Source of the DNA: Bacteroidota bacterium
GTDB lineage: Bacteria > Bacteroidota > Bacteroidia > Bacteroidales > F082
Assembly (NCBI GenBank): GCA_003232915.1
Contig: QIKE01000104.1
Span: 1 to 42,811, forward strand
DNA: 42,811 nt
Direction of reading: 5' to 3'
The notes beneath the pieces were generated by a model that saw nothing but the letters and a program-made list of their open reading frames with translations, did not search any database and had not been told where the DNA came from. The translations under genes and the position numbers were made by a program. Below, piece by piece: positions 1 to 42,811 of the stretch; position 1 is the stretch's first letter, and each line of letters begins with the position of its first letter.

Positions 1-87
1 TTACGATCTATTACAGATACTGTTCTGAAAAACAAATTGGATGTTTTGAATGCTTTACGATTTATTGCAAACCTGAAGACTGATTAG
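1..87 (+). CDS. C-terminal tail of an unidentified protein (possibly a transposase), cut by the window edge
   Basis: An open frame runs in from the left edge and stops at TAG 85-87, giving 28 residues ending in RFIANLKTD. The pattern of a short basic helix followed by VLNALRFIA is faintly like the last residues of IS66-type transposases, and the neighbouring fragment is also transposase debris. The match is too short to trust. It could equally be the tail of any other gene. Confidence 0.3.
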   Translation, partial: LRSITDTVLKNKLDVLNALRFIANLKTD

Positions 88-133
88 TTACTCTTTTTTT
101 CTTTTTTATCGGGAAAATATCCTTCGCTATTAT

Positions 134-391
134 TTAATTAGCAAAGTGTTGAGCTTGCTTTTCCAAATATTCCGGTACATTAGAAAACATAGATATTGTT
201 CCTGTTACTATCTCTTCTATTCTATTGGCAAGGATTTTATAATCTTCTTTCAATACACCTTCCAATTTCCCTAGATTTAGAAGATTTTGATGTCGTACTT
301 TTTTCCCGGCTTTGTACGTGTGAACCGGTCGATAATATGTATATACTTTATCGGAATTTTTAGTGCTTTTTTCAATTCGTCTTATAAACAT
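134..391 (-). pseudogene. N-terminal fragment of an IS1634-family transposase
   Basis: This 85-residue minus-strand frame begins MFIRRIEK and continues with a tyrosine-rich stretch and KKVRHQNLLNLGKL. That is the usual opening of IS1634-family (DDE) transposases in Bacteroidetes, where VRQ..LLNLG-like sequence comes about 40 residues in. Full-length members are roughly 500-600 residues, so only the first sixth survives and it ends at a stop codon. No catalytic DDE region is visible downstream. It is most likely a decayed insertion sequence. A C-terminal fragment of the same type lies at the other end of the window (42024-42248), but the order and distance show that the two are separate remnants in this assembly. 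Confidence 0.6.
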
Positions 392-1134
392 AATTAGTCA
401 TTATGTATAAACGGTAAAAATAAGTAAAATTTCAATACCAAAAACACAAATGGGGCACTACCGAATGGCATGTTATTTTTCATCTATCTGAGACTCAACA
501 TAATGGACTTGTTTAGAATGTTTATAAATTTATACGTAAAAATTTATAATCCAGTATAGCAACATTTTACAAAATTAATTTTTTTCTTAAATTTTTTGCT
601 TTTGGGGTTAGATTTGCAAGTTGGGTTAAGATGGAATTTGTTCCGGTATTATTCACAGTTTTGTGACAGACGGGTTGAAAGCCCAGATATTTTAACTCTT
701 AGGCAAGGCTCTGCACACAATTTATGTAGAGCATAATTGCCCTGAAAGGATAAATTACTCGTTCTACAAATATCTTTCATTCTAACCTATACCATATTCC
801 TGTTTAAAACACAAATACTGTGGTGTAGTTTATAATTTTATTAAGCTACCTTTTCAAAGCAAAACCGTTATTTGTCTACTTTCTAAAAAGTTGTCTTGTG
901 TTGAAAAAAATTGTTCTTTTCAGATACTTTTTGAAAATTCCTTAATCAATCCTATTTTTTTTTGCACCTTCTTATTATACCACTATTATACCACGTATTT
1001 TTGCTATTCTTGTTGTTTATTTATTAACTATTTCAAAAACAAATATATACAATAAAATATTCAGCTTTCATATTACTTTTTATAAACATTATTTTCTTAT
1101 TATTCAATTTTTCGTGAAGGTCGAAACTTTTGTT
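392..1134. other. AT-rich intergenic region, no gene seen
   Basis: About 740 bases with no convincing reading frame on either strand. It separates the transposase fragment from rsmE. A short tandem repeat of TTATACCAC lies around 975-1000. Otherwise it reads as decayed non-coding sequence. Confidence 0.5.
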
Positions 1135-1836
1135 TTAATAATTTAAGAGATTCACTGTATGGCAGGCAACAACGGCTGCCGTTTCGGTACGTAAACGTGA
1201 AGGGCCAAGCCTGACGGGTAAAAAACCCTTATTGCGAGCTTGCTCCAGTTCTTCGCCACTAAAATCACCTTCCGGACCGATAAGAATTAAGGAATTAGCT
1301 CCTTTTTTATAGGCTTTTACAAGCTCAAGATTTTCATCGGAATGAATGTTGGCAATAAACTTTTGACCGTCGAATGGAATGTCTAATACAGTATCGAACT
1401 TAATAGTTTCGTTGAGCTGCGGGCGATACGATTTCAACGACTGCTTTACGGCTGCGGTAATTACACGATTAAGCCGTTCGGTTTTAATTATTTTTCGTTC
1501 GGAGTGGCTACCCGTAAACGGAATAATACGATCAACACCTATTTCTGTAGCCTTTTCGAGAAACCATTCAAAACGATTGATGTTTTTGGTAGGAGCTACT
1601 GCCATATATAGCAAAAACGGTCTTTTGTCATTTCCTGCCCTTTTGTTAACTACTTTGAGCCTACAGCCATATGTGCTGGCGAGTATTATACGGCACTCGT
1701 AAAAAAACCCGTTACCATCAGTAAAATGCACGGTATCGCCATCTTTCATCCGCAAAACTTTCAATAAATGTTTCGATTCGGCTACATCAAGCACAAAATC
1801 AGGCTGATGAATCTCGTGAGCATAAAACAGGTTCAT
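1135..1836 (-). CDS. rsmE: 16S rRNA (uracil-1498-N3)-methyltransferase RsmE
   Basis: 233 residues, the normal length for RsmE, which methylates N3 of U1498 in 16S rRNA using S-adenosylmethionine. The protein starts with a PUA-like region (residues 1-70, with LLKVLRMKDGD and the F.DGNG turn). It ends with the SPOUT knot: LIGPEGDFS around residues 185-193 and RLRTETAA around 214-221, both hallmarks of the family. The internal FLEKATEIGVDRIIPF block is also typical. It is transcribed leftwards from ATG 1834-1836, and a CAAAAGTA (TACTTTTG on the coding strand) at 1857-1864 would give a leader of about 15-20 bases. It is not visibly in an operon with yqgE, which lies 296 bases upstream. Identification is firm. 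Confidence 0.95.
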   Translation of the reverse strand: MNLFYAHEIHQPDFVLDVAESKHLLKVLRMKDGDTVHFTDGNGFFYECRIILASTYGCRLKVVNKRAGNDKRPFLLYMAVAPTKNINRFEWFLEKATEIGVDRIIPFTGSHSERKIIKTERLNRVITAAVKQSLKSYRPQLNETIKFDTVLDIPFDGQKFIANIHSDENLELVKAYKKGANSLILIGPEGDFSGEELEQARNKGFLPVRLGPSRLRTETAAVVACHTVNLLNY

Positions 1837-1856
1837 TTGTTAACTTGTTTGATTTA

Positions 1857-1864
1857 CAAAAGTA
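1857..1864 (-). promoter_or_regulatory. Putative -7 promoter element (TACTTTTG) of rsmE
   Basis: The minus strand reads TACTTTTG, matching the Bacteroidetes -7 consensus TAnnTTTG, 20 bases upstream of the rsmE start. No clear -33 TTTG is present at the right spacing. Confidence 0.5.
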
Positions 1865-2132
1865 CAAAAAACCTTATGCAGTGTTAGGAAAGACCTCCCT
1901 TTTTTTATTGTGTCTAATCATAAAATGTCATATTCGGTGCTTGGGAAGATTTGAATACTAATAGTTTCATAATGTAAGTGATTAGTATTCAACTTGAGCA
2001 TAACGAAGAAATGGAAGTTTTATAACAGGCACTACGTAAGCATTTAGATAAAAAGAATGACTACAAAAAAGTACAAGATAACATTTAGCCACGAAAAGAT
2101 ACCGGTTTTTTAATATCAATATTGATTACCGC

Positions 2133-2723
2133 TTAGTTCCACTCGGGATTGACGGGTAGTTTTCCCCAATGTTGGTATTCTTTTCCCAATTTTTTCACTA
2201 AGCTATCCCACAGTTTTTCGGGTTCCGTATTAAAGAGTATCTCGGTTGTAGCACGCGTAACCACCCACGAATTTCGTTTAAGTTCACTTTCTATCTGTCC
2301 GGCAGCCCAACCCGAATATCCTATAAAAAACCTGATCTTTGACGAATCAAGCAAGTTCAGTGAAATCATTTCTTTAATATCGCCCATATTACCACCCCAG
2401 TACAAGCCTTTGATAATCTCCTGTGAGTTGCTGATATCGCTACCTATAGTATGCAAAAAAAACAAACGATTGGTATCAACAGGGCCTCCGAGGTAAAGCT
2501 GACCATCAAATTTAGGAAAATCGGGCAATGCTTCGTTGAATTTAGTGCTAACGGACTTGTTTAGAATTATTCCGAACGAACCTTTGGCACTGTGTTCAGT
2601 CAAAAAAATAACCGACCTGCCAAAATAATAATCCCCCATCAATGGCTCCGAAACTAACACTCTTCCTTTCGCCGGTCTCAGGTTATTGGATTTAATTTGT
2701 ACAAATCGATCAATATTTGTCAT
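2133..2723 (-). CDS. YqgE/AlgH family protein (DUF179)
   Basis: 196 residues from ATG 2721-2723; a GTG one codon upstream is also possible. The family signature is clear: GRVLVSEPLMGD near the N-terminus, FGRSVIFLTEH, GIILNK, LYLGGPV, and IRFFIGYSGWAAGQIE followed by the SWVV block. YqgE/AlgH proteins are widespread and have no established biochemical activity; AlgH was named for an effect on alginate regulation in Pseudomonas. The gene is divergent from murL: their possible starts overlap or lie within about 60 bases. Downstream, an imperfect palindrome at 2115-2126 (ATCAATATTGAT) could serve as a weak terminator. Confidence 0.9.
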   Translation of the reverse strand: MTNIDRFVQIKSNNLRPAKGRVLVSEPLMGDYYFGRSVIFLTEHSAKGSFGIILNKSVSTKFNEALPDFPKFDGQLYLGGPVDTNRLFFLHTIGSDISNSQEIIKGLYWGGNMGDIKEMISLNLLDSSKIRFFIGYSGWAAGQIESELKRNSWVVTRATTEILFNTEPEKLWDSLVKKLGKEYQHWGKLPVNPEWN

Positions 2724-4156
2724 CACTCAAAGAAATTTCATTTATTTTTGCTAAAATTCAAAACAAAAAATATACCAAAACATTGAAAAGACAAAACCGG
2801 CAGCAGAAGTCTATAGAACTCCGCAAACAATTTCCTTTTTTTTCTTTTCAGAAATACTCATATAAGATAAACAACGAAGAACTTGAAGTAGAATTTTTAT
2901 TTAATCTTTCTAATACCTATTTTTTCAGACCATCTTTCAAGATTGCTTCAAATAATTTTTTTGATTTTACTATTATTGATAAATCGCTAATAAACAACTT
3001 TGTATTTCATATTGGTATGATCGAATTAGTAAGTTACTGGAAAGCAAGCTGTTCCAAAGAGGTTCGCATCGAAACACACCTTCTCGACGAATATCAGGTT
3101 AGTTGGTGGAAAAAATTGTATTTCAACGGATTGGGCGAGTTTTTTTATCTTAACTCTTTGGAAGTTACGATAGATAATTTTATGAATATATCTTCAAAAG
3201 GTAAACCGTTGAAGCCACATCACTGCATGCTTAACAAAAACAATGTGTTGGTACCGGTAGGTGGTGGAAAAGATTCGATAGTAACACTGGAATTGCTGAA
3301 AAACAGCCAAAGTGTCAGGTTGATTCCTTTTGTAATTAATCCTCTTGAAGCTAGTGTACGGAGTATTGTAACTTCCGGTTTTTCTCTCAACGATTCTATT
3401 GTTGTAGAACGACATCTTGACCCGCAATTATTAAAACTCAACCGACAAGGCTTTTTGAACGGACACACTCCGTTTTCGGCTCTTTTGGCTTTTGTTTCGT
3501 CATTTGCAGCAGCACTTTCGGGAAGTAAATATGTGGCGTTGTCCAATGAAAGCAGTGCCAACGAAAGTACGATTCCAGGCTCCAAAATCAACCATCAATA
3601 TTCCAAATCATTCGAATTTGAAGAAGATTTCAACCACTACCTTAAAAAATACGTTCACGAAAACATTTACTATTTCAGCTTTTTACGACCATTGAACGAA
3701 TTACAGATTGCTTCGATATTTTCGCTTTTCGATGTCCACCATACAGGTTTCAGAAGTTGCAACGTCGGCAGTAAAACCGGCACGTGGTGTGGACGTTGCC
3801 CCAAGTGTCTTTTCACTTGGCTTATTTTATCGCCTTTTATCCCACAAAAAAAATTAGAGCATATCTTCGGAAAAAATCTTTTAGAAAACAATTCTTTGCG
3901 AACAATCTATCAAGAACTTACTGGTATTGATAAAACAAAACCTTTCGAGTGTGTAGGTACTCCACAGGAAGTTAACGCCGCCATTTGGAAAACTTTTTCG
4001 CATGAAAAAAACATCCCCCTTTTGATCACCGACTTCGCTTTTCATAATCAAAAACAATTTGCCTACGACTTTGAGTTTTTGACTAACACGCTCAACAATC
4101 TTCACCACCTACCTGAACATTTTCTGCAAATCATTAAAAAACAACTAAATGCATGA
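2717..4156 (+). CDS. murL: UDP-N-acetyl-alpha-D-muramoyl-L-alanyl-L-glutamate epimerase (MurL)
   Basis: About 457-479 residues depending on start. MurL, described in Xanthomonas, converts the L-Glu of UDP-MurNAc-L-Ala-L-Glu to D-Glu in an ATP-dependent reaction. The sequence shows a PP-loop-like ATP site, VPVGGGKDS, at residues 179-187, and a cysteine motif TWCGRCPKC at 356-364 preceded by Cys348. Both are features I associate with the MurL family. Length agrees with the roughly 450 residues of the known enzyme. The strongest support is the next gene, a MurD-like ligase overlapping by 8 bases, the same pairing as murL-murD2. The start is uncertain. TTG 2717 overlaps the divergent yqgE start, while a TATTTTTG promoter motif at 2743-2750 would favour TTG 2783; no early ATG exists. 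Other PP-loop enzymes are possible but do not fit the neighbour. Confidence 0.78.
   Translation: MSSLKEISFIFAKIQNKKYTKTLKRQNRQQKSIELRKQFPFFSFQKYSYKINNEELEVEFLFNLSNTYFFRPSFKIASNNFFDFTIIDKSLINNFVFHIGMIELVSYWKASCSKEVRIETHLLDEYQVSWWKKLYFNGLGEFFYLNSLEVTIDNFMNISSKGKPLKPHHCMLNKNNVLVPVGGGKDSIVTLELLKNSQSVRLIPFVINPLEASVRSIVTSGFSLNDSIVVERHLDPQLLKLNRQGFLNGHTPFSALLAFVSSFAAALSGSKYVALSNESSANESTIPGSKINHQYSKSFEFEEDFNHYLKKYVHENIYYFSFLRPLNELQIASIFSLFDVHHTGFRSCNVGSKTGTWCGRCPKCLFTWLILSPFIPQKKLEHIFGKNLLENNSLRTIYQELTGIDKTKPFECVGTPQEVNAAIWKTFSHEKNIPLLITDFAFHNQKQFAYDFEFLTNTLNNLHHLPEHFLQIIKKQLNA
2743..2750 (+). promoter_or_regulatory. Putative -7 promoter element of murL-murD2
   Basis: TATTTTTG matches TAnnTTTG. If used, transcription would start near 2755, which would exclude the TTG at 2717 and favour the TTG start at 2783. 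Confidence 0.35.
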
Positions 4157-5453
4157 GTTGTTAAAGAAAAAATTTATCGGCACAAATAAAGTGTTGATAC
4201 TCGGTTATGGCATAGAAGGTCGATCAACATACCGACATTTGAAAAAATACTTTCCCAAACTCACTATCGGTATTGCCGACCAAAATATTCAAATTGCCTC
4301 CGACCCTTTCATAACAAACGATAGTTTTTTAACCACTTATTTGGGGGAAAATTATTTACAAGCGATTAACGATTACAAAGTCATCATTAAATCGCCAGGA
4401 ATTAATCTCAATAAAGAAACACTAAAAAACAAAACTATTTTATCGCAAACGAGCCTTTTTCTGGAAAAATACCGCCTCCAAACCATCGGTATTACAGGTA
4501 CCAAAGGAAAGAGCACCACAGCGAGCCTTATTCATCACTTTTTGAAAAGTTCGGGCATCAATGCATTACTACTTGGAAATATCGGCATAGCTGCATTCGA
4601 CAAAATTGATGAAATTGGTAAAAATACGGTTATTGTTTTTGAATTGTCGGCCCATCAATTATTAAATGTTGAAGTATCGCCCCACGTTTCGGTATTGCTA
4701 AATATTTTTCCAGAGCATCTTGATTTTTTTGATAGTTTTGAAGCATATCGAAAAGCAAAATTGAAAATTTTCGAGTACCAACACGATGAGGACATTATTA
4801 TTGACGGACGAAATTATGCCGGTGATTTTTTTTCGGAAAACCTAATAAAAGAAATGGCAACGACTATGTTTTGTAACAACACAATGTATGAAACCATAAA
4901 AAACCTTAGCCCGCTTAAAGGTTATCACAACTTGTTTAACAGTTTTATTGCCCTTGAAGCAGCAATTATGATGGGAGCAGGAATCAAATCATCGGTGCAA
5001 TCATTGCCACTGTTTACTCCCTTAGCCCACCGCTTGGAATTTATTGGCAATTATTGCGGAATTGACTTTTACAACGACAGTATTTCCACCGTTCCGCAAT
5101 CGACCATTGCGGCAGTAAAAAGTCTTGAAAAAGTTGATATTTTGCTGCTCGGAGGCTATGATAGAGGTCTTGATTATTCGGTATTAACTAATTTTTTAGC
5201 TACAACACAAATACCGCATCTGTTGTTTATGGGTAAAGCAGGCAACACTATGATGCGGTTGATGAAAAAACAATTGGGAAATCGAAAACTAATACAGGTA
5301 AAAAACATTGAAGAAGCATTGTATTACATAAAAAATATTCAGAATATTTCGACCTGTTTACTGTCGCCTGCTGCTGCAAGTTACGATGCTTTTCATAGTT
5401 TCGAACACCGAGGCAATACATTTAAGGCTTTGGTAAAAGAAATTTTCGGATAA
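4149..5453 (+). CDS. murD2: UDP-N-acetylmuramoyl-L-alanine--L-glutamate ligase, MurD2-type Mur ligase
   Basis: 434 residues, a complete Mur ligase. The N-terminal Rossmann-like domain opens with VLILGYGIEGRSTYRHL. The central ATPase has the P-loop ITGTKGKSTT at 115-124, LLGNIG, the FELSAHQL block and NIFPEHLDFF. The C-terminal domain carries HRLEFIG and DSISTVPQST, where adenine/phosphate contacts lie in MurD. Ordinary MurD adds D-Glu and normally sits in the division/cell-wall cluster. Here the gene stands apart and overlaps murL by 8 bases (ATG 4149, murL stop TGA 4154-4156), which implies translational coupling. By analogy with Xanthomonas it would add L-Glu for MurL to epimerise. The specificity is inferred from context; motifs alone only prove a MurD-like ligase. 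Confidence 0.78.
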   Translation: MHELLKKKFIGTNKVLILGYGIEGRSTYRHLKKYFPKLTIGIADQNIQIASDPFITNDSFLTTYLGENYLQAINDYKVIIKSPGINLNKETLKNKTILSQTSLFLEKYRLQTIGITGTKGKSTTASLIHHFLKSSGINALLLGNIGIAAFDKIDEIGKNTVIVFELSAHQLLNVEVSPHVSVLLNIFPEHLDFFDSFEAYRKAKLKIFEYQHDEDIIIDGRNYAGDFFSENLIKEMATTMFCNNTMYETIKNLSPLKGYHNLFNSFIALEAAIMMGAGIKSSVQSLPLFTPLAHRLEFIGNYCGIDFYNDSISTVPQSTIAAVKSLEKVDILLLGGYDRGLDYSVLTNFLATTQIPHLLFMGKAGNTMMRLMKKQLGNRKLIQVKNIEEALYYIKNIQNISTCLLSPAAASYDAFHSFEHRGNTFKALVKEIFG

Positions 5454-5550
5454 CTCTAATAATATAATATAAAAACACAAAGAACACTTACACGCTATTA
5501 TTACGTTAAGTTAGTTATTAAATTAAAAAAATGACAGATAGAGCATTCAG

Positions 5551-5604
5551 TCTCTTAATAGAGATTGACGCGTAAAGAGATTATATGTATTCTCTTTACG
5601 TCAA
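5551..5604 (+). terminator. Two adjacent hairpins, possible terminator of murL-murD2 or regulatory site
   Basis: TCTCTTAATAGAGA at 5551-5564 is a small perfect hairpin (5-bp stem). It abuts an imperfect inverted repeat: TTGACGCGTAAAGAGA at 5565-5580 pairs with TCTCTTTACGTCAA at 5591-5604, with a 2-base bulge and a 10-base loop. An A-rich, not U-rich, tract follows, so on the plus strand it is not a textbook intrinsic terminator. Confidence 0.45.
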
Positions 5605-5717
5605 CCGCCAAAAAAAATCTATTATTCTCTACTTCTATTTTGTTTAACCGATATTACAACATAATATAATCGCTTAAATTTATCACTCCATTTAATATGT
5701 TGAGGCAACAAAAGGCA

Positions 5718-5725
5718 TAGTTTTG
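5718..5725 (+). promoter_or_regulatory. Putative -7 promoter element of the secreted-protein operon
   Basis: TAGTTTTG fits TAnnTTTG and lies 42 bases before the ATG at 5767. No TTTG is correctly spaced upstream, so support is moderate. Confidence 0.4.
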
Positions 5726-5766
5726 CTGTCTAAACAAAAAAAAGTAATAAAAATACAATTGATTTT

Positions 5767-8700
5767 ATGCACAAAATATTATCTATTCTGATTATATGCA
5801 CTTTATTGTCTGTCGACAACCTGAGTGCACAACAAACAGTTGGGGTATCAATACCCGATACGGCCGACTATCCTTACTGGATAGAGATGATGCAAAATCC
5901 GCAGAACAATTTTTTTACAACAGTTAAAGCTTTCAATACTTACTGGAAAGGCCGCGAAATAAGTCGCAGTTCAGGCTACAAACCTTTTAAACGCTGGGAA
6001 TATTTTTGGCGCGATCGAATTTTCCCCAATGGCATGCGCAGGCCGGCCACTGAGGCGTTTACGGCATATTTTAATTTCAAAGCACGTTACAGCGAACGCG
6101 ATCAATCTTTTGGCGGCTATTGGACAAATATTGGCCCGATACAACTACCCGGCAACGCCGGTACAGGACAACCCAACGGTAACGGTCGCGTAAACACTAT
6201 TGCGTTTCACCCCACCAACGACAGCATTATATATATAGGTGCGCCTGCAGGAGGTCTGTGGAAATCTGACGACGGAGGGCAAACATGGTCGAGTAATACG
6301 GACACCTTACCCACCCTTGGGGTTTCGTCCATTGTAATTGATTACACTAATCCTTCTATAATGTTTATAGGTACGGGCGACCGTGATGCCGGAGATGCCG
6401 AAGGAATGGGCGTAATGAAAAGTACGGATGGCGGCCTATCGTGGGACTTTGCAAAAACAGGTATGGGAAATGTTACTGTTGGAAAAATGATTATGTTTCC
6501 CAGCGATCACAACATGCTATTAGCAGCTACTTCCAGCGGTATTTTTAAAACCACCGACGGAGGTCAAAACTGGTCACAAAACAAAAACGGAAATTTTAAA
6601 GACATTGTTTTTAAACCCGGCAATTCCACAGTGGTATATGCCACGTCTTCGGGAAGTTTTTATCGCTCATCCGATGGAGGCGATAATTGGGCACGAATAA
6701 CTTCGGGACTCGGCACGGCGATGCGCGGAGTTATCGGGGTAAGTTTGGCAACGTCCGACATCGTTTATTTCTTAACATCTCAAAACAGTACTTACGGAGG
6801 AATTTACAAATCGACCGATGCCGGTTTAAATTTCACCCTTATGTCGAACTCTCCCAATATATTAGGATATAATTGTAACGGCGGCGGCGGCGGACAAGGT
6901 TGGTACGACTTGGCCATTGCCGTTGACCCTACCAACGCCGCTATAGTGTATGTGGGAGGTGTTAATGTTTTTAAATCGAATAATAGCGGCGTCAGTTGGG
7001 CTATCAACTCGCATTGGACAGGAAGTTGCGGTGTACCGGCTGTCCACGCCGATTGCCATGCACTTGAGTTTTCGCCCCTTGACGGACGGTTATATGCTGG
7101 CAACGACGGTGGCATTTATTATTCCGACGACGGTGGCACCAGTTGGAACCAAATAACAAGCGGTTTGGCTATTTCGCAAGTATATAAAATAGGTCAAGCA
7201 GCCACCGACAAAGATAAAGTGATGAACGGCTATCAGGATAACGGTTCGGCAACTTTTCTCGGCGACAGCATAGGATTTTTAACCGTTATGGGAGGCGACG
7301 GTATGGACTGTGCTTACGACTTTAAAAACAGTAGCTATGCTTATGGCGAATATTATAACGGTGCCGGTATTTCGCGCATCTACAACAACTACAATCAAGG
7401 GGGAATATCATCGGGTATCTCAGAATCGGGAGCTTGGGTTACACCTATTATGCTTGATGAAAACAATCCCGAAACAATGTATGTGGGGATGAAAAACGTG
7501 TGGCGTTCGCACAACATCAGGGCATCTGATGTTCAGTGGAATAAAATTTCGAATAATCTTGGTGGTAGCAACAACAAGAACATACGGGTTTTGGAACAAT
7601 GTGCAGCCGACTCAGATATTTTTTATATAGCCCGTTGGGATAGAAAACTTTTCAGAACTGACAACCTCAACGACGACAACCCGGTATTTGTAGAAGTTTC
7701 TTTACCCTTGCAAGGTACACCCACCGACATCGAAACCAATCCTAACGATGCCAACATAGTTTATATTACTTTGAACTACAATGTCTACAAATCGGAAGAC
7801 CGTGGCGAAACATGGCAAAATATTACAGGAAATCTACCATCGGCAAGCAAAAATACCATTGAATATTACAAAAACGATAACGAAGGACTTTATGTGGGAA
7901 CCGACGCCGGCATTTATTACAAAAATGCCAATATGAGTCAATGGGCAGAGTTTTCTGACGGTTTCCCTGTAAGTGCTAATGTTACCGAAATTGAAATTTA
8001 TTACGACAGTTTGGAGTCAGATAGCGATTTGGTTCGTGCATCCACTTACGGTCGTGGATTGTGGTCGTCGCCAGCATGGTATGGTGAACTAACAGCCGAT
8101 TTTGTAGCTAGCGACACCAATTTACCAAGCGGATGTTCTATTGATTTTTACGACAAATCTACTGGAGTACCACACCAATGGCAGTGGACTTTCGAAGGAG
8201 CAAACCCTTCATCTTCCACCGAAAAAAATCCTACGGGAATCCAATATCCCGATACTGGAACCTTTGCAGTAAGCCTAATGGTGACAAATCCTTTAAGCAC
8301 TGATACCAAGATTGTTAACGGATATATTACTGTGAACAATGCAATATTACCCAATGTTAATTTTTACGTTGCCGATACCGTGCAATGCAGCGGTCAACCT
8401 ACACAGTTTTTCGACCAAAGTTCAAACTGCCCTACCGATTGGTTATGGACATTTTCGCCAAATACGGTTAGCTTTTCCGACAGCACCGACGAGCATTCGC
8501 AAAACCCTGAAGTACTGTTTAATGCATCGGGTTTCTATTCCGTTACACTTAGCGTTTCCAACAATGCTGGGCAAAGCAGTCTTACAAAAGAAAACTATAT
8601 TTTTGTCGGAGGAAATCCTTTGCCTTATAGCGAAAACTTTGAAAATCAATCGCTCGAAGCTGATGGGTGGACAGTTGAAAACCCGCAAGGTTCAACTACG

Positions 8701-9429
8701 TGGGAGTTGACCTCGGTAACAGGAAAAACAGGAACTACGCAAGCCGTTTGGATGAATTTTTTCAACTATACCATTATGAACGCACGTGATCAACTTATAT
8801 CTCCATTGCTAAATTTCCAAGGATTTAGCAATGTGTTTATGACCTTCGATTATGCGTATGCACAAAGGTATTTCCAAAAAGACTCGCTGATTGTAAAAAT
8901 CTCAACCGACTGTGGCAATAGTTGGACAAGGATATATGCAAATGGCCCTGATGGAAACGGTGTTTTTGAAACTTCGGAACCCACTTTACAGTTTTTTGAA
9001 CCGTCAAGTGCCGAAGATTGGTGCGGAGTGGGCTTCGGAGCAGAATGCCCGATTATTGATTTAAGCAATTATGCAGGACAAAATAACATAAAAATTATTT
9101 TTGAATCTTTCAATCAATATGGTAACAATCTATATATCGACAATATAAGTATCAGCAATACTGTTGGTATTTTTGGACAAGAAGCAAATAAAGACAGTTT
9201 TTTCAGCCTTTATCCTAATCCTTCGAATGGCACGATGATGTTAGTTTTAAATAATTCCGGCGAACCTATATCGGCTGAAGTATATGATATGGAAGGACGA
9301 ATGCTTTGGAAGTCGATTATCCGGAAAAAAACAAATGCTTTGCAATTAAAAAAACTGAAGCATGGAATGTATTATATCAGACTTCATTCAAAAAACGAAA
9401 ACAGTATAAAAAAATTCATTATTCAATAA
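5767..9429 (+). CDS. Secreted Asp-box (sortilin/BNR-type) beta-propeller protein with PKD repeats and type IX sorting domain
   Basis: 1220 residues. A signal peptide (MHKILSILIICTLLSVDNLS, ending about residue 21) leads to a mature start at QQ. Residues about 120-770 hold repeated Asp boxes of the form S.D.G..W: KSDDGGQTW, STDGGLSW, TTDGGQNW, SSDGGDNW, YSDDGGTSW and KSEDRGETW. These mark a VPS10/sortilin-like or BNR propeller. Two PKD domains follow (WQWTFEGANP; DWLWTFSP), then a jelly-roll (choice-of-anchor J/MAM-like) domain with SPLLNFQG, CGNSWTRIYA and YIDNISIS. The end is a type A sorting domain: FSLYPNPSNG, VYDMEGR, then GMYYIRLHSK and FIIQ. The protein should cross the outer membrane by type IX secretion and be surface-attached or released. 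Enzymatic activity is not evident. The next gene starts 10 bases later and shares the C-terminal half. Confidence 0.85.
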   Translation: MHKILSILIICTLLSVDNLSAQQTVGVSIPDTADYPYWIEMMQNPQNNFFTTVKAFNTYWKGREISRSSGYKPFKRWEYFWRDRIFPNGMRRPATEAFTAYFNFKARYSERDQSFGGYWTNIGPIQLPGNAGTGQPNGNGRVNTIAFHPTNDSIIYIGAPAGGLWKSDDGGQTWSSNTDTLPTLGVSSIVIDYTNPSIMFIGTGDRDAGDAEGMGVMKSTDGGLSWDFAKTGMGNVTVGKMIMFPSDHNMLLAATSSGIFKTTDGGQNWSQNKNGNFKDIVFKPGNSTVVYATSSGSFYRSSDGGDNWARITSGLGTAMRGVIGVSLATSDIVYFLTSQNSTYGGIYKSTDAGLNFTLMSNSPNILGYNCNGGGGGQGWYDLAIAVDPTNAAIVYVGGVNVFKSNNSGVSWAINSHWTGSCGVPAVHADCHALEFSPLDGRLYAGNDGGIYYSDDGGTSWNQITSGLAISQVYKIGQAATDKDKVMNGYQDNGSATFLGDSIGFLTVMGGDGMDCAYDFKNSSYAYGEYYNGAGISRIYNNYNQGGISSGISESGAWVTPIMLDENNPETMYVGMKNVWRSHNIRASDVQWNKISNNLGGSNNKNIRVLEQCAADSDIFYIARWDRKLFRTDNLNDDNPVFVEVSLPLQGTPTDIETNPNDANIVYITLNYNVYKSEDRGETWQNITGNLPSASKNTIEYYKNDNEGLYVGTDAGIYYKNANMSQWAEFSDGFPVSANVTEIEIYYDSLESDSDLVRASTYGRGLWSSPAWYGELTADFVASDTNLPSGCSIDFYDKSTGVPHQWQWTFEGANPSSSTEKNPTGIQYPDTGTFAVSLMVTNPLSTDTKIVNGYITVNNAILPNVNFYVADTVQCSGQPTQFFDQSSNCPTDWLWTFSPNTVSFSDSTDEHSQNPEVLFNASGFYSVTLSVSNNAGQSSLTKENYIFVGGNPLPYSENFENQSLEADGWTVENPQGSTTWELTSVTGKTGTTQAVWMNFFNYTIMNARDQLISPLLNFQGFSNVFMTFDYAYAQRYFQKDSLIVKISTDCGNSWTRIYANGPDGNGVFETSEPTLQFFEPSSAEDWCGVGFGAECPIIDLSNYAGQNNIKIIFESFNQYGNNLYIDNISISNTVGIFGQEANKDSFFSLYPNPSNGTMMLVLNNSGEPISAEVYDMEGRMLWKSIIRKKTNALQLKKLKHGMYYIRLHSKNENSIKKFIIQ

Positions 9430-9439
9430 ACAAATTAAA

Positions 9440-12328
9440 ATGAAAATTAATTTCTCAGTATTATTAGTATTGCTACTCGCCTCCCTTGCAGGTTTTTCGC
9501 AAATAAAAAATTATCGGGGCGAAAAAGGTTTTGCCCGAAAAGCAGCTACCGTTAACATCAAAGAAATTGGCAAAAAGTATAATGAAGAAAAACATGCTAC
9601 GCCAAAGTTAAAAGTCCCCAATGCGTATTGGAAAAAAAGTCCACATTTTAATAAAATAAAAGCATCGGAAGTAATTTACCTTGCATCGAAACGTTCAAAA
9701 AATAGCAATGCCGTAAGAGAAATATCTCCTGCACCCGACACTACTTTTCAGGCACTAAACGACAACGGCACATCTATTCCTCCGGACGTAAACGGAGCTG
9801 CCGGTCTCAACTATTTGATGGTAACACTCAACACACAGGTTAGAATTCAAGACCGCCAAGGTAACAATCTAATGACTACCACCTTGAGTAATTTTTGGGG
9901 TTCAATGCCCAACAGCGGTGCTTCCTTTGACCCGAAAATATTATACGATCCTTACCAAAATCGTTGGATTATGGTAACTGCAAGCGGCTCTAACGCCGAC
10001 GATTCGCGACTTTATTTGGGCGTTTCGCTTACCGACAATCCTCTGGGCGACTGGAATATGTTTTGGATAAAAACCGACCCACAAAATCAAACATGGCTCG
10101 ACTATCCGAGTATAGGTTTCAACAAAAAATGGATTACGGTGAGTGGCAATATGTTTGGCAACGGTTTTTACAGAGCTGTTTTTGTCATTGATAAAATGTC
10201 AGCTTTCAATGGCGACGACAGCGTTCCTTATACGCGCTTTGCTACCTCACAAGCTTTTACGCTAGCCCCATCGGTTACCTACGACCCCAATGCTGAAGAA
10301 ATGTACTTAATTGCTACGAGCAGCGGCAATTCGGGCGGTTATGGCTATATCAAAAAATTTATGGTCAGCGGCGATGTTGACAATCCGCAGTTTCAATATC
10401 AAGGAGCTATCGGCATTCCCGAACCTTGGGGCTCGGGCGAAGGAGATTTTTTGCCTCAACTTGGCACTTACCATAGAATCAACTCTGTTGATTCACGTAT
10501 GCAAAATGTTATGTTCCGTAATGGCAAACTTTGGGCGGTACACCATGTGTTTTTGCCGGCCAATAATCCACAGCGTTGCGCCGTACAATGGTGGGAACTT
10601 GATACCGCAGGCGTTTTACTCAACCACGGCCGTATCGAAGACAATACCAATGTGTTTTCGTTTGCTTTTCCAACTATCGCCGTCAACTCATACAATGATG
10701 TTTTAATCGGATACGATGTGTTTTCAAGCACTCAATATGCAAGTGCCGGATATTCGTACAAAGCATATAGCGACAACGATTTCAGAACTTATTATCAATT
10801 TAAAGACGGCTTGGCACCTTATTATAAAACTTTTGGAGGCAACAGAAACCGCTGGGGCGATTATTCGGCCACCTGTGTAGATCCTGTTAACGATGTCGAC
10901 TTTTGGACCATTCAAGAATATGCCGAACTTCCTCAGGGAAGCGATAAATGGGGAACATGGTGGGCCTATATGAAGCCTTCGTTTTTTCCTGTTACCAATT
11001 TTGAAGCTAATAACGTTATCGTTCCCATAGGTGAAAGCATTAACTTCACCGATCTGACACTTGGAATACCAACCGCTTGGCAATGGACTTTCGACGGAGC
11101 AACTCCCGATACTTCTACGACACAAAACCCATCAGAAATTTTTTATAATACCGACGGAAGCTATGATGTAAGCTTGATTAGCAGCAACAGCATAGGTTCA
11201 GACACGCTTGTAAAAACAAACTATATTACCGTTAGCTCAACGATATTGCCGGAGGTTCATTTTTATTCGGATAATAACTTTGTGTGCACCGGCGATACCG
11301 TTTCATTTACCGATTCGAGTTTGTATATGCCCATTACTTGGCAGTGGCAATTCGACCCTTCGACAGTAACTTTTGTCAATGGCACCGACCAAAATTCTCA
11401 AAATCCACAGGTGGTTTTCGACGAGCCGGACACTTACTCCGTTACCTTAACAGCGTGGAATACTAATGGTTCATCGGAACTTACAAAATCTGATATGATT
11501 ATAGCCGGCGGCTATGTTCCCTTTTTTCACGAAACTTTTGAGGAAGACCTGAAAAGCCACCATTGGACAATAAGAAATCCCGATGAAGATGCTACTTGGG
11601 AAAAGTTTGACGTGGGTGGCAACAGTCCAGGCCACACAGCTATGGGCGTAAATTTCAGAGAAATATTCGGAATTGGCAAACACGATTGGTTAGTTTCACC
11701 TGCTTTTAATCTCAGTGGAATGAATACTGCATACCTATCGTTTCAACATGCATATGCACAGCGCAATGCCGGAGTATCCGATTCGCTTTTCGTTCTGGTG
11801 TCCAACGACTGTGGCAACAACTGGACTCGTATTTTCGCAGGAGGTGAAGACGGAAGCGGCAATTTTGCCACCCACGAGCCTACCGATTACGAATTTATAC
11901 CACAAACTGCTACCGACTGGTGCGGCGCCGGCTGGGGAAGTTCCTGTATTACACTCGACCTAACTCCTTGGGCAGGACAAGATAACATCGAAATTGCTTT
12001 TGAAACATACAGCATGTTCGGCAACCCAATTTTTATTGACAATGTATTTATTGACCAATTTGTTGGAATAGATGAAATACCTGAACAAGCAACTCTTAAC
12101 ACCTTTCCAAACCCCACACACAATGGTTTTGAAGTTGTATGGAAAAAGAATCGTAGTTATAATTTCATCAGACTACAAAACACACTCGGAAAAATTGTTT
12201 TTAGCGAAAAAATAAATGAAGGTGATACAAAAATGTTCATCAGTACAAAAAACCTAAGTCCCGGTATTTATATAGTCAACTTAAATGGAAAACTACACAG
12301 CCTCACAAAAAAAGTGATTGTTTATTAG
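9440..12328 (+). CDS. Secreted PKD and jelly-roll protein with type IX sorting domain, paralogue of the preceding gene at its C-terminal half
   Basis: 962 residues. The signal peptide is MKINFSVLLVLLLASLAGFS. Residues about 100-510 form an unrecognised, aromatic-rich domain with D.N..WIMV, SLTDNPLGDW and WGDYSATCVDP motifs; it looks propeller-like but has no Asp boxes. Two PKD domains follow (WQWTFDGATPDTST; WQWQFDPSTV), then a jelly-roll domain with SPAFNLSG, CGNNWTRIFAGGEDG, DWCGAGWGSSC and IFIDNVFI. The type IX sorting domain has FPNPTHNGFEV, LGKIVF and GIYIVNL. The PKD-PKD-jelly-roll order and wording parallel the upstream protein, which indicates duplication of the C-terminal module onto different N-terminal domains. 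The genes are 10 bases apart and surely co-transcribed. Function is unknown; adhesion or polymer binding is a guess. Confidence 0.82.
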   Translation: MKINFSVLLVLLLASLAGFSQIKNYRGEKGFARKAATVNIKEIGKKYNEEKHATPKLKVPNAYWKKSPHFNKIKASEVIYLASKRSKNSNAVREISPAPDTTFQALNDNGTSIPPDVNGAAGLNYLMVTLNTQVRIQDRQGNNLMTTTLSNFWGSMPNSGASFDPKILYDPYQNRWIMVTASGSNADDSRLYLGVSLTDNPLGDWNMFWIKTDPQNQTWLDYPSIGFNKKWITVSGNMFGNGFYRAVFVIDKMSAFNGDDSVPYTRFATSQAFTLAPSVTYDPNAEEMYLIATSSGNSGGYGYIKKFMVSGDVDNPQFQYQGAIGIPEPWGSGEGDFLPQLGTYHRINSVDSRMQNVMFRNGKLWAVHHVFLPANNPQRCAVQWWELDTAGVLLNHGRIEDNTNVFSFAFPTIAVNSYNDVLIGYDVFSSTQYASAGYSYKAYSDNDFRTYYQFKDGLAPYYKTFGGNRNRWGDYSATCVDPVNDVDFWTIQEYAELPQGSDKWGTWWAYMKPSFFPVTNFEANNVIVPIGESINFTDLTLGIPTAWQWTFDGATPDTSTTQNPSEIFYNTDGSYDVSLISSNSIGSDTLVKTNYITVSSTILPEVHFYSDNNFVCTGDTVSFTDSSLYMPITWQWQFDPSTVTFVNGTDQNSQNPQVVFDEPDTYSVTLTAWNTNGSSELTKSDMIIAGGYVPFFHETFEEDLKSHHWTIRNPDEDATWEKFDVGGNSPGHTAMGVNFREIFGIGKHDWLVSPAFNLSGMNTAYLSFQHAYAQRNAGVSDSLFVLVSNDCGNNWTRIFAGGEDGSGNFATHEPTDYEFIPQTATDWCGAGWGSSCITLDLTPWAGQDNIEIAFETYSMFGNPIFIDNVFIDQFVGIDEIPEQATLNTFPNPTHNGFEVVWKKNRSYNFIRLQNTLGKIVFSEKINEGDTKMFISTKNLSPGIYIVNLNGKLHSLTKKVIVY

Positions 12329-12394
12329 GGTTGAAGATAAACATGTTTTGTTTATGCAATTTGTGCGAAAATAATTGCAAGATGGTTAATTGCT

Positions 12395-12435
12395 AAATAG
12401 CCTTTATAGTTTTATAAAAACTATAAAGGCTATTT
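12395..12435. terminator. Perfect 19-bp hairpin, probable bidirectional terminator
   Basis: The 19 bases 12395-12413 (AAATAGCCTTTATAGTTTT) are the exact reverse complement of 12417-12435, with the 3-base loop ATA. It lies 66 bases after the stop of the second secreted protein and 45 bases before the next gene. The stem ends in AAA/TTT, giving a short U run on either strand, so it most likely terminates the secreted-protein operon. Confidence 0.75.
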
Positions 12436-12480
12436 AAAATAATTTTATATTTTAGCACAAAAGTTTAAATCATTGTTATT

Positions 12481-13185
12481 ATGTCAGAAAATACCCTGTT
12501 TTCCCTCGGTAATGTCATTAAAAAAGAGGATCTTATCAGTGTCGATTTCAACACTTCATGCCAATCACTTGTTTTAGAATCGGAGCAACCTTACCCGGGC
12601 TACCACGGCATTACCTTACCCAAATCGGCACCCGACTCTTTATATCTCGTTGCCAAATCGGCTGTTAGTGATGACACCATAATCAGAACTATTCAAGAGA
12701 TAAAAAGCGAACAAACCATACAGTTCGATGGAGCACCCGGTACCATTAAGCTTAGCAATACGTTTAAAGCCTCTGTTATTAGGATTAAGAATGCTCGCTA
12801 TGAAGAGATACCGCAACTTGTTCAAACATTTATTGACAAAGGTTTTGAATTCAGAAAATATAAAAAAATAAACTCTTTCATTTCGCTAATCAACATCCGC
12901 AAGTATTTTAAAATCAAAGAAATTATAAGTAATATCTATCACGATATTGAAAATGAAGCCTATTATTATCTGCAAATTCCAAAACTAATCGAATGGGATA
13001 ATTTTGAGAAAATAACACAATACATAAAATACAATGTTGAAGAAAATAATTTCGATGCTGCTTTGTGCAGTATGTACAACGAAAACGGCTTAATTGACTT
13101 TGTGCGTATTTACGACGAAAAATTCAAAGTGGAGAAACTGATTTTTATTCTCAAAAAATACAATGATGCTTTGAAACAACTATAG
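12481..13185 (+). CDS. Hypothetical protein, unrecognised family
   Basis: 234 residues, with no signal peptide and no membrane segment. The N-terminal part (1-80) contains an aromatic patch QPYPGYHGITLP. The middle has a helical stretch IPQLVQTFIDKGFEFRKYKK, and the C-terminal half is rich in Lys, Glu, Ile and Tyr with likely helices ending KKYNDALKQL. I do not recognise the family. The gene stands alone: an upstream hairpin at 12395-12435 isolates it, and a separate promoter motif follows before the MscS gene. Codon use and base composition look like its neighbours. It is probably a real cytoplasmic protein, since the frame is long and starts with a clean ATG, but no role can be proposed. 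Confidence 0.7.
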   Translation: MSENTLFSLGNVIKKEDLISVDFNTSCQSLVLESEQPYPGYHGITLPKSAPDSLYLVAKSAVSDDTIIRTIQEIKSEQTIQFDGAPGTIKLSNTFKASVIRIKNARYEEIPQLVQTFIDKGFEFRKYKKINSFISLINIRKYFKIKEIISNIYHDIENEAYYYLQIPKLIEWDNFEKITQYIKYNVEENNFDAALCSMYNENGLIDFVRIYDEKFKVEKLIFILKKYNDALKQL

Positions 13186-13206
13186 AATTTTATCAATCGC
13201 ATTGTT

Positions 13207-13214
13207 TACCTTTG
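13207..13214 (+). promoter_or_regulatory. Putative -7 promoter element of the MscS-family gene
   Basis: TACCTTTG matches TAnnTTTG. It lies 261 bases upstream of the preferred ATG (13475), so it would leave a long leader. That is a weakness of the assignment. Confidence 0.35.
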
Positions 13215-13474
13215 TCTAAAAAACATTTCTAATAATTTCCAACACTGTACTTTTCGGTAGTTGCAAAGTGAAAATATTTTTTTTCGATTAACAGTTTTTT
13301 TTCTTGATTTTTTTTTACACCATAAAAAAATTAAGAAGTGCCGTAGGTACAATATGTTTTATTCTGATTAGGGTTGAGAGAAAATCAGCAGACCCTATCC
13401 AAAATTTGTCCATATTTGCTATTTTTAAAATAGCAGACTTATTAAACACAAACTGTTCGACAAAAACTTTACTC

Positions 13475-14743
13475 ATGGATGAAAATATTCAATACTTAAC
13501 ACATAAGGTTATTCAACTGTTTGAGAATATGAACATGAACGATAATCTTTCGACATATACCGGTGAACTAATAATACTTTTATTGTTTTTTCTGATTTCT
13601 TATTTAGGATATCGAATCGCATGGTACCTTATTCGAAAAATGATAATGCCTATTATAAGGCGCTCGAAAAACCAATTCGACGATATCTTGATTCGTTATC
13701 GTTTTTTCAGACGAATTTCTTATTTGGTTCCTGCACTTTTATTGTATTTTTTTTCAACAGACGTCCTTGTAAGCTTACCTTTTTTGTTGAACTTCATAAG
13801 AAGTTTTATCGAAGTCGTTTTTGTAGTGATTATTATATTGATTGTTGACAGTTTGCTTTCGACGATAAATGATTATTACGAACGTTTTGAAATTTCGAAA
13901 GACCATCCTATCAAAAGTTTAATACAAATATTAAAAATCGTTGTTTATATCATCGGTTTACTTTTTATTATCGGCACGTTGTTCCATCGCAATTTAAATT
14001 CTCTTGTCATTAGTCTTGGAACACTTTCGGCAGTTATTATGCTGATATTTAAAGATCCTATTTTGGGTTTTGTAGGTGGTTTGCAATTGGTTTTCAACAA
14101 AATGATAAAAATCGGCGACTGGATCAGCGTACCAAAATTCGGCGCCGACGGAACTGTTCTTGAAATAACTTTGACTACCGTTAAAATACAAAATTTCGAC
14201 AAAACCATTGTTACCGTTCCAACTTACAGCCTAATTTCCGATTCGTTTCAAAATTGGCGTGGAATGGAAGAGTCGGGTGGCCGGCGCATAAAACGTGCTA
14301 TATATATTGATATGGACAGTGTAAAATTTGTTGATAACGAAATGCTTGAAAAGTTCAAAAAAATTAAAATTCTGTACCCTTACCTCAAACAAAAACAAAA
14401 AGAAATAGATGAGCATAACAAAAAGTACGCTATTGATCCAACGGTGGTTGTAAATGGACGAAGGCAAACCAACCTGGGAATTTTCAGGGCATATTTAAAG
14501 GCTTATTTACACAATCATCCCGACATTCACGATAATATGACCTTTTTGGTTCGACAACTTCAACCCACTGAAAAAGGAATTCCCATAGAAATTTATATTT
14601 TTACTAAAACGATTCAGTGGGCTAAGTACGAAGATATTCAGGCTGATATTTTCGATCATATTTTGTCAGTTATTCCCGAATTTTATTTACATGTATATCA
14701 ATTTCCCAAAAGTGGCGATATTCGGATGCTGACAACGCGTTAG
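13475..14743 (+). CDS. MscS-family mechanosensitive channel, YbdG/MscM-like
   Basis: 422 residues from ATG 13475. The open frame extends 57 codons upstream to 13304, but that extension is not typical of the family and only the ATG start gives a normal N-terminus. Hydrophobic segments lie near residues 30-50, 75-95, 105-130 and 150-170. The pore helix and beta region read SLVISLGTLSAVIMLIFKDPILGFVGGLQL then KIGDWISVP, which is the YbdG/MscM-type form of the MscS signature. The C-terminal cytoplasmic domain continues with VTVPTYSLISDSFQNW and a conserved IYIFTKTIQWAKYE end. Such channels release solutes on osmotic downshock at the inner membrane. The gene converges on the acyltransferase gene, with a shared hairpin between them. 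Confidence 0.88.
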   Translation: MDENIQYLTHKVIQLFENMNMNDNLSTYTGELIILLLFFLISYLGYRIAWYLIRKMIMPIIRRSKNQFDDILIRYRFFRRISYLVPALLLYFFSTDVLVSLPFLLNFIRSFIEVVFVVIIILIVDSLLSTINDYYERFEISKDHPIKSLIQILKIVVYIIGLLFIIGTLFHRNLNSLVISLGTLSAVIMLIFKDPILGFVGGLQLVFNKMIKIGDWISVPKFGADGTVLEITLTTVKIQNFDKTIVTVPTYSLISDSFQNWRGMEESGGRRIKRAIYIDMDSVKFVDNEMLEKFKKIKILYPYLKQKQKEIDEHNKKYAIDPTVVVNGRRQTNLGIFRAYLKAYLHNHPDIHDNMTFLVRQLQPTEKGIPIEIYIFTKTIQWAKYEDIQADIFDHILSVIPEFYLHVYQFPKSGDIRMLTTR

Positions 14744-14885
14744 GTTGTTTGGCGGAAAAAAGGTGCGTTGTTACGATGAGATAATGATGTTAATCATAAA
14801 TGTTTGAAATATTCCTATCGTCCCATTGTTTTTTCACTTCTTCGTTCTCTCCCTCTCTCGCCCTTGTTCTACTGCAAAATAGTGG

Positions 14886-14913
14886 AAAAGTAACAGAGAA
14901 AAAAGTTACTTTT
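14886..14913. terminator. Hairpin between convergent genes, likely bidirectional terminator
   Basis: AAAAGTAAC at 14886-14894 pairs perfectly with GTTACTTTT at 14905-14913 around a 10-base loop. It overlaps the stop codon of the minus-strand acyltransferase gene and lies 142 bases after the channel gene. The terminal A/T runs suit termination in both directions. Confidence 0.6.
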
Positions 14914-15781
14914 CATTCTCACTGAGTTTCCAACGACGATGCGACCATAGCCAATTTTCAGGTTTTTTGCGAATAACTTCTTCGAGTTTTTGTGCATAAA
15001 CTTCAGTAAGTTTTCCATCGGGAAAAGAACTAAGATTTTCAACCAAAGGTAGTACATTAAACTCGTAATATCCTCTTTTCGATCGACGGATATCAATATA
15101 CAAAACCGGTAGCTTATATTTATGAGCATATATTTCGGGACCTTTCAAAAAGGCTGTTTTCAATCCGAAAAAATCAACCCAATACGATTTTTTGGGGTTC
15201 GACGGACTTTGATCAGCCACAAGAACAAAAACAGCCGGTACTTCAAAATAATTTTTAAAATAATACGATGTTTTAAGAATAGAAGCCATTACAGCATCGT
15301 CTCTCTCACGAATTTTGCGCAAATACCTATCAATATATTTATTAGACAATGGCTTATACAAAACAATCAAACGATGACGAATCTTTAGCGGTAAGCTTCC
15401 GCCACCCCATTCCCAGTTGCAATAATGCGCAGCAAGAAGTATCACACTCTTGTTTTGTTCAAAATAAGTAGATAACACTTCCGGATTTAAAAACTTATGC
15501 CGTTTTTGAATTTCTTTTGAGCTCATAGTAAAAATTTTTATCCCCTCAATCGTGATGTCGGATAGATTTTTATACGATAGCTTTGCTAAATCTATTATTT
15601 CATTTTCTGACTTGTCAGGAAAAGATTTCCTCAAATTATTCAAAACCACATCTTTACGATAACCAATAATGCTAAATAAAATGAAAGCAAAAAAATCGGA
15701 AAAAACATAAAGTACCCTAAAAGGAATGATGCCTATTATCAAAACAAATATTCCAAAGAAAAAGAAAATCAGTAAATCCAT
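14906..15781 (-). CDS. Lysophospholipid acyltransferase family protein (LpxL/HtrB-type lipid A acyltransferase)
   Basis: 291 residues, close to the 290-310 of LpxL/HtrB-type enzymes, which add a secondary acyl chain to lipid A on the cytoplasmic face of the inner membrane. A hydrophobic N-terminal anchor spans residues 1-40. The catalytic HX4E motif is H119-YCNW-E124, inside LLAAHYCNWEWGG. Later family landmarks are VLVADQSPSN (the D.Q motif) and the W.DFFG and F.KGPE blocks, and the protein ends with ENWLWSHRRWK, the usual EQYLW.HRRWK-like end. Acyl donor and exact position cannot be told. Reading is leftward from ATG 15779-15781, and the gene converges on the channel gene. Confidence 0.9.
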   Translation of the reverse strand: MDLLIFFFFGIFVLIIGIIPFRVLYVFSDFFAFILFSIIGYRKDVVLNNLRKSFPDKSENEIIDLAKLSYKNLSDITIEGIKIFTMSSKEIQKRHKFLNPEVLSTYFEQNKSVILLAAHYCNWEWGGGSLPLKIRHRLIVLYKPLSNKYIDRYLRKIRERDDAVMASILKTSYYFKNYFEVPAVFVLVADQSPSNPKKSYWVDFFGLKTAFLKGPEIYAHKYKLPVLYIDIRRSKRGYYEFNVLPLVENLSSFPDGKLTEVYAQKLEEVIRKKPENWLWSHRRWKLSENEK

Positions 15782-16419
15782 AACTAAAAATTTAATTTAC
15801 AAAATAAACCGAAAGAAATGTATTATGCAAAAATTGCGAAATATTTTATTCAAGTAATCTAAATATTTTTTCGTAACCTACTGCTTACAAGCATAAACAG
15901 CACATATTTTTATAGTAAAAACGGGATAAATTTATACATTTTCATTTTTTGTAATAATATTTATAAACTCATTTACTGATAAAGCCTAGCTAACACGTTG
16001 AAACAAATTATTATCTCATTTATAATCAACATATTAAGTTAAGGCTTTTTTCTACTATTATAAAGAATTAATATAAAACTATAGGAGTCCTCCATAGCAG
16101 AGTTTAACGATAACATAGAGTCGATTATTATAACAGGAACACCATTAACGTATTGTTACAAGGTATGTAAATAATTTAGCATAAACTTAAAATCCATAAG
16201 AAACCTGTAGTACTTGACTTAATAAAACAAATTCGTAGAAAGATAATAGCTATTGGTGTATTTTGATCATCTTGTTATCATTTTTTATAAGTTTTTTTTT
16301 ATTAGTTTTTGCGGCTACAAGACTTTGTTAAATGGAACTATTTATCCTGTTTTGCGTAAAATTGCAATTAGGCAAAACCATCAGGTTTGGTTTTTCCGGC
16401 ACTTGCAAAAAGCGATCAA
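15782..16419. other. AT-rich intergenic region, no gene seen
   Basis: 638 bases between two minus-strand genes. No convincing frame, RNA gene or repeat was found. The only structure I see is the imperfect palindrome CTATAGGAGTCCTCCATAG at about 16079-16097, which could be an operator or chance. Confidence 0.5.
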
Positions 16420-16950
16420 TCAGGAAACAATAACTTTTTCCCGATACTTGTTCAACTCTTTGATGGCAATACGAAACCACATAGTATATGATTCGGGATG
16501 AATAACAACATCTTTTAACAAATCGTCGAAATCGACATATTTCCAGTCGCCCACCTCGTTGGTATCGGGTTTAGGAATTGCATTGCAAATACCCACAAAA
16601 ACATGGTCATATTCGTGTTCGCGCAATCCTTGCCCTACATCGGCATTGTATACGAACGAAAACACATCTTCAAGTTCACAATCAAACCCCATTTCCTCTT
16701 GCAACCTGCGATGTGCCGCATCAAGAATTTTTTCGCCTGCATGCGGATGACTGCATACAGTATTAGCCCACAAGCCTGGTGAGTGGTATTTTTCAAGCGA
16801 CCTGCGCTGCAATAATAACTTCCCCTCTTTATTAAACGTAAAAACAGAAAAAGCCCTGTGTAAGACTCCTTTTTCATGTGCTTCCATTTTTTCCATAGTT
16901 CCGAGAGGCAAATCATGTTTATTTACAAGAATTACGTATTCTACCTGCAT
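16420..16950 (-). CDS. idi: Isopentenyl-diphosphate delta-isomerase, type 1
   Basis: 176 residues, the size of bacterial type 1 IDI. The enzyme interconverts isopentenyl and dimethylallyl diphosphate for isoprenoid synthesis in the cytoplasm. The Nudix-like fold shows LHRAFSVFTF (H31), the catalytic Cys66 in NTVCSHPH (also the metal-ligand histidines), the Nudix-type RRLQEEMG at 81-88, and Glu111/Glu113 in EHEYDHVF, matching the acid-base and metal residues of the E. coli enzyme. All key residues are present. The gene is monocistronic on the minus strand with a well-formed promoter just upstream (16979-17010), predicting a leader of about 20-25 bases. Confidence 0.95.
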   Translation of the reverse strand: MQVEYVILVNKHDLPLGTMEKMEAHEKGVLHRAFSVFTFNKEGKLLLQRRSLEKYHSPGLWANTVCSHPHAGEKILDAAHRRLQEEMGFDCELEDVFSFVYNADVGQGLREHEYDHVFVGICNAIPKPDTNEVGDWKYVDFDDLLKDVVIHPESYTMWFRIAIKELNKYREKVIVS

Positions 16951-16978
16951 TTTTTTTATTTTTACAAAAAAAGAACAA

Positions 16979-17010
16979 CAAAAGTATAAACAATTCCTAT
17001 ATAGTCCAAA
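16979..17010 (-). promoter_or_regulatory. Bacteroidetes-type promoter of idi
   Basis: On the minus strand, TTTG (17010-17007), a 20-base spacer and TACTTTTG (16986-16979) match the -33/-7 consensus TTTG-N19-21-TAnnTTTG. It lies 29 bases before the idi ATG. Confidence 0.65.
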
Positions 17011-17020
17011 TTATTATTAA

Positions 17021-17551
17021 GTGATAGATAAAAAGAGCAAAAACACTGTACAAAAAGTTTATTTCAGCGAAGAGCAAGGCTTCGGAAAAAAAACTATAAT
17101 TATTGCCTTATCAATTGAGCTTCTACTTTTTACACTTTTCGTTTCCATTCGATTTGTTGAAGGTTTGAAGGAAATTTCTACTCAGGTATCTTTTATCGGC
17201 CTCAGCCTGATAACGCTTATTTTTATTTTTCCCACTATGTTATTGTTCAAAATTAAACTTGTAAGCACCGTTAGTTGGGATGGAATCTGCTACCGGATGA
17301 AACCTTTTGAAAGAAAAGGTCATTGGATAAAGCCGGAAGAAATTGATAAATATTTCATTAAAAGAGCAGGAAAACCAAAAGAAAAAATAGAAGTAAGCCA
17401 AAACAATAGACAGATAGATAAAAGGATCAAAACAGGCCTGCAATTGCAACTAAAAAATAAAAAACGTCTTTTTATTGAAACTCACCAATCCGACAACTTT
17501 ATCAGAGCCGTACATCGTATGATGGAAAATAATTTGCGTTATACGAAATGA
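17021..17551 (+). CDS. Small membrane protein of unknown function, possibly PH-like
   Basis: 176 residues from a GTG at 17021; no earlier or better start is visible. Two hydrophobic segments occur at about residues 24-45 and 55-78, with a short loop between. They are followed by a soluble basic domain: VSWDGICYRMKPFERKGHWIKPEEIDKY. This order, two membrane helices then a strand-rich domain with W.GI.YR.PF......I....I, resembles small bacterial PH-like membrane proteins. The similarity is structural impression, not a motif match. The gene is divergent from idi, with starts about 70 bases apart. It ends 224 bases before the kinase operon and probably is not part of it. Confidence 0.65.
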   Translation: MIDKKSKNTVQKVYFSEEQGFGKKTIIIALSIELLLFTLFVSIRFVEGLKEISTQVSFIGLSLITLIFIFPTMLLFKIKLVSTVSWDGICYRMKPFERKGHWIKPEEIDKYFIKRAGKPKEKIEVSQNNRQIDKRIKTGLQLQLKNKKRLFIETHQSDNFIRAVHRMMENNLRYTK

Positions 17552-17775
17552 ACACCTTAATATTCTATGCCCTAAATTTTTTCATTCAAAGGTTTACTAT
17601 ATTTTACAAACTGTTTTAGAATATATTATCCACTTATCTTATTTATAATCATTTTTTTTTTAAAACAAGTTCCTTATTTAATTTTTTAGTACATTAGCAA
17701 ACTGTTTTCTTTAGTTAGATTATGATGTTAACATAGCATTAAGGTTTTCTAAAGAATTCCCGAAAGCCCCATTAG

Positions 17776-20595
17776 ATGAATAAAATATTTCAACAATATT
17801 ATCTATTACTTTTTTGTCTGCTATTATTATATGGAAATATTTGTGCGCAAGGGAAGTCGTCCGGCAAAATTGTTATGAACAAAAAGCAACTTTTCGAAAA
17901 GATACGAGTTGCGAATAACGATTCTTCCAAAATCAAAGCATTAATTATGATGGGCTTATCGCTACATGCATCCGAAACGGAAAGGTATCATAAAATAGCG
18001 GGGAAAGAGTATATTATGCAAGCGGTTTCACTTGCCAAGTGGATGCAGAAATACTCAAGCATTGGCTATTTTATTGATTCGATAGGTGTAGAAAAAAGAA
18101 GAAACGGCGAATACACCACTTCACTTAGGTTACATCAAATTGCACTAAACATTGGGCAAAACCAAAAGGATAAAAAGCTAATGACAATAGCATACAATAA
18201 TATTGGTGTAGTTTACCGAAGGATTGACAATTACCGCAAGGCACTCGACAACCACTTGAAAGCATTGCGTCTTGCCGAAGAAATCAACGATTCAACAAGT
18301 ATGGCAATGGCTATCAACAGCATTGGAAATGTAGAAATAATGCTAGGCGACTACACTAAAAGTTTAAAATACTTTCGGCAAAGTCTGCGCCTTGAGCGAA
18401 ACCGGAAAAATCTTATCGGGATAGCCATTAATCTAAACAATATTGGCAACGTATATCACGAGAAAAAACTATACACGAAAGCTATTGAATATTACAGACT
18501 TTCGCTTGATGTGAACAAAAAAATAGATTCGCATATAGGCATTGCTATTTGCTATTCAGATCTTGCCGAAGCCTACCGGAAACGGGGCAGCTACAAAACT
18601 GCCATTACTTATCTTAACAAGGCATTGGAAATAAATAAAAAGGATAACTATAAGCTTCAAACAGCCAATAATTATCTGTTACTCGGTGAGGTATACGCCC
18701 GTCTCAGGGAATATTCCAAAGCGAAAAAAATATTGATTTCAGGAAATAAATTGTCTAAACAGCTTGGAATAAAAACCAATATTGAAAAAACTTACCGGGC
18801 TTTGTATTTTATTTCAAAACATCAACATCAATACAAAAAGGCCCTTGAATATCTTGAAATTACAAATGTTTATCATGATTCCGTAATGAACATTAACATA
18901 AGAAAAGATGTTGCACGTTTGCAAATAGAGTTTGAGACCGAACGAAAAGAGAACAAAATAGCCTTGTTAACGCAACAGGCCAAGATCAGAAACTTGAACT
19001 TGAACAAACAAAAATTCCTCACCTATTTTTTACTCTTCGCTTTTGTTTTTGCATTACTTATCGTTGCTTGGCTATCGGTTTATTTGTACAATAAAAACAA
19101 GTTGAACAGGTTGCTAACAGAAAAAAACAGAGAAATAGAACGTACTCGACGACAGTTAGAAAAAAACACGAAAGAATTGCAAAAAGCCAAACAAAAAGCG
19201 GAGCGAAGCAACCTCTCTAAAACCGAATTTTTGGCCAACATGAGTCACGAAATCCGCACACCATTAAATTCGGTTATCGGCTTTTCCGATTTGCTTGCGA
19301 AGTTTACCGACGATCCTAAACAAAAGTCTTATTTAAAATCAATAAAATCAAGTGGCGAAAGTTTGTTATCGCTAATTAACGACATTCTTGATTTATCGAA
19401 AATAGAAGCGGGAAAAGTGGAGATAAAACCCGAACCGGTAAATATTAAACGCATCCTTGAAGATGTTCAACAAATTTTCAGTGTAAGAGCCGCCGAAAAA
19501 AATCTTACCCTTACTGTAAAAATTGATCCGGATCTTCCCCAAAAAGTATTGTTTAGCAAAACCCGCCTCCGGCAAATTTTATTTAATCTTGTAGGCAACG
19601 CTTTAAAATTTACCAGTACGGGAGGTATTACACTCACTGCCGTTTGCGAACACACTTCCCAACGCAATAAAATAAACTTAACAATAAGTGTAAAAGATTC
19701 GGGAAAAGGTATTTCGCCGGAAGAACAACAATTAATATTCAGTCCTTTTTATCAATCAAGGCGTAACGACCAAGAGCAAGGCACCGGACTTGGACTTGCC
19801 ATCACCGAACGACTCATAAAAGCTTTGGGAGGTAAAATCACCTTAAAAAGCATATTGAACACAGGAAGTGTTTTCACTCTTACTTTCGACAATCTTGAAA
19901 CACTTCAAAGTACAAAAACGAAAAATCTCTACAGGGAAACCGAAAAATGGAAAATTAATATTTTACTATTAAACGCAGGGAATGAAATTTTCGAAAAACT
20001 TGAGACTTTCTTAAAAACTCAAGTGGTTAATTTTGTAAAGTGTAACACCTCCTTAGCTTGTGCAAAAAAAGAAATTATGCATTGCCATCTCGTTATCACT
20101 AACGGCTTAACCGGTGAAATGCTCAACAACACCATAAAAGTTCTCACTACCGAAAAACCAAAAATTCCATTTATAGTAATCGGTCCGGAAAATAGTACGG
20201 AAATGTCAAATTTCAATATCGTCTTTGTTGATGAAAATTTGCCTTTTATTGATATTTTGAAAATTTTGGAAAAAGAATTTAAAAAAGTTGATTATGCAAA
20301 GCAGAAATTTGATATGTTCGAAACAGAAAGTAACCCACAATTGTTTGCAGAAGCCATAAAACATATCGAAACAATCTACAACAACGAATTTGATAAAGCC
20401 ATACAAACCAAACTTTTACAAAACATAAGCACGTTTGCACAAAAACTTTCCACGCTTGCCCAACATTACCATATGCCCTATTTAAATGAATATACTGCGG
20501 AACTTCAAACACTTATTACCGAATTTGACATCGTTGGCATTGATGAAAAACTACAGCTTTTTGAAGAAGCTTATCAACAATCTTTGAAAAAATGA
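17776..20595 (+). CDS. Membrane TPR sensor histidine kinase with a degenerate receiver domain
   Basis: 939 residues. After a signal peptide (residues 1-24) comes a large, presumably periplasmic TPR array (about 100-350; recurring NNIGVVYRR, NNIGNVYHEK, YSDLAEAYRK). Then come a membrane segment near 412-434, a coiled coil, and HisKA with His491 in FLANMSHEIRTP. The ATPase has NLVGNALKF, DSGKGIS and GTGLGLAI, all intact. Residues about 726-840 align with a receiver, but the acidic pair is N733-A734, the phospho-Asp site is N776 (VITNGLTG), and the conserved Lys is replaced in DENLP. Phosphotransfer there should be impossible. A helical tail (850-939) resembles that found after receivers in Bacteroidetes hybrid kinases and lacks an evident phospho-His. 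The gene overlaps the next kinase by 4 bases (ATGA). Confidence 0.88.
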   Translation: MNKIFQQYYLLLFCLLLLYGNICAQGKSSGKIVMNKKQLFEKIRVANNDSSKIKALIMMGLSLHASETERYHKIAGKEYIMQAVSLAKWMQKYSSIGYFIDSIGVEKRRNGEYTTSLRLHQIALNIGQNQKDKKLMTIAYNNIGVVYRRIDNYRKALDNHLKALRLAEEINDSTSMAMAINSIGNVEIMLGDYTKSLKYFRQSLRLERNRKNLIGIAINLNNIGNVYHEKKLYTKAIEYYRLSLDVNKKIDSHIGIAICYSDLAEAYRKRGSYKTAITYLNKALEINKKDNYKLQTANNYLLLGEVYARLREYSKAKKILISGNKLSKQLGIKTNIEKTYRALYFISKHQHQYKKALEYLEITNVYHDSVMNINIRKDVARLQIEFETERKENKIALLTQQAKIRNLNLNKQKFLTYFLLFAFVFALLIVAWLSVYLYNKNKLNRLLTEKNREIERTRRQLEKNTKELQKAKQKAERSNLSKTEFLANMSHEIRTPLNSVIGFSDLLAKFTDDPKQKSYLKSIKSSGESLLSLINDILDLSKIEAGKVEIKPEPVNIKRILEDVQQIFSVRAAEKNLTLTVKIDPDLPQKVLFSKTRLRQILFNLVGNALKFTSTGGITLTAVCEHTSQRNKINLTISVKDSGKGISPEEQQLIFSPFYQSRRNDQEQGTGLGLAITERLIKALGGKITLKSILNTGSVFTLTFDNLETLQSTKTKNLYRETEKWKINILLLNAGNEIFEKLETFLKTQVVNFVKCNTSLACAKKEIMHCHLVITNGLTGEMLNNTIKVLTTEKPKIPFIVIGPENSTEMSNFNIVFVDENLPFIDILKILEKEFKKVDYAKQKFDMFETESNPQLFAEAIKHIETIYNNEFDKAIQTKLLQNISTFAQKLSTLAQHYHMPYLNEYTAELQTLITEFDIVGIDEKLQLFEEAYQQSLKK

Positions 20596-23500
20596 GAAAA
20601 AACAACTACCATATCTCCCTAATATATCATAAGCAAAAATTTTTGATATTTTTGTTTGTACTAACGGGCATGCTTTTATTCTTTCACAAAATTTCGGTAA
20701 GTCAGGATAATTCAAGAGATAGCCTTTTTACGATTGCCGACACCATTAGTCCGTTAATTTTCAACGACTCCGCCCTTGGTTCCGTTGAAAAGTTAAACAT
20801 TGCAAACAAGCTGTCGGATTTATATGGCCACACAGCTCCCGATAAGGCCTTGGTTTACGACCGTTTTGCACTGAAATACGCCAAGCAACTCAACAATAAC
20901 AAACTTTACAAATCTCTTCTTTTACGTTATGCACAGCATCAACAGTCGTTATGCAACTATCCTAAAACCGACTCAATACTTTTAGTATTGGGGAAGCTTG
21001 TTAAACAAGCAAAAAGTAAACGGGCTTTGGCAGATTATTACTTTAGCCTTGCAAGCAATTATTACGATTGGAGTCGTTATAAAAAAGCCAACGTATATTA
21101 TCAAAAGGCAAGAAAAATATACGAACGACTACGTATAAAGCCTGATATTGCCAAATGTCTTAAAGGCGAAGGAGTTATAGCTGCGGAATTTAGCGATTAC
21201 GAACGAGCTATCGGACTTTTGCAAAGAGCACGCGACCTATATACCAACACAGGCGATAATTCGGGTCTTGCTTCAATTCATAACAGTCTTGGAAGTGTGA
21301 TGGAAAGTTGGGGAAAATACAACAGAGCTTTAGAATACTACGGCTTGGCAATGAAATATTACAAAATTCACCACAATAACTTTTATCAAATTAATATGCT
21401 TCTGCATATCGGTGATATTTACCGTCAGAAAAAAAACTATAAACTATCACTTGTCTTTTTTAGAAAAGCCGAATATCTTGGCAGGAAGTTCGAATTTAAG
21501 AAGCTGAAAGCCATAACGTTTAGTAATATTGCCGAAGTTTTTTACGAACTTGGAAAATACGATTCCGCTCTCTATTATCAAAACAAAAGCCTCCTCATAA
21601 AACTGAAAATAGGCGATAGAAAACGTATTGCTATTTCACTACTTGATAAGGCAAAAATTTATAACAAAATGGGAGTTTACCAAAAAAGTATTCAATATGC
21701 TTCCAACGCTTTAACCAATGCCCGACAAATTAATGCCAACGACTTGAAAATGAAACTGTATTTATTACTTTCGGATGTTTATCGAAAAAAAGCCGATTAT
21801 CGAAAAGCTTACGCTTACTTTGTTCTATACAACAAAATCCATAAAATTGTTTTCGACAATGAAAGCCACCGGTTATTGAGCGAAATGGATGTAAAATACG
21901 AAGCCGTTAATAAAGAAAAAGAAAACGCACTTCTAAAAAAGACCAACGCCATTAATATAATGGAAATTGAGCGTGAAAAAGAGTCGAAATTATATATGAT
22001 TATTTTTACTGCATTTGTAGTTTTAATCGCCGGTATCATCGTATTTTTCATTAATTTCAGAAATAAAGAGAACCGAAAAAATATTGCCATTTTAAATTTC
22101 AAAAACAAAGAAATAACCAAAAAGCAAGAAGAGCTAACAAGATTAAATGAAAACTTGCGTACGAATCAAGAACGCTATCGCAGTATTGTTGAAAATGCCA
22201 CTATCGGGATGTACCGAATCACACGAGAGGGCAATATTTTGTTTGCCAATAAAACACTACTCAATATGCTCGGCTATTCCTTCGACGAACTAAAAGAAGT
22301 AAACCTTAACCGTGAAAAACAAGGTAGGGAAGAGTTTATTAAACTGATAGAAAGACAGGAAATTATCACCGGCAGAGAAGATGTTTGGCAAAAAGCCGAC
22401 GGTACGGATATACATGTTAACGAAAGTGCATGGATTATCAGAAACAGCGAAGGAAAAGTTTTATACTATGAAGGAATTGTAGAAGATATCACCAAAAGAA
22501 AACAAGCCGAAACCGGTGCAAAAAAATCGCAACAAGCATTGGAAAAAATAAATGCCGAATTGCGTAAAAAAAATATTGAAATTCAAAAAGCCAAAGAAGA
22601 AGCAGAAAACGCCAACCGTACAAAAGGACAGTTTTTAGCCAACATAAGTCACGAAATACGAACTCCAATGAATTCTATTGTCGGATTTACCGAATTACTC
22701 TCGAAACTGATTACCAACACCGAACAATTGAATTATATTAAAACCATTAAGTTGAGTTGCAACAGTTTATTAAACCTTATTAACGACATTCTTGACTTAT
22801 CGAAAATTCAGGCTGGAAAACTGAAATTAATCTACGAACCCGTATCATTGCAAGATCTTGTGGAAGAAATCCGTCAAATATTTTACCCACAGTTCACACA
22901 AAAAGGAATTACCTTTGAGCTTATCACCAATTTATCCGAAGATACCAACTTATTTCTTGATGCGGTACGAATCAGGCAGGTGCTGTTCAACATCATTGGA
23001 AACGCAATCAAATTTACGGATAAAGGGAGTGTAACTATGGAAATTTTTCAGGAAAGATGTAACAAAAAAGAAAAAAAATACAATCTGTCGGTTAACATTA
23101 AAGATACCGGAATTGGTATTAAAACTGCTGATCTTATTAATATTTTCGAAGCTTTCGGACAGGGAAAAACAAGTTTGGGGAAAAATCATCTTGGTACCGG
23201 CCTTGGCCTAAGCATTACCAAACGACTTATTGAAATAATGGGAGGAAGTATCAAAGTTGAAAGCCGTCTGAGCGAAGGAACAACTTTTTATATTTTTATT
23301 CCAGACCTAAAAGCTGCCGACTCGATCGACGATATAAAAGCCCGCACAAGAACACAGTCCTTTTTGAATAGCAAACACACTGAAAACAACATTAATATAG
23401 AAAATATTCCCCTTGAAAAATTAAATAAAAAACAACGTAAAGAATTTCAAAAACGCATTGTTTTACGTTTAAAAAAAATAGAAAACAATCACTTGATAAA

Positions 23501-23681
23501 TGAAATTGTAAGCTTAGGTGAAGATCTTAAACTTTTTGCGATTGAAAACAATCTCCCTCATTTCAAAATTTTAAGTACACGGCTAATATTATCCGCACAA
23601 CAGTTCGACATCGAAAACATGGAAATCTTCTTAAATTATTTACAAAATAATTTTATCTTTGATAAAAATTATATAGGATGA
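20592..23681 (+). CDS. Membrane TPR-PAS sensor histidine kinase without receiver
   Basis: 1029 residues. An N-terminal hydrophobic segment (about 18-35) precedes a TPR region (about 60-420; YYQKARKIYERL, HNSLGSVMES, FSNIAEVFYEL). Then follow a membrane helix near 465-487, a PAS domain (about 525-640; IVENATIGMYRIT, ILFANKTLLNMLGYS, EGIVEDITKRKQ), a coiled coil, and HisKA with His687 in FLANISHEIRTP. The ATPase has NIIGNAIKF, DTGIGIK and GTGLGLSI. After the ATPase there is no receiver, only a short linker and a helical tail like that ending the upstream kinase. It appears to be a hybrid kinase that lost its receiver. ATGA overlaps on both sides couple it to its neighbours. Confidence 0.88.
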   Translation: MRKNNYHISLIYHKQKFLIFLFVLTGMLLFFHKISVSQDNSRDSLFTIADTISPLIFNDSALGSVEKLNIANKLSDLYGHTAPDKALVYDRFALKYAKQLNNNKLYKSLLLRYAQHQQSLCNYPKTDSILLVLGKLVKQAKSKRALADYYFSLASNYYDWSRYKKANVYYQKARKIYERLRIKPDIAKCLKGEGVIAAEFSDYERAIGLLQRARDLYTNTGDNSGLASIHNSLGSVMESWGKYNRALEYYGLAMKYYKIHHNNFYQINMLLHIGDIYRQKKNYKLSLVFFRKAEYLGRKFEFKKLKAITFSNIAEVFYELGKYDSALYYQNKSLLIKLKIGDRKRIAISLLDKAKIYNKMGVYQKSIQYASNALTNARQINANDLKMKLYLLLSDVYRKKADYRKAYAYFVLYNKIHKIVFDNESHRLLSEMDVKYEAVNKEKENALLKKTNAINIMEIEREKESKLYMIIFTAFVVLIAGIIVFFINFRNKENRKNIAILNFKNKEITKKQEELTRLNENLRTNQERYRSIVENATIGMYRITREGNILFANKTLLNMLGYSFDELKEVNLNREKQGREEFIKLIERQEIITGREDVWQKADGTDIHVNESAWIIRNSEGKVLYYEGIVEDITKRKQAETGAKKSQQALEKINAELRKKNIEIQKAKEEAENANRTKGQFLANISHEIRTPMNSIVGFTELLSKLITNTEQLNYIKTIKLSCNSLLNLINDILDLSKIQAGKLKLIYEPVSLQDLVEEIRQIFYPQFTQKGITFELITNLSEDTNLFLDAVRIRQVLFNIIGNAIKFTDKGSVTMEIFQERCNKKEKKYNLSVNIKDTGIGIKTADLINIFEAFGQGKTSLGKNHLGTGLGLSITKRLIEIMGGSIKVESRLSEGTTFYIFIPDLKAADSIDDIKARTRTQSFLNSKHTENNINIENIPLEKLNKKQRKEFQKRIVLRLKKIENNHLINEIVSLGEDLKLFAIENNLPHFKILSTRLILSAQQFDIENMEIFLNYLQNNFIFDKNYIG

Positions 23682-24835
23682 ATGATACCATAAATTATAA
23701 AATACTTATTGTTGACGATGTTCCCAAAAACATCCAAATTTTGGGTAATATTCTTTCACGCGAAAATTATCAAATAGCTTATGCACAATACGACACAGAA
23801 GCATTGAAAGTCGTAGAAAAACAAAATTTCGATCTGATTCTCCTTGATATTATGATGCCAGGAATGAGTGGTTATCAAATTTGCAAAAAACTCAAAAGCA
23901 AACCGAAAACCGCCGAAATTCCGATTATTTTCCTTACGGCAAAAGCAGATCTCGAAAGCGTGGTAAAAGGTTTCGAAAGCGGCGGGCAAGATTATATTAC
24001 CAAACCATTTAATGCATTGGAATTGTTGGCGAGAGTTAAAACTCATATTCAACTAAACGTTCAAAAAAAAGAATTAAAAGAGCTGAATACCAAGCTCGAA
24101 GAAAAAGTTAACGAACGAACCCGTCAACTTCAAAAAGCTAATCGACAGCTTAGTGTTCTCGACAAAGCCAAGACAGACTTTTTATCTATTATCAGCCATG
24201 AACTGCGTACACCTTTAAACGGCGTTATCGGACTAACAACCCTGCTCGACCAAACGGAACTCAACCAAGAGCAAAGAGAATATATCGAATTTCTTAAAGA
24301 AACTTCCGATCGGCTTATGAGTTTTTCACAAATTGCCTTACTAATAACAAGCCTTAAAGTGGAAAAATACGCACCAGATATGATGCCCATTGCCATTGGA
24401 AATATTATTGAAACGGTTGTTTATAGCCTTAAAGAAATTGAAAAAGAAACCGTTCCCGAAATTAATATTAACATAGAAAACCCTTCGGCTATGGTATTTG
24501 CCGAATCTGAGTTGCTTCAAAAAAGTTGCCTCCTTATCTTACAAAATTCATGTAAATATGGCGGCCTGAAAAATCCTGTTGATATCAATGTTTATGAAAA
24601 TAAAAATAAATTACACATCGTTTTTGATGATCATGGCGAAGGTTTTAGCAAAGAAGCCCTCGACAAACTTTTTGAGCTTTTCGCCGCCGACGACCTGATG
24701 CACAACGAAGGCACAGGACTTTCGCTTGCAGCCGTTAAATTAATTATGGACATCCACAACAGCCGGATTATCATTAAAAATCGCAAAAACGGCGGAGGAC
24801 ATGTTGAGCTAATTATGAATATGTACAAAAAATAA
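23678..24835 (+). CDS. Soluble receiver-histidine kinase (REC-HisKA-HATPase)
   Basis: 385 residues with no membrane segment. The receiver (1-120) is intact: ILIVDD near residue 10, phospho-Asp57 in LILLDIMMPG, T in FLTAKA, and Lys in YITKPFN. A coiled coil links it to HisKA (His174 in SIISHELRTP). The ATPase has a less usual N-box (LQNSCKYG), DDHGEGFS and GTGLSLAA. It starts in an ATGA overlap with the previous kinase, so the three genes are one translation unit. It carries the only intact Asp of the operon and could receive phosphate from the two membrane kinases, then signal through its own kinase domain. No DNA-binding output gene is adjacent. Confidence 0.88.
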   Translation: MNDTINYKILIVDDVPKNIQILGNILSRENYQIAYAQYDTEALKVVEKQNFDLILLDIMMPGMSGYQICKKLKSKPKTAEIPIIFLTAKADLESVVKGFESGGQDYITKPFNALELLARVKTHIQLNVQKKELKELNTKLEEKVNERTRQLQKANRQLSVLDKAKTDFLSIISHELRTPLNGVIGLTTLLDQTELNQEQREYIEFLKETSDRLMSFSQIALLITSLKVEKYAPDMMPIAIGNIIETVVYSLKEIEKETVPEININIENPSAMVFAESELLQKSCLLILQNSCKYGGLKNPVDINVYENKNKLHIVFDDHGEGFSKEALDKLFELFAADDLMHNEGTGLSLAAVKLIMDIHNSRIIIKNRKNGGGHVELIMNMYKK

Positions 24836-24924
24836 AGATATCAAATCTTAGTATTTTAATTTCTTCGCGAAAAATATTATTTATACGGAAAACAAAGCTA
24901 TTTCCCTGCTTTCAAAGAAATTCT

Positions 24925-24932
24925 TATCTTTG
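24925..24932 (+). promoter_or_regulatory. Putative -7 promoter element of fabG
   Basis: TATCTTTG matches TAnnTTTG and lies 27 bases before the fabG ATG, predicting a leader of about 20-25 bases. Confidence 0.55.
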
Positions 24933-24958
24933 ACGCATCAAAAATAAAATCTTAAAAC

Positions 24959-25705
24959 ATGAAATTATTAGAAGGTAAAATTGCTCTGATAACAGGAGCT
25001 TCAAGAGGTATTGGCAAAGCAATAGCTATTAAATTTGCTTCGATGGGCGCCAATATCGCATTTAGCGACCTCAACCGCGACGAAAATATGGAAGCTACCG
25101 AAAACGAACTCAATAAAACCGGAATTAAAGCCAAAGGATACGCATCAAATGCTGCTACGTATACTGATGCCGAAAAGTTGATAGTTGATGTGGTAAGCGA
25201 TTTTGGCAGAATTGACGTACTTGTAAATAATGCAGGCATCACACGCGACAATCTTTTGCTTCGAATGACCGAACAAGATTGGGATGCCGTGCTAACAGTT
25301 AACTTGAAATCGGTTTTTAACCTCACAAAAGCTGTTCAACGCACTATGATAAAACAACGTGGCGGCTCCATTATTAATATGAGTTCTGTTGTTGGCGTCA
25401 ACGGTAATGCAGGACAGTCGAATTATTCCGCTTCAAAAGCAGGTATGATTGGCTTTACCAAATCCATTGCTCAGGAATTAGGCTCACGAAATATTCGCTG
25501 TAATGCAATTGCGCCAGGCTTTATCGAAACTGAAATGACACATAAACTACCCGAAGATGCTCGCAAGCTATGGATAAATACCATTCCACTTCGCCGCACC
25601 GGAAAACCCGAAGACGTAGCCAATGTTGCCTCTTTCCTTGCCTCTGAACTTTCGGCTTACGTTTCTGGACAAGTGATTAATGTTTGCGGTGGAATGAGCA
25701 CATAA
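24959..25705 (+). CDS. fabG: 3-oxoacyl-[acyl-carrier-protein] reductase FabG
   Basis: 248 residues, the standard short-chain dehydrogenase length. FabG reduces 3-oxoacyl-ACP with NADPH in fatty acid elongation. Visible motifs are the cofactor loop TGASRGIG (12-19), NNAG (90-93), structural Asn115, and the catalytic set Ser143 (INMSSVVGV), Tyr156 and Lys160 (SNYSASKAG). The FIETEMT and GQVINVCGGM blocks near the C-terminus are FabG-like rather than generic. The gene stands alone with its own promoter motif, away from other fab genes. Specificity is assigned by overall resemblance, since paralogous SDRs are common. Confidence 0.88.
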   Translation: MKLLEGKIALITGASRGIGKAIAIKFASMGANIAFSDLNRDENMEATENELNKTGIKAKGYASNAATYTDAEKLIVDVVSDFGRIDVLVNNAGITRDNLLLRMTEQDWDAVLTVNLKSVFNLTKAVQRTMIKQRGGSIINMSSVVGVNGNAGQSNYSASKAGMIGFTKSIAQELGSRNIRCNAIAPGFIETEMTHKLPEDARKLWINTIPLRRTGKPEDVANVASFLASELSAYVSGQVINVCGGMST

Positions 25706-25900
25706 AAACCTGTTTTTCACATCGAAAACATAAAACGCAAATTACACCATGCAATTGACTTCTCACTTATAGTGCAACTATTATTGTAAAATCTAACAAT
25801 AACTATTGTTCGCCAGTTTTTTATAACCTTAAATCAGCACAAAGTTATTAATGAAAAGGTCAAACTGTTATGTAAAAAAAAAAATTTTTCAGCAAGTCCA

Positions 25901-26244
25901 AAGATGGGCGTTGAATTTATGTACAAACAAGCCATATTACTGGCTAATAAGCTGAAATAGCACTAAACAAATTGAAAAACAAAGGATTGTTAAAGCCATT
26001 TTTCCGCAATTAATTAATTGTTATTTATCTGATGACTTGATTGTTAGCATGTTTTTTCACAATTCTTAAAATGTGTTTTTATTTAAAAAGCATACAAGTT
26101 AATTCATTAAAGTAAGTTGAACACTGCAAGCGGTCTATTTCAACCTGTTTTTTGTTGATTGCTTTTTCAAACAAAGTAAAAATATAAGGTTTCACTATAA
26201 GGATTCCTGAAATAGCGTAACTTTGTATTTACTTGCGGATTTAA
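25901..26244 (+). repeat. Dispersed intergenic repeat, copy A (about 340 bp)
   Basis: Aligning by eye, 25901-26244 and 33985-34326 agree in about four of five positions over their whole length with only small indels, in the same orientation. The best conserved blocks include GCTGAAATAGCACTAAAC, TTATCTGATGACTTGATTGT and the 3' part CCTGAAATA.CGTAACTTTGT. There are no terminal inverted repeats and no long frame. An 18-codon frame at its 5' end (25904-25960) is conserved in both copies. Its 3' end carries TAACTTTG, a -7 promoter match, pointing at the cotransporter gene. It could be a non-coding RNA, a regulatory leader, or the remains of a non-autonomous mobile element. Confidence 0.75.
26218..26225 (+). 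promoter_or_regulatory. Putative -7 promoter element within repeat copy A
   Basis: TAACTTTG matches TAnnTTTG and is conserved in repeat copy B (34300-34307). It lies 80 bases before the cotransporter ATG. Confidence 0.45.
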
Positions 26245-26257
26245 GGTATTATTTTTA

Positions 26258-26265
26258 TACCTTTG
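26258..26265 (+). promoter_or_regulatory. Putative -7 promoter element of the cotransporter gene
   Basis: TACCTTTG matches TAnnTTTG, with a TTG 22 bases upstream (26233-26235). It lies just outside repeat copy A and 40 bases before the ATG at 26305. Confidence 0.5.
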
Positions 26266-26304
26266 AAAAGTATAAACCGTTACAGCTTAAAAATATAATA
26301 AAAT

Positions 26305-28527
26305 ATGAGGAGGCAGCAACGTAAGTTCGGTGCTTTTGCAGGAGTTTTCACACCTTCGATATTGACCATACTCGGGGTAATAATGTACTTGCGTCTCGGT
26401 TGGGTTTCGGGGGTATCAGGTCTGTGGGGTTCGATAATTATTATCTTGTTGGCTCATGTTATTTCGCTGACAACCGGACTAAGTATCTCGTCTATAGCCA
26501 CCGATAAAAAAATCAAAGCCGGAGGAATTTATTACATATTGTCACGCTCCTTAGGTTTGCCAATGGGCGGCTCTATCGGTATTACCTTATTCGTTGGTAC
26601 TGCATTGAGCATCTCAATGTACATTGTCGGTTTTACCGAAAATTTTTTGTCGATAGCGGCTTTACAACATTTGTTTGGTATTGCCGAAGTAAGTACCAAC
26701 GAAATAAGGATAGTAGGAAGCATTGTATTGGCACTGCTTACTATTATCGCATACATCAGCACTGATGCAGCACTAAAAACCCAGTTTTTTATCTTGATAG
26801 CAATATTTTTATCATTGGTTTCCGTTTTTATGGGATTGTTTATGAATATTTCCGAAGTTTCAACATCGGCAAGCAAGATTAGTTCTTTTGTACCTTTTCG
26901 TGATTTCAGTTTTTCCGAAGTTTTTGCTATCTTTTTTCCTGCCGTTACCGGATTTACTGCCGGTGTGGCAATGTCGGGTGATTTGAAAGATCCGAAAAAA
27001 GACATCCCACGAGGTACACTTTTTTCTATTTTAACGGGGCTCGTTGTTTATCTTGTTTTAGCAATTTCGTTTAATTTGTTTGTTGACCGTGGTTTGCTGA
27101 TAGGCGATTATAACTTTTTACTAAAAATATCGTGGCTTCCGTTTTTGGTAATCGCCGGCATTTGGGGAGCAACTCTCTCATCGGCACTTGGTGGCATATT
27201 GGGTGGACCGCGCATTATTCAAGCTATTGCCAAAGATCGTATTGTACCCCGTTTTCTCGGCACCGGTTACGGAATAAACAACGAACCGCGTAGCGCACTC
27301 ATTTTCACTTTTATCCTTTCGGAACTAGGCATTCTAATCGGCGACCTGAACCTTATTGCCGGCATCGTTACTATTTTTTACCTTACCGCATACGGTTTTA
27401 TCAATTTGGCATTTACTTTAGAAAAATGGGCTAGCACCGATTTCCGGCCTGGTTTTAAAATCCCCACGTGGATAGGCATTATAGGTTTTTTTGCAGCTTT
27501 TATGATAATGTTTAAACTTGACGCGCCAGCAATGTTTGCGGCATTTATCATTTTAGGACTAATATTTTTTTATATCCGGAAGAAAAAGCTGCATCTTGAT
27601 ATGGGAGATGTATGGCCTGGCGTTTTGGCCTCAATGATACAAGCAATGTTAAAACGTTACAATACCATAAAAATACCTGAACACCATTGGCGAGCTAACA
27701 TACTTTTGTTCAGCGGAGGAACAGCTAACCGCCCGTACCTTGTTCAATTCAGCAAATATCTCGCAGGCAAATACGGTTTAATTTCCAATATCGACCTTGT
27801 ACTTAAAACGAATTCAAAAATACTTTTTCCAGGGCCAAAGGTGAGTATCCCCGAAGACGAAATGGAAGGCGACGAAAGCATTTTTTCAAAACGACAAGAA
27901 TGTAACAACATTTACGAGGGTATTGAAGCCATTGCAGCCACTTATGGCTTTTCGGGTGTCGAACCGAACACTGTTGTCCTCGGCTGGGGACGACACAGCG
28001 AGAATCCCGTTCGCTTTGCTCAAATGTTACGCTACCTGATGAACCTTGATATGAACATTGTAATGCTTGATTACAACAAAGATAAGGGCTTTGGAACATA
28101 CGAGAAAATAGATGTTTGGCTACGTGGGGGCTCGAATAACGGAAACCTCATACTCTCGTTAATACGTTTTGTACACCTCTCCTACGCGTGGCGAAAAGTA
28201 AAGGTCAGAATACTTATTATCAACTCTACAGGACAAGAACAAAAAATAAGAAAACGTGCTGCCCGCGTTCTTGACAAAATGCGTATCGCAGCGAGTATTC
28301 ACGTTATCGACAACGCTGGTACTAAAAAACCTGTCAATACTATTATCAAAGAATTTTCGGCAGATGCTAACTTGATTTTTCTCGGCCTCGCCGAAGTCCG
28401 TGAAGGATACGAAAACGACTTTATCAGCCGTGCCGACAAATTGTTTGATGACCTAGGAACCATTGCCTTGGTTAAAGCATCCTCGTTTTTTAGCGAACTA
28501 CATATTGGCGACTATTACAAACGATGA
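26305..28527 (+). CDS. Cation-chloride cotransporter (SLC12/CCC family, amino acid-polyamine-organocation superfamily)
   Basis: 740 residues. The first 430 hold about 12 membrane helices with the CCC/APC start KFGAFAGVFTPSILTILGVIMY, the unwound first helix typical of the fold. KAGGIYYILSRSLG and the FPAVTGFTAGVAMSGDLKDP block, characteristic of cation-chloride cotransporters, follow. The C-terminal 300 residues are cytoplasmic and resemble the SLC12 C-terminal domain: HHWRANILLFSGG, VVLGWGRHSENPVRFAQMLR, then RILIINSTGQEQ. Eukaryotic relatives move Na/K/Cl; ion selectivity of this one is unknown. It is monocistronic and preceded by repeat copy A and a promoter motif. The frame ends at TGA 28525-28527. 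Confidence 0.87.
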   Translation: MRRQQRKFGAFAGVFTPSILTILGVIMYLRLGWVSGVSGLWGSIIIILLAHVISLTTGLSISSIATDKKIKAGGIYYILSRSLGLPMGGSIGITLFVGTALSISMYIVGFTENFLSIAALQHLFGIAEVSTNEIRIVGSIVLALLTIIAYISTDAALKTQFFILIAIFLSLVSVFMGLFMNISEVSTSASKISSFVPFRDFSFSEVFAIFFPAVTGFTAGVAMSGDLKDPKKDIPRGTLFSILTGLVVYLVLAISFNLFVDRGLLIGDYNFLLKISWLPFLVIAGIWGATLSSALGGILGGPRIIQAIAKDRIVPRFLGTGYGINNEPRSALIFTFILSELGILIGDLNLIAGIVTIFYLTAYGFINLAFTLEKWASTDFRPGFKIPTWIGIIGFFAAFMIMFKLDAPAMFAAFIILGLIFFYIRKKKLHLDMGDVWPGVLASMIQAMLKRYNTIKIPEHHWRANILLFSGGTANRPYLVQFSKYLAGKYGLISNIDLVLKTNSKILFPGPKVSIPEDEMEGDESIFSKRQECNNIYEGIEAIAATYGFSGVEPNTVVLGWGRHSENPVRFAQMLRYLMNLDMNIVMLDYNKDKGFGTYEKIDVWLRGGSNNGNLILSLIRFVHLSYAWRKVKVRILIINSTGQEQKIRKRAARVLDKMRIAASIHVIDNAGTKKPVNTIIKEFSADANLIFLGLAEVREGYENDFISRADKLFDDLGTIALVKASSFFSELHIGDYYKR

Positions 28528-28887
28528 CGGGGAACGAGGGAGCAAAGTAGCAAGCGACGGAGTGCATAACGCAGAAAATGTTACGAAAAAACTATTTCAT
28601 TGTGCTTATTTTCTACAAAATATGCCGACTTCAGAACTCCACTGCCATATTTTTATTATTATGTATTTGCAATGATTGTATTGCAAAAAGCAGTTGTCGG
28701 AATTATGGTAGTTCAAATGGCTCCGCAAAATTTAAAGTGTTTATTATCTATTCTATTAATAATATTACGTTTGATTTGTAGTTTTGTACTAAAAAGTGGA
28801 TACGGTATGTCAGGATTTTTAAACTTACTTTAATCGGAATAGTTTGCCGTTTTTTCCGGCATTTTTAAATAGGCTAACCAATTGTAT
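28528..28887. other. Intergenic region, no gene; small hairpin near the end
   Basis: 360 bases with short open frames only, none convincing. TGCCG at 28845-28849 pairs with CGGCA at 28857-28861 and is followed by TTTTTAAA, which may be a weak terminator just before the radC promoter. Confidence 0.45.
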
Positions 28888-28895
28888 TACTTTTG
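28888..28895 (+). promoter_or_regulatory. Putative -7 promoter element of radC
   Basis: TACTTTTG matches TAnnTTTG only 6 bases before the radC ATG at 28902, predicting an almost leaderless transcript. Confidence 0.5.
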
Positions 28896-28901
28896 TCTGT
28901 T

Positions 28902-29642
28902 ATGGAAAACCATTACAATAATAAACAGCCCATAAATCAATGGGCCGAAGGCGACAGACCACGAGAAAAAATGCTCAACAATGGAAAATTGTCGTTAAGC
29001 AATACCGAACTACTTGCTATTCTGCTCGGTTCGGGCAACGCTGACGAATCGGCCTTACAACTTGCCAAGAGAATACTTGATGCTGTTAACAACAACCTCA
29101 TCGAATTTGCCAAATTGAGCATCAACGAACTTTTGCGTTTTAAGGGAGTTGGCAAGGCTAAAGCCGTTACCATTGAGGCAGCCCTCGAACTCGGCAAACG
29201 ACGTTTGGCCGAAAAAGCACTTGGTTGCATCCAAATAAAATCAAGCAAACAGGCCTATGAACTTGTTTTATCCGAACTTAGCGATAATTATTATGAAGAT
29301 TTTTATATATTGCTACTCAACAGATCGTCGCATCTTATCCGCAAAGTGCTCGTAAGCTCGGGTGGAATTGGCGATACAATCGTTGACCCTAAAAAAATCT
29401 TTAAAATCGCTATCGACCACAACGCATCCACCTTAATTTTGGCACACAACCATCCAACCAATAAACTAAATCCGAGCAGCCAAGATTTGTCCCTCACAAA
29501 AAAACTCGTGAAAGGCGGCAATATTTTGTCTATATTAATTAGCGATCACATTATTGTAGGTAGCGACAATTATTTTAGTTTTGCCGACAATGGTCTGTTA
29601 GAAGAATTTTATGAGGAAGAAAATCCGGAAGAAATTAGTTAA
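28902..29642 (+). CDS. radC: RadC family protein (JAB/MPN domain)
   Basis: 246 residues from ATG 28902; an in-frame TTG three codons earlier overlaps the promoter motif and is unlikely. The N-terminal helix-hairpin-helix part has WAEGDRPREKML, LSNTELLAILLGSG and FKGVGKAKA. The C-terminal MPN domain has the JAMM metal site: H182-N-H184-P with Ser192 and Asp195 (HNHP..........D spacing). Despite the name, RadC-family proteins are not established DNA repair enzymes; the domain suggests a metal-dependent hydrolase. The next gene, wecB, starts 50 bases after the stop and may be co-transcribed. Confidence 0.92.
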   Translation: MENHYNNKQPINQWAEGDRPREKMLNNGKLSLSNTELLAILLGSGNADESALQLAKRILDAVNNNLIEFAKLSINELLRFKGVGKAKAVTIEAALELGKRRLAEKALGCIQIKSSKQAYELVLSELSDNYYEDFYILLLNRSSHLIRKVLVSSGGIGDTIVDPKKIFKIAIDHNASTLILAHNHPTNKLNPSSQDLSLTKKLVKGGNILSILISDHIIVGSDNYFSFADNGLLEEFYEEENPEEIS

Positions 29643-29692
29643 CGGATTATAACAAATGTATTTTGCCATAATAGTTTAACCGTCTTTTTTTT

Positions 29693-30841
29693 ATGATGAA
29701 AATAGTAACAATCATAGGCGCACGTCCCCAAATTATTAAAGCGGCATCGTTGAATAGGGCTATCAGTGAAAATTTTAAAAACGAAATTTCGGAAGTTATT
29801 GTCCATACCGGGCAACATTACGATAAAAATATGTCGCAAGTGTTTATTGATGAGCTTAAAATACCGCAACCCGATTACAACCTTAATATCGGCAGTGCAA
29901 GTCATGGGTTGCAAACCGCAAAAATGATAATGGGTATTGAGCAAATTTTACTGAAAGAAAAACCAGAATATCTTATACTTTATGGCGACACCAACTCCAC
30001 ACTTGCCGGTGCTATTGCCGCAGCCAAAATCCATATTCCTATTGTGCACATCGAAGCCGGTTTGCGTTCGTACAATAAAAGTATGCCTGAAGAAATCAAC
30101 CGCATTATGTGCGACCATGCTTCTACCTTGCTGTTTTCGCCAACACTTACTGGATACAACAATCTTTTAAAAGAAGGATTTGATAAAGATAGCAAGCCAC
30201 GTTTTACTGCCGACAATCCGGGAATTTTCCATTGTGGCGATGTAATGTACGACAACAGCCTGTTTTTCAATGAAATTGTAAATCCAAAAAGAAACATAAT
30301 AGATATCTTAAACCTGAAAAAAGATAGCTTTTATTTGGCCACCGTTCATCGTGATAATAATACCGACCAGCCCGAAAGACTTAATGCTATTTTCGGTGCT
30401 TTTGATACTTTATCACTCAAAACCAAACTACCTATAATATTGCCACTGCATCCGCGTACCCGAAAATTGCTCAATAAAAATCTTTCTTCGAACTTACTGA
30501 AAAAAATTAAACAAAATCCTTTTTTCCAAATTATATCACCCGTATCTTTTCTCGAAATGAATGTATTGGAAAGCCACTGCAATATGATATTTACAGATTC
30601 GGGTGGCGTACAAAAAGAAGCCTATTTTTTCAAAAAACCGGTTATTGTCCTTCGTCCCGAAACCGAATGGAAAGAAATTGTAGAACAAGGTTGCGGAATT
30701 ATTGCCGATGCCTCTAAAACAGATATTCTCAACGCTTTTGAATATTTTCAACAAGTTAGAAATAAGCTAAATTTTCCTAATATTTTCGGTGACGGAAAAG
30801 CAGGGCGTTTCATTTGCCAAACTATATTGGATAACCGTTGA
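29693..30841 (+). CDS. wecB: UDP-N-acetylglucosamine 2-epimerase (non-hydrolysing)
   Basis: 382 residues from ATG 29693 (a second ATG follows at once). The enzyme interconverts UDP-GlcNAc and UDP-ManNAc for surface polysaccharide. Family motifs in order: IIGARPQIIKAA near the N-terminus (GTRPE in most relatives), VHTGQHYDKNMS, LYGDTNSTLAGA, HIEAGLRS, MPEEINR, TVHRDNN, LHPRTRK, and DSGGVQKEA close to the C-terminus. The GARPQ variant is known among bacterial epimerases. No other polysaccharide genes are adjacent, so the product's destination is unclear. A hairpin terminator overlaps the stop codon. Confidence 0.92.
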   Translation: MMKIVTIIGARPQIIKAASLNRAISENFKNEISEVIVHTGQHYDKNMSQVFIDELKIPQPDYNLNIGSASHGLQTAKMIMGIEQILLKEKPEYLILYGDTNSTLAGAIAAAKIHIPIVHIEAGLRSYNKSMPEEINRIMCDHASTLLFSPTLTGYNNLLKEGFDKDSKPRFTADNPGIFHCGDVMYDNSLFFNEIVNPKRNIIDILNLKKDSFYLATVHRDNNTDQPERLNAIFGAFDTLSLKTKLPIILPLHPRTRKLLNKNLSSNLLKKIKQNPFFQIISPVSFLEMNVLESHCNMIFTDSGGVQKEAYFFKKPVIVLRPETEWKEIVEQGCGIIADASKTDILNAFEYFQQVRNKLNFPNIFGDGKAGRFICQTILDNR

Positions 30842-30862
30842 AAAAAACGGTTTCTTTATTTT
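30833..30862 (+). terminator. Intrinsic terminator of wecB
   Basis: AACCGT (30833-30838) pairs with ACGGTT (30847-30852) and is followed by TCTTTATTTT. The stem begins inside the last codons of wecB. Confidence 0.55.
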
Positions 30863-30972
30863 CAGTTACTAAATTTCGACTCGCCAAGACCATATTTCAA
30901 CAAAAGGAAATTAACAAAACATATAAACTTTTATTCAACAAAAAAGTCGATATATTTTTTTCTACTTAAATA

Positions 30973-31002
30973 TTGTTTATAATGATTATTTTTCTACTTT
31001 TG
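30973..31002 (+). promoter_or_regulatory. Bacteroidetes-type promoter of the rpsF operon
   Basis: TTG at 30973-30975, a 19-base spacer and TACTTTTG at 30995-31002 form a complete -33/-7 pair. The start would be near 31008, leaving a leader of about 40 bases before rpsF. Confidence 0.65.
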
Positions 31003-31048
31003 CATTCCTAAATTTTTATTATTAACAATCAATAAATTAAGTGTAAAC

Positions 31049-31426
31049 ATGATTAACCAGTATGAAACCGTTTTCATTTTAACTCCCGTTTTATCTGATG
31101 ATCAGATAAAGGAAGCGGTAAAAAAGTATGAGAATTTCCTTAAAGAGCATGATGCAGGGATCGTCAACTATGAAAACTGGGGTATGCGTAAATTAGCATA
31201 TCCCATACAGAAAAAATCTACAGGATTTTACAATCTGTTTGAATTCAAAATCGAAGGTACTGACATCCATGATCTGGAAGTTCAATTCAAACGCGACGAA
31301 CGTGTTTTACGTTTTCTGACAGTAAAACTTGACAAACACGCTATAATATACAACGAAAAACGTCGCAAAAAAGACAGATTAAACGTCAAAGACGACAAAA
31401 AAAGTCTTAAAATTGCTACAGTATAA
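31049..31426 (+). CDS. rpsF: 30S ribosomal protein S6
   Basis: 125 residues. S6 binds 16S rRNA together with S18 in the platform of the small subunit. The protein opens with [20 protein letters not shown] and has the family blocks [22 protein letters not shown] and [17 protein letters not shown]. The charged C-terminal extension ([16 protein letters not shown]) is common in Bacteroidetes. It is first in the usual rpsF-rpsR-rplI operon. Confidence 0.96.
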
Positions 31427-31445
31427 AAAGAAAAGCTCTAAGATT

Positions 31446-31712
31446 ATGGCACAGAATTCAGAAATAAAATACTTAACGCCCATTGCAGTAGATACTTCAA
31501 AAAAGAAATACTGCCGCTTTAAGAAAAATCACATCAAATACATTGATTATAAAGATGCGAATTTCTTACTTCGTTTTGTAAACGAACAGGGGAAAATTTT
31601 ACCACGCAGGATTACCGGTACTTCAACCAAGTATCAAAAAAAAGTAGCCAAGGCGATCAAACGAGCCCGTCATCTTGCGTTGATGCCCTACGTAGCTGAT
31701 TTATTAAAATAA
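31446..31712 (+). CDS. rpsR: 30S ribosomal protein S18
   Basis: 88 residues from ATG 31446. The open frame extends upstream to 31413 into the end of rpsF, but the [12 protein letters not shown] start is the typical one. Signature parts are [38 protein letters not shown] and [21 protein letters not shown]. It partners S6 on the small subunit. The Cys-less or Cys-bearing zinc motif of some S18 proteins is reduced here to a single Cys in YCRF. Confidence 0.96.
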
Positions 31713-31727
31713 GGAAGGGAACGAGAA

Positions 31728-32177
31728 ATGGAAATCATTTTAAAAAAGGATGTTACAGGGATAGGATATAAAAACGACCTGATAACAGTAAAAGACGGAT
31801 ATGCCAGGAATTACCTGATTCCAAAAAGAATGGCTGTTGTCGCCATCCCATCAAGCAAAAAGGCACTGGCCGAATTAAAAAAGCAGCAAGCCTATAAAGA
31901 AGAAAAAGTCAGAAAAGAAGCCGAAACCAATGCTGCTGCAATCAAAGGTATTCAATTGACCATTGGTGTAAAAGCTAGTTCTACCGGCAAAATATTTGGC
32001 TCTGTCAACAATATTATGGTAGCCAATGCCATTAAAGAACAGAAAAAATTTGATATCGACCGTAAGAAAATTTTCGTTAACGATGAACATATCAAAGAAG
32101 TTGGTAAATATAAAGCTGTTGTGAAATTTCACAAAGATATTCAAGTTGAAATAGACCTTGATGTAAAAGCCGAATAA
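31728..32177 (+). CDS. rplI: 50S ribosomal protein L9
   Basis: 149 residues, normal for L9. The N-terminal rRNA-binding domain reads MEIILKKDVTGIGYKNDLIT and VKDGYARNYLIPKRMA. A long charged connecting helix follows (KKQQAYKEEKVRKEAETNAA), then the C-terminal domain with GKIFGSVNNIMVANAI and a closing VEIDLDV. It is third in the rpsF operon, 15 bases after rpsR. Confidence 0.96.
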   Translation: MEIILKKDVTGIGYKNDLITVKDGYARNYLIPKRMAVVAIPSSKKALAELKKQQAYKEEKVRKEAETNAAAIKGIQLTIGVKASSTGKIFGSVNNIMVANAIKEQKKFDIDRKKIFVNDEHIKEVGKYKAVVKFHKDIQVEIDLDVKAE

Positions 32178-32191
32178 TTTTTTTGTTTTTG

Positions 32192-32199
32192 TATCTTCG
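32192..32199 (+). promoter_or_regulatory. Putative -7 promoter element of the SPOUT methyltransferase gene
   Basis: TATCTTCG, a variant of TAnnTTTG also seen before Bacteroidetes genes, lies 7 bases before the preferred GTG start at 32207. It implies a near-leaderless transcript independent of the rpsF operon. Confidence 0.4.
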
Positions 32200-32206
32200 C
32201 AGAACT

Positions 32207-32974
32207 GTGATTAACAAAGCAAAAGTAAAATTTGTCAACTCCCTTAGACTTGGAAAATTTCGCCGGTACGAACAATGTTTTACTGCCGAAGGGAATACCC
32301 TTGTTATAGACTTGATAAAAAGCAAGTTAGCCATAAGAGAATTTTTTGCAACAGAAAAATGGGTTTTACAACATCGCCATTTGATAGAAAAGACTCCCTA
32401 TACTATTGTTGTTGAAAGTGAGCTTAAAAAAATCAGTAACCTTAAAAATCCTTCGGAAGTGATGGCAGTTGTTAACATGCCAGAAAACAAAATTCCGGAT
32501 ATTAGGCTTATACACGAATGGTCACTCGTACTTGACAATATACGCAACCCCGGAAACCTCGGTACCATTATCCGTACTGCCGATTGGTTTGGCTTCCGAA
32601 GTATCTTTTGTTCTAACGAAACTGTAGATGTTTATAATCCTAAAGTTATACAAGCCACAATGGGATCGTTATCAAAAGTAGAATTGTTTTACACAAATTT
32701 AATAGAATTGTTTGCTCAAAAGCCCCCGAATTTTCCCGTTTACGGAACATTATTGCAAGGAACGAATATTAACAAACTGCAACATCCGCAAAAAGGATTT
32801 GTCATCGTCGGCAGCGAAGCACACGGAATATCTAACGAACTACTACCTTATGTCAATCGTAAAATTACCATCCCCTCCTCCCCCACTGCCGCTGCCGAAT
32901 CGCTCAATGCATCTATTGCCACCGCTATTGTTTGCTTCGCCCTTACACGTGATGAATTCGACACTAAGCGATAG
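32207..32974 (+). CDS. TrmH/SpoU-family RNA 2'-O-methyltransferase
   Basis: 255 residues from GTG 32207; a TTG at 32183 gives 8 extra residues but overlaps the promoter motif. The opening INKAKVKFVNSLRLGKFRR is the usual first helix of these enzymes (I....K.I..L...K.R). An N-terminal substrate-binding part is followed by the SPOUT domain: LDNIRNPGNLGTIIRTADWFG (motif 1), VGSEAHGIS (motif 2) and IPSSPTAAAESLNASIATAI (motif 3). It methylates ribose 2'-OH in rRNA or tRNA; the target nucleotide cannot be told. It follows rplI by 29 bases. Confidence 0.9.
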   Translation: MINKAKVKFVNSLRLGKFRRYEQCFTAEGNTLVIDLIKSKLAIREFFATEKWVLQHRHLIEKTPYTIVVESELKKISNLKNPSEVMAVVNMPENKIPDIRLIHEWSLVLDNIRNPGNLGTIIRTADWFGFRSIFCSNETVDVYNPKVIQATMGSLSKVELFYTNLIELFAQKPPNFPVYGTLLQGTNINKLQHPQKGFVIVGSEAHGISNELLPYVNRKITIPSSPTAAAESLNASIATAIVCFALTRDEFDTKR

Positions 32975-33638
32975 TAAATTATCTTTTAGTTAATTTTCTT
33001 ATTGTCTTCAATGGAAAAGCCATTTTGTTAAATATTGATTGTTAAAAAAACGTCAATTTATTCGTTACGCTCGTTTGAGGGACTAATCATTTATTTTAAT
33101 AAACTGTTAAATTTCAACTTAGCAAGCCTCGAACTTGAAGTTTTATGATTAGATACTGCAAAAATCAGGCGTCTTCTTGCATATACTCCTTTGCTGTAAT
33201 CGACACAATGTTTCAAAAATTTATTAACAATTATTTATAAATTGCTGCATAACGATAATTTCTATTTTCGTCTCATACAGAAATATACATTAGTTTGTCA
33301 GCCCGTCATAAAAATGCCGGATATTTCTTTTTTGATAATTGAAGGCAAGAACAGTTATAATAGTTTCTATTTGAACCTGTTAAATTTCGTAAAATTTGTT
33401 ATACTTAAAACGGAACAAATTGATACATTTCTATAAAAGAAAATATGGCATGCAAAATATTATGAAACCCCTGACAAATTTCATGAGGCCGTAACCGGAT
33501 TTTCCCGGTCATTTAATCAAATAATTAAAAATACAAGGCCGATTTAAAGAATTTATTGCCATGAAACCTTCATAACGAATAAATTCGACACACAGAAGAA
33601 TGATTATAGAACTCCGAAGGAGCGTGATATTAATAGCC

Positions 33639-33692
33639 ACGGGTGTTAAACCTGTGGAATAATGGCTTTGCCATTCCACGGGTTAAACCCGT
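33639..33692. repeat. Long imperfect inverted repeat (CCACGGGTT..AACCCGT type)
   Basis: The arm 33639-33666 (ACGGGTGTTAAACCTGTGGA, continuing to ATGGC) pairs with 33670-33692 (GCCATTCCACGGGTTAAACC, then CGT) around a TTT loop. The two arms differ by small insertions in the left one. Each arm also contains its own ACGGGTT-AACCCGT mini-palindrome. The preceding text ACTCCGAAGGAGCGTGATA and the CCACGGGTTAAACCCGT core look like dispersed intergenic palindromes that I recall from other Bacteroidetes genomes, which would be REP-like elements. That recollection is not checked. Confidence 0.6.
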
Positions 33693-33722
33693 AGTACAAA
33701 AAATGTCAGCACCGTTTTGGCG

Positions 33723-33750
33723 TAATTTTCGATTGCGGAGCCGAAAATTA
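33723..33750. repeat. Hairpin TAATTTTCG..CGAAAATTA
   Basis: A perfect 9-bp stem (33723-33731 with 33742-33750) around the loop ATTGCGGAGC. It sits 30 bases after the long inverted repeat and may belong to the same palindromic element. Confidence 0.5.
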
Positions 33751-33984
33751 TGACAAAACATAAAACTGAATTGATCAGCAAGATACAAAATTATAAACAG
33801 ATGAAGTTCCGATTTTTTAAAAATGAAAATGTCCTGATTTATCCCGTGTGATGTATAATTAAATTCCTTTGTTTTCACCGGTTTTATCATAGATATTAAA
33901 TCAATTCCACCCTTTACATTTTTCATCCGGAAAACGTGTAAATTTTATCATATCTGTAACGGAAAAATGGAGCTATCAAGGCAG

Positions 33985-34326
33985 AAGATGATTATTGAAA
34001 TTATATACAAACAAGCTATGTTGCAGGCTAATATGCTGAAATAGCACTAAACGAATTGAAAAACAAAGGATTGTTATGCACATGTTTTTGCAATTAATTA
34101 ATAGTTATTTATCTGATGACTTGATTGTTAACATGTTTTTTCCAATTCGTAAAATAGATTTAGATTTAAAAAGCATATAGGTTAATAATTCAAAGTAAGT
34201 TGAAAACGCAAGTCGGCTATTTCAACCATTTTTTTGTTAATTGTATCTTCAAATAAAGTAAAAATTTAAGGTTTTACTCTAAGTATTCCTGAAATAACGT
34301 AACTTTGTGTTTATTTGGGGATTTAA
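33985..34326 (+). repeat. Dispersed intergenic repeat, copy B (about 340 bp)
   Basis: Second copy of the sequence at 25901-26244, same orientation, about four of five bases shared. It keeps the 18-codon frame (33988-34044) with the same TAG stop, the central block TTATCTGATGACTTGATTGT and the 3' promoter-like TAACTTTG (34300-34307). Here the next gene begins 520 bases further on, and the GC-rich folded element lies between. Confidence 0.75.
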
Positions 34327-34452
34327 ATCTTTTTTTTTAACTGTTTTTAAGATAACTTTTAGGGCAATAATGTGTGCCGCATTTCAAGATTATGTCTTTA
34401 TATTACACGATATGTTTAATTATGGTTCAATTGCTTTGTTTACAATTAATTG

Positions 34453-34612
34453 CGGCAGGAACGGAAGCGGTAGCTCGGCGCAGGTTTTGCCGATGTGGAG
34501 TAGGCCGGAAAGAGCAACCAACGGAAGCTCCTTTGCGGCCTTACGAAACACGGCAAAGCCTGCGCCGACTACAAGCGGACGTCCGGTGTGGGGCGTGAGT
34601 TTTGTGGGGTAG
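34453..34612. other. GC-rich, strongly folded intergenic element (candidate structured RNA or mobile palindromic unit)
   Basis: An abrupt GC-rich island in AT-rich surroundings. The 18 bases 34475-34492 (TCGGCGCAGGTTTTGCCG) pair with 34551-34568 (CGGCAAAGCCTGCGCCGA), the one difference being a G-U wobble. GTAG/CTAC (34470-34473 with 34569-34572) extends the stem past a bulged C. Inside are a second stem, GTAGGCCG (34500-34507) with CGGCCTTAC (34536-34544, one bulge), and a third, GAGC/GCTC (34512-34515 with 34527-34530), with the loop AACCAACGGAA. After the long stem comes the palindrome GGACGTCC. A 101-codon frame crosses it but looks accidental. Confidence 0.65.
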
Positions 34613-34847
34613 CACCACAGCAGCCCAAAATTATATTATCGTTATTTTTTAAAACGTTAAGGTGAGGTCAAGAATTCGAGAAAACCAAATTGTATATTTT
34701 TCGACGAATATGTATAAAAAAAACTGGAACTTTCAGGGTGGTTTTTACGTAAACAGAAGTGTTTGGAAAATTATTTGAGCAAAATACGTTTAGCAAATAT
34801 AAAAATCATCAAATAACATACATTATAAATAGAAATTTTATTGATAC

Positions 34848-37800
34848 ATGAAAAAGTTCAAAGACTGGTTTTATAATTTGAAAATAAAGTATAAATTGTC
34901 GCTTGCGGCCATTGTTGTAATAGCCAACCTATTACTTTTATTATGGATTGCAAGTTTTTTTTACCGTACAACTTCTGTATTTAGCATGATGATTGATACG
35001 GAAAGTTATCATACAGTGAAATTTCAGAAAGGGCTAGAAGCTTTTCAGGTATACGTTAATAGTGGTGAGGAAAAATATTTTCAAAAAGCCATTGATAATA
35101 TCAAACAAGCCAATGCAATAGCCATTCCTATTCTTTCTGCAGATAGTATCGCACAACATGAAAGCAGCAAAAAATTGATCGAATCTTTTTACAAGTATTA
35201 TGGTCCGTTGTTTAATAACAACAAGAAGCAAATCGGCTTGATGGCCGAGAGGATTTATCTTTTTGTTCGACTTGGTTTATCACCCATTCAAGATATTTTT
35301 CGTATCGTACGGTCGGGACTTGACACAGGGGAAGAAACTTTGTCGCTAATGCATCGCTACAAAAAAACGGGCGACAAAAGTATTTTAACAAAGCTGAACA
35401 ATAAATCGGAGTTTATTTCTGTATTTTATAAAAAATATTCAGCGAAAGTCGATGAATTTAGAGAATTTGGAATGCGTTTGTTGCTGTATTTGAATTTGAT
35501 AATAATTATTTTACTTTCGGTTTTGAGTTATTATGTTATTTTACAAATTTCGGGTTCTATAGAAAAGCCCGTAAACAATTTGGTTAAAAATTTCCGTGAA
35601 ATCGAAAAAGGAAATCTTTCTGTAACTATAAAACAGCATTCAAAAGACGAAATAGGGATGTTGGTAGCTTCTTTTAACGGTATTCAAGCCAACCTTCAAA
35701 AATTTTTAATATATGCAAAAAAAATCGCATCGGGAAATTATTCGGTACGTCTGCAAGCTCGTTCCGAAAAGGACGAAATCTCTGTTGCATTGAATGTTAT
35801 GGCCGCAAACCTTGAAAAAAACGAAAAGCAAATTAACAACAATAACTGGTTAAAAGACGGGCTAAGCGAGTTGAACAAAATGATAAATAGCGATTTGACC
35901 TTGGAAAAGTTAGCAACAGAATCTTTGTCTTTTTTAGTGAAATATACCGAATCGTTTACGGGTGCTTTGTATTTGAACGATGACGGCAAAATGCATTTGA
36001 AAGCTACCTATGCTCTTGACAAGTCGAAAGTTGCAAAACGTATAATAAGTGGCAACGGATTAATTGGGCAAGTATGGGCCGATAGAAAATTACTGCAAAT
36101 TAAAGGAACTGATAATTTGGGAGTGGAAACATTTTCGTCAACGGCACGCTACAAAGCCAAAGAAGCGGTGATTTTGCCATTAACAATAGGTGAAGAGAAA
36201 TTAATTGGGATATTGGAAATTTCGTCAACTGATGAATTATCAATTTTACGATTAGAGTTTATCCGACAGGCATCTGCTGTGTTGGCCATAGCTATGCAGG
36301 CGGCCTTATCGCGTCAAAAAATTGCGGAATTGCTTTCTTATACACAACAACAGACCGAAGAGCTTGAAACCCAACAAGAAGAATTGCGTGCAACTAATGC
36401 CGAACTTGAAGAGCAAACGATTGTTTTGCGTGAAAACGAGAAGAAACTACAGATACGGCAAGAAGAGTTGAAAGTGTCAAACGAAGAACTCGAAGCGCGT
36501 ACACACGACCTCGAAATGCAGCGAAAAGAAATTCTAAAGAAAAACAAAGATCTCGAAATCGCACAAAAGGAAATTGAACTAAAAGCCAATGATCTTGAAC
36601 AAGCCAGCCGTTACAAATCGGAATTTTTGGCCAATATGTCTCACGAACTACGTACTCCGCTAAACTCTATGTTGATACTTTCGAAAGACTTGAGCAACAA
36701 CAAAAAAGGTAATCTTTCCGACGATCAAGTGGAATCGGCTGCAATTATATACAACGCAGGAAACGATTTGCTAAATTTAATAAATGACATCCTTGATTTG
36801 TCGAAAATAGAATCGGGAAAAATGCAAATCAGTCCCGTTACTACTTCCGTTTCGGAAATTGTTACCGGCTTGCAAAACATGTTTTCGCAGGTTGCTCAAG
36901 AACGTGGTATTTATTTTAAAACTCAAGTGGACGAAGATATGCCTGCAGTTTTGTTTACCGATAGACAACGACTCGATCAAATTTTGAAAAACCTGATATC
37001 CAATGCGTTGAAGTTTACAAGACAAGGTGGTGTTACCATCAGGTTTCGTTATGACGACAATTCCGAATGGGTTGAGCAGCAAACTGCCGGCAATTTTTTT
37101 TGTGTGGATGTAATTGATACGGGTATAGGTATTCACAAAGACAAACAACGCGCAATTTTTGAAGCTTTTCAACAAGCCGACGGTAGTATTTCGCGTAATT
37201 TTGGAGGCACAGGACTGGGATTGTCTATTTCGCGACAGCTTGCCAAAATGCTTGGAGGCAGTATTGGCTTAAAAACCGAATATGGCAAAGGTTCTACTTT
37301 TACCGTTTGCATTCCGGCCCGTTTAGATGGTAAAATGCCTAAGCCGGTTAGAAAAACTGATAAAATACAAAAACCGGTAACCCAAGTGAAAACCGGAATG
37401 AAAAAAGAATTGGTACAGCAACCTGCGGAAGAGAAAGTTGAACCTGTCGTTTTTATTCCCGACGACAGAAACGCTATCAAACCAAACGACATTGTTTTGC
37501 TAATTATTGAAGACGACTACCGTTTTGCCAAGATTTTGGTTAAACAAAGTCGTGAAAACGGTTTTAAATGCATTGTTACCTCCACCGGCGAAGAAGGACT
37601 TGTGCTAGCCGAAAAATATAAACCCAATGCTATCAGCCTCGACATTAAATTACCCGGTATTGATGGCAATAAGGTTTTGAAACTGCTTAAGGAAAATCCT
37701 TCTACCCGCCATATTCCCGTTCAAGTACTATCGGGTATCGACGAAAAGGATGAACTTACGGACAAAGGCATTTTGGGCTTTCTTCCCAAGCCCTTGTCAC

Positions 37801-38660
37801 TTAAAGACATTTCGGAGGCACTGCGAAAAATCAAAAATTTTATCAAAAAAGAAGTTAAAGAATTGCTTATTGTAGAAGATGATGCCAACGCACGCAAAAC
37901 ACTCGAAAAATTATTACAGACTAAGGATGTAAAAATCACAACTACTGCTTCGGGAAAAAAAGCATTACAGCTTATCGAAAACAACGTTTACGATTGCGTA
38001 ATTCTTGACCTTGGCCTGAATGATATTTCGGGTTTCGAATTAATTCGTACATTGCACCAAGAACAAGAGGTGGAAATGCCACCGGTTATTGTTTATACCG
38101 GTCGTGATTTGTCCAAAGAAGAAGTTCGTGAGTTGCAGCAATCGGTAAGTTCGGTAATAATAAAAGGTAATAAATCGGATGAACGACTGCTCGACGAAAC
38201 TGCCCTATTCTTGCATCAAGTGGTGGACAAAATGGATGAAAAAAAGCAACAGCTGATACGAAAATTACACGATAAAGAGGCGGTATTCGATGGAAAACAG
38301 ATTTTGCTCGTTGACGACGACATGCGTAATGTTTTTGCCCTTACTCGAATTTTGTCGGAACATAATATGGGTGTTGTGGAAGCTGAAAACGGGCTTGTGG
38401 CTCTCGAACAACTCGAAAAACATCCCGATATCGACTTGGTGCTGATGGATGTAATGATGCCCGAAATGGATGGCTATACCGCTACAAAAGAAATTAGAAA
38501 AATTTCGGAATTTACAAATTTGCCTATCATACAACTTACGGCCAAAGCTATGAAAGAAGACCGTGAAAAGTCGATTGCATCGGGGGCAAGCGACTATCTT
38601 ACAAAACCTATTGATGTAGATAAATTATTGTCGTTGATAAGAGTATGGCTTTATAAATAG
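34848..38660 (+). CDS. Membrane hybrid histidine kinase: sensor-HAMP-GAF-coiled coil-HisKA-HATPase-REC-REC-REC
   Basis: 1270 residues. Two membrane helices (about 19-40 and 215-235) flank a helical periplasmic sensor. HAMP-like helices follow (about 236-330), then a GAF-like domain (about 340-480). A long Glu/Gln-rich coiled coil spans 499-585 (TQQQTEELETQQEELRATNA and repeats). HisKA has His599 in FLANMSHELRTP; the ATPase has NLISNALKF, DTGIGIH and GTGLGLSI. Three receivers follow with phospho-Asp 932 (SLDIKLPG), 1054 (ILDLGLND) and 1201 (LMDVMMPEMDG). The second has a changed Lys region (IIKGNK). The gene heads a row with another hybrid kinase, cheR and cheB, so the coiled coil may be a methylation target; that is inference. 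Similar kinases are common in Bacteroidetes. Confidence 0.9.
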   Translation: MKKFKDWFYNLKIKYKLSLAAIVVIANLLLLLWIASFFYRTTSVFSMMIDTESYHTVKFQKGLEAFQVYVNSGEEKYFQKAIDNIKQANAIAIPILSADSIAQHESSKKLIESFYKYYGPLFNNNKKQIGLMAERIYLFVRLGLSPIQDIFRIVRSGLDTGEETLSLMHRYKKTGDKSILTKLNNKSEFISVFYKKYSAKVDEFREFGMRLLLYLNLIIIILLSVLSYYVILQISGSIEKPVNNLVKNFREIEKGNLSVTIKQHSKDEIGMLVASFNGIQANLQKFLIYAKKIASGNYSVRLQARSEKDEISVALNVMAANLEKNEKQINNNNWLKDGLSELNKMINSDLTLEKLATESLSFLVKYTESFTGALYLNDDGKMHLKATYALDKSKVAKRIISGNGLIGQVWADRKLLQIKGTDNLGVETFSSTARYKAKEAVILPLTIGEEKLIGILEISSTDELSILRLEFIRQASAVLAIAMQAALSRQKIAELLSYTQQQTEELETQQEELRATNAELEEQTIVLRENEKKLQIRQEELKVSNEELEARTHDLEMQRKEILKKNKDLEIAQKEIELKANDLEQASRYKSEFLANMSHELRTPLNSMLILSKDLSNNKKGNLSDDQVESAAIIYNAGNDLLNLINDILDLSKIESGKMQISPVTTSVSEIVTGLQNMFSQVAQERGIYFKTQVDEDMPAVLFTDRQRLDQILKNLISNALKFTRQGGVTIRFRYDDNSEWVEQQTAGNFFCVDVIDTGIGIHKDKQRAIFEAFQQADGSISRNFGGTGLGLSISRQLAKMLGGSIGLKTEYGKGSTFTVCIPARLDGKMPKPVRKTDKIQKPVTQVKTGMKKELVQQPAEEKVEPVVFIPDDRNAIKPNDIVLLIIEDDYRFAKILVKQSRENGFKCIVTSTGEEGLVLAEKYKPNAISLDIKLPGIDGNKVLKLLKENPSTRHIPVQVLSGIDEKDELTDKGILGFLPKPLSLKDISEALRKIKNFIKKEVKELLIVEDDANARKTLEKLLQTKDVKITTTASGKKALQLIENNVYDCVILDLGLNDISGFELIRTLHQEQEVEMPPVIVYTGRDLSKEEVRELQQSVSSVIIKGNKSDERLLDETALFLHQVVDKMDEKKQQLIRKLHDKEAVFDGKQILLVDDDMRNVFALTRILSEHNMGVVEAENGLVALEQLEKHPDIDLVLMDVMMPEMDGYTATKEIRKISEFTNLPIIQLTAKAMKEDREKSIASGASDYLTKPIDVDKLLSLIRVWLYK

Positions 38661-38730
38661 AAAGATGTTAAAGTTAAAAAATGATTATACGGACATATCG
38701 AATAAAAATTATTTAAATTTATAATAAATA

Positions 38731-40332
38731 ATGGAAACCAAACCGAAAATATTAATTGTTGACGACAGGATAGCCAATCTTATTAGTTTGGAAAAAGTAT
38801 TGCAGGATTTCGATGTGGAATTTGTGCGTGCCCTCTCGGGCAACGATGCGTTGAAAGCAACACTTCATAACTATTTTGCCCTTGCCATTATTGACGTACA
38901 AATGCCCGATATGGATGGTTACGAAACGGTGGAACTGATGCGTACTGTTGAACGTACCCAATACCTGCCGGTAATTTTCGTATCGGCCATATATTCCGAT
39001 GAATTTTATATTTCAAAAGGAATTGAAAGCGGCGCTGTTGACTTTATTTCCAAACCCATAAAACCCGCAATTTTACAAGGAAAAGTAAAAGTTTTTCTCG
39101 ATCTCTACCGGCAGGCAGAACAATTGCGGCAATTGCTCCACGAAAAAGAACAAACGAACAAAGACCTAAAAGAAGCCAAAGAAAAAGCCGAATATGCCAC
39201 CTACACCAAGTCGATGTTTTTGGCAAATATGTCGCACGAAATACGTACACCCCTCAACGGGATTATCGGGATGACAGAAATTCTCGAGAATTCGGAACTT
39301 ACCAAAGATCAGAAAAAAAATCTTGAAATAATTAAAATTTCGGGAGAGAATCTTCTTTCCATCATTAACGACATTCTTGATTTTTCAAAAATAGAAGCCG
39401 GCCAAATCGAACTGGATGTTTTTCCTTTCGACCTTGAGAAACAACTCAATACGGTTTATAACCTCTTGAAATTCAAAGCCGACGACCGACATATCTATTT
39501 GAAAATCGAAATTGACGATAATGTTCCCCGATATATCCGCAGCGACTCTTTGCGTATCAATCAAATATTGATTAATTTAATAAACAATGCCATTAAGTTT
39601 ACCGAAAGAGGAGGTGTTATTATCAAAGTAAAACTTTCGACGAAAAAAAATGCCGGTTCTATTATTAAATTTGAGGTACAAGATACGGGGATCGGTATTC
39701 CCAAAGAAAAACAAGGAACTATTTTTCAGAATTTTACGCAAGCTGATGCTTCTACTACAAGAAAATATGGCGGTACGGGTCTCGGACTTGCTATTAGCAA
39801 AAAACTGGCTTATATGCTTGGTGGCGAAATCGGATTGAACAGTGAACCGGGCAAAGGTTCTGTTTTTTGGTTTACTGTTAAAGTAGAATTTGCAAATGCC
39901 GATGAAGTGGAGAAAGATGTTGAAAATACGGGTGTCGAAGTTAACTTTAGCTTGTTCAAAGTGTTGCTTGCCGAAGATAATATTATTAATCAAAAAGTAG
40001 GTTCTATGGTGTTGAAAACCCTTGGCCTATACTGCGATATGGTGTCCAACGGCAAAGAAGCACTGAAAATGCAATTGCGGAATCATTATGATGTGATATT
40101 AATGGATGTTCATATGCCTGAGATGGACGGTCTGGAAGCCACCGGCGAAATTAGGAAGTATTATGCTCTTCATACCGACAAAAAGCCTCCTGTTATTGTT
40201 GCCGTAACCGCCAATGCTTTTAAAGAAGACCGCGACCGCTGTATTGCCGCAGGAATGGATTACTATTTAAGCAAACCTTTTAAAACCAACGATATAAAGC
40301 AAGTGTTTAAAACCATTGCCTCAAACCGCTAA
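38731..40332 (+). CDS. Soluble hybrid histidine kinase: REC-HisKA-HATPase-REC
   Basis: 533 residues, no membrane segment. The N-terminal receiver has ILIVDD, phospho-Asp55 (IIDVQMPDMDG) and Lys in FISKPIK. After a coiled coil comes HisKA with His169 (FLANMSHEIRTPLNG) and the ATPase (NLINNAIKF, DTGIGIP, GTGLGLAI). A second receiver has LLAEDN, Asp459 (LMDVHMPEMDG) and Lys in YLSKPFK. All phosphotransfer residues are present. It starts 70 bases after the membrane kinase and ends just before cheR (possible TTG start at 40333, ATG at 40342). It may relay from the membrane kinase's receivers. No DNA-binding domain exists in the locus. Confidence 0.9.
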   Translation: METKPKILIVDDRIANLISLEKVLQDFDVEFVRALSGNDALKATLHNYFALAIIDVQMPDMDGYETVELMRTVERTQYLPVIFVSAIYSDEFYISKGIESGAVDFISKPIKPAILQGKVKVFLDLYRQAEQLRQLLHEKEQTNKDLKEAKEKAEYATYTKSMFLANMSHEIRTPLNGIIGMTEILENSELTKDQKKNLEIIKISGENLLSIINDILDFSKIEAGQIELDVFPFDLEKQLNTVYNLLKFKADDRHIYLKIEIDDNVPRYIRSDSLRINQILINLINNAIKFTERGGVIIKVKLSTKKNAGSIIKFEVQDTGIGIPKEKQGTIFQNFTQADASTTRKYGGTGLGLAISKKLAYMLGGEIGLNSEPGKGSVFWFTVKVEFANADEVEKDVENTGVEVNFSLFKVLLAEDNIINQKVGSMVLKTLGLYCDMVSNGKEALKMQLRNHYDVILMDVHMPEMDGLEATGEIRKYYALHTDKKPPVIVAVTANAFKEDRDRCIAAGMDYYLSKPFKTNDIKQVFKTIASNR

Positions 40333-40341
40333 TTGCCGAAA

Positions 40342-41184
40342 ATGAGAAAAAATCAGGAAGAAATTAACGAAATACAAAATATTGAAATAGAGTTGCTACT
40401 CGAAGCACTTTATCGGCGATATGGCTACGATTTTAGAGATTATAGCCGTGCCCATGTTAAAAGGCGTATTCTTAACCGTTTGGCTAGCTCACAATTGAAA
40501 ACAATTTCGAACCTGCAAGGAAAAATGCTTTATGATAAACAGTACTTCGAGTCGCTGATTCGTGATTTATCAATCAATGTAACCGAAATGTTTCGCGATC
40601 CTGCATTTTACAGGCTTATACGTAAAGAGGTAATCCCCGTTTTAAAAACTTATCCGTTTTTGAAAATCTGGCATGCCGGCTGTGCTACCGGCGAAGAAGT
40701 ATATTCTTTTGCTATTATTTTAAAGGAAGAAGGCTTATACAACCGTACCCAAATTTATGCTACCGACTTCAATCGTGATGTTATCGAAACTGCCCGTCGC
40801 GGTATTTATTCAATAGAAAATATTAAAAATTACACGGCCAAATATCAAAAAGCAGGTGGAAAGTTTTCGTTTTCCGATTATTATCTTGCCAAATACGATT
40901 CGGCCATTCTCAATCAGTCACTCAAAGCCAATATTGTTTTTGCCGAACATAACCTTGTTACCGACAGTGTTTTTGCCGAAGTAAATATGGTTGTTTGCCG
41001 CAATGTACTCATCTATTTCAACCGCGATTTGCAAAACAAAGTGCTTAAACTGTTCGACGATAGTCTTATAAAAGGTGGTTTTCTCGGCTTGGGTACCAAA
41101 GAAACCATTATGTTCTCCAACATCGCCTCAAAATATACGTGCATCAACCCAAAGGAGAAAATTTTTAAAAAGAAAATCAGTTAG
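40342..41184 (+). CDS. cheR: CheR-type protein-glutamate O-methyltransferase
   Basis: 280 residues from ATG 40342; a TTG at 40333 directly after the previous stop is the alternative. The N-terminal CheR helical domain (about 10-75) has YRRYGYDFRDYSRAHVKRRI. The SAM-binding domain has the motif IWHAGCATGEEVYSFAI (around 109-125) and the closing signature VVCRNVLIYFNRD (217-229). CheR methylates glutamates of coiled-coil signalling proteins using SAM. The C-terminal TPR or PAS parts of larger CheR fusions are absent. It is coupled to cheB, whose start lies one base after its stop. Confidence 0.93.
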   Translation: MRKNQEEINEIQNIEIELLLEALYRRYGYDFRDYSRAHVKRRILNRLASSQLKTISNLQGKMLYDKQYFESLIRDLSINVTEMFRDPAFYRLIRKEVIPVLKTYPFLKIWHAGCATGEEVYSFAIILKEEGLYNRTQIYATDFNRDVIETARRGIYSIENIKNYTAKYQKAGGKFSFSDYYLAKYDSAILNQSLKANIVFAEHNLVTDSVFAEVNMVVCRNVLIYFNRDLQNKVLKLFDDSLIKGGFLGLGTKETIMFSNIASKYTCINPKEKIFKKKIS

Positions 41185-41185
41185 T

Positions 41186-41761
41186 ATGCAATACAAAGCC
41201 GTTGTCATAGGTTCGTCAGCGGGAGGGCTCAATGCCCTAAAAAGTGTTTTGCCATTAATTCCCGCCGGTTTTCCTGCCGCAATATTTGTGGTGCAACACA
41301 TCAGCCCCGATTCGGATAACTATATGGCACGCTTTCTAAACCAAAGATCGAAAATTCATGTAAAAGAAGCCGACGACAAAGAAAAAATTGAAGTAGGTAC
41401 AGCGTACATCGCACCCCCAAACTATCATTTGCTTGTTGAAGAGGACTTTACACTTTCTCTTTCGGTAGATGAAAAGATAAACTATTCGCGTCCAAGTATC
41501 GATATTACTTTCGAAACAGCAGCTTATGCATATGGCAGTCAACTTGTAGGTATTGTTCTCACGGGAGCCAATACCGATGGAGCCTTTGGTTTGCTCACCA
41601 TAAAAAATTACGGCGGTTACACCATCGTTCAGCAACCTAGCGAAGCCGAGAGTAGCATAATGCCATCAGAAGCGATCCGATTGGTAAAACCACATAAAAT
41701 ACTAAAACTAAACGATTTGGTTATGAAATTATTAGAACCTGGCTTTATTTTGCCGAAGTAA
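41186..41761 (+). CDS. cheB: Receiver-less CheB-type methylesterase domain protein
   Basis: 191 residues from ATG 41186; the open frame extends upstream inside cheR but in another frame. Only the catalytic domain is present, with the triad Ser11 (VIGSSAGG), His38 (VVQHISPDSD) and Asp131 (LTGANTDGAFG). Chemotaxis CheB has an N-terminal receiver that gates it; here none exists, so activity would be constitutive or controlled by partners. The usual GMG.DG around the Asp is GANTDG. It is the last gene of the locus. Function inferred: removing methyl groups added by the neighbouring CheR. Confidence 0.9.
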   Translation: MQYKAVVIGSSAGGLNALKSVLPLIPAGFPAAIFVVQHISPDSDNYMARFLNQRSKIHVKEADDKEKIEVGTAYIAPPNYHLLVEEDFTLSLSVDEKINYSRPSIDITFETAAYAYGSQLVGIVLTGANTDGAFGLLTIKNYGGYTIVQQPSEAESSIMPSEAIRLVKPHKILKLNDLVMKLLEPGFILPK

Positions 41762-42023
41762 ACTTTTGGAGCAACCGCAACTACAGTGCTTCCCATATTA
41801 TGTTTAGCTTTTTTCTATTTTGACTTGAAAAATAATAATTATTTTTCACTCCATATCCCAACTTGCAAATCCATAAACGTATAACCTTCACATCAGGTAA
41901 ATACTAATTAAAAGTTTACAAATGGGTCACTACTCTTGTTTTACGTACAAATGGACGAGGTTTAAACTTTAACACGTCATAGATTGATTGTTGGTCAACC
42001 GAAGGGCGTGTAATTAATTTTGC
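41762..42023. other. Intergenic, no gene seen
   Basis: 262 bases between cheB and the transposase fragment. No terminator or frame was recognised. A 16-base string at 41918-41933 resembles one at 446-461 (15 of 16), which may be by chance. Confidence 0.4.
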
Positions 42024-42248
42024 TTAAATCTTTTCATCTTCTTTTTTGTTAACGCTTATTAGCGATAGTTGTTGACTTTTCATTTTTTCAACAATTGTTT
42101 TCCATGAATAGTTAATGCCTGACAATTTAAGTTTCAGGTGTATATACCATCCCATCTGATATGCTGTGATGCCTATCCAATACCGAGACTTTAAAAGACT
42201 TATATGGGGTATGTAATCGTCTCCCTTTAAAAAGATAAAACAATGCAA
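42024..42248 (-). pseudogene. C-terminal fragment of an IS1634-type transposase
   Basis: A 74-residue minus-strand frame. The part GITAYQMGWYIHLKLKLSGI followed by NYSWKTIVEKMKSQQ matches the end of IS1634-family transposases, where a hydrophobic helix is followed by a G...SW..I...L..Q pattern. The catalytic region is missing upstream, and the C-terminal tail after VNKKEDEKI is cut short by a stop. It is a decayed insertion sequence. Confidence 0.5.
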
Positions 42249-42378
42249 ATCAATAAGTTAGATATTTCGATTAGTTTTCATAACTACTTGAATTTATTCC
42301 TATTATCGTTAAACAAAATAGATTACGGGTAATGATGAGATACCCCATTAAGACTTAAACCATTATTTATAGTGCAAA

Positions 42379-42462
42379 CTACTTTTGCGTTTGTCCGCTT
42401 TGTCTCCACTTTTCTACAGTAGCATACATTTGCTCTCGCTTTTTTTCTCTTGTTATATTCTA
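42379..42462 (-). pseudogene. Remnant of an IS66-type accessory ORF (TnpA-like N-terminus)
   Basis: Minus-strand reading gives TREKKREQMYATVEKWRQSG, then QTQK and a stop. This resembles the opening helix of the small IS66 accessory proteins (R.QMY..VE.W..SG.TQK.FC). The start codon and everything after TQK are lost. It is a short match, but the pattern is specific. Confidence 0.45.
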
Positions 42463-42632
42463 AAAAATTTGAAAGCAGATATAGAATGCCGACGTCCGTT
42501 ATATATGTGCCTTATGGCCGAAGGGATACGTTGTTTCTACGTTTTATGCAGGTAGTAAACCGGAGATGTTTAAATATCAAGGTTTTTTAACGTTTTTGTA
42601 ATTGCGAAAAATAAATTATCAGCCGGTAGAAT

Positions 42633-42811
42633 TCAATATTTCCTTGTTATAGATTTATTGGTTAACTTAGAAGTTTCTTCTATGTTCATACCTGATTTTA
42701 TTAAATTCTTTATTATTAAAATAACATTCTTTCTCTCTTCTTCCTTTTGTCTTCTCTCTTCTTCCTCTCTTTGCTTGGCTTCTTCAATTTGTTTTAAAAA
42801 TTTGGCTTCCT
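42633..42811 (-). CDS. C-terminal tail of an Rpn/PD-(D/E)XK nuclease-family protein, cut by the window edge
   Basis: An open minus-strand frame enters from the right edge and ends at TGA (42635-42633). The 58 visible residues are a charged helix (FLKQIEEAKQREEEERRQKE) followed by IIKNLIKSGMNIEETSKLTN. This tail, a Glu/Lys/Arg-rich helix then a small helix of the A..L...G.S.E.I...TG type, is typical of Rpn/PD-(D/E)XK family putative transposases/nucleases. The nuclease domain would lie beyond the window. Confidence 0.6.
   Translation of the reverse strand, partial: EAKFLKQIEEAKQREEEERRQKEEERKNVILIIKNLIKSGMNIEETSKLTNKSITRKY

Follow-up and report, generated by a model that had tools for sequence, protein, structure and literature searches.

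What is a sequence that lies twice, in the same orientation and between genes, within one bacterial contig, and that no gene seemed to explain? The question arises from the window, by which we mean the whole 42,811-nucleotide stretch of DNA analysed here. We find that both window copies are almost certainly the dead right-hand ends of one insertion sequence of the IS1380 family, spread by transposition and since decayed.

The repeat pair and its copies in the genome

The two copies share one orientation and are 85% identical over 334 bp (query positions 11-344; BLAST, E 3.6e-103). A preliminary description of this DNA had placed them at about these coordinates, with some four in five positions identical, and alignment and BLAST bear this out. 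Both are also intergenic, as it had said, with recognisable genes on either side of each:

Copy 1 neighbours: SDR/FabG-like gene, end at 25705; amino-acid-permease-like gene, start at 26305
Copy 2 neighbours: SpoU methylase gene, end at 32974; hybrid histidine-kinase gene, start at 34848

A mechanically called frame of 101 aa, beginning at 34307, overlaps the final bases of copy 2. Neither tRNA nor tmRNA genes were found in the window.

The earlier count of two understated the copy number, as the window's genome (2.53 Mb in 162 contigs, an assembly 86.6% complete) holds at least 23 matches to the repeat. Inserted sequence divides one copy on C4 (matches at 9644 and 10304) and one on C25 (7112 and 7573), so that these represent at least 21 copies; with 40 of the 72 first-look candidates scored, both counts are minimum values. 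All 21 reach the same right end, at query position 343-344, and their left starts are scattered from query position 1 to 303. Among the 99 other genomes (100 searched including its own, with at most 7 candidates scored per genome) three have a match, each of only 32-44 bp, which counts against the IS1380 assignment. The constant 3' end and the scattered 5' starts brought to mind a retro-element with 5' truncation, a candidate ruled out by the upstream transposase, the terminal repeats and the target duplications described below.

Transposase remnants and a second IS1380 lineage

In the copies on C14, C16, C25 and C4 homology extends hundreds of bases upstream of the repeat, into a frame-broken transposase. 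Three of the four open upstream pieces have a match to the NCBIfam model NF033539 (IS1380; E 5.7e-08, 6.8e-05 and 0.034), and the fourth has none; Pfam gave no match for any of the four, a result that we count against the IS1380 assignment. A scan of the whole genome with NF033539 yields 15 matches, none above the 180-bit cut-off because they are broken or partial. The matches at C14:31155-32063 (76.1 bits, 12 internal stops), C4:9180-9671 (62.6 bits) and C25:6939-7139 (18.3 bits) overlap the start of a repeat copy, and on C16 the match (44.6 bits) stops 256 bp short of the repeat. No intact copy of the window element was found in the 86.6% complete assembly, and this too weighs against the assignment. 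The IS1380-type transposase is therefore present by way of the upstream remnants, the window copies retaining just its last codons. The claim that the repeat is not explained by any gene does not hold, since the repeat opens with the final ~50 bp of the transposase reading frame.

The same genome harbours a second, better-kept IS1380 lineage whose layout is the same and whose tail can be aligned. Its open transposase pieces, mostly 89-97% alike, lie for the most part at contig ends, which interrupt the lineage at 7 of its 8 contigs; on C88 the natural stop is reached (...GRQWILKSYTRRPYKQLTL). Because the second-lineage sequence around and past the stop aligns with the window repeat, we take the window frames to end at TGA 25953-25955 and TGA 34037-34039.

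Element ends and target-site duplications

Copy 1 consists of the following parts:

25822-25826, no strand: left half of the target-site duplication, TATAA (direct reading; pairs with 26247-26251 at 4 of 5 positions)
25827-25891, + strand: left end of the element, opening with the left terminal inverted repeat CCTTAAATCAGCACAAAGTTA (left-end profile, E 3.8e-11)
25895-25955, + strand: what is left of the final transposase codons (TGA at 25953-25955; homology to the C14 copy from 25895)
25956-26246, + strand: 3' non-coding tail including the right terminal repeat, 291 bp (alignment with the second lineage and relatives)
25983-25996, + strand: decayed 14-bp post-stop motif (sequence)
26218-26246, + strand: right terminal inverted repeat, TAACTTTGTATTTACTTGCGGATTTAAGG (TGCGGATTTRAGG-type end in relatives)
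26247-26251, no strand: right half of the target-site duplication, TATTA (flank comparison)

The left-end profile is built from 11 rows, copy 1 itself among them, and the tail profile matches copy 1 at 25967-26246. The boundaries of the transposase remnant come from alignment with less decayed transposase ends, its left limit being approximate; the remainder of the gene is deleted. Given ends at 25827 and 26246 with TATAA and TATTA alongside, copy 1 is an internally deleted element of 420 bp. Terminal inverted repeats had been reported as missing, yet the arms 25826-25839 and 26234-26247 are 93% complementary. The reported absence is an artefact of the left boundary chosen, for copy 1 has its left end 74 bp ahead of the start that had been assigned to it, and the repeats were missed as a result.

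Copy 2 is less complete:

33948-34039, + strand: remnant of the transposase end (TGA at 34037-34039; BLAST to the C14, C25 and C4 copies from 33948)
34040-34328, + strand: 3' non-coding tail and right end, 289 bp (tail profile match 34051-34326; sequence)
34067-34080, + strand: 14-bp post-stop motif (sequence)

The final two bases of its repeat are AT in place of GG. The left-end profile finds no left end near copy 2 in the window, which counts against the IS1380 assignment. Another repeat terminates ~90 bp upstream of the point at which the homology of copy 2 starts.

Across the genome the right end of the repeat reads ...TTGCGGATTTAAGG, and the left end CCTTAAATCNGCACAAAGTTATTAAC lies upstream in 7 of the 19 copies examined as loci, all 7 being rows of the left-end profile itself; in the window it stands at 25827. 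Terminal inverted repeats beginning with CC are found in copy 1, in the other two-ended copies and in 12 of 24 relatives' loci, and copy 2 has the right end only. The 5-bp flanks of the seven two-ended copies agree at 24 of 35 positions, where re-paired flanks give 12.7 (p 0.0008); a scripted reading of the flanks, which places one right end two bases short, yields 23 of 35 as against 12.0 (p 0.0008). Agreement is maximal at the predicted boundary, 23 versus at most 16 at nine other offsets. Hence the short target-site duplication of IS1380 elements is present, here of 5 bp, and matches at four or more of five positions in five of the seven. The remaining two, L019 (1/5) and L005 (2/5), show no target duplication and count against the assignment.

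Could the short two-ended copies (310-426 bp) be a MITE-like family that is still moved in trans, for instance by the transposase of the second lineage? L001, L012, L015 and L016 have both ends and no transposase gene, with duplications of 4, 5, 4 and 4 of 5 positions, and copy 1 is MITE-like in being short and without a gene, bounded by both terminal repeats and a 4/5 duplication. The second lineage, moreover, has open transposase pieces and terminal repeats similar to those of the window element. Those repeats differ between the two lineages at several positions, however, and no single frame in the assembly covers the IS1380 model, the best match spanning model positions 106-376 of 419. The copies differ from the majority base by ~10%, and the lengths of the short ones (420, 383, 426 and 310 bp), together with their differing left and right make-up, point to independent deletions rather than to one amplified unit. 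We therefore regard a mobile MITE family as rather unlikely and treat the short copies as separately deleted IS1380 elements.

Divergence of the copies and possible regulatory roles

Blocks that are nearly invariant, beside others that drift, had been taken as a sign of selection on parts of the repeat. Divergence was tested in 281 columns covered by at least 6 copies (approximately query 66-346, up to 19 copies); query positions up to ~65 are covered by fewer than 6 copies and lie outside the test. Departures from the majority base average 10%, and variation between 15-column blocks is at the level of shuffled columns (p 0.54), so that block-wise constraint finds no support in the tested part. 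Single sites are over-dispersed relative to the binomial (chi2 521, df 280), of which subfamilies or mutation bias could be the source. Of 54 predicted pairs, a single one has both partners altered in 9 copies from this genome, and in an alignment of 14 tails (11 from relatives), which is poorly alignable, 0 pairs of a consensus structure are predicted. With hardly any covariation and no structure, a structured RNA tail was rejected. Given the even divergence and the single double change, the copies look like neutral relics, and selection on parts of the repeat is unsupported within this genome. The window copies are alike because both descend from an active element; selection on the host is not the cause.

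These results bear directly on the proposal that the repeat is a conserved non-coding RNA or a host regulatory element. Such a role would suit a sequence present many times and lying between genes in the window, and TAACTTTG within it resembles the Bacteroidota -7 promoter consensus. Against it, Rfam at gathering thresholds gives 0 matches in the window, divergence is even, covariation and consensus structure fail as described, and fixed ends, transposase remnants and duplications account for the repeat. We consider the proposal hardly credible.

A narrower form of the idea is that the right end of copy 1 might act as an outward promoter for the permease-like gene 58 bp downstream (right end 26246, gene start 26305), a role that IS1380 ends play for resistance genes elsewhere. 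One article reports outward promoters for the IS1380-family elements ISEcp1 and ISPme1, and a table in it assigns IS612-IS616 and IS942 to the same family, listing them together with cfiA of B. fragilis (PMC9330008). By eye, however, no -33 box stands at the usual distance in copy 1 and no complete promoter is apparent; TAACTTTG, for its part, is a piece of the terminal repeat region that the right ends of 11 aligned relatives lack. An outward promoter here seems unlikely.

Relatives of the element

Scanning named genomes with the second-lineage transposase returned 33 loci, 41-79% identical; 32 of them bear Bacteroidota names, and the remaining one is labelled as Spirochaetae. In 12 of 24 relatives' loci examined, a ranking of candidate ends that took the duplication into account gave CCT....TCCGCA-type terminal repeats, 1636-1712 bp apart; the other 12 loci have no such ends and count against the IS1380 assignment. 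The tail measures 244-307 bp in 11 of the 12 relatives with ends, and 352 bp in the twelfth, which has an early stop. Duplications are perfect (5/5) in L062, L063 and L083, and reach 4/5 in three further relatives, 3/5 in four and 2/5 in one, with one unreadable at a contig end. The 12 relatives are 1636-1712 bp in total length, there being no undamaged copy of the window element to measure. Table 2 of PMC3281130 lists IS1247, of the IS1380 family, with 1672 bp, an inverted repeat of 16/13 and a duplication of 5 bp.

The three elements with perfect duplications, from Bacteroidales bacterium GH49 (L063), Flavobacteriaceae MAG 5_8_m_bin18 (L062) and Subsaximicrobium wynnwilliamsii (L083), are IS1380 elements found here. 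They resemble the window copies in their ends (CCTCAAATCCGCA, CCTTAAATCCGCA or CCTAACATCCGCA), in a tail of 244-264 bp and in the post-stop motif, whereas, apart from the terminal repeat and this 14-bp motif, their tails and the window copies have little in common. Likewise, the tails of 11 relatives align poorly save for these two parts, the motif RGGATARNTAYGYC lying shortly past the stop.

A post-stop motif and a left-end hairpin

In the tail, relatives thus conserve both the terminal repeat and a 14-bp motif past the transposase stop. Because the 20 instances used to train a motif matrix came chiefly from named relatives, with some from copies in this genome, the scores of those loci are circular. 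Among held-out tails, 13 of 42 score 8 or more, with the motif starting 24-57 nt past the stop, versus 0 of 42 control stretches; the remaining 29 are without the motif, many being other IS1380 subgroups or broken frames. A covarying stem-loop at the motif was dropped after a covariation scan and single folds. For the scan, 17 loci were left out as duplicates, near-duplicates or decayed copies from this genome, removal of tails scoring below 8 or short around the motif left 41, and removal of windows more than 80% alike left 38. In these 38 non-redundant windows covariation is 0.240, as against a shuffle mean of 0.197 and maximum of 0.270 in 60 column shuffles. The folds reveal no consistent hairpin, 1 of 15 falling below z -1 (L059, z -2.47; the L084 row disregarded).

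A hairpin at the left end is strong in 13 of 13 less decayed elements (z -2.7 to -8.3), of which 11 belong to the 12 relatives whose ends were located and the other two to the second lineage, for which 2 of 4 left ends were folded. The fold test detects none in window copy 1 (z 0.87). In the IS1380 literature, full texts aside, we found no published description of motif or hairpin, and one may exist.

It is conceivable, if unlikely, that RGGATARNTAYGYC, ~25-60 nt past the stop, is an accessory site for the transposase or a host factor and that the short two-ended copies are moved in trans.

Discussion

The suggestion of an old mobile element, made alongside that of selection, is borne out by IS1380 transposase remnants, target duplications and terminal repeats. 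The preliminary description was to be refuted if the two copies proved to be pieces of a decayed protein gene or of an insertion sequence, and that is the outcome here. The repeat consists of right-end fragments of a known kind of element and is most likely ordinary debris, not a functional sequence of a new kind. The intact ancestor would have been ~1.65 kb long, with a left repeat, a 5' leader, one transposase gene, a non-coding tail of ~290 bp and a right repeat, and would have been mobilised by its own transposase acting at the two ends, creating 5-bp duplications. Copy 1 presumably lost its interior by deletion, which would have left 420 bp between two ends; copy 2 probably lost its left part. 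With the gene lost, the window copies are most likely inert at present.

The window element resembles the IS1380 family (NF033539) in transposase homology, in terminal repeats starting with CC and in the 5-bp duplication; total lengths of 1.64-1.71 kb are those of its relatives. Unlike a complete family member, the window copies are without nearly all of the transposase gene and, judged from their sequence, would be unable to move on their own.

The repeat is thus explained as mobile-element debris, and the element ends can be used for masking in this genome. Were the motif an accessory site and the short copies moved in trans, the window repeat would be a non-autonomous element, beyond mere debris. 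A left-end hairpin and a short post-stop motif are common to Bacteroidota IS1380 elements and could guide the study of how transposition is controlled.

Sequences adjoining the decayed IS1380 copies

A separate dispersed repeat family lies at about 33390-33861 of the window, near the second copy (33948-34328) of the decayed IS1380-family insertion sequence, and has a CCACGGGTTAAACCCGTGG-like core that is itself repeated. Related sequence is found within the copy of the IS1380 element on contig C4 of the same genome, also on C14 and twice on C11 (loci L009/L027; L017), and a 35-bp piece of this family matches window positions 15910-15944. At L006, on contig C7, inspection by eye reveals an open frame directly upstream of the match at 1501, adjoining a truncated copy of the IS1380 repeat; this frame resembles the beginning of a Y1 transposase of the IS200 type.

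Features of less decayed IS1380 elements

The window's own genome carries a second, better-kept IS1380 lineage on contigs C97, C10, C88, C118, C140, C91, C51 and C45, with identity among aligned pieces of mostly 82-97%. Contig ends cut this lineage at seven of its eight contigs, which would be the pattern expected from recent multi-copy elements. Downstream of the transposase gene, about 25-60 nt 3' of the stop, a 14-bp motif, RGGATARNTAYGYC, is conserved in the non-coding tails of Bacteroidota IS1380 relatives; it is present in 13 of 42 tails held out of the motif-matrix training set, versus 0 of 42 control stretches. At the opposite end, about 25-75 bp from the left terminus, 13 less decayed IS1380 elements (L054-L056, L062, L063, L067, L070-L072, L074, L083, L038 and L045) contain an inverted repeat whose sequence is diverse between elements, and which folds in all 13 (fold score z -2.7 to -8.3). 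This inverted repeat may serve in control of transposase expression, or in dimer binding.
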